A DNA stretch of 64,000 nt, taken from the NCBI RefSeq assembly GCF_003382365.1, contig NZ_QTSU01000001.1:682001-746000 (forward strand), written 5' to 3'. The number at the start of each line of letters is the position of its first letter. Position 1 is the first letter of the stretch. The notes below the pieces were generated by a model that was not told the origin of the DNA, did no database searches, and saw only the letters and a program-made list of their open reading frames with translations. The position numbers and the translations under genes were made by a program. Below are positions 1 to 64,000 of this stretch, in pieces. Origin of the DNA: Lysobacter silvisoli. Lineage in GTDB: Bacteria; Pseudomonadota; Gammaproteobacteria; Xanthomonadales; Xanthomonadaceae.

Positions 1-261
1 GCCAGCCCGCCAACGGCTACGTTCAAGCGCTCCCAGCCTGGCGCCAGCCGTTTCCCGCTCACGCACAGCCGTCTTTTTGCTTCGCTTGAGCGTTGCGTTG
101 CTTCACTCAGCGGTCGCAAGCCTTCCGTGAGGCATGCGAGGCTGCCGCGCAAGGATCCGAGGCCTTGCTGAATGTCTTTTTTACTCATCCTGCGTGTCTC
201 AACGGCCGGCCGACGCAGGCGCTCCACCGATTACGCCGCGGAGGGTGTGCCTCAACTAGGT
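1..261. other. Left-edge stretch without a supported gene
   Basis: No frame here has a recognisable product, a plausible ribosome site or codon use like the neighbours. Short open frames run through it on the plus strand but continue antisense into the next gene. It probably holds the 3' flank of the minus-strand pair that begins at 1748. Confidence 0.5.
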
Positions 262-819
262 TCAGGGGCGCGGGAGATGCGCGGGCGGGGACAGGTCCTC
301 ATCCTCGTCCACCCAAATTATGTTGGGTTCTCCGCTTTGCACGGCGATCTCCGCTTTGCGCAGCAGCTGATCTATCTGGCGTCCGTTGTCGGCATCGGAC
401 AGCACGGACATCAGTCCGGCCTCCAGCGACCGTTTGTCGCGGCAGGTCAATTCTTTGCCCGAGAACTTGAGGCTCACAGGAAAGCCCTCCTGGGCCTCTT
501 TCCACTCGCAAAGCGCCAACTGGCCGTTCGGCACTCCTGCAACGGTCAACACTAGGGCGTCGTAAGGAATTTCAGCGGCGGCCTTTCTAATGCTGGCGCT
601 CATGAGCAGGCTGGCGGTCGCGCCCAACCCAATCGCTTCCAGAGGGGCCGGCAGTATGCGTTTGGTGGCCGTCGCCTTAGACAGGCGCAGCCGCTGTCCG
701 GTGGCTTCCGACAGCTGCTTGCTGGCCTCATGGATGACCAGATTGATCGCAAGGAAGTTGGCGTCGGCTTTTTTGGCGGCAGCCACGCCTGCGTTGAGCG
801 CTTTCAAATAATCGGCCAT
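262..819 (-). CDS. Uncharacterised 185-aa protein, second gene of EEP pair
   Basis: I do not recognise the family. The product is a soluble 185-residue protein with no signal peptide or membrane segment, an alanine- and lysine-rich N-terminal half and an acidic stretch (DEDED) near a proline-rich end. The ATG lies only 2 nt after the stop of the upstream EEP-fold gene, so the two are almost surely co-transcribed. GC is visibly lower than in most of the window, hinting at horizontal gain. The N-terminal half resembles a short helical adaptor, but this is only an impression. Confidence 0.7.
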   Translation of the reverse strand: MADYLKALNAGVAAAKKADANFLAINLVIHEASKQLSEATGQRLRLSKATATKRILPAPLEAIGLGATASLLMSASIRKAAAEIPYDALVLTVAGVPNGQLALCEWKEAQEGFPVSLKFSGKELTCRDKRSLEAGLMSVLSDADNGRQIDQLLRKAEIAVQSGEPNIIWVDEDEDLSPPAHLPRP

Positions 820-821
820 GG

Positions 822-1748
822 TCAGATTCGCTCCAGCGTCGAATAGATCGGCAAGTGGTCAAAGAGGGTCTGGGATTTGGTGAGCTTTCCAGGGAATGTC
901 GGTTTAGGGGTGTAGTCATAAACCTGCCGGGAAATGTTCGCCACGCCCGTATCTTCCTCCCGCAGGTGCCACGGGCCCTCGCCGACGAATTCCGACGAGA
1001 ACATCATTTGATCGAACAGCCACCAGCTTTGCTGTGGCTCATGGCTGGCAGCGTACTGAAACGTACCGTGAAGCGCGTGATTGGTGCTGCTGGCGTCGTA
1101 CGGTTGGCCCGTCAAATGCCGCCAGAACGGGTTGTAAAAGTAGTCTTTGCGCTTGGACGCAAAGGCGTGATCGCGTGTGGCGCATAGCACATTGAACAGA
1201 TTGGTGTCGTAGGGCTCGTCGTTGTAGTCGCCCATAAGCACGAAACGGCCCCAGCCTTCTTGGCGCTTCTGTTCCACGAGATCTCGCAGCGCAGTGGACA
1301 TCTCAATTCGGGAAACATGGTCCTTGGCCCGCTGCATGCGGCTGGGCCAATGCGAGGCGACGATCGAGATCTTCTCTCCGTTTTGCAGCAACACCGCCTG
1401 GATCGCAAAGCCGACCTTGATTTTGCTTTTGGAGCGCATATCGAACGCGGCGAGCTTGCTCGTCAGATCGAATGCCAGCGTGTCGATTTTGTAGAGCAGA
1501 CACATGTCGAACTGAGCCTGGCCGTCCTTGTCTTGGATGGGGACGATCCCGAAACCCTTGGGCCCGAACTCATTGCTCAGCCGCACAATGTCGGCCTCCG
1601 ATACCTCGCACAGCCCGAAGAGGTCGGCCCGGTGCGTTTGGATTAGTCCGTTCACTACCGCCAACGCCGCTTGTTGCTTGTCGCCGGACGCTTTGGGCCC
1701 CTTCCCAGGACTCAGGCCGGCATTCCACCACATCAATCGCAATTCCAT
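822..1748 (-). CDS. Endonuclease/exonuclease/phosphatase (EEP) family protein
   Basis: This 308-residue protein has the DNase I/EEP fold signature: an N-terminal MWWNAG strand, Glu in LCEVSE (about residue 48), a SHW triplet, the catalytic GDYNDEP motif near residue 172 and a terminal DHLPI motif near 295. EEP enzymes cleave phosphodiesters in nucleic acids, lipids or phosphoinositides with Mg2+, and the substrate cannot be told here. There is no signal peptide, so a cytoplasmic role is likely. The ATG at 1748 was chosen because the fold starts directly after it; upstream codons in the same frame look non-coding. It is the first gene of a two-gene unit with the 185-aa protein. Confidence 0.85.
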   Translation of the reverse strand: MELRLMWWNAGLSPGKGPKASGDKQQAALAVVNGLIQTHRADLFGLCEVSEADIVRLSNEFGPKGFGIVPIQDKDGQAQFDMCLLYKIDTLAFDLTSKLAAFDMRSKSKIKVGFAIQAVLLQNGEKISIVASHWPSRMQRAKDHVSRIEMSTALRDLVEQKRQEGWGRFVLMGDYNDEPYDTNLFNVLCATRDHAFASKRKDYFYNPFWRHLTGQPYDASSTNHALHGTFQYAASHEPQQSWWLFDQMMFSSEFVGEGPWHLREEDTGVANISRQVYDYTPKPTFPGKLTKSQTLFDHLPIYSTLERI

Positions 1749-1932
1749 TTGGGCGGCAGATCCTTGGGGGCGATACTCCTCGGAAATGATAAACCGTGTG
1801 TGGCGTTCTGCGGCTCCCTTCCAGTGAGGCTGGTTACAATCGGCGGCACGGCGCCCGCGTCGTTGGGCTGGGGCGGCGACTGGGTCGCGGTCGGGCGCTC
1901 CGGCCGCCGGGCGATTACCACACGAGGGGACC

Positions 1933-3471
1933 ATGCGGACCGTTTTTTTGATGATCTCGGCGACAGCGCTGCTCGCAGTGACGCCCTTGGCCCAAGCAGC
2001 ATCGGTCCCGGCCTTCAAATCCAGCTCGCAGGCCGCGCCAATAACGGACAAAGAACAGCGCGAGCGCGACGCGGCCACGCAGTACGCCGTGCGCCGCGAG
2101 GCGGCGATCGGGCTGGCTCGGACCACGGACGACCGTGGCGGTGCGCGCAAGGCCTTGGCTGCCGTCATAGCGGACCCGCAGTTCGCCGCGCTGCCGCCGG
2201 AGGCGCAACGCGACGTGGTGTCGGCCGCGGCCTGGGTGGAAGCCCGTTCGGGCCGGTACGAAGACGCGGCCGCGTTCTACCGCCGCGCCGTGCAGTTGGA
2301 CCCCAGCGACCCGGACGATTGGCATCGCCTGTCGATAGCCGAGGACATCAACGGTCGACACGACGAAGCTGCGGACGCGTTGCTGCACATATTGAGGCAA
2401 TGGCCGCACCTGACCGATGCGATCTCGGGTGGCCACATGGTGGAGCTTATACGCAACCTGCCGGCGGATTCCGAGCGCCGCTTGCAGTTGACGCAAACGC
2501 TCTACGACGCCAACTGGAAACGCGAGGAGGAAGAAGCCAGCAAGCTATGGCTGGAACTTGCGCTGATGCGCGCGCAGCGCGGCGAACGGGAACAGGCCAG
2601 GGAGGCGGTGGCGCGGGTGGCGTGGCCGTATCCGCTAATGAGCGCGCAGGCAGACCGACGCCTGGACGGCTTGCTACCGGCCGAGCCGGCGTTCGTGGTC
2701 GAGTCCTTGCGCCAACTGATCGACCGTCTGCAGGTGCTATCGCAGGACAACCCGCGCAACCTCTACACGCACAACGCCTGGCTAGAGGCCTTGCTGCATG
2801 CGGGCCGGAACGAAGAAGTGTTGACCGTCAGCGACGGCATCCTGGCCAAGATCGCGGCGCAGACCGAGCGCGAGCCGGCGTACCACGACAGCGACGACGA
2901 GAACTTCACCTTGCTCATCCGGTCGCGAGCCTTGAGCAGGCTAGGGCGACTGGACGAATCCGAGGCCGCGCTCAAGCGCGCGAGCCGGATGACCGAGTAC
3001 GGCGAGCCGAACGTCGGCCAAAAGCTCAGCCTCGCCGCTTGGTACAACGGCCGGCTGCGCCCTGACGACGCCATCGCGTTAGTCAGGGAACTGGCCGTGA
3101 TGGCGGAACCTCCCAGCCTGATTCGCCGGGATGTGGTGCTGATGCAGGCGGCGCTGCTTCAAGGCGAGCAGCGCGAGGCGAAGCAGGTGCTCAAGCGCAT
3201 ACGCGAGCACGCAGACGACGATTCGGACGCACTGATGCGGGCGTTGTTGCGGGCCGACCATACCAGCGAGGCCGCGGCGGTGTTCATCGGCCGCCTGCAG
3301 GACCTGCGTACCCGCTCCGAGGCGCTCTGGGTCGCGCAGCCGACCCTGGAGTCGGAACCTTTGCCGGGCGATACGGTTTTCCGCAAAAATCTGCAGGCCA
3401 TGCTCGAGCGGCCCGATGTGAAGGCCGCCATTGAGGCCGTGGGACGGGTGCAGACTTACCCGCTGTGGTGA
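1933..3471 (+). CDS. Exported TPR-repeat protein
   Basis: The 512-residue product starts with a clear Sec signal peptide (hydrophobic stretch ending ...LAQAA around residue 22). Residues of about 90-130 form a canonical TPR (EARSGRYEDAAAFYRRAVQLDPSDPDDW), and further helix-turn-helix repeats of the LGRLDESEAALKRA type occur near residue 340. It probably acts as a periplasmic scaffold or a glycan-export/cellulose-type assembly subunit. The exact role is unknown. It diverges from the EEP gene across a 184-bp gap that should hold both promoters. Confidence 0.8.
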   Translation: MRTVFLMISATALLAVTPLAQAASVPAFKSSSQAAPITDKEQRERDAATQYAVRREAAIGLARTTDDRGGARKALAAVIADPQFAALPPEAQRDVVSAAAWVEARSGRYEDAAAFYRRAVQLDPSDPDDWHRLSIAEDINGRHDEAADALLHILRQWPHLTDAISGGHMVELIRNLPADSERRLQLTQTLYDANWKREEEEASKLWLELALMRAQRGEREQAREAVARVAWPYPLMSAQADRRLDGLLPAEPAFVVESLRQLIDRLQVLSQDNPRNLYTHNAWLEALLHAGRNEEVLTVSDGILAKIAAQTEREPAYHDSDDENFTLLIRSRALSRLGRLDESEAALKRASRMTEYGEPNVGQKLSLAAWYNGRLRPDDAIALVRELAVMAEPPSLIRRDVVLMQAALLQGEQREAKQVLKRIREHADDDSDALMRALLRADHTSEAAAVFIGRLQDLRTRSEALWVAQPTLESEPLPGDTVFRKNLQAMLERPDVKAAIEAVGRVQTYPLW

Positions 3472-3547
3472 CGGGCTCGATAAGGCTTATCCGGCCTATG
3501 CTATAAGCCCATCAACCGTCTTTATCCCCCAGATTCAAAAGGCAGGC

Positions 3548-4645
3548 ATGGCTCGTTACAAGGACGATCGGGCGCGGCGCCCCAGGCGCCACCGTGTATT
3601 CATGTGGGGCGCGGTCTTCGCGTTCGCGCTGTCGGGTTGCCAGGGCGCGGCGCAGTCGCAGCCTGCGGCCGAGCCCGCGGCTCCGGTTCAGGCCGTACCG
3701 GCCGCCGCACCCGCACCCGCCGCTGCACCCGCTCCCCCCCAAACCCCGCCGCCCCAGGGCAGCCGCAAGTACCGCGATTGCATGACCGCAGCCGCCCAGG
3801 ACGCGCCGGCCCAGGCGCGCTGCCTGGACGAGGAGCTGGCGTATCAACGCCGCACCCTGGATACGCTGTATCAGGAGCGCACGCTCACCCTGGGAGGCGC
3901 GCAGCGACACGCGCTGCAGGTGCAGCAGGCGGCATGGCAGAAAGAAACCGAGCGCCTGTGCGCGGCGGGGAAGGGCGAGCCTGCGGCGGCCGGCGCCGCC
4001 GATCCGGTGTGCCTGCTGCAGCGCATCGCCGCTCGCTTCGATGTGCTGGCCGACGAGGCGCCGGCCCCGGTGGCGGTCGGCGTGCGCGGGACGCCCGATG
4101 TGCAGGGCCGCCTCGACCTGCAATTGGTCGACACCAAGCTGTCCCTGCGATCGGACGGGTGCGGCGGGGTGCGGGCGCTGGTGTGCGACAACGCCCGCTT
4201 GCAGGTGAGCGCGTCGACGTTGGAAGCGCAGACCTTGTCGCTGCCGCAGGTGGTGTTCGCGCCGAAGATGCAGTCCGGCGACTCGGCCTATTGGGGCCCG
4301 CTGTCGTCGGGCTTCGTCCAGCGCTGGTACAGCTTCATCCGGACGGACATCAACGACGACGGGCGCCTGGACCTGATGGTCTGGACCGGTTTCGACGGGT
4401 CTTACGGCGATCCGTCCTACACCTATTACCTGTACGACACGGGCAGCAAGCAACTGGTGGAGAACCGGGCCCTGGCCGAGCTGACGCGCGGGCATACGCT
4501 CTCGCGCATCGCCGACGGCCGGCTGTACCTGTGGTACCGCAGCGGGCCCTGCGAGCGCGGCGAGAAGACCATCGACGCCAGTGGCGCCGCGCCCAAGATC
4601 GCCGAGAGCAAGGATTACAGTACCTGCACTAAAGCCGGCCAGTAA
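3548..4645 (+). CDS. Lipoprotein, probable X-Tfi immunity protein (LprI/DUF1311 plus XAC2610-like)
   Basis: The 365-residue product begins with a basic n-region and a lipobox LSGC, giving a lipidated Cys31. A long Ala/Pro linker follows. Residues of about 80-175 match the LprI/DUF1311 lysozyme-inhibitor pattern: Cys, CLDEELAYQRRTLDTLY, a QQAAWQKE helix, and paired cysteines. The C-terminal half is beta-rich and carries a calcium-loop-like DINDDGRLDL at 267-276. Known X-Tfi proteins are periplasmic lipoproteins encoded beside the effector they block; XAC2610 of Xanthomonas citri inhibits a GH19 effector. The gene lies 74 nt upstream of such an effector. The ATG at 3548 keeps the signal sequence short; in-frame upstream codons overlap the TPR gene. 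Confidence 0.85.
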   Translation: MARYKDDRARRPRRHRVFMWGAVFAFALSGCQGAAQSQPAAEPAAPVQAVPAAAPAPAAAPAPPQTPPPQGSRKYRDCMTAAAQDAPAQARCLDEELAYQRRTLDTLYQERTLTLGGAQRHALQVQQAAWQKETERLCAAGKGEPAAAGAADPVCLLQRIAARFDVLADEAPAPVAVGVRGTPDVQGRLDLQLVDTKLSLRSDGCGGVRALVCDNARLQVSASTLEAQTLSLPQVVFAPKMQSGDSAYWGPLSSGFVQRWYSFIRTDINDDGRLDLMVWTGFDGSYGDPSYTYYLYDTGSKQLVENRALAELTRGHTLSRIADGRLYLWYRSGPCERGEKTIDASGAAPKIAESKDYSTCTKAGQ

Positions 4646-4719
4646 CATCGGCCAGGGGGCGCGCGCCGGCAACGGAGCGCGGTCCGCCAGGAGTTCCAGA
4701 ACACAAGGAGAGAGACGTC

Positions 4720-6348
4720 ATGAGCGACGGATACGGGCCCAGCGCCGCTTCACCGATCAGCCGCGATCAGGCGGTGCGCCTGATCGTGCGCACCTGCATC
4801 GAGGAAGGCATTACCGACCAACGGCAGATCGCCTACGTGCTGGCCACGGCCGAGCACGAGAGCATGAACTTCACCAAGCCCGAGGAAGACTACGGCCGCC
4901 AGCAGGCGGCGCGTTTGGGCTACCAGGGCGGCGAGGAGTATTTCGGCCGCGGTTACGCGCACCTCACGCACCGCGACAACTACCAGCGCCTGGGCGAAGC
5001 CCTGGGGCGCGGCAGCGATCTGGCGGATAACCCCGCGCTGGCGGCCGATCCGGAAGTGGCCTCGCGCGTGCTGGTGCGCGGCATGCGCGACGGCCTGTTC
5101 ACCAACCAGCGCCTGGACCAGTTCATCACCGCCGACAACGCCGATTACACCGGTGCGCGCGCCATCGTCAACGGCAGCGACCGCGCGGCGCACATCGCCG
5201 GGCTGGCGACCGGTTGGGAAGGCCGCGTGGCCGATCTGGTGACCTCGGTGCAGCGCGACGGTGTGGATTTGACCCCGGCGACCCCGGCCGCCACCGACAC
5301 CACCCTGCGGCGCGGCGACGCCAACGCGCGCGCGTTCGAAGCGCAGCAGTACCTGGCCGCGTTGAACGTCACCAACAACGCGGGCCGCGCGATCGCACCG
5401 GACGGCGATTTCGGCCCCTCGACCGAGCAGGCCGTGCGCAACTACCAGCGCACCGCCGGCATCGACCCGCAGACCGGCACCATCGATCAGGCGTTGATGG
5501 ACCGCATGCGCGGCGAAGTGCTGCAGGCCGATCCGAATTTCCGCCTGAAGAGCATCACCGACCTCTACGGCCCCTTGAACGACCGCGTTCTGAACACCGG
5601 CGACCGCGGCGACCCCGTGGCCGACCTGCAAGGGCAGCTGCGCGGGCTGGGCTACCGCGACAACGACGGCCTGCTGGACGTGACCCGCCGCTACGACGCC
5701 AATACGCTGGCGGCGGTGCGCCGGTTCCAGCGCGACGAGAACATCGAGCCGGCCAACGGCATCGCCGACGAACGCACCCGCGACGCGATCAACGCGCGCG
5801 CGGTGGAGCGCGGCCTGCCCGAGGCGGCCGAAGCCGTGCGCCGGCGCAATGAAGCCGCCGCCGTGCCCGCGCAGCAGGCTCCGGCGCCGCAGACGCCCGC
5901 CGCCGATCCGCCGGTGACCGCGCCGGCCGATCAGCGCCAGGGCGCGCTGCAACCCACCGGCGGCAGCAGCACCTACGCCTCGCTGTTCCCGCAGGTGCTG
6001 GGCCAGGTGCACGGCGCCGAGCGCGAGCGCGGCATTCCGGCCGGCACCCACAGCCAGAACCTGGCCGGCGTGCTGACCGTGGCCAGCCTGCGCGTGGACA
6101 TCAACCCCGACCGGGTGGAACTGAACAACGACGGCTCGCGTGCGCGCGCGGTCGAGGTCAGCCGGGTCAACGATCATCCGGCCTTCAACCGCAGCACCGA
6201 GGCGGTGCACACCGCCGCGGCGGTGAACGTGCCGCAGCAGCAGAGCGCAGCCGAAGGCGAGCGCGTGGTGGCCGAGCGCGAGCTGGCCCAGCGCACCGCC
6301 ACGCAGACCCAAACCCAGACCCAGGGCACCGGGATGCGGATGGGCTGA
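4720..6348 (+). CDS. Probable X-Tfe type IV secretion effector: GH19 lysozyme, PG-binding domains, XVIPCD
   Basis: The 542-residue protein has three parts. Residues 15-165 are a GH19 chitinase/lysozyme-type domain with ATAEHES (likely catalytic Glu47) and the GRGYAHLTHRDNY motif. Two peptidoglycan-binding-1 domains follow at about 195-260 and 288-357 (DGDFGPSTEQAVRNYQ; YDANTLAAVRRFQ). After a Pro/Ala linker, residues of about 415-515 match the XVIPCD signal of Xanthomonadales type IV effectors: VELNNDGSRARAVEV (466-480) and NDHPAFNRST (484-493), then a Gln/Thr-rich tail. There is no Sec signal, as expected for direct injection. An AAGGAG site precedes the ATG. The layout matches X. citri XAC2609. 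The protein would digest peptidoglycan in a rival's periplasm. Confidence 0.88.
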   Translation: MSDGYGPSAASPISRDQAVRLIVRTCIEEGITDQRQIAYVLATAEHESMNFTKPEEDYGRQQAARLGYQGGEEYFGRGYAHLTHRDNYQRLGEALGRGSDLADNPALAADPEVASRVLVRGMRDGLFTNQRLDQFITADNADYTGARAIVNGSDRAAHIAGLATGWEGRVADLVTSVQRDGVDLTPATPAATDTTLRRGDANARAFEAQQYLAALNVTNNAGRAIAPDGDFGPSTEQAVRNYQRTAGIDPQTGTIDQALMDRMRGEVLQADPNFRLKSITDLYGPLNDRVLNTGDRGDPVADLQGQLRGLGYRDNDGLLDVTRRYDANTLAAVRRFQRDENIEPANGIADERTRDAINARAVERGLPEAAEAVRRRNEAAAVPAQQAPAPQTPAADPPVTAPADQRQGALQPTGGSSTYASLFPQVLGQVHGAERERGIPAGTHSQNLAGVLTVASLRVDINPDRVELNNDGSRARAVEVSRVNDHPAFNRSTEAVHTAAAVNVPQQQSAAEGERVVAERELAQRTATQTQTQTQGTGMRMG

Positions 6349-6427
6349 GCGCGGCCGGCGCGCTACCGGGGTGACGCCGATGGCGTCGCCCTGGGACAAT
6401 GGCGCTCCCCCCGAATCCGCCGCCTCC

Positions 6428-7318
6428 ATGCTGTTCTTGCGAGTCGCCCTGATTTCGCTGCTGATCGTGCTCAGCACCGTGCTGCACGTGGTGCCGCTGC
6501 TGCTGACCGCGCTGATCAAGGCCCTGCTGCCGTTCAAGCGCCTGCGCCTGGCCTGCAACACCGTGCTGACCGGCATCGCCGAGAGCTGGATCGGCGTGAA
6601 CAGCGGCCTATGGGACCGTTTCACCCGCACGCGCATGCACGTGCGCGAGGAGGCAGCGCCCGCGCTGGATGGCCATTACCTGGTGCTGGCCAACCACCAG
6701 AGCTGGGTCGATATCCTGGTGCTGCAGAAGCTGTTCAACCGCCGCGCGCCGTTCATGCGTTTCTTCCTGAAGCAGGAACTGTTCTGGGTGCCGCTGCTGG
6801 GGCTGGCCTGGTGGGCGCTGGATTTCCCGTTCATGCGCCGCTACACGCCCAAGCAGATCGCCAAGCGCCCCGAACTGGGCGGCCGCGACATCGAGGCCAC
6901 CCGCCGCGCCTGCGAGAAGTTCCGCGAGATCCCCGTGTCGATCATGAATTTCGTCGAGGGCACGCGCTACACCGCGGACAAGCACGCCGCGCAGGGCTCG
7001 CCGTACCGCCACCTGCTCAAGCCCAAGTCCGGCGGCGTGGCCTTCGTGCTCGATGCCATGGGCGCGGGCCTGGACGCGATCCTGGACGTGACCATCGCCT
7101 ACCCGGGCGGCGCGCCCTCGCTGCTGGACCTGATCGCCGACCGCATCCCCGAGGTGCGCGTGCGCGTGCGCCAGCGCGCCATCCCCGCCGAACTGCTGCG
7201 CGGCGACTACCAGAACGACCCCGAATTCCGCACGCGCTTCCAGCAGTGGATGAACGCCTTGTGGAGCGAGAAGGATGCGGACATGGCGGGGTTGCTGGCG
7301 GATACGGCGCAATCCTAG
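6428..7318 (+). CDS. Acyltransferase, 1-acyl-glycerol-3-phosphate type (PlsC-like)
   Basis: The protein has an N-terminal membrane segment (residues of about 3-28) and the acyltransferase blocks NHQSWVD (NHxxxxD, catalytic His/Asp) and FVEGTRY (FPEGTR-like, phosphate binding). It resembles the YihG/YiiJ-type inner-membrane acyltransferases that make phosphatidic acid or remodel lysophospholipids. At 296 residues it is a usual length. An in-frame alternative start lies at 6371, but the ATG at 6428 places the hydrophobic helix at the N-terminus. Its stop codon overlaps that of the convergent gene in the tetranucleotide CTAG. Confidence 0.87.
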   Translation: MLFLRVALISLLIVLSTVLHVVPLLLTALIKALLPFKRLRLACNTVLTGIAESWIGVNSGLWDRFTRTRMHVREEAAPALDGHYLVLANHQSWVDILVLQKLFNRRAPFMRFFLKQELFWVPLLGLAWWALDFPFMRRYTPKQIAKRPELGGRDIEATRRACEKFREIPVSIMNFVEGTRYTADKHAAQGSPYRHLLKPKSGGVAFVLDAMGAGLDAILDVTIAYPGGAPSLLDLIADRIPEVRVRVRQRAIPAELLRGDYQNDPEFRTRFQQWMNALWSEKDADMAGLLADTAQS

Positions 7319-7998
7319 TGTGTGGCTGGCGTGCGCCGATCGCGGCGTAGCGCACAAGCGCCCAGCAGGCAGAACCAAACCCCGTGCGCCCCGACGACGG
7401 CGGTCATCCCCGCCACATCCAGCGTCAGCACGCCACCTGCATACGCCGCTACGCACAGCGCGCCGGCGACGATGCCGTAGGCGCCGCACAGCCGCGCGAG
7501 GCGACCGGGCCCGTGGATCAGCCTGGCCGACCACAACAGGATCGCGAGCGATATGAAGACGGTGCCGAAGCCGGCCAGCGCCTGATTCGCCGAGTAGGCC
7601 AACAGCACAGGCGGCAATGCCTCTTGCGCCGACGACACCGCAGGCAGGGCCCGGCCCAGATACGCGCCGGTGACGAAACCGCTGACCAGCGCCGCACCCA
7701 GCATCGCGCCCGCGCCGATCGCGTACAGGCGCGCCGCCAACCAGACCCAGCCGCTGGCCGGCCACAAGCGGGTGAGGTAGGCCAGCGACAGCCATTGCGC
7801 GACGACGAAGCCGATCATCGCCAGGTGCACATGCAGGCTGAGCGACGAAATCGCGGCCAGGCTATGCAAGCGTGCCTGCGCATCCGTGCCTTCGGCGGCG
7901 GGATGGAAGGCCATCGTCAAGGCGCTCAAGGCGCCGGCGGCGATCAGCACGAAGGCGGGCAGGCGGGTGTGGCAACGGGGCGGCGTGCCGGCGTTCAT
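7315..7998 (-). CDS. Integral membrane protein, unknown function
   Basis: The 227-residue product has about six hydrophobic helices and no catalytic motif that I recognise; conserved His in HLAMIGF and many Gly/Ala pairs are seen. It could belong to a DUF-type redox or cytochrome-like membrane family, but this is not shown. The start at 7998 is preceded by a GGAG-like site. It diverges from the TetR gene at 8101 across 102 bp, so regulation by that TetR protein is plausible. Confidence 0.75.
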   Translation of the reverse strand: MNAGTPPRCHTRLPAFVLIAAGALSALTMAFHPAAEGTDAQARLHSLAAISSLSLHVHLAMIGFVVAQWLSLAYLTRLWPASGWVWLAARLYAIGAGAMLGAALVSGFVTGAYLGRALPAVSSAQEALPPVLLAYSANQALAGFGTVFISLAILLWSARLIHGPGRLARLCGAYGIVAGALCVAAYAGGVLTLDVAGMTAVVGAHGVWFCLLGACALRRDRRTPATH

Positions 7999-8100
7999 CG
8001 GGCTCTCCTGGGCGCGTGATCGCACGCTAGCGCCGGCCCGGCGGGAGTTTCCGGACAATCCGGCCCCACTGTCCGCCGCGCTTCGTGGGAGGATTCGGCC

Positions 8101-8688
8101 ATGACCCAGGCCGATCCCAACGAAGACCCGCGCCGGCGCCGCACCCGCCAGGACCTGCTGGCGGCGTTCTTCTCGCTGGTGCTCAGCCGCCGCTACCACG
8201 AGATCCGCGTGGCCGACGTGCTGGAGCGCTCGGGCGTGGGCCGTTCGACCTTTTACGAGCACTTCGGCAACAAGGACGCGCTGCTCTCGGCCAGCTTGGA
8301 GGGGCCGTTCCAGATTCTGGCCGGCCTGGTCCGAACGGATGCCGACGCGCAGCGCGTGCAGGCGATCCTGGAGCACTTTTGGCAGAACCGCGCGCTGGCC
8401 CGCAGCCTGTTCCAGGGCGCGGCCTTGCGCATCGTCCGCCGCACCCTGGTCGAACACGTCGAAGCCGCGCTCAGTCGCGATCAACGCAGCCGGCTGCGCA
8501 TCCCCGTACGCCTGGCCGCCAGTTCCCTGGCCGACGGTCTGTTCTCGCCGATCGTTGCCTGGCTGTCCGGCGAGGCGAAGTGCAGCGCGCAAGACCTGGC
8601 CCTGGCGCTGCAACTGTGCGTGGCCGCCTCGGCGCGCGCCTTGCAGGCCGGCCATGCCACCCACTCGAATTCCGGTGACGCCCCATGA
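8101..8688 (+). CDS. TetR-family transcriptional regulator
   Basis: Residues of about 15-65 form the TetR HTH: RQDLLAAFFSLVLSRRYHEIRVADVLERSGVGRSTFYEHFGNKDAL shows the usual helix pattern and the YEHFxxKDxL end. The C-terminal ligand domain is alanine-rich and unassigned. The gene overlaps the following VOC gene by 4 nt (ATGA) and diverges from a membrane protein gene, both likely targets. Confidence 0.9.
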   Translation: MTQADPNEDPRRRRTRQDLLAAFFSLVLSRRYHEIRVADVLERSGVGRSTFYEHFGNKDALLSASLEGPFQILAGLVRTDADAQRVQAILEHFWQNRALARSLFQGAALRIVRRTLVEHVEAALSRDQRSRLRIPVRLAASSLADGLFSPIVAWLSGEAKCSAQDLALALQLCVAASARALQAGHATHSNSGDAP

Positions 8689-9047
8689 AGATGCAACGCC
8701 TGGTGCCCATGCTGCCGGTCGGCCACATGCCGACCAGCGTGGACTTCTACCGCAAGCTCGGCTTCGAGGTGGAAAACCGCAACGACGCCTGGCGCTGGGC
8801 CATGCTGGTGATGGACGACTGCCGGGTGATGGTGGACGAGTCGATCAACCAGCCGCCGGACGCGCCGCGCACCGGCGTGCTCTACCTGTATCCCGACGAC
8901 ATCTTCGCCTACCACCGCGAAGTGCGCCGGCGCGGCCTGGACCTGCCGCCGATCTCGCATCCGTTTTACGGTATGAGCGAATTCCGCATCGAGGATCCGG
9001 ATGGGAATCGGTTGTGGATCGGGCAGAAGACGGATGAGGTGCCTTAA
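8685..9047 (+). CDS. VOC-family protein (glyoxalase/bleomycin-resistance fold)
   Basis: The 120-residue product has paired beta-alpha-beta-beta-beta units with MLPVGHMPTSVDFYRKLGF at the start and FRIEDPDGNRLWIGQK at the end, typical of VOC proteins. The metal ligands are incomplete by eye, so it may bind rather than convert its ligand. The ATGA overlap with the TetR gene indicates translational coupling. Confidence 0.88.
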   Translation: MKMQRLVPMLPVGHMPTSVDFYRKLGFEVENRNDAWRWAMLVMDDCRVMVDESINQPPDAPRTGVLYLYPDDIFAYHREVRRRGLDLPPISHPFYGMSEFRIEDPDGNRLWIGQKTDEVP

Positions 9048-9147
9048 CGTTTGGTGGTCAAGGCTGCGCCTCGATGCGGTTTCTTCAAGATCGAGATCGA
9101 TCGACCCAAGAAGGCGGTGACAGGGGCGGCTGCATCGGCCTTGGCCG

Positions 9148-10857
9148 CTACCGCTCCACCTCGGAAAAATAGGTCCAAGCCCCCGTGCCGCTGCGCGAGT
9201 ACATCTTGCGCAGGCTGCCGCCCAGGGGCGAGCTGGCCGTGCGCACCACGTCGCAGATGCGGTCGCCGTCCATGTCGCGCAGTTCCAGTTGGGCCAGCAT
9301 CTGCGGCTGGGTGTTGAGGTAGCGCCACTGCGGCTGTGCGGTGGAGCGTGCCCACCAGGTGACGCCGGTGGTCATGAACTCGTCCAGCGTGCCGTCGCCG
9401 TCGAAGTCGCAGCGACCCAGCCGGGTGGTGGGGTCGGCGATGCCGTAGCGGTTGTTGGGACGCACCTGGATGGGCCGGGTGATGTCGCCGTCGGTGTCGC
9501 CGTTCTGGGCGATGGCGCTGCCTTGGCTGCCTAGCCGGAAGGCGTTGCCGTCGACCACGGCCTTGTCGGTGGGGTTGCCGCGGATCTTGATCGCGTAGCC
9601 GGCGTCGTAGAGCACGGTGTTGCGCTCGATCAGCATGGTTTCTCCGGCGATGCCGCAGCAATAGTCGCCGCCCAACACGGTGGAGTCCTCGCCGTGCATG
9701 TCGATCTGGTGGGTCTGCCAGCAAATGCTGATGAGGCTGTCGGTGCAATGCCGGCCGCCGCCGGACAGGATCAGGTTGTCGCGCGCGGTGTAGCCGGAGT
9801 AGTCGCCCGCACCGTTGCTGCTGTCGCCCGAGATGGCGTGGCGGTTTTCGTCGAAGGCGTTGCGTTCGATCAGGGCGTAGGCGCCGTAACCCACGTTGAC
9901 GCCGTAGCCGAAGCCGGCTCCGTGGCGGTTGTGGTGGATGTGGTTGTTGCGGATCTGCAGCGTGGTGCGCGCGTTGGTGAGGCGGCCTCGGGTCGTGCCT
10001 GGCGCGGCGGCGTCGCGCACGTCGATGGCGGCGCCGCTCCAGTGGAAGATCTCCATGTTGGAAATCTCGATAGCCTCGATCGGCGGGTGATCGGAAAACG
10101 GCACGATGCGGATGGCCGTTTCCTTGCGGTCGCCGTTGGCCAGGTAATCCGTGGGCCCGCGCAGGCGGAAGCCGGACAGCGCGACGCGGTCGCCGCGCAC
10201 GTCGAATAGGGCCAGATTGCGGCGTTCGTCGGTCACGTAGATCAGCGGGCCGGGGCGGCTCAGGCTGCGTTCGCAGCCGGGCGAGGCGATGATCGAATGC
10301 CCGCTGAGGGTGAGCTGAGAGAGGCCGGTCATGTCGATTTCCACGCCGCAGCGCAGCTCGATCGTGCGCACGCCTTCGGCGGCGACGGCAGCGGCGAGCA
10401 GTTTGGCGGGGGTCGGCGTGTCCGGCGCAATGACGACGCGCTCGGGGTAGGTCACCGCCACCTGCGCCGAGGCGCTGGTCTGCGAGCGCACGCCCAGCCG
10501 CGTTTGGCTGACCACCAGGTGGTACTGGCTGTTCGCGGAGGGTGCGACCTGCCGGCTGCCGTTGCGGCCGACCAGGGCTCCGGCCACGGTGATCGAAACG
10601 CCCGTGCAGTGGCGCGGCACGGTGACTGCCCAGCTGAGCCGGCTGGATTGGCCGTACAGCACGGTGGCCGGGCTGGCGGTCAGGCGCAGCGAGGCCTCGG
10701 TGATGCAGGGCGAGGGTTCCGCGTCGCGATCGGGCCCGCTGCGTTCGCGCGCGCCGACGCTGCCCAGGGCGGCGAGCGAGAGCAACAGGCAGGCGGCCGT
10801 GGTGCCCAGGACCCTATTCGGAAAGCCCGGCATCCTTGCGTGAGGTCCCATCGACAT
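9148..10857 (-). CDS. Secreted right-handed beta-helix protein with C-terminal Asp-rich calcium loops
   Basis: The 569-residue product has a signal peptide (hydrophobic LLLSLAALGSVGA) and an Ig-like N-terminal region (residues of about 50-140). A parallel beta-helix follows (pectate-lyase/NosD style) with repeated IRNNHIHHN, IERNAFDEN and IERNTVLYD turns. The C-terminus has two DFDGDGTLDE and DMDGDRICD loops like FG-GAP or dockerin calcium sites. Such proteins bind or cut polysaccharides outside the cell. The catalytic class cannot be assigned. Confidence 0.85.
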   Translation of the reverse strand: MSMGPHARMPGFPNRVLGTTAACLLLSLAALGSVGARERSGPDRDAEPSPCITEASLRLTASPATVLYGQSSRLSWAVTVPRHCTGVSITVAGALVGRNGSRQVAPSANSQYHLVVSQTRLGVRSQTSASAQVAVTYPERVVIAPDTPTPAKLLAAAVAAEGVRTIELRCGVEIDMTGLSQLTLSGHSIIASPGCERSLSRPGPLIYVTDERRNLALFDVRGDRVALSGFRLRGPTDYLANGDRKETAIRIVPFSDHPPIEAIEISNMEIFHWSGAAIDVRDAAAPGTTRGRLTNARTTLQIRNNHIHHNRHGAGFGYGVNVGYGAYALIERNAFDENRHAISGDSSNGAGDYSGYTARDNLILSGGGRHCTDSLISICWQTHQIDMHGEDSTVLGGDYCCGIAGETMLIERNTVLYDAGYAIKIRGNPTDKAVVDGNAFRLGSQGSAIAQNGDTDGDITRPIQVRPNNRYGIADPTTRLGRCDFDGDGTLDEFMTTGVTWWARSTAQPQWRYLNTQPQMLAQLELRDMDGDRICDVVRTASSPLGGSLRKMYSRSGTGAWTYFSEVER

Positions 10858-11033
10858 GGCCGCGTCCTGGCGTGAAGGTTGTCCTCGGCTAACGCGGCGG
10901 CTCAGCCGTGGCGGCCAAAATGAAAGTTGGGGTAGGCCGGTGCCGGCGCCGTCGCAAGTTTGGTTTGGCGATAGCCAGGTGCCGCACCGCTGGGCAAACT
11001 CCTGGCTGGTTCTTTGGTTTGGAGGCTGGGCCC

Positions 11034-11216
11034 ATGGGCGAATCGTTGTTGGACAAGCACGCTCCCGCTACCGAGCACGACGAGCGCATCGCCGCCATCC
11101 TGGCCGCGGGCGTGGCCGCGTCGCTGAGCCCGGTGGGCACGCAGCCCGAGCTGGCGGCGCGGGCGGTGCGGATTTATCGGGAAGTGTTGGGCAAGTTGCG
11201 CAGCGATTACGCGTAA
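11034..11216 (+). CDS. Small 60-aa hypothetical protein
   Basis: A short acidic-helical protein starts at an ATG just after GGAGGCTGGGCCC, which contains a GGAGG site. The pattern AILAAGVAASLSPVG...LAARAVRIYREVL looks like a folded helical pair. No family is recognised. The gene stands alone between the beta-helix gene and a REP pair. Confidence 0.5.
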   Translation: MGESLLDKHAPATEHDERIAAILAAGVAASLSPVGTQPELAARAVRIYREVLGKLRSDYA

Positions 11217-11245
11217 GCAGGCGTCGTCGTCATCTGTTTATGCGG

Positions 11246-11343
11246 TCTGTGGGAGCGGCGTGAGCCGCGGTTGCGACCTCGCTGGCCGGTGTGGTTTCAG
11301 CTTGGATCGCGACATCCATCGCGGCTCACGCCGCTCCTACAGG
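11246..11343. repeat. Inverted pair of REP palindromes (GGAGCGGCGTGAGCCGC family)
   Basis: Two copies of the REP core lie head to head about 50 bp apart. The left is GGGAGCGGCGTGAGCCGCGG (11251-11270); the right, read on the minus strand, is GTAGGAGCGGCGTGAGCCGC. Each can form a GCGGC/GCCGC hairpin, so the pair is a REPIN. Such elements are spread by RAYT transposases, which are not present in this window. Confidence 0.8.
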
Positions 11344-11349
11344 TAGGCG

Positions 11350-11937
11350 CTAGTCGGCAGCCTTATCGGGCAGGCGGGTGTCGATGGCGATCCAATTGGT
11401 CTCCCAGGTCTTGCCGCCATCGGCGGAGAAGGCCTGCTCGAAGCGCGCCGAGTCGCGGCCGACTTCGGAGATGACGAAGCGCACCAGCACCGCGCGGCCG
11501 TCCAGCTCTTCCAGACTGTAAAACTCGCCGCGGCCGCCCTGGAAGCCACCGAACTGCGGGCGGGTGAGCAGGCCGTTCTTCAGGCTGGCGTAGTTGAGCG
11601 ACCACTGCCGCGTTTGCGGGTTGTACAGGCGCAGGCTGGTGCCGTGGATGCGGCCGGCGGGGCCTTCCACGCGCAGTTCGACCAGGTTGGCGCGCCCGTC
11701 CATGAGCGGGAGCACCACGCTGGTGCCGTCGTATTCGGCCCATTCCTGCTGGCCGGACAGCGGGTTCAGCAAGCGCCGCACCTGGGTGCGCCAGCGGCCG
11801 AATTCCCAATCGAAGTCGTGCTGGCCGTCGTGGCCAGTGGCTTGCTGAGCAGCTTGCGGCGCCTGCGCGGAAGCGCTCACGGCCACCGCCACCAGCAGGC
11901 AACCCAGCATGAACCCGTATCGCAGCGCGTTTTGCAT
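11350..11937 (-). CDS. Exported protein with DUF1579-like beta-barrel
   Basis: The 195-residue product has a Sec signal peptide ending ...VSASAQA and then a beta-rich domain starting HDFDWEFGRWRTQVRRL, the usual opening of DUF1579-like/heme-carrier-like proteins. Function is unknown. A start at 11946 is equally possible (three more residues). It diverges from an HxlR-type regulator across about 50 bp. Confidence 0.78.
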   Translation of the reverse strand: MQNALRYGFMLGCLLVAVAVSASAQAPQAAQQATGHDGQHDFDWEFGRWRTQVRRLLNPLSGQQEWAEYDGTSVVLPLMDGRANLVELRVEGPAGRIHGTSLRLYNPQTRQWSLNYASLKNGLLTRPQFGGFQGGRGEFYSLEELDGRAVLVRFVISEVGRDSARFEQAFSADGGKTWETNWIAIDTRLPDKAAD

Positions 11938-11989
11938 CGTCGGCATCCGTCTCGCATGATGGCCGCCACAGTGCTGGCGCGAGGCCGCC

Positions 11990-12388
11990 ATGAGCAAGAA
12001 CGCACCTGCAGGTAACCGTGACCGGTCCGATCCGCAGCAGGCCTGCCCCTTGGCGGCCGCGTTCGGCGCGGTCGGCGGGCGCTGGAAGCTGACCATCCTG
12101 TATTGGCTGGCCCACGGCGAATTGCACTTCGCCGGGCTCACGCGCCGGGTCGCGCCGATCTCGCACAAGGTGCTGACCCAGCAGCTGCGCGAGTTGCAGG
12201 CCGACGGCCTGGTGCAGCGCCTGCCCACCGGCGCGGTGCCGGCGCCGGTGATCTACCGCCTGACGCCGTACGGCGAGACCTTGTTACCGCTGATCGAGAG
12301 CGTGCGCCTGTGGGGCGAAGGCCACTTGCGCCGCGGCGCCGGGCCGGTGGCGCGGGTTTGCGCGGAGACGGTGAGCCCGCGGCACTGA
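11990..12388 (+). CDS. HxlR-family winged-helix regulator
   Basis: The 132-residue protein has the HxlR core: CPLAAAFGAVGGRWKLTILYWLAHGELHFAGL, then ISHKVLTQQLRELQADGLVQR and YRLTPYGETLLPLIE. These regulators often sense electrophiles or control the divergent neighbour; here that is the DUF1579-like exported protein. Confidence 0.92.
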   Translation: MSKNAPAGNRDRSDPQQACPLAAAFGAVGGRWKLTILYWLAHGELHFAGLTRRVAPISHKVLTQQLRELQADGLVQRLPTGAVPAPVIYRLTPYGETLLPLIESVRLWGEGHLRRGAGPVARVCAETVSPRH

Positions 12389-12459
12389 GTCGGGTGCGCG
12401 CCTGAGTCCGTGTCTCCGCGCGCGGCGGCGCTAGCGCGACGTTCCTGCGCGCGCGCCGG

Positions 12460-12706
12460 TCACGTGGCCTGCTTGCGGTGCACGCGCGGCCCGGGAGCCG
12501 ACGGCGGCGCGGATGCCGACGATGCCGATTCCGACGATGCCGATTCCGACTGAGCGGATTGCGACGGTGATGATTGCGCCGCGGTGGGTTGCGCAGGCTC
12601 GTCCGCACCGCGCGATTCGCGCTTCCTGGCGTCCTTTTTCTTCCTGTTTGCGCTTCTTGGCCAGTTCGCGCTGGCGTTTCTCGAAGGCGTAGTTGGGCGT
12701 GGGCAA
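12460..12706 (-). pseudogene. Small basic/Ser-rich protein gene with a 1-nt frameshift
   Basis: A TTG at 12706 after a CGGAGA site opens a basic helical frame (PTPNYAFEKRQRELAKKRKQEE). In the same frame the rest becomes an unlikely IGIVGIGIVGI string. Moving one base at the A5 run (T5 on plus, 12635-12639) gives KDARKRESRGADEPAQPTA, then a Ser/Ala/Pro-rich tail ending VHRKQAT with a stop at 12460-12462. Removing one A restores one reading frame of about 80 residues. This may be a real mutation, a homopolymer error or slippage. The gene follows 12725-12988 and is the third member of the operon headed by the YkgJ gene. Confidence 0.65.
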
Positions 12707-12724
12707 AGGCGGTCTCCGTGCGAG

Positions 12725-12988
12725 TCAGCTAGAGGATTTGGATTCGGCGGTGTCCGCAGGCGCGGCGGCCTCGGCGTCGGTACCGATGCGGCGCAGCGCG
12801 CGGGTAATGCCGAGCACTTCGATGCGGCCGCCGGCGCGGTGGAACGCTTCCAGATCGGCCGCCAGGCGCTCGTGGGTCAGGCCGTTGCGATCGGGGGGCT
12901 TGCGCGACGAGAACGCGTGGCCGGTCTTGGGCGGCGCGGCCGGCGCGGGCGGGGTCGGGGCAGGGGCGGGCTTCTTCGGGGACGGCAT
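12725..12988 (-). CDS. Small 87-aa protein, Pro-rich N-terminus
   Basis: The product has a Lys/Pro/Ala-rich head (about 20 residues) then a conserved-looking helical core, NGLTHERLAADLEAFHRAGGRIEVLGITRALRRIG. The core looks like a small DNA- or RNA-associated family, but I cannot name it. The ATG lies 12 nt after the YkgJ gene stop, and the gene is 18 nt before the frameshifted small gene, so the three form an operon. Confidence 0.78.
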   Translation of the reverse strand: MPSPKKPAPAPTPPAPAAPPKTGHAFSSRKPPDRNGLTHERLAADLEAFHRAGGRIEVLGITRALRRIGTDAEAAAPADTAESKSSS

Positions 12989-12999
12989 GGGAGCTCCGG

Positions 13000-13377
13000 T
13001 CAGTACAGTCTCAGCGGGATGCCGCGAGCGTTGCGGTCGGCGTAGTCGGCGCGCACCTCCAGGCAATAGGGGCCGGCCATGGCGAAACGGCGGCAGACCT
13101 GCGGGCGGGAGTGGTAGATCGAGCACTGCATGCGCGTGGCGTCCACCGCCACGCACCAGCCTTCCTCGTCGCGCGCCATCACCTCCAGGCCGGCGGCGGT
13201 ACGCGCCGACAGATGCGGGGGGATGCGGTCTTCCGGCTGCAGCACCACGGTCAGGCGGCAGCAGACGGCGTCGCAGCGGCCGCAATCCGGCGCCGGGGCG
13301 GAGGCGCCCATGGCCGGGGTCTGCGGCGGCACGAGCGGCGGAGGCGTATTGGGTCCGGTGGACCCGGTGATCGGCAT
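13000..13377 (-). CDS. YkgJ-family cysteine-cluster protein
   Basis: The 125-residue product has the cluster CGRCDAVCC (CxxCxxxCC), a CSIYHSRPQVCRRF motif and a further Cys, as in the UPF0153/YkgJ family, which is thought to bind zinc or an iron-sulphur cluster. The in-frame ATG at 13377 places the cluster after a short Pro-rich head. Confidence 0.88.
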   Translation of the reverse strand: MPITGSTGPNTPPPLVPPQTPAMGASAPAPDCGRCDAVCCRLTVVLQPEDRIPPHLSARTAAGLEVMARDEEGWCVAVDATRMQCSIYHSRPQVCRRFAMAGPYCLEVRADYADRNARGIPLRLY

Positions 13378-13790
13378 AGGCGCTCCCGTGGGGGCGTCGC
13401 TCCGGGCAGGAGCGCAAACGCGGAAGGGAAGCGCAGCGAGCGACGGCGTTAGCGGTCGGACGGGACGCACGTGGCAACGCAGTGCTGCCCCATCCTACGC
13501 CATTGCGGCCGCGGGTGCTTAGCCGCGGCCGTAGCAACACCGCTGGCGCCGTCGCTGCAGCGCCTTACGGCGAGTTGCCGGATCGCGCGGGGCGCTGGCG
13601 GGAGCGACCGTGCGCCGCGGGCGCGGCTGTTACGGCCGCTGGAACGAAAAGACGGATGAGGGCTATGCCTGTTGGATGTTCGTGAAGAACCGCGCCCGGC
13701 AATCCGACGCCGCGTTAACCGCCAGGGCATCAAGGTCGGCTACAGCAGGATCGCAGGAAACAGGCGCGCTCAACGCCACAGGAGCATCCG
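13378..13790. other. 413-bp intergenic stretch with a long hairpin
   Basis: No gene is supported. The stretch must hold the promoter of the YkgJ operon and that of the VOC-like gene at 13791. A 9-bp stem, CGGCCGCGG and CCGCGGCCG with an 8-nt loop, spans 13506-13531. It has no T run, so it is more likely a structural hairpin than a classical terminator. Confidence 0.5.
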
Positions 13791-14213
13791 ATGCCGCTGA
13801 AGGTGATGGCCCAATTGGCGTTCGATGGCGACTGCCGGCAGGCATTCGAGTGGTATGCCGAGGTCTTCGACGGCGAGATCGCGGTAATGAACTCGTTGGG
13901 CGGCACGCCTGGCGTTCCGCTGCCGCCGGGTTCCAAGTCGGCGGCGCCGGAATACATCCGCTATGCCGAAGTCCGGCTCGGCGACAGTGTCTTGCTGGGC
14001 AACGACGTGCCGGCCGACGAGTTCCGCCCGATGCAAGGTTTCAACGTCGCCCTGCATGCCCGCAGCGTGACCGAGGCCACGCGCCTCTTCGAGGCTCTGG
14101 CCGAGGGCGGTCGGGTCCAGGCGCCGCTGACGCGCATGCCGTGGGCGCCGCGCTTCGGTCAGCTGGTCGACCGCTACGGCACGCCTTGGCTGATCCTGGC
14201 CTTGGACGAGTAG
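13791..14213 (+). CDS. PhnB-like VOC protein
   Basis: The 140-residue product shows the PhnB/3-demethylubiquinone-methyltransferase-like VOC pattern: QLAFDGDCRQAFEWYAEVFDGEI at the start, EVRLGDSVLLGND in the middle and FGQLVDRYGTPWLI at the end. Such proteins are usually of unknown substrate. It appears to be transcribed alone. Confidence 0.88.
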   Translation: MPLKVMAQLAFDGDCRQAFEWYAEVFDGEIAVMNSLGGTPGVPLPPGSKSAAPEYIRYAEVRLGDSVLLGNDVPADEFRPMQGFNVALHARSVTEATRLFEALAEGGRVQAPLTRMPWAPRFGQLVDRYGTPWLILALDE

Positions 14214-14323
14214 GGCGCGGTGGCGCGGGCGTTGTCCTTACGTCGTGCTTACCGGAGTTTCACAGCACGCTGCTCGGCTGGCGCTTCAAATGCCTGCGTT
14301 GGATTCGCTACCGGGAGCACGCC

Positions 14324-14569
14324 ATGAAGCGCCACCGCTTCGCCGCCGCCTTGACCTTGCTGCTGCCCCTCTCAGCCGCCGCCGCGGTCATCACCGTCAG
14401 CGGCCAAGGCCAGAGCTACGACCCCGGCATCGCCTTGCAAGATGCGCGTGCCGACGCGGTCAGCCAATGCGCCGCGCAAGGCGGTACCCCGCTGGAGGAG
14501 ATCTACAACCACGTCACCCGCGCCAACCTGTGGCTGGCCAGTTCGATCTGGCGCTGCGAAGTGCCGTGA
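14324..14569 (+). CDS. Small exported protein, 81 aa
   Basis: A signal peptide (MKRHRFAAALTLLLPLSAAAAV) leads into a 58-residue mature chain with two cysteines (SQCAAQ and WRCEVP) that could pair. The phrase LQDARADAVSQCAAQGG looks like a short version of periplasmic DUF4189-type folds. No function is known. Confidence 0.72.
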   Translation: MKRHRFAAALTLLLPLSAAAAVITVSGQGQSYDPGIALQDARADAVSQCAAQGGTPLEEIYNHVTRANLWLASSIWRCEVP

Positions 14570-14580
14570 GCTAGGCGCGG

Positions 14581-15423
14581 CTAGCGCTTGCTGGCCAGCA
14601 CGCCGTCCAGCGCCAGTTCGGCCTTGAAGCCGGCCTTCTCCAGGCGCTTGGCGACCTCGCGCGGCACATCGCGGCCGCTGGTGAGTTTGTTGGGGCTGCC
14701 GGTGTAGTGGAACAGGCGGCCGCCGCGGCGCAGCACGCGCGCCAGGTGATCGTAGAACACCTGCGAGTACAGCTCGCCGGCGATGCCGAAGCGCGGCGGG
14801 TCGTGCAGCAGGGCGTCGAAGCTGGCGTCGTCCAGATGCGCGATGGCCTGGGAAACGTCGCCATGGGTCAGCTGCAGGCGGCCGCCGCTGGCGGGTGCGT
14901 CGGGGTCCGGCGACCAGGGGTTGAGCGTGCGCAGCCACAGCACGCTTTCGTTCTTTTCGAACGACTGGATGCGGGCCGCGCCGGCGTCCAGGCAGCAGGC
15001 GGCGAAATAGCCCAGGCCGCCGCAGGTGTCGAGCACCGCCTTGTTGCGCGGTTCGATCAACGCGACCTTGCGCCGCGCATCGTCCAGGGGCGAGGCCTTG
15101 GAGGTGGGCAGCATCTTGATGCCGTCGATCTCGAAGGTGGGCACGCCCCAGTCGGTGGGCACCAGCTTGATCAGCGAGCCGGCGTAGCGGGAGATCGGCG
15201 CGTAGTCCTCGCCGTCCCAGTAGTAGAGAGTGCGGTCCTTGAGCTCCGGTGGATAGGGGTAAGCCAGATCGCGGTACTGCCAAGTCTGTGCGTGCAGCGG
15301 GACTTCGCCTTGTGTGCGGCCCAAGTCCATGGACCCGCTCCAATGAGCGGCGCCGGCCTGGCGTGCGGCATGCAGGGCCAGGGCCAGCGGGCGGGTGAGC
15401 AGGGGACCTGTGTAGTGGGGCAC
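14581..15423 (-). CDS. Class I SAM-dependent methyltransferase
   Basis: The 280-residue product has a Rossmann methyltransferase core: LDTCGGLGYFAACCLDAGA (motif I, SAM loop), SFEKNESVL (acidic end of strand 2), and ALLHDPPRFGIAGELYS, where DPPRF is the motif IV of RNA/N-methyltransferases. The N-terminal 120 residues are beta-rich and may recognise the substrate. The DPPxF motif suggests RNA or nucleotide N-methylation, but the target is unknown. Confidence 0.85.
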   Translation of the reverse strand: MPHYTGPLLTRPLALALHAARQAGAAHWSGSMDLGRTQGEVPLHAQTWQYRDLAYPYPPELKDRTLYYWDGEDYAPISRYAGSLIKLVPTDWGVPTFEIDGIKMLPTSKASPLDDARRKVALIEPRNKAVLDTCGGLGYFAACCLDAGAARIQSFEKNESVLWLRTLNPWSPDPDAPASGGRLQLTHGDVSQAIAHLDDASFDALLHDPPRFGIAGELYSQVFYDHLARVLRRGGRLFHYTGSPNKLTSGRDVPREVAKRLEKAGFKAELALDGVLASKR

Positions 15424-15561
15424 GGCGGAAGACGGGGATAGGGGCCGTCAGGATAAGGGCTGGGCGTACCGCATGCAGCGCCGGGCGCTACCTGTCAGGT
15501 AATCGCAGAACGCTGGAGCGGATCGCATTGTGGTCGCCAGCCTAAGGCAGGGGTGTTCACG

Positions 15562-16272
15562 ATGAATTACGCATTCGCACGGTTGTGGGTCCTGGGCGTG
15601 CTGACGGCCGCCAGCGGTACGGCCGCGGCCCAGGCATCGGATTACCTGCGCACGGTGTTCGAAAATCCGCACGTGCGGGTGGTCGAACTGCTGATGCCGG
15701 TGGGCGCCAGCCTGCCCGGTCATGTGCAGCCTCCCGGCGTTCGGATCAGCGCGGGCAAGGCGCGTTTCCGCCTGGTGGCGTCGGACGGCTCGGCGCAGGT
15801 GCTGGACTACGATCCGGGCCAGATCCAGTGGGTGGGCGAGCCCGAACGGCGCACATGGACCGCGGTGGCGGGCGAGGCGCATGTGTTCTTCGTCGAGGTC
15901 AAATCCGCCGCGACCGGAACGGTACCGGCCGAGCCGGCGCTGGCGGCCGACCACGCCAGCCGCATCGACCCGGAGGGACATCGCGCGGTGATCGACAACG
16001 CGCACGTGCGCGTGCTCGACGGCTTCGGTCCGGCCGGTGCGGTCAGCCCGCCGCACAGCCATCCGCCGACGGTGCTGGTGAGCCTGAGCAAGTCGCGCTT
16101 CCGCGTGACCATCGATGGCCGCACCCGCGTGTTCGATTTCGAGCCGTACCTGGTGCGCTGGAACAACCACTTCACCCACCAATGGACCTTGCTGGCCGGC
16201 GAGCCGCGCGTGGTGATGGTGGAGCTGAAGTCCGCCGACGGCGATCCGGCGTACAAACGCAGGCGGCGCTGA
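15562..16272 (+). CDS. Exported bicupin-like protein
   Basis: A signal peptide (ending ...SGTAAAQA) precedes two similar cupin halves: NPHVRVVELLMPVGASLPGHVQPPGV and NAHVRVLDGFGPAGAVSPPHSHPPTV. The second keeps His pairs for metal binding; the first keeps only one. An upstream GTG at 15553 is also possible. The periplasmic substrate is unknown. Confidence 0.78.
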   Translation: MNYAFARLWVLGVLTAASGTAAAQASDYLRTVFENPHVRVVELLMPVGASLPGHVQPPGVRISAGKARFRLVASDGSAQVLDYDPGQIQWVGEPERRTWTAVAGEAHVFFVEVKSAATGTVPAEPALAADHASRIDPEGHRAVIDNAHVRVLDGFGPAGAVSPPHSHPPTVLVSLSKSRFRVTIDGRTRVFDFEPYLVRWNNHFTHQWTLLAGEPRVVMVELKSADGDPAYKRRRR

Positions 16273-16351
16273 CGCTGTTCACGGCCAGGCCGTGCCGGTT
16301 CGGCGTTGAACCGTGCGCTCGAGCGATAGGCGCTGCCTACAATAGGCGTTT

Positions 16352-16374
16352 GCCGCGGGCCTGCAGGCCGCGGC
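16352..16374. repeat. Short GC hairpin between cupin and NTF2 genes
   Basis: GCCGCGG and CCGCGGC, 7 bp each, surround a 9-nt loop. There is no T run on either strand. It could weaken read-through or be the remnant of a REP element. Confidence 0.4.
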
Positions 16375-16400
16375 CTACGCCAACCCAGGAGCCGTACCGC

Positions 16401-16937
16401 GTGCCCAAGCTTCGCGTCATTACCCTCGCGCTGTCCTTGTCCCTGGCGCTGTGCCAGACCGCCGTGGCCAAGCCCCATGGCAGCGCCGAAGACCAGGCCG
16501 CGATCCGGCAGGTGCTGGAGCGTTTCATGAGCTCGCTCAAGCACAAGGACAAGGCCGCCTACATGAGCCTGTTCTTCTCGGACAAGCCCGAGGACATCAC
16601 CTGGCAGTTCGTGTCCGAGGACACCCGCCTGGAGCACATCCGCAAGACCAAGCCCGATGCGATCAAGGCGCGGCAGATTCCGGGCAACAACTTCGTCGCC
16701 CTGATCGACGGCGCGGTGGCCGCGCCGCATCAGCAGGAGGAGCGGTTCTCCAACGTGCGCATCGACACCGACGGCGAGATCGCCTCGGTCTCGTTCGACT
16801 ACGTGTTCCTGTCCAAGGGCGAAAAGCAAAACTGGGGCAAGGAGATGTGGCAGCTGGTGCGCACCGAGCAGGGCTGGAAGATCATCTCGGTGGTCTACAC
16901 CATCCGCGACCGCTGGACGGCCGAAGCCGCGCGCTGA
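16401..16937 (+). CDS. Exported SnoaL/NTF2-like protein
   Basis: A GTG start after CCAGGAGCC gives a 178-residue product with a signal peptide (LSLSLALCQTAVA) and an NTF2-like cone: AIRQVLERFMSSLKHKDKAAYMSLF at the start, NVRIDTDGEIASVSFDYVF and WQLVRTEQGWKIISVVY at the end. Members of this fold are often accessory or unknown. The GTG was chosen since the signal sequence starts there. Confidence 0.85.
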   Translation: MPKLRVITLALSLSLALCQTAVAKPHGSAEDQAAIRQVLERFMSSLKHKDKAAYMSLFFSDKPEDITWQFVSEDTRLEHIRKTKPDAIKARQIPGNNFVALIDGAVAAPHQQEERFSNVRIDTDGEIASVSFDYVFLSKGEKQNWGKEMWQLVRTEQGWKIISVVYTIRDRWTAEAAR

Positions 16938-16946
16938 GCGCGAACG

Positions 16947-16974
16947 TCTCGCGGCCGCCGGGGAAGGCGGCCGC
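16947..16974. terminator. Bidirectional hairpin between convergent genes
   Basis: A perfect 11-bp stem, TCGCGGCCGCC and GGCGGCCGCGA, with a 6-nt loop lies just after the stop at 16937 and before the convergent stop at 16993. The U tract is weak. The position favours a shared terminator. Confidence 0.6.
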
Positions 16975-16992
16975 GATCGAGCCTTTGGTGCC

Positions 16993-17343
16993 TTATATGC
17001 CCGGCATGGGCAGGCACTCCATCACCTCGACCCCGTCGCCCGGGAAGATGGTGAAGTGCGGGTGGTTTTCGAACAGCTGGGCGGCGGCCTGGTGCGATTC
17101 GGCCTGGACCACGGTGTAGGCGGCCAGGGCGTTGCGGATGTCGGCGATGCCGTCGGGGCCGATGCGCTTGGTGGTGCCCAGCGGCGCGCCGTGGTCGACG
17201 ATGGCCGCGGCATGCTCGGTGACCCACTGCTGCCAGGCCTGCATGCCGGCCTGTTCGCGGGCCTGGCGCGTGGCCGGGTCCAGCGTCTTCCAGGTATCCA
17301 TGGACGCGGGCGAGCCGGTGAAAATGGCGAGGTACTGTTTCAT
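16993..17343 (-). CDS. YCII-related protein
   Basis: The 116-residue product starts MKQYLAIFTGSPASMDTW and has a DHGAPLG turn and AAYTVVQAESHQAAAQLFENHPHF, all of the YCII/DGPF-like dimeric fold. The family's function is mostly unknown. The gene stands upstream of a DUF4287 gene read in the same direction. Confidence 0.85.
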   Translation of the reverse strand: MKQYLAIFTGSPASMDTWKTLDPATRQAREQAGMQAWQQWVTEHAAAIVDHGAPLGTTKRIGPDGIADIRNALAAYTVVQAESHQAAAQLFENHPHFTIFPGDGVEVMECLPMPGI

Positions 17344-17399
17344 CTGCGGTGCTCCTTCTAGCTAACGAGAGGCGTTGGGGGGAGCAGAGCCGGCCGCGC

Positions 17400-17630
17400 T
17401 CAGCGGTCGCCTTCTTTCTTCATGCCTTTGAGCAAGGCCACGATGGCCATGGAGTGGCCGTGGCCCAGGTCGTAGTCCTGCTTCAGCCAGGCGATGACGT
17501 CGCCGGCCTTGATCCCGGGCAGCAGGCCCTTGGCGTTGGAATAGCCTTTCTGGGCGGCCATGGCGCGGAATTGGGCGGGGGTCTTGCCGGTCTTGGTCTG
17601 GATGGAGTCGAGGTAGGCCTGGAACGACAT
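17400..17630 (-). CDS. DUF4287-family small protein
   Basis: This 76-residue product reads SFQAYLDSIQTKTGKTPAQF...KAGDVIAWLKQDYDLGHGHSMAIVALLK, the typical DUF4287 helical domain. It is soluble, and its biological role is unknown. The gene lies between a YCII gene and the LysR remnant. Confidence 0.85.
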   Translation of the reverse strand: MSFQAYLDSIQTKTGKTPAQFRAMAAQKGYSNAKGLLPGIKAGDVIAWLKQDYDLGHGHSMAIVALLKGMKKEGDR

Positions 17631-17749
17631 CGGACAGCTCCTGATTCGGGGTGGCGAGCGCCCGCAGCGGGGCTCTTAACCAGGCGACGAACGCAGGCGG
17701 CCGGAATCGACACGGCCGGCAAACATTTTTTTTCGGCGCCCGTTGGGCC

Positions 17750-18140
17750 TCAGGCGGCCGGCGGTGGCGCGGCGTAGTGGGCGCGCATGAATTCGGTGAA
17801 CGCGCGCACCGGCGGCGCGAGCTGGCGGGCGTGCGGGTAGACCGCATAGTAGTGGCGGCGCCCGGCGTGGTGGCCGGGCAGCACCCGCAGCAGCCGGCCG
17901 GCGGCCAGGTCGTCGCGCACGGTGGGGGCGGTGAAGGCGGCGATGCCCAGGCCGGCCAGGGCGGCGGCGCCGAACAGGGAAGAGATGCGCATGGAAAAGT
18001 CCTGGTGGGGGCGGGCGGCCATGGTGCTGGCCCGGGCCGGCAGGTCCCAGACGATGGGGCGAACAGCGCCTGTGCGGCCGGCGCACAGATCCGGGCGCAG
18101 CCGACGAGAGGCGAACGCCGGCGCGGTGCGGATGCTTAGC
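17750..18140 (-). pseudogene. Truncated LysR-family regulator (C-terminal remnant)
   Basis: The frame carries the end of a LysR effector domain: RPIVWDLPA, then SLFGAAALAGLGIAAFTAPTVRDDLA, GRLLRVLPG and YYAVYPHARQLAPPVRAFTEFM. The N-terminal HTH and first effector lobe are absent, because the frame runs into the promoter of the plus-strand gene at 18206. This is a decayed regulator, probably broken by the event that placed the lectin gene here. The upstream limit is estimated. Confidence 0.7.
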
Positions 18141-18205
18141 ATCGCCGGCATAGCGGCAGCGGAAGCCGCGACGGTCACGGATGCGAGCCAGGCAAGGAGA
18201 ACGCC

Positions 18206-19573
18206 ATGAGCGGTAATGAGCGGGTGACGGGATGCGTCCAGGGTCGGCCCGACCTGGAGCGCCTCTGCGGACAGGCATGGGTAGCGATCGTTCTGTTGTC
18301 CGTTACGGCTCCCGCCGCCACCGAACCGGTCACCCAACCGGCGCTACCGGGGCAATGCGTCGATGCCGGCGATCCCGCCCGCGGCGGGTCGCTGACGCTG
18401 GCCGCGTGCAATGGCGCCCCGGGCCAGAACTTCCAGTTCGATCGCGACAGCGCGACGCTGCGCTTGCCGCAGACCACGCCCGTGCGCTGCCTGGACCTGG
18501 AGCAAGCGCCGCGCAACGGCGTCGCCGTGCAAACGCGCGAGTGCAACGGCAGCGCCTCGCAGCGCTGGGCGTTTCCGTTTGACGGCCGCCTGCGCCCGGT
18601 GGGCGTGGACCCGAACAAATGCCTGACCCACGGCACCCGCCCGGGCAAACCGCCCACCGGTTGGGTCGCCGATGTCGAGCTGTTGGATCCGGGCTGCGAG
18701 TTTCCGGAGGTGGGCGGCGGGGGCTTCTGCCAGCCCAGTTACGCCATCCATTTCGAGATGAGCCTGGCCAGTTGCGACGGCCGCCCCGCGCAGAACTGGC
18801 GGCTGGCGCAGGCGGGCTTCCCGTTCCCGCCCGATGGCCTGGGTTCGCGCAGGGTGCTGGTGGCCGTGAGCGACATGCATATCGACGACTGCCGCGAGGG
18901 CGGCGCCTGCGACTGGCGCGTGCATTGCGGGCTGGGCGCCGAGGCGGACGTGGAGATGGTGCACATGGCCGAGGCCAACACCGGCGGCACCCTGCGCATC
19001 GACCGCCAGCTGACCCACGAAGGCCCGCTGCCGGTCACCGTGACCTGCCACGTGCGCGAATTTGACCGCGGCATCTTCGACCCGGACGTATGGGAGGTGG
19101 TGGGCACCACTACCCGCACCTTCGCCGCCGCCGGCCCCGGCAGCATGGGCATGGACAACGACGAGGGCAAAGTCACGCTGAATTTCAAGATCGAGCCGGT
19201 GGGCGTGATCCAGCAGCCGGCCACGGTGGAAGCGCCGCCGCTGGCGCCGCTGCCGATCGATGCGTTCCAGGCGATGCGCTACTCGGGCCTGGATTTCAGC
19301 GTGCCCGAGACCGATCTGCGCCAGTGGCTGGCCAATCCGCAGTTCACGCCGTACCCGTCGATCGCCGGCGCGCTGGTGCGGCTGTTCCAGGGCAGGCGTC
19401 TGGCCCGGCCGGTGTTCCTGGACGTGGTGGTGTTCAACTACGAACAAGGCGGCGGGCCGTCGCCGCGCAAGCTGACGGACGTGGACCTGGCGCGCCTGGC
19501 CAGGGCGGTCGTGGAGGGCCACAACCACCGCTATGGCGAAAGCGTGAGCGATGTGCAGACCTTGCTGCGCTGA
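18206..19573 (+). CDS. Secreted protein with N-terminal ricin-B lectin domain
   Basis: The 455-residue product starts after a strong AAGGAG site, has an N-terminal hydrophobic stretch (AWVAIVLLSVTAPAA) and a ricin-type trefoil repeat set: QCVDAGDP..LTLAACNGAPGQNFQF and RCLDLEQAPRNGVAVQTRECNGSASQRWAF. A beta-rich middle region with paired cysteines follows, and a C-terminal domain (residues of about 350-455) is unassigned. The lectin repeats suggest carbohydrate binding outside the cell. Confidence 0.82.
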   Translation: MSGNERVTGCVQGRPDLERLCGQAWVAIVLLSVTAPAATEPVTQPALPGQCVDAGDPARGGSLTLAACNGAPGQNFQFDRDSATLRLPQTTPVRCLDLEQAPRNGVAVQTRECNGSASQRWAFPFDGRLRPVGVDPNKCLTHGTRPGKPPTGWVADVELLDPGCEFPEVGGGGFCQPSYAIHFEMSLASCDGRPAQNWRLAQAGFPFPPDGLGSRRVLVAVSDMHIDDCREGGACDWRVHCGLGAEADVEMVHMAEANTGGTLRIDRQLTHEGPLPVTVTCHVREFDRGIFDPDVWEVVGTTTRTFAAAGPGSMGMDNDEGKVTLNFKIEPVGVIQQPATVEAPPLAPLPIDAFQAMRYSGLDFSVPETDLRQWLANPQFTPYPSIAGALVRLFQGRRLARPVFLDVVVFNYEQGGGPSPRKLTDVDLARLARAVVEGHNHRYGESVSDVQTLLR

Positions 19574-19648
19574 ACCGCCGCGGCCGGGCGGGGCGGGGCC
19601 GGTGCTAACATGCCGGCCACCCTCCACGGCACAGCAGCGAGCGACGCG

Positions 19649-20566
19649 ATGACCAGCACCGCCTTCTATCCCATCGGCACGCCGGGCCAAGCTTGGGGCG
19701 CCGCGGAAAGAGCGCAGTGGCTGGCCAGCCAGCGCCGCCAGCGCAGTTACGCCGACGACGTGCTCAGCCGCATCGACGGCCTGCGCGAGCGATTCGACGT
19801 GCAGCAGTACGGCGAACTGGACTACGCGCCCGAACGTTTTCCGCTGTACGCGATCCGCTCGCGCGGCTGGCGCGACGACCTGCCCACGGTGCTGGTCACC
19901 GGCGGCGTGCACGGCTACGAGACCAGCGGCGTGCACGGTGCGCTGCAGTTCGTCGACCGGCATGCGGCCGACTACGAAGGCCGCGTGAACCTGCTGGTGG
20001 CGCCTTGCGTGAGCCCCTGGGCCTACGAGCGCATCCACCGCTGGAACCCGGGCGCGCTGGACCCGAACCGTTCCTTCCGCGAGGGCAGCCCGGCGCCGGA
20101 ATCGGCCGCGCTGATGGCGCTGGTGGCGCCGCTGCTGGGGCGTTTCCTAGTGCATATCGATCTGCACGAAACCACCGACAGCGACGAGTCCGAGTTCCGT
20201 CCGGCGCTGGCCGCGCGCGACGGCAAGCCGTTCGAGCCCGGCGAGATCCCCGACGGCTTCTACCTGGTGGACGACACCGACAATCCGCAGCCGGCGTTCC
20301 AGCAGGCGGTGATCGCGGCGGTGGAGCGGGTGACCCACATCGCCCCGGCCGACGCGCGCGGCGAGATCATCGGATCGCCCGTGGTCGCGCACGGCGTGAT
20401 CCACTACCCGATGCGCAAGCTCGGCCTGTGCGCCGGCATCACCGGCGCGCGCTACACCACCACCACCGAGGTCTACCCCGACAGCCCGCGCGCCACGCCC
20501 GAGCAGTGCAACGCCGCGCAGGCCGCGGCGGTGTGCGCGGCGATCGACTTCGCGCTGGCGGTATAA
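19649..20566 (+). CDS. M14-family zinc carboxypeptidase-like protein
   Basis: The 305-residue product has the metal motif VHGYETSG (HxxE), a second His in HIDLHETTD and a Glu in TTTTEVYPD near the end. It lacks a signal peptide, so it is likely cytoplasmic. Substrate could be an amide-linked peptide or an N-acyl amino acid, as in the aspartoacylase/succinylglutamate desuccinylase branch. Confidence 0.82.
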   Translation: MTSTAFYPIGTPGQAWGAAERAQWLASQRRQRSYADDVLSRIDGLRERFDVQQYGELDYAPERFPLYAIRSRGWRDDLPTVLVTGGVHGYETSGVHGALQFVDRHAADYEGRVNLLVAPCVSPWAYERIHRWNPGALDPNRSFREGSPAPESAALMALVAPLLGRFLVHIDLHETTDSDESEFRPALAARDGKPFEPGEIPDGFYLVDDTDNPQPAFQQAVIAAVERVTHIAPADARGEIIGSPVVAHGVIHYPMRKLGLCAGITGARYTTTTEVYPDSPRATPEQCNAAQAAAVCAAIDFALAV

Positions 20567-20613
20567 GCGGCGAAAAGTAGCTGTTTTCGTAGTCCGAATC
20601 GGTCAGGGGCGTT

Positions 20614-20991
20614 ATGCGTAGAGCTTGCTGGGTGGCGTTATTGGCCGTGGGCATGTGCACCAATGCCGGAGCGCAGGAAGCCGCGGTCGGTCACGATCAC
20701 GGTGCCCTGACAGCTCGCTACGTCGCGGCCGTGCAGCAGGCGATCCTGGCCCGATGGACGCGCCCCGCGTCGGTGGTCGAAGGGCAGCGCTGCCGGCTCG
20801 AAGTCCGGCAGTTGCCGGGCGGCGCGATCCTGTCCGCGCAGGCGTCGGCCGACTGCGAGTTCGACGCCGCCGGCCGGCGTTCGATCGAAACGGCCGTGCT
20901 CAAGGCCCAGCCGTTGCCGTATGCAGGCTACGAGCCGGTGTTCAGCCGCTACCTGATCTTGAACTTCACCGCCCGCGACCCGGCGCCCTAG
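20614..20991 (+). CDS. TolA/TonB C-terminal-domain exported protein
   Basis: A signal peptide (ending ...NAGAQ) precedes a TolA/TonB C-terminal fold: RYVAAVQQAILARWTRP...CRLEVRQLPGGAILSAQ...IETAVLKAQPLPYAGYEPVF. No membrane anchor or Pro-rich stalk is present, so it is a free periplasmic domain. Its stop overlaps the convergent lipase stop at CTAG. Confidence 0.82.
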   Translation: MRRACWVALLAVGMCTNAGAQEAAVGHDHGALTARYVAAVQQAILARWTRPASVVEGQRCRLEVRQLPGGAILSAQASADCEFDAAGRRSIETAVLKAQPLPYAGYEPVFSRYLILNFTARDPAP

Positions 20992-22118
20992 CGGTTCACC
21001 GCCGGCCCGTTCACGCCGACGTAGCCGTTGGCGCAGCCGGTGGTGCAGGTGGTGGCCAGCATGTTGTAGACGATGCGGCCGGCGTTGCTCTTGGAGCGGA
21101 AATGGCCGACGCCGTTGCTGGTGTCGCCGCCGCCCAGGTTGTAGGGGCTGCCGTCGCTCCAATCCCAGTCGTAGGCGTAGGCGCTGCTGCCGGTGCCGAT
21201 GTCGACCTGCGCCTTGACGCTGGCCGAAGCGGCGAACAACGCGCCGCTGCTGCAGCCGCCGGCGTAGCTGGTGGTGAAGCAGTGCACCTGGTCCTGCGCG
21301 CCGGCGGTGATGGTGTAGTAGGCGATCCCGCTGTACAGCGCCGGCATCGCGCGCAGGCTGTTGCTGCCGCTGCCGGTCCAGCGGTTGTAGCCGTAGTAGG
21401 TCACCCCGCTGCTGGGGTAGAGGCCGAAGGTGTAGTAGTCGTAGGGCCAGACGTAGGCCTCGGCATTGCAAGTGGGCGCATAGGGCGACTGATAGCCGGT
21501 GCTCAGGCAGGTCTGCAGGCCGCGCAGGCCGCCGGCGATGTTGACGAAGCGGCGCACGCTGGACTGGTAGCCGTAGTAGCGCAGCATCGCCAGGCTCATC
21601 GACGAACCCAGCGAATGGGCGACGATGTCGACCTGGCTGCGGCCGGTGTAGAGCTTCACCTTGTCGATGAAGGTCTTGAGGATCTGGTACTTGGCCGGCT
21701 CGTGGTAGTTGTACTGCGGCGCGGCGCGCTCGTCGGCGTCCAGGTAGGTGATGCCGAACAGTTCGCAGTCGTTGTAGCCGCGCGCCTTGAGTTCGTCGTA
21801 CACCGAGTTGGCCGGCGTGGTGTAGCCGGCCACCGGCGAGGGCGGCATGTCGAAACTGATCGCGCTGTCGCCGTTGCCGGCCACGAACACCACCGGCGTG
21901 CGCGTGGCGGTGCAGGCGCCGCCGCCGAAACCGCCGCTGCCCACGCCCGGACTGAAGCCGCCGGCGTATTGGCTGGCCGCGCCCTGGCAGGTGTAGCCGT
22001 TGTGGCTGCCGCAATCCAGGGCCCGCGCGGTGGACGGCGCCAGCAGGCCGGACAGGCCCAGCGCCAGCGCGCCGGTGGAACCCAACAACGAAACGAGCTT
22101 GTGCGTGCTGCGGAACAT
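20988..22118 (-). CDS. Secreted alpha/beta-hydrolase, lipase-like
   Basis: The 376-residue product has a signal peptide ending ...STARA, a VVFVAGNGDS oxyanion strand, and the nucleophile elbow VDIVAHSLGSSMSL (AHSLG). It has several Cys pairs and an aromatic-rich lid region (YVWPYDYYTFGLYPSSG). It probably cleaves lipids or polyesters outside the cell. The ATG at 22118 follows GGAGGGCTCTC, a good ribosome site. Confidence 0.85.
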   Translation of the reverse strand: MFRSTHKLVSLLGSTGALALGLSGLLAPSTARALDCGSHNGYTCQGAASQYAGGFSPGVGSGGFGGGACTATRTPVVFVAGNGDSAISFDMPPSPVAGYTTPANSVYDELKARGYNDCELFGITYLDADERAAPQYNYHEPAKYQILKTFIDKVKLYTGRSQVDIVAHSLGSSMSLAMLRYYGYQSSVRRFVNIAGGLRGLQTCLSTGYQSPYAPTCNAEAYVWPYDYYTFGLYPSSGVTYYGYNRWTGSGSNSLRAMPALYSGIAYYTITAGAQDQVHCFTTSYAGGCSSGALFAASASVKAQVDIGTGSSAYAYDWDWSDGSPYNLGGGDTSNGVGHFRSKSNAGRIVYNMLATTCTTGCANGYVGVNGPAVNR

Positions 22119-22304
22119 GAGAGCCCTCCCCAGGGTGTCAGTTCGATCACAACCAAAGCCGATGCCGGCGATGGTGGACCCGCCGCGGCGGCGCCGGTAT
22201 TGCACCTATGGGCAAGGGCCGGCGCCTTCACGGCCCACGGGCTGTGACGTTGGTAGCGGGAGGGCGCGCCGCGCCCCGTCGCCACCCACACGGAGCCCGC
22301 CGCC

Positions 22305-24854
22305 ATGCCCAAACCCGCCAAGAAAAGCGACGAAGCCTTGCTGGAGGACTATCTGCGCTCGCTGGGCCTGAAGAACCAGATCAAGATCATCAAGGCCTAT
22401 GGCGTGGACTCGCTGGAGTTCCTCAAGGCGGTGTGCGCCACCGCCGCCGAGCGCAAGGCGCTGGCCCAGCAGATCCGCGGCGACACCCCGGACGGGCCGG
22501 CGCGCATCGCCGCCGGCATCATCGACAAGCTCACCGCCAAGCAGGTGCAGCACTACATCGACCGGTTGGCCGAGGAAACCGAGGAGGCCGGCGGCGCCGG
22601 CTTCGAACGCAAGAAGCAGCAACTGGCCGACGCCATCGAGGCGGTGGAGAAGCTGCGCAAGGACATGGCCGACGCGGCCGCGGCCGACCGCGAGGCGGCG
22701 GTGAAGCACGCCCAGGCCGAGCTGGACCGGGTGCTGGCCAGGGCCAATGCCAAGGATCTGCTCAAGGGCGGCGACCTGAGTTTCGCCACCATCGCCAGCG
22801 CCGGCGCGGCCCTGGAGCGCATCCAGGACGGCCTGCAGAGCAAGATCGCCGACTCGCTCAACGCCTACCTGGATCAGCGCCCGCGCACGCCCGCCGAGCT
22901 GGTGGAGGAAAACCAGCTGTTGCGCGGTTACTGCGTGACCGCCGCCGGGCTGGCGCGGGCCAGCGGGTCCAACCTGCTGGACATGGCCGGTCTGCTGGGC
23001 AAGGCCACCGCGGTGAGCACGCTGGATTTCGAGTACAGCAGCGAGGAGGCCTACAGCGAGGCTTCGCAGCAGTTCGAAACCTCGGCCAGCTCCTACGCCA
23101 CCGCCAACAGCGCCAAGGGCGCGATGTTCCTGGGCACCGGCATCGGCGCGGCCAGCCTGATGGTGCAGTACGCCAACGCCTCGCAGCGGCAGAAGGACGA
23201 GGCGGAGATGCGGCGCTCGCAGAAGGCGACCAAGCTGCGCGTGCACTACCAGTGGGCGCCGCAGGCCACGCTGAGCCTGCCCAGCAACCGCTTCGCCCTC
23301 AGCGAGGACGCGCTGGACGCGCTGCGCGCGATCGAGACCGCGGCGCCGGCGGCGCGGCGCGCGGCGGCGGCCGAGTTCCTGCGCAGCTTCGGCAGCCACG
23401 TGTTCTGTTCGGTGGTGCTGGGCGGCTGGTACAAGCACGTGGCCAAGGCCAGCTGCAGTTCGGTCGAGCGCATGCGCACGCTGGACGAAGCCCTGTCCAA
23501 CGCCACGAATTGGGCGGTGTCGGCCTCGGTGTCCTATGTGGGGCTCAGCGGCGCCGGTTCGTTGTCCACCGCGCATTCGGGCGGCATCAGCGGGGCGCGC
23601 GCCAGTTCCACGGCGATGTCGTGCATGGTCAAGGAGCAACAGGTGGCGGTGTCCACCAGCGTGCTCGGCGGCTTGCCGGAACTGCCCAGCGAGTTGTGGC
23701 TGGCCAGCGTCAAGGCCAACGCGCACTGGCAGGTGATCGACCGCAGCGACGAGGTGCCGGTGTGGAAGATCGTCGGCCAGCTGCAGACCAAGTCGCTGGG
23801 GTTCGAGCGCAAGACCATGGCCGAGCTGCTCGAGCAGACCTGGGTCAACGAGCTGTTCATTCCGTCCGTGGCCGCGTTGGGCGTGCGCGATGCGCTGCGC
23901 TTGAAAGCGCCGGCCACGGCCTCGGACCTGACCGCGGCGCTGCTGGCGCTGACCCAGCCGCCGTCGATGCGCCTGGCCGTGATCACCCGCCGCTACGACC
24001 ACGAGCAGCAGCACTTTCGCGGCGAACTCGCGCTGCCGCCGGGCTACAAGGCCCTGGCCGGCGGCGTGGCCGGGCTGAGCCAGAAGGAGGGCAACTTCGT
24101 CGTCGCCAGCTATCCCTCGGTGACCGGCGAAGGCCGCCAGCAGCGCTGGACCTGGCATGCGCGGATGAAGGACATCAAGTTCACCTCCAAGGTCGCCCAC
24201 GCCATCACCGTGGTCGCACTGCACGACCCCGACGATCTGTGGGACGTGCAGATCTTCACCAAGCAGGCCAGCGACCGGCGCAGCCGCCACGTGATCGCGC
24301 TGCAGCCGCCGGGCGACTATCTGCTGACCGGCTGCGGCGGCGAGGTCGACGTGTTCGAGAACGCCGCGCTGCAGGCCTGCGGCTTCGCCCAGCCCGACGG
24401 CCGCCCGCCCGCGGCCTACGAGCGGCAATGCCAGGTGGTGATCCGCAGCGCCGACCTGACCGCGCCCAGCCCGCATACGCTCAAGGCCTATGCGATCGGC
24501 GTGCGCGCCCGCGTGGGCACGCCGCTGCAGGCCGATTACCAGTACTACCGCTTCGGCGCGGTCAGCCACCACGACCGCACCGTCACCCATGCCCTGCATC
24601 CGGGCGGCGACGAGAGCCGGCGCAGCACCATGATCGCCGGCGGCGCCTGCCTGACCGACCAGGACATGGGCCACTGCCTGACCGGTTCGCGCCCGGTGGT
24701 GGCCAATGCCGCGGCCGGCGGCGCGGCCGGCGTCTACGCCTGGCAGGCGACCAGCAAGGACCACGAGAAGGTCCAGGCCAGCGCGATGACGGTCTACACC
24801 CTGGGCCTGTCGAACGTGGAGATCGTGTGGGAGGCGCCGCCGGCTTTGGGCTGA
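22305..24854 (+). CDS. MACPF-domain protein, large, no signal peptide
   Basis: The 849-residue protein has an N-terminal region (1-50, LLEDYLRSLGLKNQIKIIKAYG) that looks like a small SAM/death-like helical bundle, then long charged helices (75-150) likely coiled coil. The MACPF core near 190-470 shows the FLRSFGSHVF signature (358-367), a VVLGGWYKHV strand and a glycine-rich, Ser-rich segment (SYVGLSGAGSLSTAHSGG). The C-terminal 300 residues are beta-rich, with VASYPSV and WTWHARM motifs. MACPF proteins of eukaryotes and some bacteria make pores or attach to membranes. No Sec signal is seen. The gene stands 137 bp before an Mrr-like nuclease gene in the same direction. Confidence 0.85.
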   Translation: MPKPAKKSDEALLEDYLRSLGLKNQIKIIKAYGVDSLEFLKAVCATAAERKALAQQIRGDTPDGPARIAAGIIDKLTAKQVQHYIDRLAEETEEAGGAGFERKKQQLADAIEAVEKLRKDMADAAAADREAAVKHAQAELDRVLARANAKDLLKGGDLSFATIASAGAALERIQDGLQSKIADSLNAYLDQRPRTPAELVEENQLLRGYCVTAAGLARASGSNLLDMAGLLGKATAVSTLDFEYSSEEAYSEASQQFETSASSYATANSAKGAMFLGTGIGAASLMVQYANASQRQKDEAEMRRSQKATKLRVHYQWAPQATLSLPSNRFALSEDALDALRAIETAAPAARRAAAAEFLRSFGSHVFCSVVLGGWYKHVAKASCSSVERMRTLDEALSNATNWAVSASVSYVGLSGAGSLSTAHSGGISGARASSTAMSCMVKEQQVAVSTSVLGGLPELPSELWLASVKANAHWQVIDRSDEVPVWKIVGQLQTKSLGFERKTMAELLEQTWVNELFIPSVAALGVRDALRLKAPATASDLTAALLALTQPPSMRLAVITRRYDHEQQHFRGELALPPGYKALAGGVAGLSQKEGNFVVASYPSVTGEGRQQRWTWHARMKDIKFTSKVAHAITVVALHDPDDLWDVQIFTKQASDRRSRHVIALQPPGDYLLTGCGGEVDVFENAALQACGFAQPDGRPPAAYERQCQVVIRSADLTAPSPHTLKAYAIGVRARVGTPLQADYQYYRFGAVSHHDRTVTHALHPGGDESRRSTMIAGGACLTDQDMGHCLTGSRPVVANAAAGGAAGVYAWQATSKDHEKVQASAMTVYTLGLSNVEIVWEAPPALG

Positions 24855-24991
24855 AGCGCCGACCCCGCGGGTCCGGTCCGCGCCACCTCGCCGCCGACGC
24901 TTGCGCCGGCGACGGGGAAGGGCAATCCTGAGCGCCTGCGCCGGCATCGCCGGCGCCGGATGGCAACGGATTCTGTCCGCGGGGGGCGGCA

Positions 24992-25861
24992 ATGGACCGA
25001 CGCAGTCTGAAGCCCGTGCGCCAGCGCCACGACGACGCGTTGACGCGCATCCCCTGGGACCGTTTCGAGGCCCTGCTGGCCGCGTATTACCGCGTGCAGG
25101 GCTACCAGGTCGAACACGTGGGCACGGGCGCCGGCGGCGCGCGCTTCGACGGCGGCATCGACCTGAAGCTGCGCCGCGACGACGCCTACGTGCTGGTGCA
25201 GTGCAAGCACTGGAACGCCAACCAGGTCACCCATAACGCGGTGCACGAGCTGCTCGGCCTGATGGTGAACGAAGGCGCCACCGGCGCGGTGCTGATCAGC
25301 AGCGGCGAGTTTACCGACGCGGCGCAGGCCGCCGCGCAGCGGCAGGGTCATGTGCAGCTGATCGACGGCGTGGGCGTGCGCGCGATGCTGGCGCCGTTGT
25401 CCGAAGCGGCGGCCCTGTTCGAACCGCAGCCCATCGCCGCCCAGAGCGGTTGGGGCGGCGACCCGGCCGCGGCGCTGGCGCTTGCACCCGCGGCGGCTTC
25501 GGCGCCCAGGCGCAGGCCGCGCGGCTCCGCACGTTCGGCCAACCTGGGCTGGTGGATCGCCACCCTGGTCGGCGTGCTGATCTTCACCCTGCTGGTGCGC
25601 GCCCTGCTGGAGCGCACCGCCTGGAGCGCGGGCGCCGCCTTGGGCGACCGCGCCGCCGCCGAACCGGCCTCTCCGGCCGATCCGGTGCCTTCGCTGGCGC
25701 CGGTGCAGTTGGAGTGGCCCAGCGATCCGCCGGCGACGGGCGCGACCGAGGCGGCGCCGGCTTCTAGCTCGCCCACCGCGGCGGAGATCCGCGAATCGCA
25801 ACGCAAGGCCGACGAGGCCATGAGGGTCATCGAGGCCAGCACGCCCGAAATGCAGCAGTAG
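24992..25861 (+). CDS. Mrr-like restriction-endonuclease-fold protein with membrane anchor
   Basis: Residues of about 20-130 are an Mrr-type PD-(D/E)xK nuclease: FEALLAAYYRVQGYQVE, GGIDLKLRRDDAYVLVQCKHW (D..QCK) and GAVLISSGEFTDAA. A single membrane helix (WWIATLVGVLIFTLLVRALL) lies near residue 186, followed by a Pro/Ala-rich tail. Mrr domains cut modified DNA; membrane-anchored forms of this kind are common but mostly unstudied. Same strand as the MACPF gene. Confidence 0.85.
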   Translation: MDRRSLKPVRQRHDDALTRIPWDRFEALLAAYYRVQGYQVEHVGTGAGGARFDGGIDLKLRRDDAYVLVQCKHWNANQVTHNAVHELLGLMVNEGATGAVLISSGEFTDAAQAAAQRQGHVQLIDGVGVRAMLAPLSEAAALFEPQPIAAQSGWGGDPAAALALAPAAASAPRRRPRGSARSANLGWWIATLVGVLIFTLLVRALLERTAWSAGAALGDRAAAEPASPADPVPSLAPVQLEWPSDPPATGATEAAPASSSPTAAEIRESQRKADEAMRVIEASTPEMQQ

Positions 25862-26016
25862 GCCACCGCAACGTCCGGCCCACGCGACGCCGCCTGGCGT
25901 CGCCGATCACGGAAGGCCGTGAGAGTCGCAGTCCGCCGGCGCGGAATTCCTCGCCGGTGCAGCACGCGCAGCAGGAGCAGCAAAGATCGCAGTTCCCCTC
26001 ACTCAAGGACGAAGCC

Positions 26017-27462
26017 ATGAACGACATCCAAGACGGTCGCACCGACAGCGACGCGGCACAGCCGAACGCGCAGCCCGACGTAAAAGCCTATGTGATCGAG
26101 GCGACCCGGCTGTTCGGGCAGATCTACCCGATGTGGAACAGCGCCGGCAACGTCTGGCGCACCGCCTGCGCTTTCGACAGCCTGATCGACTACTTCACGG
26201 TCACCGGCATCGACAGCGCGCCTTACGTCAACGACGCGCTGGGCGCGCTGGACCCGACCAAGAAAGGCAACTGGTGGGACGATTTCGGCTGGATCGGCAT
26301 CGCCGCCCTGCGTGCGGCCGAGCAGCGTTTCGCGCCGCAGTACCGTTACGAGTTCCTCAAGATCGCGATCAACGCCTGGTGCTACATGTACGGGCCGGGC
26401 TGGTCGACCTCCTCGACCCAGAACGGCGTGTACCCGTACACGGATCAGCCCGGCTGGGCCGAATTCGCGCGCACCCACACCTTCAACCTGGGCGCGCCCA
26501 ACTGCTGGAAGAACATCAAGCTGACCTGGCCGGAGGTATCGCCGACGACTCAGGCCGAACTGGGCCCGCGCTACACGCCCGGCGGCATCTGGAACTCGCC
26601 GTTCAGCGCCACCGATCACCCCGACGCGGTCGGCCAATACCAGGGCACCGGCGATACGCTCAATCCGATCCAGAACACCGTCACCAATGTCGTATACGCG
26701 CTGCTGAGCCTGCGCCTGTCGCTGGCCGCGCAGAACCCGGATTTCGCCCGCTACTTCACCGACGTCGGCCTCAATCTGCCGGCCTTGAATCAGGCCTGGA
26801 AGAATCAAATCGCGTGGTGGCAGCAGTGGATGCAGGCGACACCGGAACCGATGCAGACGCTGCTGCTGTCGGCGCAGTCCGGTTCCAAGGGCGGCTCGCT
26901 GGTGCGCGAGCGCGTGTCCACCTTCCAGGTAGTGGACGGCGTGCGTTACTGGGACTCCTCGTACAACCAGGGCATGACCTGGAGCGGCGACCAGGGCCTG
27001 CTGATCGGCGCGCTGCGCGAGGCGCAGTCCATGTACTCCGGTTCGCCGCCGTCGGTGCTGAGCCTGTATCCGGCGCTGATCCAGGGCGTGTTCGCGAACT
27101 ACTTTCTCCCACGCAGCTACGGCTCGGTCAGCGGCAGCTTCCCGCTGCCCTGGCTGTCGGTGGGCAGTTCCGCGCCGTACATCGAGGTGCCGCCGGGCAA
27201 CGACTACGGCGACTACCAGACCGGCGTGGGCGTGTTCATGCGTTACCTGCTGCAGGCCTATCGTGCCGATCCCAAGCTGCTGGCGCCGTACCGGGACACG
27301 CTCATCGCCCTGGCCAATGCCCTGGTGGCGCCGGGCTTCGGCACCCCGTCGCCCGGCGGCTTGTGCGATGCGTTCACGGCCTACGGCAACGGCAATGCCG
27401 ACATGATCTCGGCGCCGGTCAATCGCCTAGCCGTGCTCAACCTGGCGATCGCGATCAGTTGA
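26017..27462 (+). CDS. GH76-like (alpha/alpha)6-barrel protein
   Basis: The 481-residue product has the GH76 block NWWDDFGWIGIAALRA, TYNQG-like SSYNQGMTWSGDQGLLIGAL and other barrel helices. GH76 enzymes are alpha-1,6-mannanases; the Asp pair (WDD) agrees with the family's catalytic acids. No signal peptide is seen, so the enzyme would need another export route or act inside the cell. An ATG after GACGAAGCC is the most likely start. Confidence 0.75.
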   Translation: MNDIQDGRTDSDAAQPNAQPDVKAYVIEATRLFGQIYPMWNSAGNVWRTACAFDSLIDYFTVTGIDSAPYVNDALGALDPTKKGNWWDDFGWIGIAALRAAEQRFAPQYRYEFLKIAINAWCYMYGPGWSTSSTQNGVYPYTDQPGWAEFARTHTFNLGAPNCWKNIKLTWPEVSPTTQAELGPRYTPGGIWNSPFSATDHPDAVGQYQGTGDTLNPIQNTVTNVVYALLSLRLSLAAQNPDFARYFTDVGLNLPALNQAWKNQIAWWQQWMQATPEPMQTLLLSAQSGSKGGSLVRERVSTFQVVDGVRYWDSSYNQGMTWSGDQGLLIGALREAQSMYSGSPPSVLSLYPALIQGVFANYFLPRSYGSVSGSFPLPWLSVGSSAPYIEVPPGNDYGDYQTGVGVFMRYLLQAYRADPKLLAPYRDTLIALANALVAPGFGTPSPGGLCDAFTAYGNGNADMISAPVNRLAVLNLAIAIS

Positions 27463-27476
27463 TGCTCGCGATCCGG

Positions 27477-28331
27477 CTATAGCGAGGCCAGGAACGCGTC
27501 CACGCGCGCGGTGTAGCCGCCGTCGGCGCCGAGTTCGGCGTTGATGGCGGCATGGTCCAGGTCCAGCGGCAGCACTTGGGCGCGGCCGCCCCACTCGCCG
27601 GCGCGCCGCGCAAACGCCCGCGCCTGCGGGCAGGACTGGCGGCGCTGGCTGGAGCACACCAGCAGCATCGGTGCCGGTGCGCTGCGCAGTCGCTGCATCG
27701 GCGAAGCTTCGCGCCACCCGCGCGGGTCGGCGCCGAAGGCCTGGTCGTACAGGCGCAGGTGCGGGCGCCGCATCAGCGCCTCCACGTCGTAGGCGGCGCT
27801 GTCCAGCGCGACCGTGCCGCGCCAGGGCCGTGCGTCTTGCGCGCGCGCCAGTTCCGGCGCCGCGGCCAGCAGCGCGACCAGATGCGCGCCGGCCGAATGG
27901 CCCACCAGTGCGACGCGGTCGCCGTCGCCGCCCCAACGCGGCGCTTCGCGCTGCACGTAGGCCAGCGCACGCGCCACGTCCGCGGCCTGTTGCAGCGGAT
28001 CGGCCTGGGGCGGCAGGCGGTAATTGATCGATACGACGATGCGGCCTTGCGCGTTCCAATGCGCGGCCTTGTTCCGGGCCACGCCGCGGCCGGCCTTGTC
28101 GCCGATGCGCCAGCCACCGCCGTGCACCATCAGCACGATGGGCGCCTTGCGCGCCTGGCGCGGGCGGTACACGTCCAGGCGTTGCGCAGGATCGGGGCCG
28201 TAAGCCAGGTCGCGTTGCACGATGGCCGCCGGCGCCGGCGCCGGTGTGGGTGCGGCTGCGGTTAGCGTGCTGGCGAACAGGCCCAGGCCGAGCCAAGTGG
28301 CGCCGATGCGGCGGGCGGGCAGGTGGTGCAT
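27477..28331 (-). CDS. Exported alpha/beta-hydrolase esterase
   Basis: The product has an N-terminal signal (ending ...STLTAAAP) and the esterase/BD-FAE pattern: VLMVHGGGWRIGDK (HGGGW oxyanion), INYRLPP, VALVGHSAGAHLVALLAA (GHSAG nucleophile) and a DHAAIN His near the end. It probably hydrolyses small esters or feruloyl-type bonds. The Met at 28331 gives the shortest signal peptide. Confidence 0.85.
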   Translation of the reverse strand: MHHLPARRIGATWLGLGLFASTLTAAAPTPAPAPAAIVQRDLAYGPDPAQRLDVYRPRQARKAPIVLMVHGGGWRIGDKAGRGVARNKAAHWNAQGRIVVSINYRLPPQADPLQQAADVARALAYVQREAPRWGGDGDRVALVGHSAGAHLVALLAAAPELARAQDARPWRGTVALDSAAYDVEALMRRPHLRLYDQAFGADPRGWREASPMQRLRSAPAPMLLVCSSQRRQSCPQARAFARRAGEWGGRAQVLPLDLDHAAINAELGADGGYTARVDAFLASL

Positions 28332-28453
28332 GGCGATCCTGGCGATGGCGGTTGTGCTGGACAACGCACACCGGGGGATCGGGATGACAGGCAGGACCAG
28401 CGGTCGGCCGGGCTGGCATCGGCACCGTTAAGATCGGCGCTCACCCCGCAAGG

Positions 28454-29404
28454 ATGCCTGCCGTGAACCAAGCCGCCGCTGCCGCGACCCAGCCCGCGTT
28501 GGACCCCAGCCTGACCCTGGCCCTGGCGGTCGCCTCCAAAGCCGCCTACGACTATTACGGCGGCAAGCCGATCACCCCGCCGCCCGGCTACGTGCAGGTC
28601 GATGCCTGGACCGGCTGGGACGCGTTCCTGTTCACCGGTTCGGAGGAAAAGTACGGCCTGGTGTTCCGCAACAGCGACGATCCGGGCACCTACATTTTCG
28701 CCTTCCGCGGCACCGACTCGGACCTGGACGCCTACGAGGACGCGCATTTCCTCGAAGTCGAGTTCCTGCCCACCCAAGGCAGCCTGAGTCCGCCGGCGCA
28801 CGTGGCCGCCGGCTTCTACGGCATCTACGATGGCAAGGGCGATGCCATGACCCAGTCGATGCGCGAACAGCTGTTCGCGCTGATCGAAAAGTACCAGCCG
28901 CAGTTGCTGTACGTGACCGGCCACAGCCTGGGCGCCGCGCTGAGTCAGCTGTTCTCGCTGGACCTGACGGTGAGCGAGCCGCGAACCGCGCTCAACCTCA
29001 ATTTCTCCAGCCCCATGGTCGGCACCGCCAGCTGGCAGGTCGCCTACGCGGCGCGCATTCCGGACAGCGCCAGCCTGCGCGTCTACAACTTCTGGGACTA
29101 CGTGCCCTCGCTGCCGCCGTCGGATTTCGGTTTCCTGCCGGTGGGCGCGAGCTTCCGCACCGCCTTCTACGTGCGCGGCGAATGGTTCCCGCACGCGATC
29201 TCGCGCCATTCCATCGTCAACCTCACCACGGTCTTGAGCCATGCCCTGCCGCAGACCCCGCAGCAGTGGTCGGGCACCTTCGCCGACTACGTCGATCCCT
29301 CGCTGACCATGCGCAGCACGCCGCCGCCGGCCGGCGCCGATATGCAGTGGGCGGACCGGATGGGGAGCTATATGGCGGCCGAAGGCAGTTTGCGCGAGAT
29401 CTGA
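28454..29404 (+). CDS. Class 3 (alpha/beta) lipase
   Basis: The 316-residue product carries the class 3 lipase core: IFAFRGTDSDLDAYEDAHF, LLYVTGHSLGAALSQLFSLDL (Ser nucleophile in GHSLG), YNFWDYVPSLPP (Asp), and HAISRHSI (His). No Sec signal is evident. Such lipases are frequent among secreted effectors, but no XVIPCD or other tag is visible here. Confidence 0.87.
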   Translation: MPAVNQAAAAATQPALDPSLTLALAVASKAAYDYYGGKPITPPPGYVQVDAWTGWDAFLFTGSEEKYGLVFRNSDDPGTYIFAFRGTDSDLDAYEDAHFLEVEFLPTQGSLSPPAHVAAGFYGIYDGKGDAMTQSMREQLFALIEKYQPQLLYVTGHSLGAALSQLFSLDLTVSEPRTALNLNFSSPMVGTASWQVAYAARIPDSASLRVYNFWDYVPSLPPSDFGFLPVGASFRTAFYVRGEWFPHAISRHSIVNLTTVLSHALPQTPQQWSGTFADYVDPSLTMRSTPPPAGADMQWADRMGSYMAAEGSLREI

Positions 29405-29410
29405 CCCGGA

Positions 29411-30394
29411 TCAGTTCGGGTCGCCGCTGTCGTCGTCGGGCCCGCGCCACCACACGTGGCCGTCCTGGGGCGGTGGCGGCGCGTGTTCCGGCGCGCTGAC
29501 CGAATCGATGCGGCGGCCCGCTCCGTTGCCGGCCCAGTCGCGCAGCAACTGGTCGACCGCGCTGCGGCCCTGCGCCGCGATGCCCAGGCTGCGCTCCGGG
29601 TCCCAGGCTGGCTCCGCGTCGTCTTCGCGATGGGCGTGCGCAGCGCCGTAGCTGCAGCGCATGCAGTAGTTGACGATGGACGCGCTCCAGTCCTCGACAT
29701 CGGCGATGCCGGGGCGCGACATCGCGCGCAAAGCTTCGATGTCTTCGGGGCCGTCGCAATGGACGAAGACAACGTAGGTCCGGAACTGCGACGGCTCCAG
29801 CCGTGCCAGCGCATTGAGCACCGGCACGCGCTGGTTGCCGTAGGTCCGTTCGCCGGTGCTGGCGCCGTCGTGCAGCACGATATCGCCGTACCGATAGCCG
29901 CTCTCGGGCAGCGGGACATTGAGCAGACGGGCACGTACCACGTCGATGCGGCGTGCGAACAGGGTCTCGCCGTCGCTCCAGGGATTGAGGCGAATGCTGG
30001 CGACGCCGAAGTCGGCTTCGATCGGACCCTGGCCGGCCGGGACTTGGATGCCGCAGCGGTTCCAGAGTTCGCGTGCCCTGGCCCAGTCGCCCAGGGCGGT
30101 GGCGGCGATGCCGGCGTTCCACAGTGCCGCTTCGTCCGGCTCGTCTTCCTTAGGATCGCCCTGGGTTAGCGCGTTGAGGTTGTGCCGCAGCGACGTCGGC
30201 CAATCGAGCAGGTACTTGTGCGCCAGGCCACGCATGTAGTGGTAATGGGCGGTCTCGGGCTGCAATTGGAGTAAGCGGGCGAACAGAGTCGATGCCTCGC
30301 TCAGCCGACCCTCGTCGAAGGCCGCGTAGGCGCGTTCGTCCAGGGGCCGTGCGTCGTCGGCGGCCGTGGCGGGAGCATGCGGGTCGTGGGGCAT
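29411..30394 (-). CDS. TPR-repeat protein of unknown role
   Basis: The 327-residue product has one or two TPR-like repeats near the start (RLSEASTLFARLLQLQPETAHYHYMRGLAHKYL), and a second half with conserved-looking YRYGDIVLHDGASTGER, VVFVHCDGPEDIEAL and NYCMRCSYGAAHAH. It has no signal peptide. The same two-part form occurs in proteins encoded near effector genes, so an immunity or chaperone role is possible, but the gene is convergent with the lipase and not in its operon. Confidence 0.72.
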   Translation of the reverse strand: MPHDPHAPATAADDARPLDERAYAAFDEGRLSEASTLFARLLQLQPETAHYHYMRGLAHKYLLDWPTSLRHNLNALTQGDPKEDEPDEAALWNAGIAATALGDWARARELWNRCGIQVPAGQGPIEADFGVASIRLNPWSDGETLFARRIDVVRARLLNVPLPESGYRYGDIVLHDGASTGERTYGNQRVPVLNALARLEPSQFRTYVVFVHCDGPEDIEALRAMSRPGIADVEDWSASIVNYCMRCSYGAAHAHREDDAEPAWDPERSLGIAAQGRSAVDQLLRDWAGNGAGRRIDSVSAPEHAPPPPQDGHVWWRGPDDDSGDPN

Positions 30395-30479
30395 GGCGGC
30401 GATCGCGTTGGGGCTGGCCCAGTATCGCAGAGCGCCGCGAACGCAGCAGGCGGCTTGGCCGCCCGCTGCGGAGCCGGCC

Positions 30480-30977
30480 TCAGGGCAAGGGCGTGCCCTG
30501 ATCGGCGACGGCCAGCCACTTGCCGCGGTTGTAGGTGTAGGTGACGCCCGTCAAAGCGCGGGCGCGGTAGCCGATGCGCGGGATCTCGTACACGGTTTCG
30601 TACAGGATGAAGGCCGAATTGCAGCCGTCGACCACGCGGTAGCGCTCGGTCCACGACCACAGCGCTTCGCGGTTGGCGAAGTGGCTGGCGAAGGTGGCCA
30701 TGATCGCGTCGATGCCGATGCGGGTGGCGCCGCTGCCGAACACAGTGATCGCGCGCTCGTCGTGCACGGCGCGGAAGGTGTCGGCGTCGTAATCGCGGAA
30801 CGACTCCATGTCCATGCGCTGGGCGATGTCGAACTGGCGCGCGCAATAGCGGGCGATGGGGTGGTCCGGGTGGTCGTGGCCCAAGGCCAGGCCGGACTCG
30901 CCGGCCTGGGCGCCGGCGGCGAGGGTCAGGCCGGCGATCGCGGCCAGGTGGGGAAGCAGACGCGTGCGGGTGTTCAT
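30480..30977 (-). CDS. Exported NTF2/SnoaL-like protein
   Basis: The 165-residue product has a signal peptide (ending ...AAGAQA) and then FDIAQRMDMESFRDYDADTFRAVHDERAITVF and GIDAIMATFASHFANREALWSW, the ordinary SnoaL fold. Function is unknown. Confidence 0.82.
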   Translation of the reverse strand: MNTRTRLLPHLAAIAGLTLAAGAQAGESGLALGHDHPDHPIARYCARQFDIAQRMDMESFRDYDADTFRAVHDERAITVFGSGATRIGIDAIMATFASHFANREALWSWTERYRVVDGCNSAFILYETVYEIPRIGYRARALTGVTYTYNRGKWLAVADQGTPLP

Positions 30978-31119
30978 CGTGTGGACCTCCATGTGAGTGG
31001 GTGGGGCAGGGCGGACCTTAGGCCCGCCGCCCACGCGCTTGGAGTGCCAATTCGATGCGACGCGACGGAGCCAATCGCCAGGCCTCGCATCGGTGCGCCC
31101 GGATTGAGGGCGCGCCGTT

Positions 31120-31788
31120 CTATTTCTTGCGCGGTTTCGCGGTTTTGACCACCTTGGCCGAATCGCGCCCGCTGCGCGCCACCATCGCCACGATGATGTC
31201 GTGCAGCTCGTCCTGCGCTTGCTCGGGCGAGATGTCGCCGCTGGCGGCGGCGCAGGACAGCGCGTCGGCGGCGCCGAGCATGGCCCACAAGCCGGGGCTT
31301 TCTATGTGGCCGCTCTTGCTGAAGGGCGACAGCACGGCGCGGCATTTCTCCAGGAACACGCGCTCGTATTCGCGTTTGATCTGTTCCAGTTCCGGCGAGC
31401 CGGTCAGCGCGGCCATCACGCCGGGAATTTCGCGGCCCTGGGTGAGCACGCAATTGACATAGGACGAGGCGATGACGGCGGCGCGCGCGGCCAACGTCGG
31501 TCGGCTGGACTGCAGTTGCGCGTCCATCAGCGCGGTCTGGCGCGCGTCGTATTCCTGGAACAGCGCGGCGAGCAGGCCGGGGCGGGTGCCGAAATGGTCG
31601 TAGACCACCGGCTTGGTCACGCCGGCCTGTTCGGCCAGGCGCCCCAGGGTGAGCGCTTCGGTGCCTTCCTCGCGGATCAGGCGCCAGGCCACGTCCAGCA
31701 ATTGGCGCTGGCGATCGTCTCGCGACAGGCGGCGCCGGCGATCGGCGGGTTCGGCAGGGGCGGATCCGGTAGGCACGGGGCTTGACAC
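31120..31788 (-). CDS. TetR-family regulator, divergent to a quinone reductase
   Basis: A GTG start gives 222 residues with a TetR HTH: RQLLDVAWRLIREEGTEALTLGRLAEQAGVTKPVVYDHFGTRPGLLAALF. The tail is basic (KTAKPRKK). It faces the oxidoreductase gene over a 76-bp AT-rich gap with inverted repeats, the usual repressor/target arrangement. Confidence 0.92.
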   Translation of the reverse strand: MSSPVPTGSAPAEPADRRRRLSRDDRQRQLLDVAWRLIREEGTEALTLGRLAEQAGVTKPVVYDHFGTRPGLLAALFQEYDARQTALMDAQLQSSRPTLAARAAVIASSYVNCVLTQGREIPGVMAALTGSPELEQIKREYERVFLEKCRAVLSPFSKSGHIESPGLWAMLGAADALSCAAASGDISPEQAQDELHDIIVAMVARSGRDSAKVVKTAKPRKK

Positions 31789-31826
31789 GATTACTTACCA
31801 TTAGTAACTTACTAATAGTATATAGC
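31782..31826. promoter_or_regulatory. Promoter/operator between TetR and oxidoreductase genes
   Basis: On the plus strand TTGACA (31782-31787) is 17 bp from TAACTT (31805-31810), a good sigma-70 promoter for the oxidoreductase. The imperfect palindrome TTACTTACCATTAGTAA (31791-31807) fills the spacer and TTACTAATAGTATATAG follows it, repeating TTACT half-sites. A TetR protein bound here would block RNA polymerase. The palindrome is visible; the binding itself is inferred. Confidence 0.65.
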
Positions 31827-31864
31827 AGCGGCCGCCCCGGCCGCAAATCGCCCACGGAGCTCCC

Positions 31865-32485
31865 ATGCACACGCTCATTGTCGTCGCCCATGCCGACCCC
31901 GCTTCGCTCAGCCATGCCGTCGCCGCGCAGGTGGCGGCGGGCATCGCCTCGGCGGGGCCGGGCCATACCTGCGAGGTCGCCGACCTGGCCGCGGAAGGTT
32001 TCGATCCGCGCTTCGGCCGCGCCGATATCGACGTGCACAACCGCGTGGCGCCGCCGCCGGCCGACGTGCTGGCCGAGCAGGCGCGCCTGGACCGCGCCGA
32101 TGCGCTGGTGCTGGTGTATCCGGTGTTCTGGTGGTCGATGCCGGCGCTGCTGAAAGGCTGGATCGACCGCGTGTTCGCCAACGGCTGGGCCTACGATGCC
32201 GGCGCGGACGGCAAGGTGGCCAAGCTGCTGCGCCGCTTGAACGTGCACCTGATCGGCATCGGCGGCGCTACCGCCGCGACCTACCAGCGGCGCGGCTACA
32301 GCGAGGCGATGCGGGTGCAGATCGAGCACGGCATCTTCGACTACTGCGGCGCGCGTGTGCTGCGCTCGGAGCTGCTGCTGGGCTGGAATGCGCAGGGGCC
32401 GGCGGCGCAGCTGGAAACGGCGCGGGCGATCGGCCGCGATGTTCCGGCGGCGGCGTTGCGCAACGCCGACGCGGCGGCCGCTTGA
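31865..32485 (+). CDS. NAD(P)H quinone oxidoreductase, flavodoxin fold
   Basis: The 206-residue product has the MdaB/NQO type flavodoxin fold: TLIVVAHADPASLSHAVAAQVAAG at the start and VLVYPVFWWSMPALLKGWIDRVFANGWAY in the FMN-binding middle. It likely reduces quinones or electrophilic drugs with NAD(P)H, in line with control by the divergent TetR protein. Confidence 0.9.
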   Translation: MHTLIVVAHADPASLSHAVAAQVAAGIASAGPGHTCEVADLAAEGFDPRFGRADIDVHNRVAPPPADVLAEQARLDRADALVLVYPVFWWSMPALLKGWIDRVFANGWAYDAGADGKVAKLLRRLNVHLIGIGGATAATYQRRGYSEAMRVQIEHGIFDYCGARVLRSELLLGWNAQGPAAQLETARAIGRDVPAAALRNADAAAA

Positions 32486-32491
32486 GCGATT

Positions 32492-33526
32492 TCAGTCCGG
32501 CGGCCGTTCGGTAGCCAGCACCAGCACGCGGCTGGTGCCGGCCAGCCCGTGCGCGCTGCGCAGCGCGGGATCGGCGGCGGCGCGCAACAGGCCGGCGATG
32601 CCGGCCGCGCCGGAAGCGGTGGTGGCGGGGCCGCCGCAGTCGCGCAGTATCGTCGGCGCTGCCGCCAACTCGGTTTCGTCCACCGTCTCGGCGACGGCGC
32701 CGTGTGCGAGCAAGCGTTGCAGCGCCGGCGCGGACGCCAGGCCGCAGGACAGCATGTCGGCGGCCGTGGCCAGATCGCCGTCGATCCGCTCGGGTCGGCC
32801 GTTGCGCATGGCATGCCCCACGCAGGCCGCAGCCGCGGGTTCGATCACGACGATCCGGCCCGGTCCGACCAGCAGATCCCGCAGGCCGTCGGCCATGGCG
32901 GCGGCCAGACCGCCCACGCCCGCCTGCACGTAGACCTGGCTAAGGCCGTCGCCCTGTTCCCGCAGTTGCGCGCGCAACTCGTGCGCGAGCAGGCCATAGC
33001 CGGCCATCACATCGGCCACCACCGGGTCGTTCGGGTCGGGGCCGGTGTCGGCGATCAGCAGGCCTTCGCCGCGCTGGGCGGCGTAGGCGGCCGCGTCCAC
33101 CGCGTCGTCGTAGGTGCCGCGCACGCGCTCGACCCGCGCGCCCAGGCGCACGATGCGTCGCGCGCGCTCGGCATCGACGTGCTCAGGCAGATACACCGTG
33201 CAAGCGGCGCCTACGCGTGCGGCCGCGGCCGCGACAGCCAGGCCATGATTGCCGTCGCTGGCGCACAGCAGGCGCTGGCGCGCGGCGGCCGGATTGCGTT
33301 GCAGTTCGGTCAGCGAGCCGGCGCCGACCGCGCGCGCCAACGCGCGCAGCCCGGCATACAAGCCGCCTAGTGCCTTGAAGTTGCCCAGCGGGCGCTCGCC
33401 TTCCCATTTCAGCAGCACCTGGGCGACGCCCGCGCGCCGGGCCAGCGCGGGCAGCGGCAGCAGCGGGGTGGGGCGGTAGCCGTCCCAGAGCTCGGTCAGG
33501 TCCCAATGCGCATCGTGTGTTTGCAT
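32492..33526 (-). CDS. PLP-dependent ammonia-lyase-like enzyme
   Basis: The 344-residue product has the fold-type II PLP motifs: LGNFKALGGLYAGLRAL (Schiff-base Lys), CASDGNHGLAVAAAAARVGAACTVYLPEHVDAERARRI, and YVQAGVGGLAAAMADGL (phosphate loop). The pattern is nearest to diaminopropionate ammonia-lyase/threonine dehydratase enzymes. It lies downstream of an Lrp-type regulator gene in the same direction, suggesting amino-acid breakdown. Confidence 0.85.
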   Translation of the reverse strand: MQTHDAHWDLTELWDGYRPTPLLPLPALARRAGVAQVLLKWEGERPLGNFKALGGLYAGLRALARAVGAGSLTELQRNPAAARQRLLCASDGNHGLAVAAAAARVGAACTVYLPEHVDAERARRIVRLGARVERVRGTYDDAVDAAAYAAQRGEGLLIADTGPDPNDPVVADVMAGYGLLAHELRAQLREQGDGLSQVYVQAGVGGLAAAMADGLRDLLVGPGRIVVIEPAAAACVGHAMRNGRPERIDGDLATAADMLSCGLASAPALQRLLAHGAVAETVDETELAAAPTILRDCGGPATTASGAAGIAGLLRAAADPALRSAHGLAGTSRVLVLATERPPD

Positions 33527-33627
33527 GGCGCCAGTGTGCGTCGCAATGCACGCGGATCGGCCGCGTAGCGGGCCCTGCACGCGCGGGGAAAACGCGGTAT
33601 CGGCACCGGCCGCGCGGCGATCCGCCC

Positions 33628-34107
33628 TTAGTCTTCGTCCTCGTCCAGCGGCACCGGAATGCTGAGGCCGCGCTTGACCACGCTGAGCGCGACGTTGGTG
33701 GTGAAGCGCTTGACGTTGGGGTTGTCGCTGACCATGCGCGCCATCAGCGCGTCGTAAGTCTCGGTATCGGGCGCGGTCAGGATCAGCACGAAGTCGGCTT
33801 CGCCGGTGACATAGAAGGCCTGCTGCACATGTTCCTGCGCGGCCAGCCATTGGCGCAGCTGGGCCAGCAGTTCCGGCCGCTCGCGTTCGACCTGCAGCGA
33901 GACCACGAAGAAGGTCGGGCGGCCGACCTGGCGCGGATCGACCACGGCCGAGTCGCGCACGATCACGCCGGCCTCGCGCAGCCGGCGCAGCCGCCGCTGC
34001 ACCGCCGAGGGCGACAGGAACACCTGTTCGGCCAGGCGCTCGGCGGTCTGTGCGGCATCCTCCTGCACCAGGTTCAGCAGTTGGCGATCGAAACGGTCCA
34101 GGCGCAT
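33628..34107 (-). CDS. Lrp/AsnC-family regulator
   Basis: The 159-residue product has LDRFDRQLLNLVQEDAAQTAERLAEQVFLSPSAVQRRLRRLREAGVI (HTH) and the RAM effector domain (VLILTAPDTETYDALMARMV). It likely governs the PLP enzyme gene downstream and the M20 peptidase gene on the other side of the 116-bp divergent gap. Confidence 0.94.
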   Translation of the reverse strand: MRLDRFDRQLLNLVQEDAAQTAERLAEQVFLSPSAVQRRLRRLREAGVIVRDSAVVDPRQVGRPTFFVVSLQVERERPELLAQLRQWLAAQEHVQQAFYVTGEADFVLILTAPDTETYDALMARMVSDNPNVKRFTTNVALSVVKRGLSIPVPLDEDED

Positions 34108-34223
34108 GCGGGGCCTCGGCTAGGGCGAACAACGCGGAAAAAACCCGCGCAACGGGGCGCGTTCGCGGCGAAACGGCGGCGCCGCGCTCCTACGATGCTA
34201 GCTCCTTTCGCAAGCGATGCACC

Positions 34224-35636
34224 ATGGACTTCCCCGCACTTCGGCACATCATCGCGCAACGCTGGCAGGACGATCTGTTGCCCGCGCTGCAGGACTACAT
34301 CGCCATTCCCTGCCAATCGCCCGCGTTCGATCCGGACTGGCAGGCGGAGGGCCATATGAACCGCGCGGTGGCGTTGATGCGCGACTGGGCGCGCGGACGC
34401 TTGGCCGACGTACCCGGCGCCAGCGTCGAGGTGCTGACCCTGCCGGGGCGCACGCCGGTGCTGCTGGTCGATGTTCCCGGCGAAGGCGCGCCGGTGCTGG
34501 TGTACGGGCATCTGGACAAGCAGCCGCCGATGGACGGCTGGAGCCACGGACGCGACGCCTGGACGCCATCGTTGGAAGGCGAGCGCCTGTACGGCCGCGG
34601 CGGCGCCGACGACGGCTACGCCTTGTTCGCGACCGTGCTGGCGGTGCAGGCGCTGCGCGAGCAAGGCCTGGCGCACCCGCGCTGCATCGCCCTGATCGAG
34701 GCCTGCGAGGAATCGGGCAGCTACGATCTGCCGCACTACATCGACCATCTGGCCCCGCGCATCGGCGCGCCGGCCGCGGTGGTGGCGCTGGATGCCGGCT
34801 GCGGCAGTTACGACCGCCTGTGGCTGACCACGTCTTTGCGCGGCCAGGTGGCCGGCACCTTGCGCGTGCGGGTGCTGGAAGAGGGCGTGCATTCGGGCGA
34901 TGCCTCGGGCGTGGTGGCCTCGCCGCTGCGCATCGTGCGCCAGCTGCTGGCGCGCCTGGAGGATGCGGACAGCGGCGAGATAGCGGAGGCCTTCCAGGTC
35001 GCGATCCCGCAGGCGCGCCGCACGCAGGCGCGCGACGCGGCGCCGGCGTTGGACGGCGGCTTGCACGCGCAACTGCCTTTGGCCGACGGCTTGCGTCCGG
35101 TACGCGAAGATCCCGCCGACGAAATCCTCAACCGCGCCTGGCGCGCGCAGCTGGCCGTGACCGGGCTGGACGGACTGCCCGCGGTCGCCGATGCCGCCGC
35201 GGTCATGGTGCCGGCGCTGGCGCTGAAGCTCAGCTTGCGTCTGCCGCCGACGCTGGATGCCGAGGTGGCGGCCGCAAGACTGCAGACCTTGCTGCAAGCC
35301 GATCCGCCTTACGGAGCCCAAGTGGAATTCCAGGTCGACATGGTCTCGCAAGGCTGGCACGCGCCGGCGAGCGCGCCGTGGCTGGCGCAGAGCCTGAGCG
35401 CTGCGTCGCAGGCGTCGTTCGGCGAGCCCGAGGCCTGGATCGGCGGCGGTGGCGGCATTCCGTTCCTGGCCATGCTGGGGCAGCGCTATCCGCAGGCGCA
35501 GTTCGTGGTCACCGGGGTGCTGGGGCCGCAATCCAATGCGCACGGACCCAACGAATTCCTGCACCTGCCCACGGCGCGCCGCATCACCGAAGTATTGGCG
35601 CGGCTGCTGCACGATGCCGGCCGTGCCCACGCCTGA
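34224..35636 (+). CDS. M20-family metallopeptidase (dipeptidase type)
   Basis: The 470-residue product shows the M20 ligands: VYGHLDKQPPMDGW (His/Asp), GRGGADDGYALFA (Asp), IEACEESGSYD (Glu pair) and a late GGGGIPFLA/GPQSNAHGPNE (His). Usual length for CNDP-type dipeptidases. No signal, so a cytoplasmic peptide or N-acyl-amino-acid hydrolase is likely. The start at 34224 follows the AT-rich gap; longer in-frame starts would overlap the Lrp gene. Confidence 0.9.
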   Translation: MDFPALRHIIAQRWQDDLLPALQDYIAIPCQSPAFDPDWQAEGHMNRAVALMRDWARGRLADVPGASVEVLTLPGRTPVLLVDVPGEGAPVLVYGHLDKQPPMDGWSHGRDAWTPSLEGERLYGRGGADDGYALFATVLAVQALREQGLAHPRCIALIEACEESGSYDLPHYIDHLAPRIGAPAAVVALDAGCGSYDRLWLTTSLRGQVAGTLRVRVLEEGVHSGDASGVVASPLRIVRQLLARLEDADSGEIAEAFQVAIPQARRTQARDAAPALDGGLHAQLPLADGLRPVREDPADEILNRAWRAQLAVTGLDGLPAVADAAAVMVPALALKLSLRLPPTLDAEVAAARLQTLLQADPPYGAQVEFQVDMVSQGWHAPASAPWLAQSLSAASQASFGEPEAWIGGGGGIPFLAMLGQRYPQAQFVVTGVLGPQSNAHGPNEFLHLPTARRITEVLARLLHDAGRAHA

Positions 35637-35671
35637 TCCATCCTCTTACTCATCGACTCAGCGAGTCCGCC

Positions 35672-36289
35672 ATGCAACTGCTCTATCAGACCCATTCCCC
35701 GTACGCGCGCAAGGCCCTGGTCTTCGCCCACGAAGCCGGCCTGGGCGCGCGCATCGAAGTGCTGCACCACGAAACCAGCCCGACTCTGCGCAACGAAGCC
35801 GTGTACGCGGCCAACCCGTTGGGCAAGGTGCCGGTGCTGCTGCGGCCCGGGCAGCCGGCGCTGTTCGACTCGGACGTGATCTGCGCCTACCTGGACACCC
35901 TGCACGAGGGCCGCAAGCTGATTCCGGAAACCGGCGAGGCGCGCTGGCATGCGTTGCGCGTGCAGGCGGTCGCGCAAGGCCTGGGCGATGCGGGCATCAA
36001 GGTGCGTTGGGAAACCGTGCGCCGCCCAGAAGCGCTGCGTTATCCGGCGCTGCGCGATGGCTACATCGAAAAGCTGCTGGAAAGCTACGACTGGCTGGAG
36101 CGGGAACTGGATACCGAGGCGGCCGTGCACGTGGGCCACATCGCCGTGGCCACCGCGCTGAGCTGGCTGGAGTTCCGCGAGCTGCCCGACTTCCATGCCG
36201 GGCGCCCACGTTTGTCGGCCTGGTATCGGGCCTTCTGCGAGCGCCCGTCGATGCGGGCCACGCCGCTGTCGGGCGAGACTCACGACTGA
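35672..36289 (+). CDS. Glutathione S-transferase family protein
   Basis: The 205-residue product has the thioredoxin-fold GST domain (LLYQTHSPYARKALVFAHEAG, NPLGKVPVLL, LFDSDVICAYLD) and an alpha-helical C-terminal domain. It follows the M20 gene by 35 nt and probably shares its transcript. Ser8/Pro in SPYAR may be the active site. Confidence 0.9.
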   Translation: MQLLYQTHSPYARKALVFAHEAGLGARIEVLHHETSPTLRNEAVYAANPLGKVPVLLRPGQPALFDSDVICAYLDTLHEGRKLIPETGEARWHALRVQAVAQGLGDAGIKVRWETVRRPEALRYPALRDGYIEKLLESYDWLERELDTEAAVHVGHIAVATALSWLEFRELPDFHAGRPRLSAWYRAFCERPSMRATPLSGETHD

Positions 36290-36302
36290 GGCGCGGCGCG
36301 CC

Positions 36303-36890
36303 TCACTGCTCCAGCAGCAGGTACTCGCCGTTCTTGCCGTAGCGCTTGGCGTTGGGGTCCACGCGCGCGCACAGCGCCTCGCCGCAGCGGCTGAGCGCGC
36401 CGGACTTGGTCGCGCGCAGGATGTCGCGCGAGAACTCGGCGCGTTTGATCTCGCGGCCGCTCTGCCAAATCATGTAGCCGGCGCCGCCCATGGCCAGCGC
36501 CGCGCCCACGCCCAGGCCGATCAGGCCGGTCCAGATCAGCGACTTCTGCTCGCGCTTGAGCTGCTGGCGCTGGTCGTCCATCTGCGACAGCGTCTTCTCG
36601 GCGTTGCGCGCGACCTCGCGCAGCGCCGCGGCGGTGTTCTGCAGCTGCTGGCCGTACTGCGCCGAGGCCTGGCCCACGCCCTGTTCGATCGCGCCGCGGG
36701 TCTGATCGCCCACGCTGGCGACCAGGTCGCGGGTGAGCAACTGGGCATTGGTTTCCCAGATGTCGGCGGTGCGCTTGAGCTCGGTGGCGCTCTGGGTGAA
36801 GCGGTCGGTGGCCTTTTCGCAGACCACCTCGAACATCTTGGCCACGCCCATCAGTTGGACGGCGAACAGCTCTAGATCCTGTTTCTCCAT
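36303..36890 (-). CDS. Coiled-coil single-membrane-helix protein
   Basis: The 195-residue product is mainly a long helix (residues 20-105, many Gln/Ala/Glu heptads) followed by a membrane helix (SLIWTGLIGLGVGAALAMGGAGYMIW) and a soluble tail with two Cys. It is the last gene of a three-gene unit after a Tle1-like effector, 24 nt from that gene. Its role could be anchoring, delivery or protection; unknown. Confidence 0.78.
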   Translation of the reverse strand: MEKQDLELFAVQLMGVAKMFEVVCEKATDRFTQSATELKRTADIWETNAQLLTRDLVASVGDQTRGAIEQGVGQASAQYGQQLQNTAAALREVARNAEKTLSQMDDQRQQLKREQKSLIWTGLIGLGVGAALAMGGAGYMIWQSGREIKRAEFSRDILRATKSGALSRCGEALCARVDPNAKRYGKNGEYLLLEQ

Positions 36891-36914
36891 CGTGCGCTTA
36901 CTCTCGTCCTGCTG

Positions 36915-38366
36915 TCAGAGCCGCGGCGTCTGGCGGCGTTCGGGGCCTTCGTAGCCCGGCGGCGGCTGCGTGGGCGGGGTGGGGTCGTTGGCTTCGGCCT
37001 GCTGGCGCGGCCGCTCCGGTTCGGCGGGCGCGGCGGCCTGCGCCTGTTCGCCGCCGCGGCGCTGCAAGGACAGCCCCTGTTCGGAGGCCAGGAAGCTGCC
37101 GCCGACCGCGCGCGCGCCGTCGACATCGCCGTCGACCGCAGCCCGGCCCAGGCGTTCGAACAAGGCGTGGGTGTCGGCCACCACCGGCGCCGGCCCGTCC
37201 TGCAGGCGCGGCCGTTCCGCCGGCACCGGGCCGATCGCGACCGGGCGGTGCGCGAAGCGCTCGTTCATCGCCTCGTCGCGCGGCTCGTTGTCGTTGGGAT
37301 GGGCGACCTTCTTGCTCGGCGTCAGCCGCTCCATGCGGTCGCGCTGGCCGTCCTTGTCGAAATCGGAGGTGCGGTAGAGGCGCGAATGCTCCTCCGAACG
37401 GTGGACCACGTTCATCTCCGGCGCCGCAGGCACCGCGCGCTTGGCCAGGAACGGCTGGTCGCTGAGCGAGTTGAGGTAGTCCACCATCAGGTTGCCGCTG
37501 CGCACCGACAGGCCGTTGAGGGTGTAGCTTCCGCCGATGTCGCTGTGCGCGCCGCCGACGGTGACGTTGAGGAAGCGGCCGTTCTCGGTCGCGCCCGGAT
37601 CGAGAATGCTGGTGGACTTGAACAGATTGCGGCGTTCGTCCTCGGCGGTGATCTGGAAGCCCGACAGCACCGACGGCGGCTGGCGCCGGTCGTGGTCGCG
37701 CGGCTTGCCGGTGCCGACGGGGTCGAACAGCGCCACCGCCTGCGGCACCTGGTGCGCGGGCACGAGCGCGGGCTCGGGGTAGCGCACCTGCTTGAGGTTG
37801 CCGAACAGGTCGCGGTCTTCCACGCGGCCCTTGGGGTCCTGGATGCCGCGCTCGTCGACCAGGCGGGTGAAGCCGGCCGCCTGTTCGGCGCCGCGGCTGA
37901 AGCCCACGCTGACCACGCGGATCTGCGCCTCCGGGTCTTCGGCCAGCCAGCGCTTGCTCTGCGCGGTGAAGCGCGCGTACATCTCTTCCACGCGGTCTTC
38001 GTAGGAGTTGCCGGTGGCCGCGTCCCAGCCGCGCTTGAGCGCGCCGTCCTGGGTGCCGGGGCCTTCCATGTACTCCACGCGCACGTTGGTCAGCCCGCGG
38101 CTGTTGGCCGCCGCGGTCTGGCGCACGATGTCGGCCACGTTGGTGTGGTTGGCCGGCGCGTCCTTGAGCATGCTGTTGCCGGTGCCGTCGAAGGCGGCCA
38201 CGAACAGGCGCTCGTGCGGATTGGAGCTGCGCACCAGCACCGGCGTGGACAGCTGCGACAGCGCCTGGCTGGCCTGCTCGTAGCTGGCCAGGTCGTGGGC
38301 GTCGGCCGGGTAGGTGCTGACGCCGTCGGGTCCCTTCTTTTTCTTGTCGTCCGTCATCGCACCCAT
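36915..38366 (-). CDS. DUF2235 Tle1-like phospholipase effector candidate
   Basis: The 483-residue product has the Tle1/DUF2235 hydrolase blocks: LFVAAFDGTGNSM near residue 54, VVSVGFSRGAEQAAGF (Ser in GFSRG), ALFDPVGTGKPRDHDR (Asp) and TVGGAHSDIGGSY (His). Tle1 family enzymes cut phospholipids in rival cells. After residue of about 375 comes a tail with THALFERLGRAAVDGDVDGARAVGG and then a Pro/Gln-rich end, which may hold a delivery signal. No Sec signal. ATG at 38366 or 38357 both fit. The gene starts 2 nt after the lipoprotein stop. Confidence 0.85.
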   Translation of the reverse strand: MGAMTDDKKKKGPDGVSTYPADAHDLASYEQASQALSQLSTPVLVRSSNPHERLFVAAFDGTGNSMLKDAPANHTNVADIVRQTAAANSRGLTNVRVEYMEGPGTQDGALKRGWDAATGNSYEDRVEEMYARFTAQSKRWLAEDPEAQIRVVSVGFSRGAEQAAGFTRLVDERGIQDPKGRVEDRDLFGNLKQVRYPEPALVPAHQVPQAVALFDPVGTGKPRDHDRRQPPSVLSGFQITAEDERRNLFKSTSILDPGATENGRFLNVTVGGAHSDIGGSYTLNGLSVRSGNLMVDYLNSLSDQPFLAKRAVPAAPEMNVVHRSEEHSRLYRTSDFDKDGQRDRMERLTPSKKVAHPNDNEPRDEAMNERFAHRPVAIGPVPAERPRLQDGPAPVVADTHALFERLGRAAVDGDVDGARAVGGSFLASEQGLSLQRRGGEQAQAAAPAEPERPRQQAEANDPTPPTQPPPGYEGPERRQTPRL

Positions 38367-38368
38367 CC

Positions 38369-39076
38369 TTAGTACGTGTGGCTGTACACCTGAATCAGGT
38401 CGTTGCGGAAATCGCTGTAGCGATTGCCGGGAACCTGCGGCTCGCGGGTGTGGACCATCGCGCGGGTGAGCACGGTGATGGTGCGGTCGTTGATTTCCAG
38501 CAGGATCTGCGGGTCTTCGGCCAGCACGCCGGACGCGGCCAGCTGCTCGCGCGGTACTTGGTGGCGGATGTGGCGGTCGGCGAACAGCTGGGCCAGGTCG
38601 ATGCGGGCCTCGTGCGCGCTGCCGTCCTTGGAGCGCCAGCTCACGGTCACCGGGCCGGGAAAGTTACGGATGCCGGCCCAGGGCGCGGTGAGGTGCTTGC
38701 TGCGGTAGTCCGGGCCCAGGGTGGCCGAGGACGGCGCCAAGGTCTCCGGGTCGTCCTTGAGCGCGTATTCGCCGTTGTAGAGCACGGTCGCGCCGTAGGT
38801 GTCGTAGGCGGCGGCGCCGAAGTCGTGCTGGGCGAAGGTCAGCGGCCGGCTGGGGTCGGTCTTGTTCGGCGGGTCGTAGACGGGCTGCGTGGACATGGCG
38901 GGTTGGCATCCGGTAACGAGTAGGACGGAAAGCGCTAGCGTGCGGGCGGCGCCGGACAGGCGCGGCAGCCGGGGGCGCGGCGCGGACGGCGGGAGTCGGT
39001 CGATGGCGAGCGGCGCGGCGGCGCCCGGGTCGCGGTGGGGCCGGAGACGGTCGGTCCGGCCTGGTGGTACGTGCAT
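38369..39076 (-). CDS. Lipoprotein, probable Tle immunity protein
   Basis: The 235-residue product has a lipobox LVTGC (Cys57) after a long basic/proline-rich N-terminus. The mature part (180 residues) is beta-rich, with conserved-looking LTFAQHDFGAAAYDTYGATVLYNGEY and ILLEINDRTITVLTRAM. Known Tle1 immunity proteins are periplasmic lipoproteins encoded next to the effector. A GGAGGGGGA site lies directly before the ATG. First gene of the operon. Confidence 0.8.
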   Translation of the reverse strand: MHVPPGRTDRLRPHRDPGAAAPLAIDRLPPSAPRPRLPRLSGAARTLALSVLLVTGCQPAMSTQPVYDPPNKTDPSRPLTFAQHDFGAAAYDTYGATVLYNGEYALKDDPETLAPSSATLGPDYRSKHLTAPWAGIRNFPGPVTVSWRSKDGSAHEARIDLAQLFADRHIRHQVPREQLAASGVLAEDPQILLEINDRTITVLTRAMVHTREPQVPGNRYSDFRNDLIQVYSHTY

Positions 39077-39259
39077 TCCCCCTCCCTTGGAGTCCGTAGC
39101 CGCGGTCCTTCGCTGGCAGGTGTGTGTACCGATAGTAGCCCAGGCACGCGACGGACACACGCCGGCGTAGGGCGGAACCGCGACGCGGCGCCGCATTCGC
39201 GCCGCGCTCAGGCCGCCGGCGCTATGCTTTGCGGCCTTTCCACCGCACCGGAGGGCGGC
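39077..39259. promoter_or_regulatory. Divergent intergenic region
   Basis: The 183-bp gap separates the effector operon (minus) from the DksA-like gene (plus) and must hold both promoters. It is GC-rich, and no clear -35/-10 pair can be seen. Confidence 0.4.
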
Positions 39260-39526
39260 ATGGCGACCGGATGGGCAGGCGACGGCGCCGTCCAGGACCA
39301 GATCGACGCGACCGTGAAGGACGCGATCAAGCGTGCGCGCAGCCAGCTGCCGCAGGGCCCGGGCCTGGAGCGCTGCGAGGAGTGCGACACCGAGATTCCC
39401 GTGGCCAGGCGCCAGGCCGTGCCCGGCGTGCGCCTGTGCGTGAACTGTCAGGAGGCGCACGACCGCGAGCAGGGCACGGTCGCCGGCTACAATCGTCGCG
39501 GCAGCAAGGACAGCCAGTTGCGCTGA
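39260..39526 (+). CDS. DksA/TraR C4 zinc-finger protein
   Basis: The 88-residue protein has the C4 finger CEECDTEIPVARRQAVPGVRLCVNC (CxxC-17-CxxC) in a short version of the DksA/TraR family. These act on RNA polymerase secondary channel or are of unknown role. The short length and lack of a coiled-coil N-terminus make it like TraR rather than DksA. Confidence 0.9.
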   Translation: MATGWAGDGAVQDQIDATVKDAIKRARSQLPQGPGLERCEECDTEIPVARRQAVPGVRLCVNCQEAHDREQGTVAGYNRRGSKDSQLR

Positions 39527-39726
39527 CTTCCGCGATCGCGGCCGGGGCGGCGTGTTCAATCGCAGACAAGGCAGCGGCCGCAAGGTTCGCGTAGGTGCCG
39601 TGCCCGCACAGCCTATCCGTTGACGGCCAGGGCGATACGTCGAAGCAGATGCATCCCCCGCCTTCGGCACATACGCGGCCCGTGAGCGCTGCCTATGATC
39701 CGATCGTCCTCGTATCGAGTGGCGTC

Positions 39727-40209
39727 ATGTCCGCTAGCCAGAGCCGTAGTTCGTCGCTTGCCTGGGGCCCGCTGCTGCTGGGCGGTTTGCTGGTCGCCCT
39801 GGGCGACATGGCCTTCGCCGCCACGCTGTGGTTCGGCTGGGACGGCGCGGGCATGCTGCGGCTGTTCCAGACCATCGCCGTGGGCGTGCTGGGGCCGGCC
39901 AGCTTCGACGGCGGTCTCAATGCGGCGTTGCTGGGCGGAGCGCTGCATGTGTTCATGGCCACGGCCATCGTGCTGATCTACGCCCTGGTGGCGCGCCGCC
40001 ACCGCGGCCTGCTGGACGGGGTCTGGCGCTACGGCCTGCCTTACGGAGTGGTCTTGTACCTGGCCATGAATTTCGTGGTCATGCCGCTGTCTCGCGTCGG
40101 CCGTTCGCCCTCGTTCGACCACCCCGACTGGATCGCCTGGAGCGTGCTGGCGCACATGCTGTTCGGGGTGATCTGCGTGGTGTTTGCGCGGCGCGCGCTG
40201 CGCCGCTGA
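39727..40209 (+). CDS. Integral membrane protein with four hydrophobic helices
   Basis: The 160-residue product has four membrane helices (LLLGGLLVALGDMAFAATLWF; AALLGGALHVFMATAIVLIYALV; GLPYGVVLYLAMNFVVMPL; VLAHMLFGVICVVFA). It looks like a DUF1440/YagU-type family, but this is uncertain. Function unknown. Confidence 0.75.
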   Translation: MSASQSRSSSLAWGPLLLGGLLVALGDMAFAATLWFGWDGAGMLRLFQTIAVGVLGPASFDGGLNAALLGGALHVFMATAIVLIYALVARRHRGLLDGVWRYGLPYGVVLYLAMNFVVMPLSRVGRSPSFDHPDWIAWSVLAHMLFGVICVVFARRALRR

Positions 40210-40340
40210 TGCGCCGAACCGGTGCCCGCGGCCTTGTCGGCGCGGGGCGCTTCGGCCATGATGCGGCGCGATCCGGTCGAGCCACCCACGGCGGCTGAAC
40301 CGAGCGTATTCAGGCGCGGGGGCGCCCACAGGGGATTCGA

Positions 40341-41381
40341 ATGAATTTTGGCAAGTCGTTGCGCGGCACCGTATTGGCCTGCGCGCTGTTGGTGTGGCCG
40401 GCGACCATGACGCTGGCGCAGAGCGGGCAGGGCGAGCGTTACCAGCCGCGCAGCGAACGCGGCCGCCTGGCCGCCGAATTGGTGCGGCGCTGGGCCGGCC
40501 ATGTGCAGCAGGTGTACGGCACTGCGCCGCAGCGTTGGGCGCAGAGCATGGCGCCTACCTTCGCACGCGCGCCGCTGGCCAACCTGCGTCATGCGGCACA
40601 GATGACCGACTACACCGCGATGATGGCGGCCGCCAGCGAGCCCTATGCGCACCGCTCCGCGCCCGGCGCGGCCAAGGCGCCGTCGCCGACTCCGGCCGCG
40701 GCCGTGCCCAGCGAGCGTCTGCTCTACACCATGCTCGCGCCCTGTCGCCTGGCCGATACCCGCACGGTCGCCCAGCGCATGAGCGCGGGCGAGGCGCGCA
40801 GCTTCAACCTGCAATCGCTGACCTCGCAGGGCGGCAGCCAGTTCGGCTGCAACATTCCCAGCGATGCCTCGGCGGTCACGCTCAACATCACCGTGGTCAA
40901 TCCGGATATCGCCGGTTATCTGACCGTGTTTCCCACCGGCGCGACGCGGCCGTTGGCCTCCAGTCTCAATTACCGCACCGGCGACGTGGTCGGCAACGAG
41001 ATCATCGCCCGCCTGGGCGGCGATCCGTTTCCGACGTTCTCGGTCTACAGCTACGCCGGCGCCGACCTGGTGATCGACGTGGCCGGCTACTTCAGCGCGG
41101 CCAAGGGCGAGCCGCTGGACTGCCAGCAGGTGAGTTCGAACTACATCAACGTGGCGGCGGGTGCGGTGGTATCGGCGGTGTCGCCGGTGTGTCCGGCCGG
41201 CTACACCGCGACCGGCGGCGGTTGCAGTTCCAACGTGTATCCGTCGATCGAAGAGCTGTACTTCTTCAGCTTCGGCCCGCAAGCCAGCGGCAGCTACGCC
41301 TGCCAGGCGCGCAACCGCGGCAGCAACAACAACGTCACGATCCGCGCCGAGGCGATGTGCTGTCGCCTGCCGGGCCGCTAA
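40341..41381 (+). CDS. Exported protein, first of a tandem paralogous pair
   Basis: The 346-residue product has a signal peptide (ending ...TMTLAQ) and a N-terminal block WAGHVQQVYGTAPQRW. Then comes the widespread beta-sandwich repeat found in surface proteins: LAPCRLADTR, CNIPSDASAVTLNITVVN, GYLTVFPTG, SSLNYRTGDVVGNEII and DLVIDVAGYF. A C-terminal Cys-rich part follows. Extracellular role unknown. Confidence 0.82.
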   Translation: MNFGKSLRGTVLACALLVWPATMTLAQSGQGERYQPRSERGRLAAELVRRWAGHVQQVYGTAPQRWAQSMAPTFARAPLANLRHAAQMTDYTAMMAAASEPYAHRSAPGAAKAPSPTPAAAVPSERLLYTMLAPCRLADTRTVAQRMSAGEARSFNLQSLTSQGGSQFGCNIPSDASAVTLNITVVNPDIAGYLTVFPTGATRPLASSLNYRTGDVVGNEIIARLGGDPFPTFSVYSYAGADLVIDVAGYFSAAKGEPLDCQQVSSNYINVAAGAVVSAVSPVCPAGYTATGGGCSSNVYPSIEELYFFSFGPQASGSYACQARNRGSNNNVTIRAEAMCCRLPGR

Positions 41382-41394
41382 GCGGGAGGCCGGC

Positions 41395-42507
41395 ATGAAG
41401 AAGACCCTCGCCGCGCTGGCCCTGCTGGTGCCGGCCGGCCTGATGTTCGCGGCCGCCGCGCCGCGCCTGTGGCCGCAGGTCGATACGGTCGGCGGCTCGC
41501 AGGCGCCGACGGGCTCGCAGGCTATCCCGCATACGGCAGAAGCCGCTCCCGGCGCGCGCGCGGCCGCCGACCAGTTGCTGCGGCAGTGGTCGCCGCACGT
41601 GCAACAGGTTTACGGCACCGCGCCGGAGCAATGGGCGCGTTCGATGCGCCCCAGCCTGATGCGCTTGAGCGAGCGCGAACTGCGCCGCGCGGCCGAGATG
41701 CCCAGCTTCGACGCGATGATCGCCGCGCTCACCCCGCAGCCACAGCGCGAGATTCCGGCGCTGTCGGCCTTCGACGCTCGCACCGCCGAAGCGGCGCAGA
41801 TGCTGGAAGCCGCTCCGGCCCAATTGGCCTACAACATGCTGGCGCCGTGTCGCCTGGCCGACACCCGCGTCGCCGGCGCTCGCCTGGGCGAGGGCGGCCT
41901 GCTGCACTTGAAGACCAGCGGCGCGGATATGAGCGCGCAGGGCGGCCATGCCGGCGACTGCGGCGTGCCGGCCGATGCGCGCGCGGTGGTGGTCAACGTG
42001 GTGGCGGTGTCGCCGGCGAACGCGGGCTACCTCACCGTGTTCCCGTACGGCACGCAGCTGCCGTTCGCGTCCAGCCTGAACTACCGCGTCGGCGAAGTGG
42101 TCGGCAACGAGATCATCGCCAAGCAGGCCGATCCGGGATCGCAGTACGGCTTGTCGGTGTATTCCTATGCCGGCGTGGACGTAGTGGTGGACGTGGTCGG
42201 CTATTTCGCCGTCGCGCCGCAGAACGCCATGGTCTGTTCCAAGGTCACCCAAGTGTTCAGCCTGCCGCCAGGCAACTACGGTAGTGGTTTCGCCGAATGC
42301 CCCAGCCTGTGGTACCAGCCGGACCGCTCCGTGCGCGTCGGTGGCGGTTGCGCCTGGCGCTACAGCGCGCCGGGCGACCCGGAACCGGGCCAGTTGAACG
42401 GCTCCCTGGGCAACGCGGGCTGGTACATGTGCGACGGCGACAACCACACCAGCAAGACCTACGACTACGTGGTCACCGCGATCTGCTGCCGGGTGGTTCC
42501 GCAATAG
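41395..42507 (+). CDS. Exported protein, second of a tandem paralogous pair
   Basis: The 370-residue product repeats the organisation of the upstream gene: signal peptide, WSPHVQQVYGTAPEQW, MLAPCRLADTRVAG, AGYLTVFPYG, SSLNYRVGEVVGNEII and DVVVDVVGYF, then a Cys-rich end (CDGDNHTSKTYDYVVTAICCR). The ATG is 13 nt after the stop of its neighbour. The similarity is easy to see, so the pair arose by tandem duplication. Confidence 0.82.
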   Translation: MKKTLAALALLVPAGLMFAAAAPRLWPQVDTVGGSQAPTGSQAIPHTAEAAPGARAAADQLLRQWSPHVQQVYGTAPEQWARSMRPSLMRLSERELRRAAEMPSFDAMIAALTPQPQREIPALSAFDARTAEAAQMLEAAPAQLAYNMLAPCRLADTRVAGARLGEGGLLHLKTSGADMSAQGGHAGDCGVPADARAVVVNVVAVSPANAGYLTVFPYGTQLPFASSLNYRVGEVVGNEIIAKQADPGSQYGLSVYSYAGVDVVVDVVGYFAVAPQNAMVCSKVTQVFSLPPGNYGSGFAECPSLWYQPDRSVRVGGGCAWRYSAPGDPEPGQLNGSLGNAGWYMCDGDNHTSKTYDYVVTAICCRVVPQ

Positions 42508-42550
42508 CCGCCGGCTTACCATCGTCGGCACCGCCCGCGGAGCCGATCGC

Positions 42551-43219
42551 ATGAACCCGCCCCGTCATCCCGGCGCGCGCGCCGCCAGCCGCCGCCGGCC
42601 CGCACGCCCGAGCCGCCGCGCGCAGCTGCGCGCGGCGCGGTTGTTGCCGGGCGAACTGGCTTGGTACGTCACCGGCCGCTTTTACCTGTCGGACGACAAC
42701 GAACTGGCTGACTACGGCTACTTCCTGCACCTGGCCGGTATCGACGCGCCGCTGTTCGCCGACGACATGAGCGCGGCGCAGGCGCATTTCACCTTCGCCG
42801 CGCGCCCATTCGCGGCGCGCAAGGTCCACAACGGCGAACTGCAACTGGGCCTGGATCCGGTCGGCGAGTTCTCGTTGTATCTGCAGCGCGAGCCCGCGGC
42901 GCACTTCGACGATCCGGCCTCATTCGCGCAGGGCGAATGCATCGCCACGCTGCGGCGCACCGGGCTGGTGGTGGGCACCACCGTCGAAGAGGGCAAGGGC
43001 AAGCATCGAACCGCCGTGCTCGCGTCCAATGTGTTCTCGGCCTGGCTGCTGGAAAGCCGGCCGTTCGAATTCGGCGGCCGCCGCTATGACTTGGCCGAGA
43101 TCCTGGGCGCGGGCGTGACCCAGTTCGGCACGGCGGCAGGCACCCCGGCGGACGCGCCGGCGGGTTACCAGCTCGCGATCCCGTTCACCGGCTCGGCGCT
43201 GGCGTTGGGGCCGCGCTAG
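42551..43219 (+). CDS. Hypothetical protein, 222 aa
   Basis: The product opens with a basic, proline-rich stretch and then a beta-rich domain (ELAWYVTGRFYLSDDNELADYGYFLHLAGID; HFTFAARPF). No signal peptide or motif is recognised. Its stop shares a CTAG tetranucleotide with the convergent small gene. Confidence 0.7.
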   Translation: MNPPRHPGARAASRRRPARPSRRAQLRAARLLPGELAWYVTGRFYLSDDNELADYGYFLHLAGIDAPLFADDMSAAQAHFTFAARPFAARKVHNGELQLGLDPVGEFSLYLQREPAAHFDDPASFAQGECIATLRRTGLVVGTTVEEGKGKHRTAVLASNVFSAWLLESRPFEFGGRRYDLAEILGAGVTQFGTAAGTPADAPAGYQLAIPFTGSALALGPR

Positions 43220-43413
43220 CGCAGGTTCTCGCCGCCGCAATGCCGGCAGGCGGCGGCCGGCGCGTAGTGGCGTTGCGCCTCGCGCAGGGCGGCGGCGCCG
43301 TGGACGAAGTCACCCAGGTGCAAGCGGTACAGCGGCAGGTAAGGGCAGCCCTGGGCGTGCACCTGATGGTGGCCGTTGGCCTGCGGTCGGCGGTCGACGT
43401 AGTAGCTGGGCAT
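43216..43413 (-). CDS. Small conserved-looking protein (65 aa) with CxxC
   Basis: The product reads PSYYVDRRPQANGHHQVHAQGC...LGDFVHGAAALREAQRHY...ACRHCGGE. Cys residues (one mid, CRHC at the end) suggest a metal site. A small stand-alone protein of this pattern is widespread in bacteria, but its function is unknown. Confidence 0.75.
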   Translation of the reverse strand: MPSYYVDRRPQANGHHQVHAQGCPYLPLYRLHLGDFVHGAAALREAQRHYAPAAACRHCGGENLR

Positions 43414-43566
43414 GCGCGCTCCCTCCCAAGTCGCGGGGCGACAGCCTGCGCTAGCGCGATCTCACAGGTTGAGACGGCAGCGGTGCAGGAATCGGATATC
43501 GATCGCGCCGCCGCCTGGGCAGTCTGTTCCGACCGCCGCGAACGCGGCTCACTTCGGAACCAAGAC

Positions 43567-44334
43567 ATGACGGCAAGACTGCAGGGCAAGGTGGCCATCG
43601 TCACCGGCGCCAGTTCGGGCATCGGCCGCGCCAGCGCGCTGTGCTTCGCGCGCGAAGGCGCGAGCGTGGTGCTGTCGGCGCGCGGCGCGGATCGTTTGGC
43701 CGCGGTGGCGGCCGAGATCGAAAGCGCGGGCGGGCAGGCGATCGCCGTGGCCGGCGACGTGCGCGACGAGGCGCACGCGCAGGCCCTGGTGCGGACCGCG
43801 CAGCAGCGCTACGGCGGCCTGGACATCGCGTTCAACAACGCAGGTGGACTGGGCGTCATGGCGCCGACCCCGGAGCTGAGCCTGGCGCAGTGGCGCGACA
43901 CTCTGGACAACAACCTCACCGGCGCGTTCCTCGGCGCGAAGTATCAGCTGCCGGCCTTGCTCGAGCGCGGCGGCGGCAGCTTGATCTTCACTTCATCGTT
44001 CGTGGGCGACACCGCGGCCTTCCCGGGCCTGACCGCCTACGCGGCCGCCAAAGCCGCCCTGCTGGGCCTGGCCCGCAGCATCGCGGTCGAATTCGGACCG
44101 CGCGGCGTGCGCAGCAACGCCCTGTTGCCCGGCGCCACCGACACCCCCGCGTTCCGCGAATTCGGCGACGACGAACAGACCCGCGCCTACGTCGCCGGCC
44201 TGTACGCGCTCAAGCGCGTGGCCGCAGCGGAGGAGATCGCCCAGGCCGCGCTGTTCCTGGCCTCGGACGCGTCCTCGTTCATGACCGGTAGCACTCTGGC
44301 CGTGGAGGGCGGCGTTTCGGTCAACCGCGGCTAA
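43567..44334 (+). CDS. SDR-family oxidoreductase
   Basis: The 255-residue product is a classical SDR: AIVTGASSGIGRASALCF (cofactor loop), FNNAGG, SSFVG Ser, YAAAK (Tyr/Lys) and GATDTPAF. Likely an NAD(P)-dependent alcohol/ketone dehydrogenase of unknown substrate. Confidence 0.93.
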   Translation: MTARLQGKVAIVTGASSGIGRASALCFAREGASVVLSARGADRLAAVAAEIESAGGQAIAVAGDVRDEAHAQALVRTAQQRYGGLDIAFNNAGGLGVMAPTPELSLAQWRDTLDNNLTGAFLGAKYQLPALLERGGGSLIFTSSFVGDTAAFPGLTAYAAAKAALLGLARSIAVEFGPRGVRSNALLPGATDTPAFREFGDDEQTRAYVAGLYALKRVAAAEEIAQAALFLASDASSFMTGSTLAVEGGVSVNRG

Positions 44335-44358
44335 AAGCGACGCGCGGGTGCGGCGGCC

Positions 44359-44637
44359 TCAGTCGCCGCCGCCACCGCCGCCATCGCCACCGCCGCAGTC
44401 GCCGCCTCCCGAGGAGTCGCTGCCGCAGTTGTTGTCGCTCCAGCTGCTGCTGGAGTCGTAAGTACTCGTACTGCCGCTGTCGCTGCTGCCGCCGCCTTGC
44501 GCGGCCGACATCCGCCCGGCCAGCAGCATCAGCAGCGCTCCGCCGGCCAGCAATGCCAGGCCGATGAACCAGTGGCCGCGCAGCGCCAGCACCAGACCAG
44601 TGGCGATCAGGCCCAGACCTATGAATTTGTGCAGCAT
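44359..44637 (-). CDS. Small membrane protein with Ser/Gly tail
   Basis: Two hydrophobic helices (residues 4-20 and 22-42) are followed by a 48-residue tail of Ser, Gly and Asp with two Cys, ending CGGGDGGGGGGD. Tail composition is similar in style to the Gly tails of 59603-61716, though no sequence is shared. Function unknown. Confidence 0.7.
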   Translation of the reverse strand: MLHKFIGLGLIATGLVLALRGHWFIGLALLAGGALLMLLAGRMSAAQGGGSSDSGSTSTYDSSSSWSDNNCGSDSSGGGDCGGGDGGGGGGD

Positions 44638-44871
44638 CGGGTCCCCTCGATTGGGCGCAGACAGGGCTGCGCTGGCGGCATTGTCGCAGCGGTGGGTGAC
44701 GCTTGTCCGCGCGCGTGCCGTTTTGGCGCGCCACTTGCCACGACGGCACGCTAAGTGTGTGTTTTTCAAGGCCAATCCGGCGGTTCGCACACATGGAAAG
44801 AGGCAGCCAGACCGCCACCTACGCTATGCTCGCAGCGGGGAAAATGGGCCCGCAGTCGGCCAGGGGGAGCG

Positions 44872-47370
44872 ATGTCGTTCGCAGGATTTCTCGCCGACCG
44901 TAAGCGGGTTCGGGCTTTAGTGGCGCTAGCGCTTACGCTGCTGATGTCCTGCGTCTTGGACGCGGCGGCGATGCGCAAGATCGATCCGGGCGAGGCGCCC
45001 AAGCTGGCGGCCGACGAAGGCCTGCTGGCCCTGGTGGTCGATACCAACAGCAACATCGGCAGCGTGCACGTGCGCAAGGCCGGGCGCGGTCCCACCGAGG
45101 GCGTGCTCGACAGCCTGCCGATCGGGCGCAATCTGCAGTTGTACGCCTTGAAGGCCGGCGAATATGAGTGGGCCGAGGTCAACATCTACGCCGGCGGACG
45201 GCGCGCGCGCTATACGATCAAGGACGCCGAATACCGGTTCCAAGTTCAAGCCGGCAAGCTGAATTACAGCGGCGACCTGGTGCTGCGTCCGGTCAGCCTG
45301 CTGCGCACCATGATGCATGTGTCCAACCGTTCGCTGCCGGTGATCGATTGGCTGGAAGCGCAGCATCCCGCGCTATACGCCCAATACGGCCTGAGCTATT
45401 CGGGTCGTTATCCCGATCCGTTTCCGGAGTTGTACCGCAGTACACGGGCGGGCAACGCCGAGCCGCCGGCCAAATTGAACGCCGGCCTGGAACCGCCCAA
45501 ACCCGGCACCTTGCCCATCTCGGCCGAGATGATGTGGAAGCCGCAGCGGGTCATCGACGTCGCGTTGAACCCGAACGGGCAATTGCTGGCCGAGATACTG
45601 CGCGAAAACGATGGCCGCTACTCCTTGGACCTGATCGACCTGGCCAGCGGCCAGGCGCAGCGCGTTAGTTCGGGCAAGCGCTACATCGGCTCGCTGGCTT
45701 GGGAGAGCGAACGCATCCTGATGGCCAGCGACGAGGAGGGCGGCTACTCGGTGGTGCGGGTGGGCGAGGCCACCGGCGGCAAGCGCGCCGCGCAGGTGCT
45801 GCCCTTGCTGGGTAAGGGTCGTATCGTGGACATGCTGCCCGATGAGCCCGGCAAGATCCTGTTCGAGGGATTCGACAGCCGCGATGCGCTGGCGGTCCAT
45901 CGCGTGGATCTGACGGTGGGCGACCGCAGCATTCTGGGTTTCCAGACCGCGGCCAGCCGCGACCGCATCAACAAGGGCATGAGCAACGACCTGGGCTGGT
46001 ACGCCGACGGGCAGGGCCAACTGCGCGCGGCCGTGGTCAAGCGCGACGAACGGGTGGTCATGGTGCATGGGCGCCCGGGCCAGTACAGCGAGGTATTGGA
46101 GCTGGACAGCGAGGACGGCTTCCAGCCGCTGGCGCTGTCGTTCGACGGCAACCTGATCTACGGGCTCAGCGACGAAGGCCGCGATCAACGCGACCTGGTC
46201 GTGTTCGATCCGGCCAGCAAGAGCATCGTGCGCACCTTGTTCAGCAAGCGCGGCGTGGACGTGGTGTCGCCGGTGCTCAATCACCGGCGCGAGCCGGTGG
46301 CGGCGCGCTACTACCAGTCGGGCCGGCTGGTGACGGAATACTTCGACGAGGGCGACCGCGCCTTGGCCGCCACGCTGCAGGCGGCCTATCCGGGCCGCAC
46401 CGTGGCGGTGATCGACCGCAGCCTGGACGGCAAGCAGTTGGTGCTGTGGGTGGATGGCAGCGACAAGCCGCCGCAGCTCTACCACATGGACCTGGTCGCC
46501 AAGCGCGCCTCGCTGATCGACGAGGTCTACCCCTGGCTGGCGGACAAGCGCTATGCGCCGGTCAAGCTGATCGCGGCCAAGGGCAGCGACGGTTTACCGA
46601 TCGAGGCCTTCCTGACCCTGCCCGAGGCGCCCGACAAGCGGCCGCTGGTGGTGCTGCCGCACGGTGGCCCGATCGGCGTGGGCGATCGGCTGCATTTCGA
46701 TCGGGAAGTGCAGTACCTGGCGTCGCTGGGCTATGCGGTCTTGCAGGTCAACTTCCGCGGCTCCGACGGTTACGGCAAGGCCTTCCGCGAGGCCGGCCAC
46801 CGCAACCATGGCAAGCTGATCGAGGACGATATCGACGCCGCCCTGCAAGTGGCGCTGGCTTCGTATCCGATCGACAGCGCGCGGCTGTGCGCGGTGGGCA
46901 GCAGCTATGGCGGCTACTCGGCGCTGGTCTCGGCGATGCGCTGGCCCGGGCGGTTCCGCTGTGTCGTGTCGATCTCCGGGGTCAGCGACCGCGCCTTGTT
47001 CTTCACCGCCAGCGACAGCGCCCGCTCGGCCCAGACCCGCGCACTGATGGAGCGCACCATCGGCGACCCGCGCAAGGACCTGGCCGACATGCAGGCGACC
47101 TCGCCGCTGTACAACATCGACAAGCTCAAGCTGCCGATCATGCTGGTGCACGGCCGCGATGACCTGCGCGTGGACTTCGAGCATGCGCGTCGGCTGGTGC
47201 GCATGCTGAACCTGGCCGGGCGTCCGCCGGTGGTGCTGGCGTTCCCGAACGAGGGCCACAGCTTCGACGATCCGTTGGCGCTGGAGATCGCGTGGTCAGG
47301 GATCGCCGGCTTCTTGCGGCAGAATCTTGGTGATGCGGCGTCGGCGGCTGCTGGCGCGGAGGCCCGATAA
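44872..47370 (+). CDS. S9-family prolyl oligopeptidase-type peptidase, probable lipoprotein
   Basis: The 832-residue product has a signal with LLMSC (possible lipobox). An N-terminal region of unknown fold and a beta-propeller-like middle follow. The C-terminal 260 residues are the S9 hydrolase: LPHGGPIG, GSSYGGYSAL (Ser678), HGRDDLRV (Asp) and NEGHSFDD (His). Likely degrades peptides in the periplasm. Confidence 0.88.
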   Translation: MSFAGFLADRKRVRALVALALTLLMSCVLDAAAMRKIDPGEAPKLAADEGLLALVVDTNSNIGSVHVRKAGRGPTEGVLDSLPIGRNLQLYALKAGEYEWAEVNIYAGGRRARYTIKDAEYRFQVQAGKLNYSGDLVLRPVSLLRTMMHVSNRSLPVIDWLEAQHPALYAQYGLSYSGRYPDPFPELYRSTRAGNAEPPAKLNAGLEPPKPGTLPISAEMMWKPQRVIDVALNPNGQLLAEILRENDGRYSLDLIDLASGQAQRVSSGKRYIGSLAWESERILMASDEEGGYSVVRVGEATGGKRAAQVLPLLGKGRIVDMLPDEPGKILFEGFDSRDALAVHRVDLTVGDRSILGFQTAASRDRINKGMSNDLGWYADGQGQLRAAVVKRDERVVMVHGRPGQYSEVLELDSEDGFQPLALSFDGNLIYGLSDEGRDQRDLVVFDPASKSIVRTLFSKRGVDVVSPVLNHRREPVAARYYQSGRLVTEYFDEGDRALAATLQAAYPGRTVAVIDRSLDGKQLVLWVDGSDKPPQLYHMDLVAKRASLIDEVYPWLADKRYAPVKLIAAKGSDGLPIEAFLTLPEAPDKRPLVVLPHGGPIGVGDRLHFDREVQYLASLGYAVLQVNFRGSDGYGKAFREAGHRNHGKLIEDDIDAALQVALASYPIDSARLCAVGSSYGGYSALVSAMRWPGRFRCVVSISGVSDRALFFTASDSARSAQTRALMERTIGDPRKDLADMQATSPLYNIDKLKLPIMLVHGRDDLRVDFEHARRLVRMLNLAGRPPVVLAFPNEGHSFDDPLALEIAWSGIAGFLRQNLGDAASAAAGAEAR

Positions 47371-47472
47371 CCAGGCGCGATGCCAGGGATTTTGCGTTCA
47401 TCATTCAGCGGGATTCTCCATCGCGTGATAGCACAGGATGAAGGAGCGCTTCGTTTAGACAAAGGAACGACG

Positions 47473-48186
47473 ATGCAAAGGAAGCACATTTTCACGTTGG
47501 GGCGAGAGTACGCAGGGTGCGGAGAGGGGCCTCTGCCATTCCTGAGCAATATCGCCGGTCCCCTGGGGCGTCTGCAGGGCGAGTTGCATTTCCGGATGGA
47601 CGACTTCTGCCGCATTCACGAATGCGTATACAAGGAGATTCATCGGATAGATGTAGCGCTCGATCAACTCAACCCTCAGCCACCGCCAGCTTGCGGCGAT
47701 ATGGATTCCCCGGAGCACCATAGGTGGGCGAGGCTGGCCAACTATGCGATCGGTGTGGATTCGGAGAACAGGCGCATCCGTGCTTATGCCGATCAGATGA
47801 TCGTGGTGGGTCTATGGACGATCGCGGAACAGTTTCTTGGGAAGGTGTATAGGGGCTTCGTTGCGTTTCGCGACAGTGTGGACGAGAACGGCGTGAACGC
47901 GCCCTACCGCTGGGACCATTTCGTGAGTTCGTACGAGCAGCTGGGAATCGATCTGGCCGCGCTAGAGAACTATGCCAATGCGGATGAGTGTCGCTTGGTC
48001 AACAATGCGATCAAGCACGATCCCGTCGTCGGAAGCCGGCTGCAGGCACTGGCTTTCTTTTTTCCTCATCTGGGCAAAGACCTGGAGGCGCTCCAGTTGG
48101 ACGTGCAGCGCTATGTGAATGGCGTTTCCGATTTTTTGGGGAGTCTGATCGAGAAAGCGAACGAATCGCTTGATCCGCCTCCCTGA
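47473..48186 (+). CDS. Orphan low-GC protein, 237 aa, HEPN-like motif
   Basis: I do not recognise the family. It is helical with conserved-looking RMDDFCRIHECVYKEIHRIDVALDQL, MIVVGLWTIAEQFLGKVYRG and ECRLVNNAIKHDPVVGSRL. The NNAIKH segment is like the N-x4-H active site of HEPN ribonucleases, but that is a guess. GC is clearly lower than in the neighbours, which suggests recent gain. A AAAGGAACG ribosome site precedes the ATG. Confidence 0.72.
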   Translation: MQRKHIFTLGREYAGCGEGPLPFLSNIAGPLGRLQGELHFRMDDFCRIHECVYKEIHRIDVALDQLNPQPPPACGDMDSPEHHRWARLANYAIGVDSENRRIRAYADQMIVVGLWTIAEQFLGKVYRGFVAFRDSVDENGVNAPYRWDHFVSSYEQLGIDLAALENYANADECRLVNNAIKHDPVVGSRLQALAFFFPHLGKDLEALQLDVQRYVNGVSDFLGSLIEKANESLDPPP

Positions 48187-48234
48187 TGGCCGCGTCGCTT
48201 TCTGTCGGCAGCGTACTCCGCGCTGAGTCGAGCC

Positions 48235-49518
48235 CTACTCGTGCTTCAACGCCGCCAAGCTGCGCGAACACGCATTCGCACGCTCGACCAGAAACTCCCG
48301 CTCGCGCCCGTTGCGCGTCAGCCCCGCCGCGCGCTTGAACTCGGCATGGGCTTCCTCGTAGCGCCCTAGCTTGAACAGGAAGTCGCCGCGCACGCTGGGC
48401 AGCAGGTGGTAGTGCTTCATCGACGGTTCGTCGACCAGGGTGTCGGCCAGTTCCAGGCCGGCGGCGGGGCCGAAGGCCATGGCCAGGGCGACGGCGCGGT
48501 TGAGTTCGACCACGGGCGAGGGGGCGAGTTGGGCCAGAGCGTCGTAGAGGGCGGCGATGCGGGCCCAGTCGGTTTCGTCGGCGGTGCGGGCGCGGGCGTG
48601 GCAGGCGGCGATGGCGGCCTGCAGGGCGTAGGGGCCGCGCGCGCCGCCCAGTTTTTCGGCGCGGTCCAGCGCGGTCAGGCCGCGGTTGACCAGCACGTGG
48701 TCCCAGCGCGCGCGGTCCTGGTCCAGCAGCAGCACGGGGGCGCCGGTGGCGTCGACGCGGGCGCGGGCGCGCGAGGCCTGGATTTCCATCAGCGCGACCA
48801 GGCCGTGCACTTCGGGTTCGCGCGGCATCAGTTCGGCGACGATGCGGCCCAGGCGCAGGGCTTCCTCGCACAGCGCCGGGCGCATCCAGTCGTCGCCGGC
48901 GGTGGCCGAATAGCCTTCGTTGAACACCAGGTAGATCACCGCCAGCACCGAGGACAGGCGTTCGCCCAGCTCGGGGCCGCGCGGCACTTCGAACGGCACG
49001 CGGGCTTCGGCCAAAGTGCGCTTGGCGCGGACGATGCGCTGGGCCACCGTGGGTTCGGGCACCAGGAAGGCGCGTGCGATCTCGTCGGTGGTCAGGCCGC
49101 CGAGCAGGCGCAGGGTCAGGGCCACGCGCGCTTCGGTGGACAGCACGGGGTGGCAGGCGGTGAACACCAGGCGCAGCAGGTCGTCGCCGATGTCGTCGTC
49201 GATGGCGGCTTCGAACGCGGCCTCGGCGTCGTCCTGCCAGTCCTCCAGCTCGTAGCCCAGTTCCTCGTACTTGCGCTGCTGCAGCTTGCTGCGGCGCAGG
49301 CGGTCGATGGCGCGGTGCTTGGCGGTGGCCATCAGCCAGGCGCCCGGGTTGTCGGGCACGCCGGTCTCGGGCCAGCGCTCCAGCGCCGAGACCAGGGCGT
49401 CCTGCGCGAGTTCTTCCGCCAGGCCCACGTCGCGCACCATGCGCGCCAGGCCGGCGATCAGGCGTGGCGATTCGATGCGCCAGACGGCATCGATGGCGCG
49501 ATGGGTGTCGGTGCTCAT
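48235..49518 (-). CDS. ECF42-type RNA polymerase sigma factor
   Basis: The 427-residue product has sigma-2 (RIESPRLIAGLARMVRDVGLAEELAQDALVSALERWP; GAWLMATAKHRAIDRLRR) and sigma-4 (TLRLLGGLTTDEIARAFLVPEPTVAQRIVRAKRTL) and a long C-terminal TPR-like extension of DUF6596 type. These are features of ECF42, whose genes accompany DGPF/YCII proteins. It is the last gene of a five-gene run here. Confidence 0.9.
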   Translation of the reverse strand: MSTDTHRAIDAVWRIESPRLIAGLARMVRDVGLAEELAQDALVSALERWPETGVPDNPGAWLMATAKHRAIDRLRRSKLQQRKYEELGYELEDWQDDAEAAFEAAIDDDIGDDLLRLVFTACHPVLSTEARVALTLRLLGGLTTDEIARAFLVPEPTVAQRIVRAKRTLAEARVPFEVPRGPELGERLSSVLAVIYLVFNEGYSATAGDDWMRPALCEEALRLGRIVAELMPREPEVHGLVALMEIQASRARARVDATGAPVLLLDQDRARWDHVLVNRGLTALDRAEKLGGARGPYALQAAIAACHARARTADETDWARIAALYDALAQLAPSPVVELNRAVALAMAFGPAAGLELADTLVDEPSMKHYHLLPSVRGDFLFKLGRYEEAHAEFKRAAGLTRNGREREFLVERANACSRSLAALKHE

Positions 49519-49561
49519 GCGGGTCCGGGCGTGGGAGGCGGAAGGGTGGCCGGCAGCTTAC

Positions 49562-49984
49562 TCAGGTGGGCTGGCCGATGTCGCGCTGCATCGCTTCGAA
49601 ACCGGCGGCGGCCTGCTGCACGTCGGCGGGGAAGTCGTCGAATTCCTGCACCTGGCGCACTTCGATGACTTCGTTGTCGCTGCCCGGGCAGCGGCTGGCC
49701 CATTCGATGGCTTCCTGGCGCGAGTTCACCCGGATCATCCAGTAGCCGCCCAGCACTTCCTTGGCCTCGCTGAAGGGGCCGTCGACGACCTTGGCCTTGC
49801 CGCCGGCGAAGCTCACGCGCGCGCCCGACGACGGCGGGTGCAGGCCGTCCAGGCCGACCAGCACGCCGGCGTTCTGCAGGTCTTCGTTGAATTTCATCAT
49901 CGCCGCGACGCGGTCGGCTTCGGGCATGGCGTCGGGCGCGGCGTGTTCGTAGCCCTTGGGAATCATCAGCAGCATGAAGCGCAT
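49562..49984 (-). CDS. YCII/DGPF-type protein
   Basis: The 140-residue product has MRFMLLMIPKGYEHAAPDA and VDGPFSEAKEVLGGYWMI, i.e. the DGPF motif. It lies next to the ECF42 sigma gene and is likely in its regulon; partner YCII copies lie at 50622 and 51032. Confidence 0.9.
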   Translation of the reverse strand: MRFMLLMIPKGYEHAAPDAMPEADRVAAMMKFNEDLQNAGVLVGLDGLHPPSSGARVSFAGGKAKVVDGPFSEAKEVLGGYWMIRVNSRQEAIEWASRCPGSDNEVIEVRQVQEFDDFPADVQQAAAGFEAMQRDIGQPT

Positions 49985-50166
49985 AGCCAGGTCCTATGAG
50001 GTGCGAAAGTGGGGTGGCGGGCGCCGTTGCGGCGCTGGCAACACGAAGATCAATAGTGTCGCGCGAATCATCGCCCAATGGGGTAGGCGAGGCGATGAAC
50101 TGCGAGGTAGTGGACATTCCGCGGCGCGACGTAGGCACGCCGCGCCGCGGTGGCCACAGGCGCGGC

Positions 50167-50589
50167 TCAGCCCTGCTTGGGCACGTTGATCATCCACGGC
50201 ACGCCCCAGGCGTCGGTCACGCAGCCGAAGCTTTCGGCCCAGAACGTGGCCTGCAGCGGCATGGTGATCTTGCCGCCTTCGGCCAGGCCGGCGAACACGC
50301 GCTCGGCTTCGTTCGCCGATTCCAGGTTGAGCGAGACCGAGATGCCCTTGACGCCCTCGTAGGGGTACAGGGCGTTGGCGTCGGAGGCCATGAGCATGAA
50401 GTCCTTGCCGCTGAGGCTGACGTGCATGACCTTGCGCTGGTCGGCCTCGCTCAAGTCGTCGCAGCCGCTGCCCGCGGGGGCTTCGCCGTAGCGGGTGAGC
50501 AGTTCGATCTTGCCGCCCAGCACGCGTGCGTAGTGCTGGAAGGCCTGTTCGGCGGTGCCGTCGTAGGTGAGGTAAGGGGTGACGTGCAT
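50167..50589 (-). CDS. VOC/PhnB-like protein in the ECF42 cluster
   Basis: The 140-residue product matches PhnB-type VOC (HVTPYLTYDGTAEQAFQHYARVLGGKIEL; FWAESFGCVTDAWGVPWMIN). It stands between DGPF genes, a common layout of ECF42 loci. Confidence 0.9.
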   Translation of the reverse strand: MHVTPYLTYDGTAEQAFQHYARVLGGKIELLTRYGEAPAGSGCDDLSEADQRKVMHVSLSGKDFMLMASDANALYPYEGVKGISVSLNLESANEAERVFAGLAEGGKITMPLQATFWAESFGCVTDAWGVPWMINVPKQG

Positions 50590-50621
50590 GGGTGTGCTCC
50601 GGTGGTGGCGGATGGGGTGGC

Positions 50622-50966
50622 TCAGGCCGGATCGCCTTCGACGATCAGGTGCAGGTCGGTGTTGCCGTCGCCGGCCACGGCCAGGAAGCGGCGGCTGTAT
50701 TCGATCGCCGCTTCGGTGGACTCGGCCTGGATCAGCGCGTAGCCGGCGATCACTTCCTTGGCTTCGCTGTAGGGGCCGTCGGTGATCGAGATCTGCGTGC
50801 CGCGGCGCTGCAGGCGGGCGCCGCCCTGCGGCATCAGGCCGCCGGTGGACAGCAGGTAGCCCTCGCGGAAGCCTTGTTCGATCAGTTCGCCCAGGCGCTG
50901 TTGCTGCATGGGTTCGTCGTCGCAAGTGCGGTCGGCGTCGGGGGTGTAGATGGCGAGGAACTTCAT
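50622..50966 (-). CDS. YCII/DGPF-type protein
   Basis: The 114-residue product starts MKFLAIYTPDAD and has TDGPYSEAKEVIAGYALIQ, the DGPF-like motif with Tyr for Phe. In line with the other cluster copies; 32 nt from the VOC gene. Confidence 0.9.
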   Translation of the reverse strand: MKFLAIYTPDADRTCDDEPMQQQRLGELIEQGFREGYLLSTGGLMPQGGARLQRRGTQISITDGPYSEAKEVIAGYALIQAESTEAAIEYSRRFLAVAGDGNTDLHLIVEGDPA

Positions 50967-51031
50967 CGGCGGGTCCGGTCGTTGGATGGAGGGCAGGGCG
51001 GCGGGCGCAAACGCGCGCGCCGCCGCGTGGG

Positions 51032-51451
51032 TCAATGCGCGGTCTGCGCGCGCAGGCGCTGTTCCTGTTCGCGCAGCTCCGGGGTGAGTTCGGCGCCGAA
51101 GTCCTCGGCTTCGAACACCTGGCGGATCTCGATCTCCGATTCGCCGTCGCCTGGGTTGGGGCAGCGCTTGACCCACTCGATCGCTTCTTCCTTGGACTTG
51201 GCCTGAATCAGCCAGAAGCCGCCGATCAGGCTGTCGGCCTGCTCGAACGGGCCTTCGATCACGTTGCGGCGCTGGCCGGAGAAGCGCACGCGGGCGCCGC
51301 GCGCGGACGGGTGCAGGCCTTCGCCGGCCAGCAGCACGCCGGCCTTGACCAGCTCTTCGTTGTACTTGCCCATCGCGGTCAGCAGTTCTTCGCTGGGCAT
51401 GGCACCGGCTTCGGCGGCGGCGTTGGATTTGACGATCAGCATGAAACGCAT
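51032..51451 (-). CDS. YCII/DGPF-type protein
   Basis: The 139-residue product opens MRFMLIVKSNAAAEAGA and has IEGPFEQADSLIGGFWLIQ, the DGPF block with Glu for Asp. It is the first gene of the ECF42 cluster as transcribed. Confidence 0.9.
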   Translation of the reverse strand: MRFMLIVKSNAAAEAGAMPSEELLTAMGKYNEELVKAGVLLAGEGLHPSARGARVRFSGQRRNVIEGPFEQADSLIGGFWLIQAKSKEEAIEWVKRCPNPGDGESEIEIRQVFEAEDFGAELTPELREQEQRLRAQTAH

Positions 51452-51616
51452 GGCGGACTCTCCTGGGTTGGGGTGCGGGACGCCGCGGTCATGGCGGCGT
51501 TCTTACTCAGGGCGACGAAGCAGGGGGCGAGGAATCGACATGACAGGCGTAACTTTTTTTCGCCCCATCGCGGTGCTAGCGTGCGGCTCCCAACCCCCAG
51601 CCCCAGGCTCAGGTCC

Positions 51617-52195
51617 ATGAAGAAGATCAAGTATTTGATTCCGCTGGCGTTTTTCTGCGGCGCCGCGGCCGCCGCACCGGTCACCTACGACATCGACCCC
51701 TCGCACACCTATCCCAGTTTCGAGGCTCCGCACATGGGCATCTCGATGTGGCGCGGCAAGTTCAACGGCTCCAGCGGCAAGATCGTGCTGGACAAGGCCA
51801 AGGGCGCCGGCACGGTCGAGGTCACCGTGGATGCGAGCAGCATCGACTTCGGTCACGACCAGATGAACGAGCACGCGCGCGGCGCCGACCTGTTCGACGT
51901 GGCCAAGTACCCCACCGCGGTCTACAAGGGCAAGCTCGAGGGCTTCGTAGACGGTGCGCCGACGAAGGTGGTGGGAGAGTTGACCCTGCACGGGGTGACC
52001 AAGCCGCTGGAACTGAAGATCAATTCGTTCAAGTGCATTCCGCACCCGCTGCACAAGCCGCGCGAGCTGTGCGGCGCCGACGCCCTGGCCACCTTCCAGC
52101 GCGACGCGTTCGGCATGGACGCGGGTAAGGACTGGGGCTTCACCATGGACGTCACCCTGCGCATACAGGTCGAAGCGGTGCAGCAGGCAAAGTAA
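51617..52195 (+). CDS. YceI-family periplasmic lipid/isoprenoid-binding protein
   Basis: The 192-residue product has a signal peptide (ending ...GAAAAAP) and YceI features: YDIDPSHTYPSFEAPHMGIS, DASSIDFGHDQMNEHARGADLFDVAKYP, and GELTLHGVTKPLELKI. The family binds polyisoprenoids in a lipocalin-like barrel. Divergent from the ECF42 cluster. Confidence 0.93.
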   Translation: MKKIKYLIPLAFFCGAAAAAPVTYDIDPSHTYPSFEAPHMGISMWRGKFNGSSGKIVLDKAKGAGTVEVTVDASSIDFGHDQMNEHARGADLFDVAKYPTAVYKGKLEGFVDGAPTKVVGELTLHGVTKPLELKINSFKCIPHPLHKPRELCGADALATFQRDAFGMDAGKDWGFTMDVTLRIQVEAVQQAK

Positions 52196-52231
52196 GCGAT
52201 CCACGCTATCCCTCATCGAAGGAGTGAAGTC

Positions 52232-52714
52232 ATGAACAACGAACCGCAGTCCGAACACCGTTGGCTGGCCAAGCTGGTGGGCGAGTGGGAAGGCAAGGGC
52301 GAGGCCGAAGGCCCGGCCGGCGAAGGCACCAGCACCTGGCGCTCGCGCCAGAGCGTGCGCGCGATCGGCGAGCTGTGGATCCAGTGCGAGGCCAGCAACG
52401 AGATGGACGACGGCTCCTCGCCGTCGACCATGCTGATCACCCTGGGCTACGACCCGGCCCAGGGCCGCTATGTCGGCAACTTCGTCGGCTCGATGATGTC
52501 CAGCCAGTGGATCTACAGCGGCAGCGTCGATGCCGGCGGTCGCAGCCTGACCCTGGACACGCGCGGTCCGGATTGGAGCACGGGCGAGCTGCGCGACTAT
52601 CAGGACATCATCGATATCGTCGACGACAATGAGCACGTGCTGCGTTCGCGCATGCTCGGCGACGACGGCCAGTGGCAGCAGATCATGCAGGTGCGTTACC
52701 GCCGCGTGAGCTAA
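52232..52714 (+). CDS. DUF1579-family protein
   Basis: The 160-residue product has EHRWLAKLVGEWEGKGEAEG, TLGYDPAQGRYVGNFVGSMMS and the DUF1579 beta-barrel pattern. No signal. It follows the YceI gene by 36 nt and may be in its transcript. Confidence 0.9.
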   Translation: MNNEPQSEHRWLAKLVGEWEGKGEAEGPAGEGTSTWRSRQSVRAIGELWIQCEASNEMDDGSSPSTMLITLGYDPAQGRYVGNFVGSMMSSQWIYSGSVDAGGRSLTLDTRGPDWSTGELRDYQDIIDIVDDNEHVLRSRMLGDDGQWQQIMQVRYRRVS

Positions 52715-52811
52715 GCGCAGCCCGCCGCCGCGACACCGGTCACGGCGGCGGGACTTGCCTGTGCGCGCCGCGCGTTCCAGTCTTGGGCTTTCCGAGGCGG
52801 AGAGCGACGGC

Positions 52812-54227
52812 ATGGCGGGCAAGGCGTGGCGGTGGTGGAGCGGTGCGGCCCTGGCCGCGTGGGCCTGCTGCAGTGCGGCGGCGGTGCCGGCCGACGAGGC
52901 CGAATTCCGCGCCCTGTACCGCGAACTGGTCGAGATCAACACCACGCGTTCGGCCGGCGACTGCACCCGCGCCGCGGAGGCCATGCGCGCGCGCCTTCGC
53001 GCGGCCGGCCTGCCCGAGGCCGACATGCAGGTGCTGGCGCCGCCGGACCGGCCGCGCGACGGCGCGCTGATCGCCTTGCTGCGCGGCCGCGAGCCGGCGC
53101 TGAAGCCGGTGTTGCTGCTGGCCCATATCGACGTGGTCGAGGCCCGCCGCGAGGACTGGGAGCGCGACCCCTTCACCCTGGTGGAGGAGGACGGCTGGTT
53201 CTACGCGCGCGGCGCGGCCGACGACAAGGCCATGGCGGCGGTGCTCACCGACAGCCTGATCCGCTACCGCCGCGCAGGCCACGTGCCGCGCCGCGGACTG
53301 AAGCTGGCGCTGACCTGCGGCGAGGAAACCCCCGACGTGTTCAACGGGGTGAAATGGCTGCTGCAGGCGCACCCGCAGGCGCTGGATGCCGAGTTCGCGG
53401 TCAACGAAGGCGCCGGCGGCGAGCTCGACGACCAGGGCCGTGCGCTGGCGCTGCAGGTGCAGGCCGGCGAAAAGGTCTATCAGGACTTCGAGCTGGCCAC
53501 GTCCGACATCGGCGGCCACAGCTCGCGCCCCACCCACAGCAACCCCATCGTGCGCCTGTCCGCGGCCTTGCTGCGTCTGGACGCGTACCGCTTCCCGATC
53601 GCGCTGAACCCGGTCACGCGCGGCTATTTCGAGGCCCAGGCCAGACTGTCGCCGCCGGCGGTGGCCGCCGACATGCGCGCGGTGCTGGCCGATCCCAAGG
53701 ACGAAGCCGCGGCCGGCCGGCTGTGGGACGTGAACCCGGGCTGGAACAGCATGCTGCGCACCACCTGCGCGATCACCCAGACCACCGGCGGGCACGCGCC
53801 CAATGCGCTGCCGCAGCAAGCGCGCGCCAACGTCAATTGCCGGATCCTGCCGGGCGTGCCGGTGCCGTCGGTGCGCGACGAGATCGCGCGCGTGCTGGCC
53901 GACGAGCGCATCAGCGTGAGCGCGCGCGGCGAGCCGGGCATGGCGACCACGATGCCGCCCTTGAACGACCGCGTCCTGGGCCCGGTGCGCGAAGTCGCCG
54001 CGTCGCTCTGGCCGGGCGTGGCGGTGGTGCCGACCATGGCCACCGGCGCCACCGACGGGCGCTTCCTCAACGCCGCCGGCATTCCCACCTACGGCATGAC
54101 CGGCGCCTTCCACGACGCGCGTGGCAGCGGCGCGCACGGCTTGAACGAGCGCATCCGGGTGAAATCGCTGCTGGACTCGCGCCGCTTCCTGTACGAGGTG
54201 GTGCGCCGCTACGGCGAGCTGCCGTAG
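52812..54227 (+). CDS. Exported M20-family peptidase
   Basis: The 471-residue product has a signal peptide (ending ...AVPAD) and M20 ligands: LLAHIDVVEARREDW (His/Asp), GAADDKAMAAV (Asp), TCGEETPDVF (Glu pair), and YGMTGAFHDARGSGAHGLNE (His). Likely a periplasmic carboxypeptidase/aminoacylase. ATG at 52812 was chosen as it opens the signal peptide. Confidence 0.88.
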   Translation: MAGKAWRWWSGAALAAWACCSAAAVPADEAEFRALYRELVEINTTRSAGDCTRAAEAMRARLRAAGLPEADMQVLAPPDRPRDGALIALLRGREPALKPVLLLAHIDVVEARREDWERDPFTLVEEDGWFYARGAADDKAMAAVLTDSLIRYRRAGHVPRRGLKLALTCGEETPDVFNGVKWLLQAHPQALDAEFAVNEGAGGELDDQGRALALQVQAGEKVYQDFELATSDIGGHSSRPTHSNPIVRLSAALLRLDAYRFPIALNPVTRGYFEAQARLSPPAVAADMRAVLADPKDEAAAGRLWDVNPGWNSMLRTTCAITQTTGGHAPNALPQQARANVNCRILPGVPVPSVRDEIARVLADERISVSARGEPGMATTMPPLNDRVLGPVREVAASLWPGVAVVPTMATGATDGRFLNAAGIPTYGMTGAFHDARGSGAHGLNERIRVKSLLDSRRFLYEVVRRYGELP

Positions 54228-54270
54228 GTTGCTGGGTGGCGGGGTGTGCGGGCTGTGCATACGAGTACCC

Positions 54271-54379
54271 CGTCATTCCGGCGTAAGCCGGAACCCATCT
54301 GACGTTCGCTCTGGTTGCAGCGCAGTCCAGGCCGGTACAGCAAGATCAAAATGGGTTCCGGCTTGCGCCGGAATGACGG
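54271..54379. repeat. Inverted REP pair, CATTCCGGCG family
   Basis: CGTCATTCCGGCGTAAGCCG lies at 54271-54290, followed by GAACCCAT. The inverted copy AAAATGGGTTCCGGCTTGCG starts at 54348 and ends in GAATGACG at 54378. The two arms face each other about 45 bp apart, a REPIN. The same family occurs at 57904 and 63106. Confidence 0.8.
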
Positions 54380-54480
54380 TACAGAGCGGGGCGCGCTGCG
54401 CTGCCGGCAAACCGCATCGGACGCAGCCCGCATGCGATGCTCGCAGCCGACGCCACTATGGCAGCTTTCAGGGCAAGCGC

Positions 54481-54741
54481 ATGGACATCCTGCTGCACAT
54501 CAGCGAACTCGGCCCCGGCCTCAGTGTGGACAGCGCCAGCGAGGCCGACCTAGCCGAGGTGATCGCGCGCACCGCCCACCTGGGCCCGGCCCGTTACCTC
54601 GTGTACGACGAGCATCGCTTCCGCGTGGTCGCCGCCACCGCGCCGGACTGGCAGGCCAAGCTGGCCCAGTCCGACGTGCCGGACACCATGCTGGCCCTGC
54701 TGAGCGCCTTGCGCGCCGGCACTACGCCGGCTCCGGGCTGA
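54481..54741 (+). CDS. Small hypothetical protein, 86 aa
   Basis: The product (DILLHISELGPGLSVDSASEADLAEVIARTAHLGPARYLVYDEHRFRVV) looks folded and soluble. No family is recognised. It lies 71 nt upstream of RidA in the same direction. Confidence 0.6.
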   Translation: MDILLHISELGPGLSVDSASEADLAEVIARTAHLGPARYLVYDEHRFRVVAATAPDWQAKLAQSDVPDTMLALLSALRAGTTPAPG

Positions 54742-54812
54742 GGCCGGGCGCTCACGCCGGCCCCGCCGCAACGCGCGATAATGACGCCCGTTTCCTAACG
54801 GCGAGGTGTCCC

Positions 54813-55157
54813 ATGGTTCAGCGCTACGAAATCGGACCGCGCATGTCCGAGGCGGCCGTGCATAACGGCGTGGTCTATCTGGCCGGCCAGGTGGCCGACG
54901 ACGAGCATGCCGACATCGCCGAACAGACCCGGCAGGTGCTGGCTTCCATCGACGCCCTGCTCAAGCAGGCCGATACCGACAAGTCCAAGATCCTGCGCGC
55001 GCAGATCTACCTGGCCGACATCGCCGACTTCGCGGCCATGAATCAGGTCTGGGACCGCTGGGTGCTGCACGGGCACACGCCGCCGCGGGCGACGGTGCAG
55101 GCGGCGCTGGCGAATCCGAATTGGAAGATCGAGATCGTGGTAACGGCGGCGCTGTAA
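54813..55157 (+). CDS. RidA-family enamine/imine deaminase
   Basis: The 114-residue product has RMSEAAVHNGVVYLAGQVADD and LRAQIYLADIADFAAMN...PPRATVQAALANPNWKIEI, the RidA fold. The Arg in PPRATVQA is the carboxylate-binding residue. Deaminates reactive enamines or imines in the cytosol. Confidence 0.93.
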   Translation: MVQRYEIGPRMSEAAVHNGVVYLAGQVADDEHADIAEQTRQVLASIDALLKQADTDKSKILRAQIYLADIADFAAMNQVWDRWVLHGHTPPRATVQAALANPNWKIEIVVTAAL

Positions 55158-55160
55158 GAG

Positions 55161-55351
55161 GCGCGAAAGCAAATCCTCCCCGGTCCACCCGGCCAGCAAG
55201 CGCAGCTTGCTGGCGTTCGATCGTGCGCGAACCTGCGGTTCGCATGCGCACGCTCTTACCTTTTTCAAAGGAGGGAGCAAAGCGCGATCCGCCGCTGGTC
55301 TTCCCCCTTTGAAAAAGGGGGTTGAGGGGGATTTGCCTTTGCTTCGCGCGC
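55161..55351. repeat. MITE-like long inverted repeat
   Basis: The left end GCGCGAAAGCAAATCCTCCC (55161-55180) reappears inverted as GGGGGATTTGCCTTTGCTTC (55326-55345). Inner arms TTTTTCAAAGGAGGGAGCAA and TTCCCCCTTTGAAAAAGG also face each other. The whole could fold as a long imperfect hairpin of about 190 nt. It has no gene and no obvious transposase. Confidence 0.6.
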
Positions 55352-55359
55352 GATCCGCC

Positions 55360-56157
55360 TCAGTCCCCGCGCTCCCGCCGATCCTGCGCCACCGCTAAAA
55401 ACGCCTCCAGCAGCGGCCGCCCCGGCATCAGCTCCGGAAAGCGCGCATCGTGGAACTCCGGGTGCCATTGCACCCCAACCACGAACGCCGCCTCGCGCAC
55501 GCGGATGCATTCGGGGATGCCGTCCTCCGACCAGGCCTCCACCGCCAGGCCGTCGCCGAGGCGGCGCACGCCCTGGTGGTGGATGGAATTGACCCGCACC
55601 TCGTCCTGGGCCGGATACAAGGCCGCCAGCCAGCCGCCGGGTTCCACCCGCAGGCGGTGGACGTGCTCGTCGTAACGTTCGGGCAGGTAGTGCTGGTTGG
55701 CGGTGGCGCCGGCGGCGACCAGGTCCTGATACAGGCTGCCGCCGTAGGCCACGTTGATCAGCTGCATGCCGCGGCAGACGCCCAGCACCGGCTTGCCGGC
55801 ATCGATGAAGGCGCGCAGCAGCGACAGTTCGAAACGGTCGCGCACCGGGTCGGTGGTCTGCAGCAGCTCGCTGGGCTGTTCGCCGTAAGCCACCGGGTCG
55901 ATGTCGGCGCCGCCCTGCAGGATCAGGCCGTCGAAGGACCGGGCGTACTCGCGCACCGACAGGGTGGCGCGCTGCACGTCGCCGTCGGGATCGACGGTGG
56001 GGATCATCGCCACCAGCGCGCCGGCGGACAGCACCCAGTGCGCCATCGACTGCTCCAGGTACTGCAGGGTCTTGTTGCGGAAGCCGTACTGCACCGGCAG
56101 GTTGCGCATCAGCCGCGGCGACAGGCCGATCATCAGTTTGCGCGCGGCGGCGTTCAT
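55360..56157 (-). CDS. Class I glutamine amidotransferase-like, gamma-glutamyl hydrolase (PuuD-type)
   Basis: The 265-residue product has LILQGGADIDPVAYGE, VLGVCRGMQLINVAYGG (nucleophile Cys in GVCRGMQ), and VGVQWHPEFH (His/Glu). These are the class I amidotransferase triad; PuuD cleaves gamma-glutamyl-GABA. Its ATG overlaps the stop of the ligase gene by 4 nt (ATGA), so the two are coupled. Confidence 0.9.
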   Translation of the reverse strand: MNAAARKLMIGLSPRLMRNLPVQYGFRNKTLQYLEQSMAHWVLSAGALVAMIPTVDPDGDVQRATLSVREYARSFDGLILQGGADIDPVAYGEQPSELLQTTDPVRDRFELSLLRAFIDAGKPVLGVCRGMQLINVAYGGSLYQDLVAAGATANQHYLPERYDEHVHRLRVEPGGWLAALYPAQDEVRVNSIHHQGVRRLGDGLAVEAWSEDGIPECIRVREAAFVVGVQWHPEFHDARFPELMPGRPLLEAFLAVAQDRRERGD

Positions 56158-57299
56158 GCGGCGGTGTCCTCGAAGTCGATGGTGGCGGCGCGCAGCCAGT
56201 CCACGACCGCGTCCAGCGCGCGCACGCGGTGCAGGCCGGCGTCGCGCTGTTGGCGGTAGATGGCCAGTTGCACGTGGGCGCTGCTGCCCTCGGCGACGAT
56301 CGCGTCCAGCGGCGCGAGCGCGGTTTCGCTGTCCAGGTCGCGGATGTCCTGCGCGCACATCGCGCGCAGGCGGGCCAGGGCCTGCGGCAGCGGTTCGGGC
56401 TCGTCGCCGCTCTCGTCGAAGAGCAGCGCTTGGGTGCCGAAGCGCTTGGCGCGCCAGCGGTTCTCGTCGATGACCCGGCGGGTCAGGGCGCTGCGCGGCG
56501 GGTCGTGCTCGGGGTGGCGGACCAGGTAGCGCAGCAGGCAGCGGTACAAGGCGGCGATGGCCAGCGCGTCGCGCGCGCGGGTGCAGCAGTCGGCGATGCG
56601 CAGCTCCAGAGTGGGGTAGCGCGGCGAGGGACGGATGCCCCACCACAGCGCGCGCGCGTCGGGGATCGCGCGCACCCGGGTCAGCAGCGCGGCCAGGGCG
56701 TCGTATTCGGTTTCGTCGGCGTAGAAGTCGGGCACGCCGGTGCGCGGCCATTCGTCGTACACCGCCTGGCGGTAGCTGAGCAGGCCGGTGCGCGAGCGGT
56801 TCCAGAACGGCGAGGACGTGGACAGGGCCAGGAACAGCGGCAGCCAGGGCATGGCGCGGTTCATCACCTGCACGCGGTCCACGCCCGGCGGCAGCTGCAC
56901 GTGCACGTGCAGGCCGCAGACCAGGCTGCGGCGGGCGACGATCTGGAAGTCTTCCATCATCCGGCGGTAGCGCGAACGCGGCGTGCGCTCCTGTTCGCGC
57001 CACACGCCCAGCGGATGCGTGCCGGCCGCCACCAGGCCCAGCTCGTGGCGCGCGGCCACCTGCGACAGGCCCTGGCGCAGGCCGGTCAAGGTGCGCGCGG
57101 CATCGGCTGCGTCGCGCAGTATCGGGCTGGAGATTTCGATCTGCGACTGCAGCAGTTCGTTGGCGACAGAGTCGCCGAGCTCGCGCCGCGCGTCCTTGAG
57201 CAGCTTGCTCGGGGCGCGCGTGGCCAGGCCGTGCGCGCCGGGGCGGACCAGGAAGTACTCCTCCTCGATGCCGTAGGTGTAGTCGTGCTGGTCGCTCAC
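56154..57299 (-). CDS. Carboxylate-amine ligase (YbdK/GCS2 type)
   Basis: A GTG start gives 381 residues with the GCS2 blocks YTYGIEEEYFLVRP (Glu cluster), NELLQSQIEISSPIL, VCGLHVHVQLPPGVDRV (HVHV) and LELRIADCC. This family makes gamma-glutamyl or related amide bonds. A 14-codon leader frame ends at the GTG (TGA overlaps GTGA), and the leader has an AGGAG site, whereas the GTG has none. The next gene hydrolyses gamma-glutamyl bonds. Confidence 0.88.
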   Translation of the reverse strand: MSDQHDYTYGIEEEYFLVRPGAHGLATRAPSKLLKDARRELGDSVANELLQSQIEISSPILRDAADAARTLTGLRQGLSQVAARHELGLVAAGTHPLGVWREQERTPRSRYRRMMEDFQIVARRSLVCGLHVHVQLPPGVDRVQVMNRAMPWLPLFLALSTSSPFWNRSRTGLLSYRQAVYDEWPRTGVPDFYADETEYDALAALLTRVRAIPDARALWWGIRPSPRYPTLELRIADCCTRARDALAIAALYRCLLRYLVRHPEHDPPRSALTRRVIDENRWRAKRFGTQALLFDESGDEPEPLPQALARLRAMCAQDIRDLDSETALAPLDAIVAEGSSAHVQLAIYRQQRDAGLHRVRALDAVVDWLRAATIDFEDTAA

Positions 57300-57340
57300 G
57301 CGCGAAGGTCCGGCGCGGGGGCGGGGCGGGTGGGGTACAT
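57296..57340 (-). CDS. 14-codon leader ORF before the ligase
   Basis: An ATG at 57340, with AGGAGTCGCGC before it, opens MYPTRPAPAPDLRA and stops in TGA that overlaps the ligase GTG. Ribosomes would be delivered by this leader. The four prolines could cause pausing; the function as attenuator is inference. Confidence 0.5.
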   Translation of the reverse strand: MYPTRPAPAPDLRA

Positions 57341-57425
57341 GCGCGACTCCTGTCGGGGCGGGTTCAGGCGACGGTAGCGCGGGCCGTGTAAGCGGCAGTT
57401 GAAGGCCGCGCGGTATCATCGGCGC

Positions 57426-57791
57426 ATGGCGAAACTGCTGATGGTGCTGCGGCACGTGCCCGAGGACGAGGTCGAGGAAGTGCGCGCGCTGCTGGACGCG
57501 CACGGCATCGGCCATTACCAGACCGAACCCAGCCGCTGGGGCGTGTCGCACGGCGGGCTGTGGCTGGCCGAGGACGGCGACCACGCCGCGGCGCGCGCGC
57601 TGCTGGACGACTACCAGCGCCAGCGACAGGCGCGCGCACGCGAGCAGGCCGAACAGGACCGCCGCGAAGGCCGCGAGGAAAGTTTCGTCGATCAGTTGCG
57701 GCGCGAGCCGCTGCGGGTGCTGGCGGCGGTGGCCGCGATCGTCGCCTTGCTGGCGCTGATGGCCTTGCCGGCCTGGCTGCTGTGGCCCTGA
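57426..57791 (+). CDS. DUF6164-type small membrane protein
   Basis: The 121-residue product has AKLLMVLRHVPEDEVEEVRALLDAHGIGHYQTEPSRWGVSHGGLWL, a ferredoxin-like cytosolic part, charged helix (residues 60-88), and a C-terminal membrane anchor (AAVAAIVALLALMALPAWLLW). The function is not known. Confidence 0.85.
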   Translation: MAKLLMVLRHVPEDEVEEVRALLDAHGIGHYQTEPSRWGVSHGGLWLAEDGDHAAARALLDDYQRQRQARAREQAEQDRREGREESFVDQLRREPLRVLAAVAAIVALLALMALPAWLLWP

Positions 57792-57903
57792 GGGCTGCGC
57801 TTCGCTACCTGCCGTACCAGTTCCGTCATTCGGTCCGCCGCGGCCCTGCATTTCCGGTCATTGCGGCGCTTTCAGGGCGGCCGCTTGGACGGGCCAAGCG
57901 ACA

Positions 57904-57937
57904 GTCAAAATGGGTTCCGGCTTGCGCCGGAATGACG
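57904..57937. repeat. Single REP, CATTCCGGCG family (inverted orientation)
   Basis: GTCAAAATGGGTTCCGGCTT starts at 57904 and the copy ends in GGAATGACG at 57936. It is a single arm of the REP seen as pairs at 54271 and 63106. Confidence 0.75.
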
Positions 57938-57988
57938 ACGGATTCTCTACGGTTGGTGAGCACGTGACGGTGCGGTTGTCGCCGTACC

Positions 57989-58504
57989 CTACAGCTGTGC
58001 GCCGCTGGGCGCGCCTTCCACTTCCAATGCGGTCAGGTACAGGCGCAGGTCGAACTCCAGCTGGTGGTAGTTCGCTTCCATGTGCGTGCACAGCTGATAG
58101 AAAGCGCGGTTGTGATCGCGTTCCTTCAGGTGCGCCAGTTCGTGCACCACGATCATCTTCAGGAACGGCGCCGGTGCGTCGCGGAACAGGCTGGCGATGC
58201 GGATCTCGCGGTTGGCCTTGAGCTTGGCCCCCTGCACGCGCGAAATCACCGTGTGGGTGCCCAGCGCCTGGCCGATCACCCGCAGCTTGCTGTCGTACAG
58301 CACCTTGTGCAGCGGCTCGGACTTGCGCAGGTAGCGCGCCTTGAGTTCGTTGGCGTAGTCGTACAGCGCGCGGTCGCTGCGGATCTCGTGGTCTTCGCCG
58401 TAGCGTTCGCGCAGACGCGCGCCCAGGCGACCCTGTTCGATCAGCTCGCGCACGCGCGCAAGCACGGGTTCTGGATAACCGCCCAGATAATGGAACCGCT
58501 GCAT
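57989..58504 (-). CDS. YgjP-like/M48-type metallopeptidase
   Basis: The 171-residue product has the zinc motif IVVHELAHLKERDHNRAFYQLC, as in YgjP/SprT-like proteins, plus a helical N-terminus. The second His and following Glu pattern agree with a zinc metalloprotease of the WLM/YgjP group. An in-frame upstream start (58642) is possible but lacks support. Confidence 0.88.
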   Translation of the reverse strand: MQRFHYLGGYPEPVLARVRELIEQGRLGARLRERYGEDHEIRSDRALYDYANELKARYLRKSEPLHKVLYDSKLRVIGQALGTHTVISRVQGAKLKANREIRIASLFRDAPAPFLKMIVVHELAHLKERDHNRAFYQLCTHMEANYHQLEFDLRLYLTALEVEGAPSGAQL

Positions 58505-58761
58505 GCCCACACGATACGGCAAGCGGCGCGCGCAGCGGACATGCGCGCAGTGCGCGCGATCACGCTCTACGCAATACAGATGCATTTCTCGCATCGAGTT
58601 TGCTGCTGTTTTATACGGAAAGAATGCTCCCGATGTTGACAATTTTTAGTTGGTCTTGATTGTCAATTTCGGATTGTGTTTTCCTCGTTCGCAAATGAAG
58701 CCGCCGCGTTCTCCGAATGGGATCGCGTCGGCTCCAGGGATGGCGACGGGGAGACGTGACA
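58505..58761. promoter_or_regulatory. AT-rich divergent region upstream of the Sel1/Gly-tail module
   Basis: The stretch 58600-58700 is the most AT-rich in the window (TATACGGAAAGAATG, GTTGACAATTTTTAG, GATTGTCAATTTCGG). TTGACA at 58636-58641 could be a -35 for the plus strand. Inverted TTGACAAT/ATTGTCAA (58636-58643 and 58658-58665) is a possible operator. A regulator is not known. Confidence 0.4.
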
Positions 58762-59625
58762 GTGGCATCTAGAGACAAGGCAAAAGGCGTCGCGGTCGCG
58801 GCAGCGGTCGCCGCACTGGCGGTGACGGCGTGGTGGTGGTCGGCAGCGAAGCCGGATTCGCAAGCGGGCGGCGTCGCGGGCGCGCCGGCCGTACAGGAGC
58901 ACGGGCCGGCCAGCGACGCCGCCGATGCCGCACGCGACGATGCGAGCCGGTCGCCCGCGGGCAACGCAGCTCGGGCCCGCCCGCCCGCATCGGCCGGCAT
59001 CGAGCGCAGCTACCTTCCGCCGCCCGGCGATGCGGCCGAGGTCTACGCCGCACTGGAAGCGCGCGCACGCGGCGGCGATATCGATGCCGCGCTGAGTCTG
59101 TACGCCAAGGTCAACGACTGCCGCCTGCGCGCGAGCATCGCCATGCGCCGTGCGCCCGATACGGACGTGCAGGCGCTGATTCCGCCGGAGTGCCGCAGTC
59201 TGAGCGCCGAACACTATCGCGAGGCCGGGCGCTGGCTGGAGCGCAGCGCCGACGCCGGCGACGCCTACGCGCAGCTGCTGTACGCCGACAGCGCCGAGAG
59301 CGTGCTGGGCCCGCGCGGCGAATGGCTGCGCGATCCGCAGGCGCTGCAGCGCTATACGCGCAAATCCTTGGACTACCTCAACGCCCAGGCCGCGCGCGGC
59401 GGCATGGAGGCGATGAACCGCCTGGCCTACGTCTACGCCAGCGGCAAGCGCGTGCCGCAGGACCTGGGCAAGGCCTACGCCTACTTCTACGCCCTGCAGT
59501 TGGCGGGCGATCCGAATCTGAGCTTGGGCCACATGCGCCAGGTCGAACAGCGGCTGTCGCCGCAACAACGGTCGTTAGCGACCCAACAGGGGAGAAGGAT
59601 CTATGAACAATGCTGCAAGCGTTAA
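58762..59625 (+). CDS. Sel1-repeat membrane-anchored protein, copy A
   Basis: A GTG start (after a GGGGAGA site) gives 287 residues: a basic head, a membrane helix (residues of about 10-27), a Pro/Ala-rich linker and then Sel1-like repeats (SADAGDAYAQLLYADSAESVLG; NAQAARGGMEAMNRLAYVYASGKRVPQDLGKAYAYFYA), ending EQCCKR. Sel1 domains bind partner proteins. Overlaps the next gene by 23 nt. Its counterpart at 60328 has the same plan. Confidence 0.82.
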   Translation: MASRDKAKGVAVAAAVAALAVTAWWWSAAKPDSQAGGVAGAPAVQEHGPASDAADAARDDASRSPAGNAARARPPASAGIERSYLPPPGDAAEVYAALEARARGGDIDAALSLYAKVNDCRLRASIAMRRAPDTDVQALIPPECRSLSAEHYREAGRWLERSADAGDAYAQLLYADSAESVLGPRGEWLRDPQALQRYTRKSLDYLNAQAARGGMEAMNRLAYVYASGKRVPQDLGKAYAYFYALQLAGDPNLSLGHMRQVEQRLSPQQRSLATQQGRRIYEQCCKR

Positions 59626-60091
59626 ACACACCCGCAAGCGCGGCAAGCGCATCGCGGTAGCCGCGGTGCTGGTGGCCGGCTTGGCCACGGCCTTGTGGCT
59701 GTACGCCGAGGACCGCATGGGCCCGTTCACCTGCAACCACTGCCCGCTGCAGAACCCATTGGTGGATGCCACCACCAAGGCCTTCATCAACGACCTGCGG
59801 CCGATGTGGGGCATGGGCGCGCCTTGGGAAGCCGACGACGTCTACGTGGTCTGCAACACGGCTTACTGCGTGGACTACCGTATCGCTTACCCGGACGAGC
59901 AGAGCTACGAAGGCTTCAACGCCCGCCCGATCCAGGACGGCGGCAGCGGCAGCACGGGTGGCGGCGGCGGTAACGAAACCGGCGGCAGTGGCGGCGGTTA
60001 CAACCCCGGCGCGGGCGGTGGCGGGGGCGGTGGCGGCAGCAGCGGCGGCGGCAGGGTGATCGTCGGCGATCCGGTGGTGGTGGAGAACTGA
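59603..60091 (+). CDS. Anchored Cys-paired protein with Gly-rich tail, copy A
   Basis: The 162-residue product has a membrane helix (residues 17-34), an extracytoplasmic part with four Cys (FTCNHCPL and VVCNTAYCVDY) and a Gly-rich tail (GGGYNPGAGGGGGGGG) that ends VGDPVVVEN. It overlaps the Sel1 gene, so the pair is coupled. No family is recognised. Confidence 0.8.
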   Translation: MNNAASVKHTRKRGKRIAVAAVLVAGLATALWLYAEDRMGPFTCNHCPLQNPLVDATTKAFINDLRPMWGMGAPWEADDVYVVCNTAYCVDYRIAYPDEQSYEGFNARPIQDGGSGSTGGGGGNETGGSGGGYNPGAGGGGGGGGSSGGGRVIVGDPVVVEN

Positions 60092-60101
60092 GCACAGACG
60101 G

Positions 60102-60126
60102 AGCCCGCTTCGGCGGGCTTCGTTGC
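60102..60126 (+). terminator. Terminator after copy A
   Basis: AGCCCGC-TTCG-GCGGGCT forms a 7-bp stem with a UUCG tetraloop, followed by TCGTTGCGT. The same hairpin in changed form follows copy B. Confidence 0.75.
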
Positions 60127-60127
60127 G

Positions 60128-60327
60128 TACGCTGCCAGGAAACTGGGCGGTAGTAGTGAGCACAACGCGCGTTTGCGAATGATTAAATGTGGAAATGAGG
60201 TGCTAATACAGTGAGTTCTTGCGCTCTTACTTTCGCGGGAGTTGTTCAGCACTTTTCTATATATGGGTTGCTTTCGCCTCTACAGCGCTGTGCTTGCTTG
60301 TGCTTGTAACGGAGTTCTAGGACGGTT
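60128..60327. other. AT-rich gap between copies A and B
   Basis: About 200 bp of low-GC DNA; may contain a promoter for copy B (TTCTATATATGG near 60255). No gene is supported. Confidence 0.45.
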
Positions 60328-61221
60328 ATGGAGTTGGCCAACAAGCGAATGTGCTGGGCTCCAATCGCGGCGGTGGCCGCCATTTGTTTGGTAATCGCGT
60401 GCCTGACTTGGTCAAGACGTTCGACTGGACTCCAAGAGACGGAACTATCAACGCACGTCAACTTAGACCGCAAGGGCCAACCTGCCAATTCCAATTCAAG
60501 GCTGGGTGAGGGGCAGGGGGGGAGCGTCGTTGCTGTCGAGTCGCGTAAAGGGCGAGCCTACTTCAACCAACGCAGCTACTTCGCACCCGCAGGCGATGTC
60601 GAGGATGTCGCGCGACGCCTGACGCTCTTGGCTGAGGCCGGGGATGCGGAGGCGGCCTTTCTGCTCTATTTGAAGTTCGAGGAGTGCAGGCGAGCGCTGG
60701 AGGATGGCGTCAGCCAAGCAGAGCTGCGTCTCTATTCCGATGCAAAAGCAGTGCAGAATCGACTGAACGCAGAGGCACGGACACTAGATGGCTGTGCGAA
60801 CTACTCAAAGATCAAGGAGCCACGGGCGGGATATTGGTTGGAGCAATCCGCTGACGCCGGCTATCTAATCGCTCAGTTGATGTACGCCTCCGACTCTCGT
60901 GCTGTGCTCGGCTCGAGAGCGGATATGTTGCGCTCGCCTGAGGACACGATCCGCTACCGACGCAAGGCGATCGCGTACTTGGAACGCGCGGCCAACACCG
61001 GGAACGTGGACGCATTGATCTCGCTGGGGAAATCGTACCAGAGCGGGATTATTGCCAAGGAAGATTTGGTCAAAGCGTATTCGTACTTCTACGCAGCGGG
61101 CATGGTGAATCCAAACTTTACCCGGAATTACATCGGGAGGCTCGAGCGCAAATTGACCCGTGAACAAATGGAGCAAGCCAAGCAGCGCGGCGTCCAGATT
61201 TTCAATGGCTGCTGCAAATAA
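60328..61221 (+). CDS. Sel1-repeat membrane-anchored protein, copy B
   Basis: The 297-residue product repeats the plan of copy A: membrane helix (APIAAVAAICLVIACLTW), linker, SADAGYLIAQLMYASDSRAVLG, AANTGNVDALISLGKSYQSG, DLVKAYSYFYAAG, and a CCK end. GC is clearly lower than in copy A, although the protein pattern is kept. Confidence 0.8.
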   Translation: MELANKRMCWAPIAAVAAICLVIACLTWSRRSTGLQETELSTHVNLDRKGQPANSNSRLGEGQGGSVVAVESRKGRAYFNQRSYFAPAGDVEDVARRLTLLAEAGDAEAAFLLYLKFEECRRALEDGVSQAELRLYSDAKAVQNRLNAEARTLDGCANYSKIKEPRAGYWLEQSADAGYLIAQLMYASDSRAVLGSRADMLRSPEDTIRYRRKAIAYLERAANTGNVDALISLGKSYQSGIIAKEDLVKAYSYFYAAGMVNPNFTRNYIGRLERKLTREQMEQAKQRGVQIFNGCCK

Positions 61222-61239
61222 AGGGTGGAATGGAGTGCT

Positions 61240-61716
61240 ATGAATAGGATGTTTTTTGGATGGGCGGCGCTGTGCTTGGGCCTATCCGTTCTGATCGTAG
61301 TTGCGGCCGATCCTGGGAGCAGATCGTTTGGTCCGTATTTGTGTTCTGGCGGTTGTGCTTTAGGTATGCCCATGCCGGATTCTGCCACCGACGCGTTTAT
61401 TGACGCTTTGGATCACGGCCCCGCTTTTCCGGCCAGCATAATAAACCCAGGGCTGAACATGGTGGCCGGGGATTCGATCATGGTCTGCGACAGCACGCAC
61501 TGTGCGACCTATGTTCTCTCGGATGATGACCTCTACCAAGGGATAAAAATCGAGGAGCGTACGAACGGCAGCGGCAGCGCGGACGGTGGCGGTGGTGCCG
61601 AAACTGGCGAAAACGGCGGCGGCTACAACCCGGGCGCGGGTGGCGGCGGCGGTGGTGGCGGTAGCAGCGGCGGCGGCAAGGTGACCATTGGCGATCCGGT
61701 GGTGGTGGAGAACTGA
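61240..61716 (+). CDS. Anchored Cys-paired protein with Gly-rich tail, copy B
   Basis: The 158-residue product has an N-terminal membrane helix, YLCSGGCALGMP and MVCDSTHCATYV Cys pairs and a Gly tail (GGYNPGAGGGGGGGG) that ends IGDPVVVEN. The first two-thirds is of low GC and diverged; the tail is nearly that of copy A at the DNA level. ATG at 61240 has GGAG before it; a GTG at 61225 is possible. Confidence 0.8.
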   Translation: MNRMFFGWAALCLGLSVLIVVAADPGSRSFGPYLCSGGCALGMPMPDSATDAFIDALDHGPAFPASIINPGLNMVAGDSIMVCDSTHCATYVLSDDDLYQGIKIEERTNGSGSADGGGGAETGENGGGYNPGAGGGGGGGGSSGGGKVTIGDPVVVEN

Positions 61717-61726
61717 GCGCGAACGG

Positions 61727-61750
61727 AGCCCGCCCAGGCGGGCTTCGTTG
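61727..61750 (+). terminator. Terminator after copy B
   Basis: AGCCCGC-CCAG-GCGGGCT stem, then TCGTTGCGT; same stem as after copy A with a different loop. Confidence 0.75.
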
Positions 61751-61835
61751 CGTTTGCCGGTCGCGCCCCAGGCGCTTTGCGGGTCCAGGCCCTATCGCAA
61801 CAAATCCGTCATCGTCCGGCCATAGTCTGCGCGGC

Positions 61836-63044
61836 ATGGACATCCTGATGCTGTCGGACGTGTACTTCCCTCGGGTCAACGGCGTGTCGACCTCGATCCG
61901 CACCTTCGCCCAGGTGCTGGCGCGCATGGGCCACCGGGTGACCCTGGTGGCGCCGGACTACGGGCCGGACAGCGGCCAGGAGCAGCACGACGGCCACGGC
62001 GAGTTCGAGGTGATCCGCCTGCCGGCGCGGGTGATCTTCTTCGACCCCGAGGACCGGCTGATCCGCGCCAGCGCCTTGCGCCGTGCGCAGGAGGAACTGG
62101 CCCAGCGGCGCTGGGACGTGATCCACATCCACACGCCGTTCCGCGCCCACAGCCTGGGCGTACGTCTGGCGCGGCGCGGCGGCTGGCCGACGGTGGAGAC
62201 CTACCACACCTATTTCGAGGAATACGTGGGCCACTACCTGCCGTGGGCGCCGGCGCCGCTGCTGCGTGCGTTCGCGCGTCGCGCCTCGCGCTCGCTGTGT
62301 CACGGCGTGGATCACCTGATCGTGCCCACGGCGCAGATGGTGCAGGTGCTGGACGGCTACGGCATCACCACGCCGTCGACGGTGCTGCCCACCGGCATCG
62401 AGCTCAGCGAGTTCGCGCGTGGCGACGGCGCGCGCTTCCGCGCCGAGCATGGCATCGCGCCGGAGCGGCCGACGCTGGTCACGGTGAGCCGGTTGGCGGT
62501 GGAGAAGAACATCGCCTTCCTGCTGCGCGTGGCGCAGCGTCTGGTCGGCGAATTTCCGGATCTGCTGTTCCTGATCGCCGGCGAAGGTCCGGACGCGACG
62601 CGGCTGAAGCGGCTCAGCGCCGAGTTGGGGTTGCAGGAACATGTGCGCTTCTTCGGCAACCTGGACCGGCGCACCACGCTGCTGGATGCCTACCGCGCGG
62701 GCGATGTGTTCGTGTTCGCATCGCCCACCGAAACCCAAGGCTTGGTGCTGATCGAGGCCATGGCGCTGGGCGTGCCCATCGTTTCCACTGCGGTCATGGG
62801 CACGGCCACGGTGCTGCGCGATGCGCGCAGCGCGGTGATCAGCGAGGAGGACGAGGCCGCGTTCGCCGGGCATGTGGCGCGGGTGCTGCGCTCGCCGGAG
62901 ACGCGAGCCGCGTTGTCGGCGGCGGGGCCGTCGGATGCGCGCGTGTGGAGCGCGGACGGTTTGATGGAGCAGGTGGTTGCGCTGTATCAGCGCTTGGCGC
63001 ATGCGCGGCAGCGGACGGCGGCAGAGCCGGTGCAGGCGGCCTAG
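61836..63044 (+). CDS. GT4-family glycosyltransferase
   Basis: The 402-residue product has the GT4 pattern: MLSDVYFPRVNGVSTSIRTF (donor-side loop), VIHIHTPFRAHSLG, TYHTYFEEYVGHYLP, LPTGIELSEFARG, and ASPTETQGLVLIEAMALGVPIV (E-x7-E). Close in style to alpha-mannosyltransferases acting on lipid or diacylglycerol acceptors in the membrane. Soluble with membrane association. Confidence 0.92.
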   Translation: MDILMLSDVYFPRVNGVSTSIRTFAQVLARMGHRVTLVAPDYGPDSGQEQHDGHGEFEVIRLPARVIFFDPEDRLIRASALRRAQEELAQRRWDVIHIHTPFRAHSLGVRLARRGGWPTVETYHTYFEEYVGHYLPWAPAPLLRAFARRASRSLCHGVDHLIVPTAQMVQVLDGYGITTPSTVLPTGIELSEFARGDGARFRAEHGIAPERPTLVTVSRLAVEKNIAFLLRVAQRLVGEFPDLLFLIAGEGPDATRLKRLSAELGLQEHVRFFGNLDRRTTLLDAYRAGDVFVFASPTETQGLVLIEAMALGVPIVSTAVMGTATVLRDARSAVISEEDEAAFAGHVARVLRSPETRAALSAAGPSDARVWSADGLMEQVVALYQRLAHARQRTAAEPVQAA

Positions 63045-63105
63045 CAGCGGCTGCGCGCGACGTTCCCATTCGCCGGGCCGTCGTGGGGCGCTGTCGTTCC
63101 CGTCC

Positions 63106-63223
63106 CGTCATTCCGGCGAAAGCCGGAACCCATTTTGATCTTGCTGCCGCAGCTCAGCCTTTTTCGCAGCCGGCGACTTATCGAGCAACGGCACAATGGG
63201 TTCCGGCTTTCGCCGGAATGACG
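63106..63223. repeat. Inverted REP pair, CATTCCGGCG family
   Basis: The left arm begins CGTCATTCCGGCGAAAGCCG at 63106 and runs through GAACCCATTTTG. The right arm runs from CAATGGGTTCCGGCTTTCGC (63194) to GGAATGACG. Together with those at 54271 and 57904, these show a dispersed family. Confidence 0.8.
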
Positions 63224-63259
63224 GTGTGTGGGAAGTGGAGGGTGTCAGGACGAACTAAA

Positions 63260-64000
63260 TCAACCCACCGGCCGCACCCGCGGCGCCAGCCACGCGCCCA
63301 GCGCGGCCAGCGCCAGCGACACGCCGAAGCCGGCCAGGTAGGCCGCCGACGGCGCGACCGGCAGTAGTGCGGCGAACAGCGTGCCGCCGACCGCGAGCAC
63401 GCTGGCGGTGAACAGCGCATCGCCCAACTGCAACGCGGAGACGTTGATGCCCTGGCTCTCCGGCGGCGACAGTTCCAGCGCCAGCACCGACAGCGTGGGA
63501 TAGACCAGGCCCATGCCCAGGCCCGCGAGCAGCCAGCCGGCCACGCCCAGGGCCACCGGTGCCGCCGGCAGCAAGGTCGCGGCGATCGCGGCCGCGCCCA
63601 GGGCGATGCCGAGCAGGCCGGCGCGCAGCACCTGCGGAGCCGCGTAGCGCTGCCGCGGCCGGCCGCGGTACCAGGAACCGGTGGACCAGCCGACCGCGCC
63701 CAGGGTCAGCACCAGGCCGGCCGCGGTCGGCGACCAGCCGTGCTCGCGCGAGAGCAGCAGCGGCACGAACACTTCGGTGCCGAAGAACGCGGCCGAGGCC
63801 AGGCCGCGCAAGGCGATCACGGTGGGCAAACCGCGCGCGGCGCGCAGGCTGCCGACGGGCAGCAGGCGGCGTGCGCACAGGATCAGCGCGGCCACCGCCA
63901 GTGCCAGGCCGGCCCAGCGTGCGATGCCGGGCCAATGGCCGGCCAGATGCAGCAGCAAGGCGCTGGTGGCGGCGCCCACCGCCCAGTACAAGCGCGTGCG
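63260..64000 (-). CDS. MFS transporter, 3' part, cut by window edge
   Basis: The open frame reaches the right edge, so the start lies beyond it. The visible 246 residues carry about seven hydrophobic helices and the RGLASAAFFGTEVFVPLLLSREHGWSP, GLGMGLVYPTLSVL patterns of the second MFS half. Substrate unknown. Confidence 0.88.
   Translation of the reverse strand, partial: RTRLYWAVGAATSALLLHLAGHWPGIARWAGLALAVAALILCARRLLPVGSLRAARGLPTVIALRGLASAAFFGTEVFVPLLLSREHGWSPTAAGLVLTLGAVGWSTGSWYRGRPRQRYAAPQVLRAGLLGIALGAAAIAATLLPAAPVALGVAGWLLAGLGMGLVYPTLSVLALELSPPESQGINVSALQLGDALFTASVLAVGGTLFAALLPVAPSAAYLAGFGVSLALAALGAWLAPRVRPVG

Follow-up and report, generated by a model that had tools for sequence, protein, structure and literature searches.

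A two-gene module of Sel1-like and Cys/Gly proteins in Lysobacter silvisoli and its relatives, with a glycine-rich tail that evolves apart

Two cassettes at positions 58762-61753 of the window, a 64,000-nucleotide stretch of the Lysobacter silvisoli genome, each consist of a Sel1-like gene, a gene for a small cysteine- and glycine-rich (Cys/Gly) protein, and a hairpin. The module is present in three families of one order, and its two proteins diverge together except for the Gly-rich tail of the small protein. The tail evolves apart from the rest of the module, its most unusual property and one that the first-pass annotation missed. The cassettes contain the following elements.

58562 to 58761, + strand: AT-richer leader of cassette 1, a likely promoter region (GC 0.49 compared to 0.688 for the window).
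58762 to 59625, + strand: Sel1-1, with a GTG start, an N-terminal hydrophobic segment, a low-complexity spacer, a Sel1-like alpha-solenoid, and a C-terminal CCKR.
59603 to 60091, + strand: Cys/Gly-1, with an N-terminal hydrophobic segment, a four-cysteine body, and a Gly-rich tail ending VGDPVVVEN; it overlaps the end of Sel1-1.
59939 to 60091, + strand: Gly-rich tail 1 and stop codon; the DNA is 84% identical to tail 2, compared to 45% for the body.
59941 to 60128, + strand: copy 1 of the shared tract (tail, stop, hairpin), 188 nt, 85% identical to 61566-61753, with sharp edges.
60092 to 60327, + strand: region between the cassettes, containing hairpin 1 and probably the leader of cassette 2 (GC 0.52).
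60100 to 60127, + strand: hairpin 1, terminator-like (folding z = -4.49 against dinucleotide shuffles), with a 15-mer restricted to the two cassettes.
60328 to 61221, + strand: Sel1-2, the second Sel1-like protein, ending CCK (1.7e-96 to profile A1, which has Sel1-2 among its members).
61240 to 61716, + strand: Cys/Gly-2, the second small exported protein, ending IGDPVVVEN (1.5e-44 to profile A2, which has Cys/Gly-2 among its members).
61566 to 61753, + strand: copy 2 of the shared tract (tail, stop, hairpin), 85% identical to copy 1, with sharp edges.
61725 to 61752, + strand: hairpin 2, with the same stem as hairpin 1 (z = -4.82 against dinucleotide shuffles).

The elements named in the first-pass annotation, a Sel1 protein ending CCK, a partner ending (V/I)GDPVVVEN and a hairpin of the same stem, are all present; Sel1-1 ends CCKR. 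The two genes overlap by 23 nt in copy 1 and are separated by 18 nt in copy 2, and across 15 measured modules, with manually chosen starts, the distance from the Sel1 stop to the small-gene start ranges from -20 to +22 nt. A sigma-70 consensus scan of 57800-61900 did not detect promoter-like sites.

Surveys of Lysobacter, the family, and the order were used to follow the pairing. The family, order, and class surveys scored the 9 to 15 top-ranking candidates of each genome and the genus survey scored every candidate, so the counts are minima. All 42 small-protein genes recovered are accompanied on their own strand by a Sel1 gene no more than 1.5 kb away, upstream in 41 cases and downstream in one. 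The strict pairing claimed in the first-pass annotation, as opposed to genes that are mostly separate, is borne out in this direction. In the other direction the pairing is less strict: an intact partner is missing for 8 of the 37 strongest Sel1 matches of the family survey. The 24 of 62 Sel1 survey rows that were left out are all weaker than 1e-21. Presence in Lysobacter is patchy (11 of 20 genomes). A scan of named genomes gave nine loci; three are module loci (Lysobacter sp. Root916, cf310, and Root76), and the other six match parts of Sel1 at 30-35%. We did not detect Sel1 relatives in plasmids, phages, or viral contigs using query P0003 or alignment A3. Two candidates were dropped as low-complexity matches, L018/G176 (E 5e-4, internal stop) and L118/G091 (tail-only similarity). 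Neighboring genes were compared by clustering the crudely called genes of 34 regions all against all. Among the 25 largest clusters, Sel1 occurs in 30 regions, the next widest are a PAS-type gene in 6 and another gene in 5, and most of the remainder arise from synteny among four Lysobacter regions. Genes of the PAS type and response regulators were considered and set aside, as was an RHS-core fragment next to L110, a lone Sel1 gene.

The predicted structure has a Sel1-like alpha-solenoid fold, and the window Sel1 proteins give profile matches to solved Sel1 chains. Both are below the gathering score of 30.7 bits for Pfam Sel1 (PF08238), at 26.9 bits for Sel1-1 and 18.1 bits (E 0.0041) for Sel1-2. 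They also fall below the cut-offs of the NCBIfam equivalogs AlgK (24 and 20.7 bits; cut-off 700) and MotX (11.3 and 19 bits; cut-off 330). The sole match to the PADLOC anti-phage defense profiles was a weak one of Sel1-2 to PtuA (E 0.029). The conserved cysteines of Sel1-1 are at positions 120, 144, 284, and 285, and the Sel1 cysteine count is 4 or 2 in 33 of 34 modules, the 34th (L099) being a run-on frame. Searches of Pfam and NCBIfam at E up to 1 returned nothing for the window Cys/Gly proteins, and Pfam searches of 20 relatives gave just a single weak match to each of FeoA and SH3_2, with no toxin-domain match in the window pair or these relatives. A PDB sequence search with the small protein gave weak matches (best E 0.02), and those listed include a receptor entry, connexins, and antibody chains. 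The structure model of the small protein is too poor for use (mean pLDDT 47.5), and its tail is of low predicted order. The tail cysteine count is 0, 2, or 4 in all 34 modules; among these related sequences, tail cysteines occur in six of the six modules whose Sel1 lacks terminal cysteines and in 13 of the 28 others. A search of the window's genome for further proteins with this tail gave none, which makes a general sorting signal unlikely.

Both proteins had been described as anchored. The N-terminal hydrophobic segment is certain, and a strongly hydrophobic N-terminal 16-mer is present in 45 of the 49 frames for Sel1 and 37 of the 44 for the small protein. In several relatives, however, the small protein looks by eye like a cleaved signal-peptide type with an AxA-like site and Sel1 looks like a lipoprotein; the lipobox pattern flags 12 Sel1 frames, seven of them typical as judged by eye. 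The type of anchor varies, and the location seems to be kept.

The two cassettes are alike only in the tail, stop codon, and hairpin. The Sel1 proteins are 31% identical, and the Cys/Gly proteins are 46% identical with the tail and about 22% without it. Identity in 30-nt windows is 17-33% before the tract, 73-93% across the tail and stop, 80% and then 60% over the hairpin and end, and 17-30% after it. The common tract is what stands of the proposed tandem duplicate; the remainder has diverged strongly, and the sequences indicate old cassette copies, not a recent duplication. The tract was most likely spread by gene conversion. The hairpin pattern occurs twice in the window compared to 0.00 expected, and the 4.54-Mb genome contains exactly two occurrences of the 15-mer GCGGGCTTCGTTGCG, both within these cassettes. 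The first-pass annotation assigned each cassette its own terminator. The hairpins are real and share a stem, but their T runs are weak and a terminator scan that found 4 sites compared to 3.4 expected listed neither of them, so a termination function is putative.

Sel1 and body distances are correlated with r = 0.87 in the 34 complete modules that remained after 8 of the 42 small-protein genes were excluded as broken, truncated, or extra copies. Swapping partners within the seven multi-copy genomes gave a mean r of 0.59, and 1 of 2000 swaps reached the observed value. These data indicate that Sel1/body pairs are not exchanged within genomes. Matched Sel1 and body trees are also expected from genes that travel together, and the swap test in these seven genomes is the one result that bears on specificity. 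The close coupling of the genes, the export signals, the even numbers of cysteines, and the matched distances are consistent with the periplasmic interaction of the two products that had been suggested from the window.

Tail distances correlate with r = 0.42 to Sel1 and 0.34 to the body in the same 34 modules. Tails within a genome resemble each other more than expected from their bodies (mean residual -0.168, 13 pairs), and none of 5000 label shuffles gave a value as low. In topology tests of seven modules, the ortholog tree is preferred by Sel1 (300 log units) and the body (109), whereas the same-genome tree is favored for the tail (80 log units, AU p 5.6e-6). In cf310 and Root916, two closely related Lysobacter genomes that each carry two modules, the bodies follow orthology and the tails follow the genome, and the tests reject the alternative both ways. 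Synonymous sites of these tails are near-identical (dS 0.11 compared to 0.60-0.92 elsewhere), the start of the near-identical stretch may lie within the body, and tail dN/dS between cf310 and Root916 is 0.7-0.9. This pattern points to gene conversion followed by tails changing in step. Genome-specific stepwise change is clear only in these two genomes, and beyond them the tail is simply more conserved than the body. Window copy W_1 and a distant third copy 0.8 Mb apart, W_3, differ in the tail by pN 0.10 and pS 0.77 (saturated), compared to pN 0.50 for Sel1 and 0.52 for the body, and the tails of G414 copies a and b have dS 1.10 and dN 0.11. Saturated synonymous sites with conserved amino acids in both pairs suggest selection on the protein, and low complexity could also lower pN. 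The W_1 tail is nearly as close to Root76 (dN 0.13) as to W_3 (0.10), and the tail of G414 copy b has dN 0.11 to G195 and 0.11 to copy a. In these cases, the tail is simply conserved and the matching is not genome specific. Unlike tails also coexist within G077, G104, and G814 and in the third copies of G015 and G414.

The tail matching could be a passive by-product, in which GC-rich Gly-codon DNA recombines easily, conversion homogenizes it, and the tail has no specific function. This explanation concerns the tail only and is compatible with the other readings; we regard it as possible but on balance doubtful. The near-identical synonymous sites in cf310 and Root916 and the shared noncoding hairpin of the window point to homogenization at the DNA level, the tail dN/dS in this pair is as expected under weak constraint, and the accessible text of PMC1762029 describes gene conversion between the neighboring Gly-rich genes PE_PGRS17 and 18. 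The low amino acid divergence of the W_1/W_3 and G414 tails argues against a passive tail, but not decisively.

For the module as a whole, we tentatively favor a cognate periplasmic complex, at a little short of an even chance. Each cassette would encode a cognate pair of envelope proteins exported through their N-terminal hydrophobic segments to face the periplasm, where the cysteines of both would form disulfides. The Sel1 solenoid would bind directly and specifically to the four-cysteine body of its own partner, and the Gly-rich arm, probably unfolded, would finish in a short conserved motif (roughly V-x-V-G-x-P) for docking to a target common to the related copies in the cell, which could be a third protein or the tails of sister copies. 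The model draws on gene pairing and closeness, the matched Sel1/body evolution, the separate tail evolution, and the predicted Sel1 fold; the persistence of Sel1 alone (8 of 37) speaks against it, as do the unlike tails within several genomes and the tails that match equally well across genomes. Sister modules might also diverge in their Sel1/body pairs while being required to present the same C-terminal arm, which we consider improbable. In such an envelope system of constant tails and variable bodies, the arm would change in step in close copies when a lineage changes it, and the tail, in the periplasm or at the surface, would serve for self-matching or as an address specific to the strain.

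An unlikely alternative to the complex is antagonism, with the small protein as an exported antibacterial factor, the periplasmic Sel1 as its immunity protein, the tandem copies as a diversified array, and the lone Sel1 genes as orphan immunity. It would fit a small gene that is never alone (0 of 42) next to a Sel1 gene that can be (8 of 37), the patchy presence, the absence of partner exchange within genomes, and the Sel1-like repeats of the three type VI secretion system (T6SS) immunity proteins Tli5b of PldB in the available part of PMC13133936. However, the small proteins lack a toxin-domain match, Sel1 alone recurs widely among the 25 largest neighbor clusters, and the Sel1 gene is first in 41 of 42 modules. 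The T6SS sheath gene VipB (PF05943) has no match in the window's genome; it is present in 12 of 20 genus genomes, 5 of the 11 with the module and 7 of the 9 without it, which does not support a T6SS link. We give a low probability to a client with a dedicated chaperone, in which the small protein depends on Sel1 for its solubility or for delivery to the outer membrane or cell surface, where the tail builds a surface or matrix structure. The constant presence of Sel1 beside the small-protein gene, the low predicted order of the tail, and solved Sel1-like matches, among them AlgK, which is named in a complex that modifies and secretes alginate, agree with this role, but the AlgK score marks only the repeat shared by both and export or surface-polymer families do not recur beside the module among the 25 largest clusters listed. 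Spurious frames are common in GC-rich DNA, and unrelated Sel1 and Gly-rich frames could lie side by side by chance or annotation artifact; conserved protein families in three bacterial families, near-constant order, and the 42 of 42 pairing refute this explanation, which has practically no probability left.

Returning to the cognate complex, the module makes a clear prediction about binding, and its cognate and noncognate pairs form a simple set for testing it. The small Cys/Gly protein, with no curated family match in the libraries searched and never seen without Sel1 across an order, is a family to name. Its tail is a clean natural case of one protein part that evolves with the genome and another with the gene, and it allows one to ask whether recombination alone or selection for matching lies behind concerted evolution in bacterial proteins.

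As the first-pass annotation supposed, a described system of this type was not found in the open-licence literature. Sel1-like repeat proteins (PF08238; AlgK, MotX, LpnE, LceB, and HcpC matches) share the predicted alpha-solenoid fold and the profile matches to solved chains, but the module Sel1 is below the Pfam cut-off, is followed by a small partner gene, and has vicinal C-terminal cysteines in most members. The Helicobacter cysteine-rich Hcp proteins have a cysteine pair seven residues apart in each repeat (PMC4792463), a spacing absent from the cysteines of Sel1-1. The available portion of the Haemophilus SlrV description mentions no paired Cys/Gly gene and calls the SlrV cysteines equidistant, whereas those of the module Sel1 are vicinal. 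The Tli5b proteins, three per PldB toxin in the accessible text (PMC13133936), share Sel1-like repeats, but the module partner is a small Cys/Gly protein without a toxin-domain or phospholipase-type match, in a genome without the T6SS sheath gene. The mycobacterial PE_PGRS17/18 genes resemble the module as neighboring Gly-rich paralogs that exchange sequence by gene conversion; the small proteins of the module lack a PE domain match in Pfam, and what is exchanged here is a C-terminal tail with its hairpin, within a module of two genes.

The window carries two consecutive cassettes, each composed of a Sel1-like gene, a closely spaced small gene, and a hairpin. They are flanked by a minus strand gene that we take to be a YgjP-like hydrolase and, on the other side, by a presumed glycosyltransferase gene, both assigned from sequence features. 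Each small protein opens with a hydrophobic segment at the N terminus. Its body has four cysteines that are conserved, in the approximate pattern C..C...PD..T...GD...CN...C..Y, and its Gly-rich tail closes with an approximate V-x-V-G-x-P followed by a few variable residues. The features used below are:

59941-60128 and 61566-61753, the like tract of cassettes 1 and 2, abrupt at both edges
G000:C1:1556048-1557450, minus strand, a third module (Sel1-like plus small gene) of the same genome, 0.8 Mb from the cassettes
54272-54295, 54354-54377, 57913-57936, 63107-63130, and 63199-63222, copies of a short palindromic repeat (pattern count)

The palindromic repeat, GGTTCCGGC-loop-GCCGGAATGAC, is expected 0.00 times in the window by chance. 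Four of the five copies form two facing pairs, and the repeat looks like a REP-type element.

The first-pass annotation described the cassettes as a tandem duplicate. They do lie in a row, but the Sel1 proteins are 31% identical and the small proteins, 46% identical over their full length, drop to about 22% when their bodies alone are compared (distance 0.78), so the pair is not a recent duplication. DNA identity is 49% in Sel1, 45% in the body, 84% in the tail, and 68% in the next 60 nt. The Sel1 GC content is 0.57 in cassette 2 and 0.56 in the third module compared to 0.71 in cassette 1. The GC3 of tail 2 (0.76) exceeds that of its own body (0.61), which in the GC-poorer cassette 2 fits donation of the tail from cassette 1.

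Profiles were built from 18 Sel1 proteins (A1) and from 20 small proteins (A2) gathered by similarity to the window's own small protein, disregarding neighbors. A1 matched at 1e-10 in at least 44 of 247 family genomes. A2 matched at 1e-3 in at least 22 of 247 family genomes, in at least 11 of 250 genomes sampled from the order (3 outside the family), and in at least 2 of 369 sampled from the class (both inside the family); these surveys scored the best 9-15 candidates per genome and the counts are lower bounds. In the genus Lysobacter, to which the window genome belongs, 11 of 20 genomes had A2 matches. The 46 stretches read cover all A2 matches of the family, order, and genus surveys and the 37 strongest family A1 matches, window included. 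Their 45 A2 frames represent 42 small-protein genes, two genes being split into two frames each and one frame matching by its low-complexity tail alone. A Sel1 gene adjoins the small gene on the same strand in 42/42 cases, 41 upstream and 1 downstream. A partner is present for 29 of the 37 strongest A1 matches and absent for 8, one of which (L111) retains, by eye, the apparent start of a broken partner. Thus, the small gene depends on Sel1, and Sel1 less on the small gene; the strict pairing proposed earlier stands in the first direction and is looser in the reverse. Individual stretches show these arrangements:

L113 (genome G100), 9479-10921, small gene ahead of Sel1, a reversed order unique among the 42
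L088 (G173, Lysobacter sp. Root76), 9749-10609, decayed second module with a Sel1 fragment then a small-gene fragment; the genome also has one intact module
L092 (G077), 10390-11439, a single Sel1 gene then two consecutive small-protein genes, the second diverged and without a Gly tail
L110 (G145), 9881-11148, a lone family Sel1 gene adjoining a gene with, by eye, an RHS-core-like stretch

The glycosyltransferase gene is present in 20/20 genus genomes, and 15 of the 20 lack a window-module match in the 1.5 kb before it. As far as seen, only five of the 20 carry a module at the window locus, three of them upstream beyond this 1.5 kb stretch. Other genomes have modules at other places.

Sel1 and body pairwise distances correlate across 34 complete modules (r = 0.87). 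Shuffling partners within the same genome gave a mean r of 0.59 and reached the observed value in 1/2000 shuffles. These data indicate that partners are co-inherited and that sister modules do not exchange them, a pattern that cognate binding would produce but that simple linkage would produce too.

The tail evolves separately. Lysobacter sp. cf310 and Root916 each have two modules at the same locus. Their orthologues are 94% (Sel1) and 91% (body) identical for copy 1 and 86% for both parts of copy 2, and the orthologous tails are only 69-71% identical. Between the two modules within either genome, identities are 70% for Sel1, 76-77% for the body, and 96% for the tail. In likelihood tests on seven modules, Sel1 and body strongly favored grouping by orthology, and the tail strongly favored grouping by genome. 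Tail synonymous divergence within cf310 or Root916 is 0.11 compared to 0.60-0.92 elsewhere and reflects gene conversion of the tails; the converted stretch may begin inside the body. The window pair has a tail dS of 0.45 versus about 2. Over all modules, tails from one genome are less distant than expected from the divergence of their bodies (13 pairs, 0/5000 shuffles).

Conversion is only part of the story. Synonymous tail sites of cassette 1 and the distant third module are saturated (pS 0.77) with the amino acids kept (pN 0.10, versus 0.50-0.52 in Sel1 and body), indicating that the tail protein itself is conserved. For cassette 2 versus the third module, pS is 0.54 and pN 0.15; for the tails of two unlinked copies in genome G414, dS is 1.10 and dN 0.11. 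Nor is such conservation restricted to single genomes, as tails are also similar across genomes (dN 0.13 for cassette 1 and Root76, 0.11 for G414 copy b and G195). Clear genome-by-genome stepwise change was seen only in cf310 and Root916, where dN/dS between the genomes is 0.7-0.9 for the tail and 0.2-0.5 for Sel1 and body. Tails are unlike among distant same-genome modules of G077, G104, and G814 and in the third copies of cf310 and G414. A search of the window genome with tail 1 matched only the three module genes; this search is not very sensitive, since it missed G217's own module and gave only two weak rows in G414, away from its module places. These comparisons lower the rating of a constant tail on diverging Sel1/body pairs as a strain-specific address or self-matching device, which we consider improbable.

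A strongly hydrophobic 16-residue stretch lies near the start of 45/49 Sel1 frames and in 37/44 small-protein frames, several with signal-peptide-like ends. A lipobox pattern occurs in 12 of the scanned Sel1 frames, seven judged typical lipoprotein signals; scoring used the hydrophobic stretch, the pattern, and judgement by eye. Cysteine numbers are even in 33/34 Sel1 proteins (the 34th is a run-on frame) and 34/34 tails. The hydrophobic N termini and even cysteine numbers suggest that both proteins are periplasmic and oxidized. Among 34 complete modules, the tail has cysteines in 6/6 whose Sel1 lacks the terminal cysteines, compared to 13/28 whose Sel1 ends in CC (a single C in two); as the sequences are related, this link is only a hint. 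The Sel1-1 model is good, with a predicted Sel1-like solenoid at residues 91-287. The small protein gave no usable model from seven sequences (mean pLDDT 47.5; helix 8-37, strands between 80 and 109, tail below 50). It had no match in Pfam or NCBIfam and no convincing relative in the PDB. Two isolated weak matches in a set of 20 members, one to FeoA and one to SH3, give a hint of a small beta fold.

An immunity/toxin pair would account for the Sel1/small-gene asymmetry and the patchy presence, but no delivery system was found: VipB, the type VI secretion sheath gene searched for, is not in the window genome and is unassociated with the module in the genus (5/11 genomes with and 7/9 without a module). 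We regard this explanation as rather unlikely, and a chaperone role of Sel1 as less likely still. A description of such a Sel1/small-protein pair was not found in the open-licence papers searched. The reading we tentatively favor, at somewhat under even chances, is a cognate periplasmic complex whose tail would serve a shared partner.
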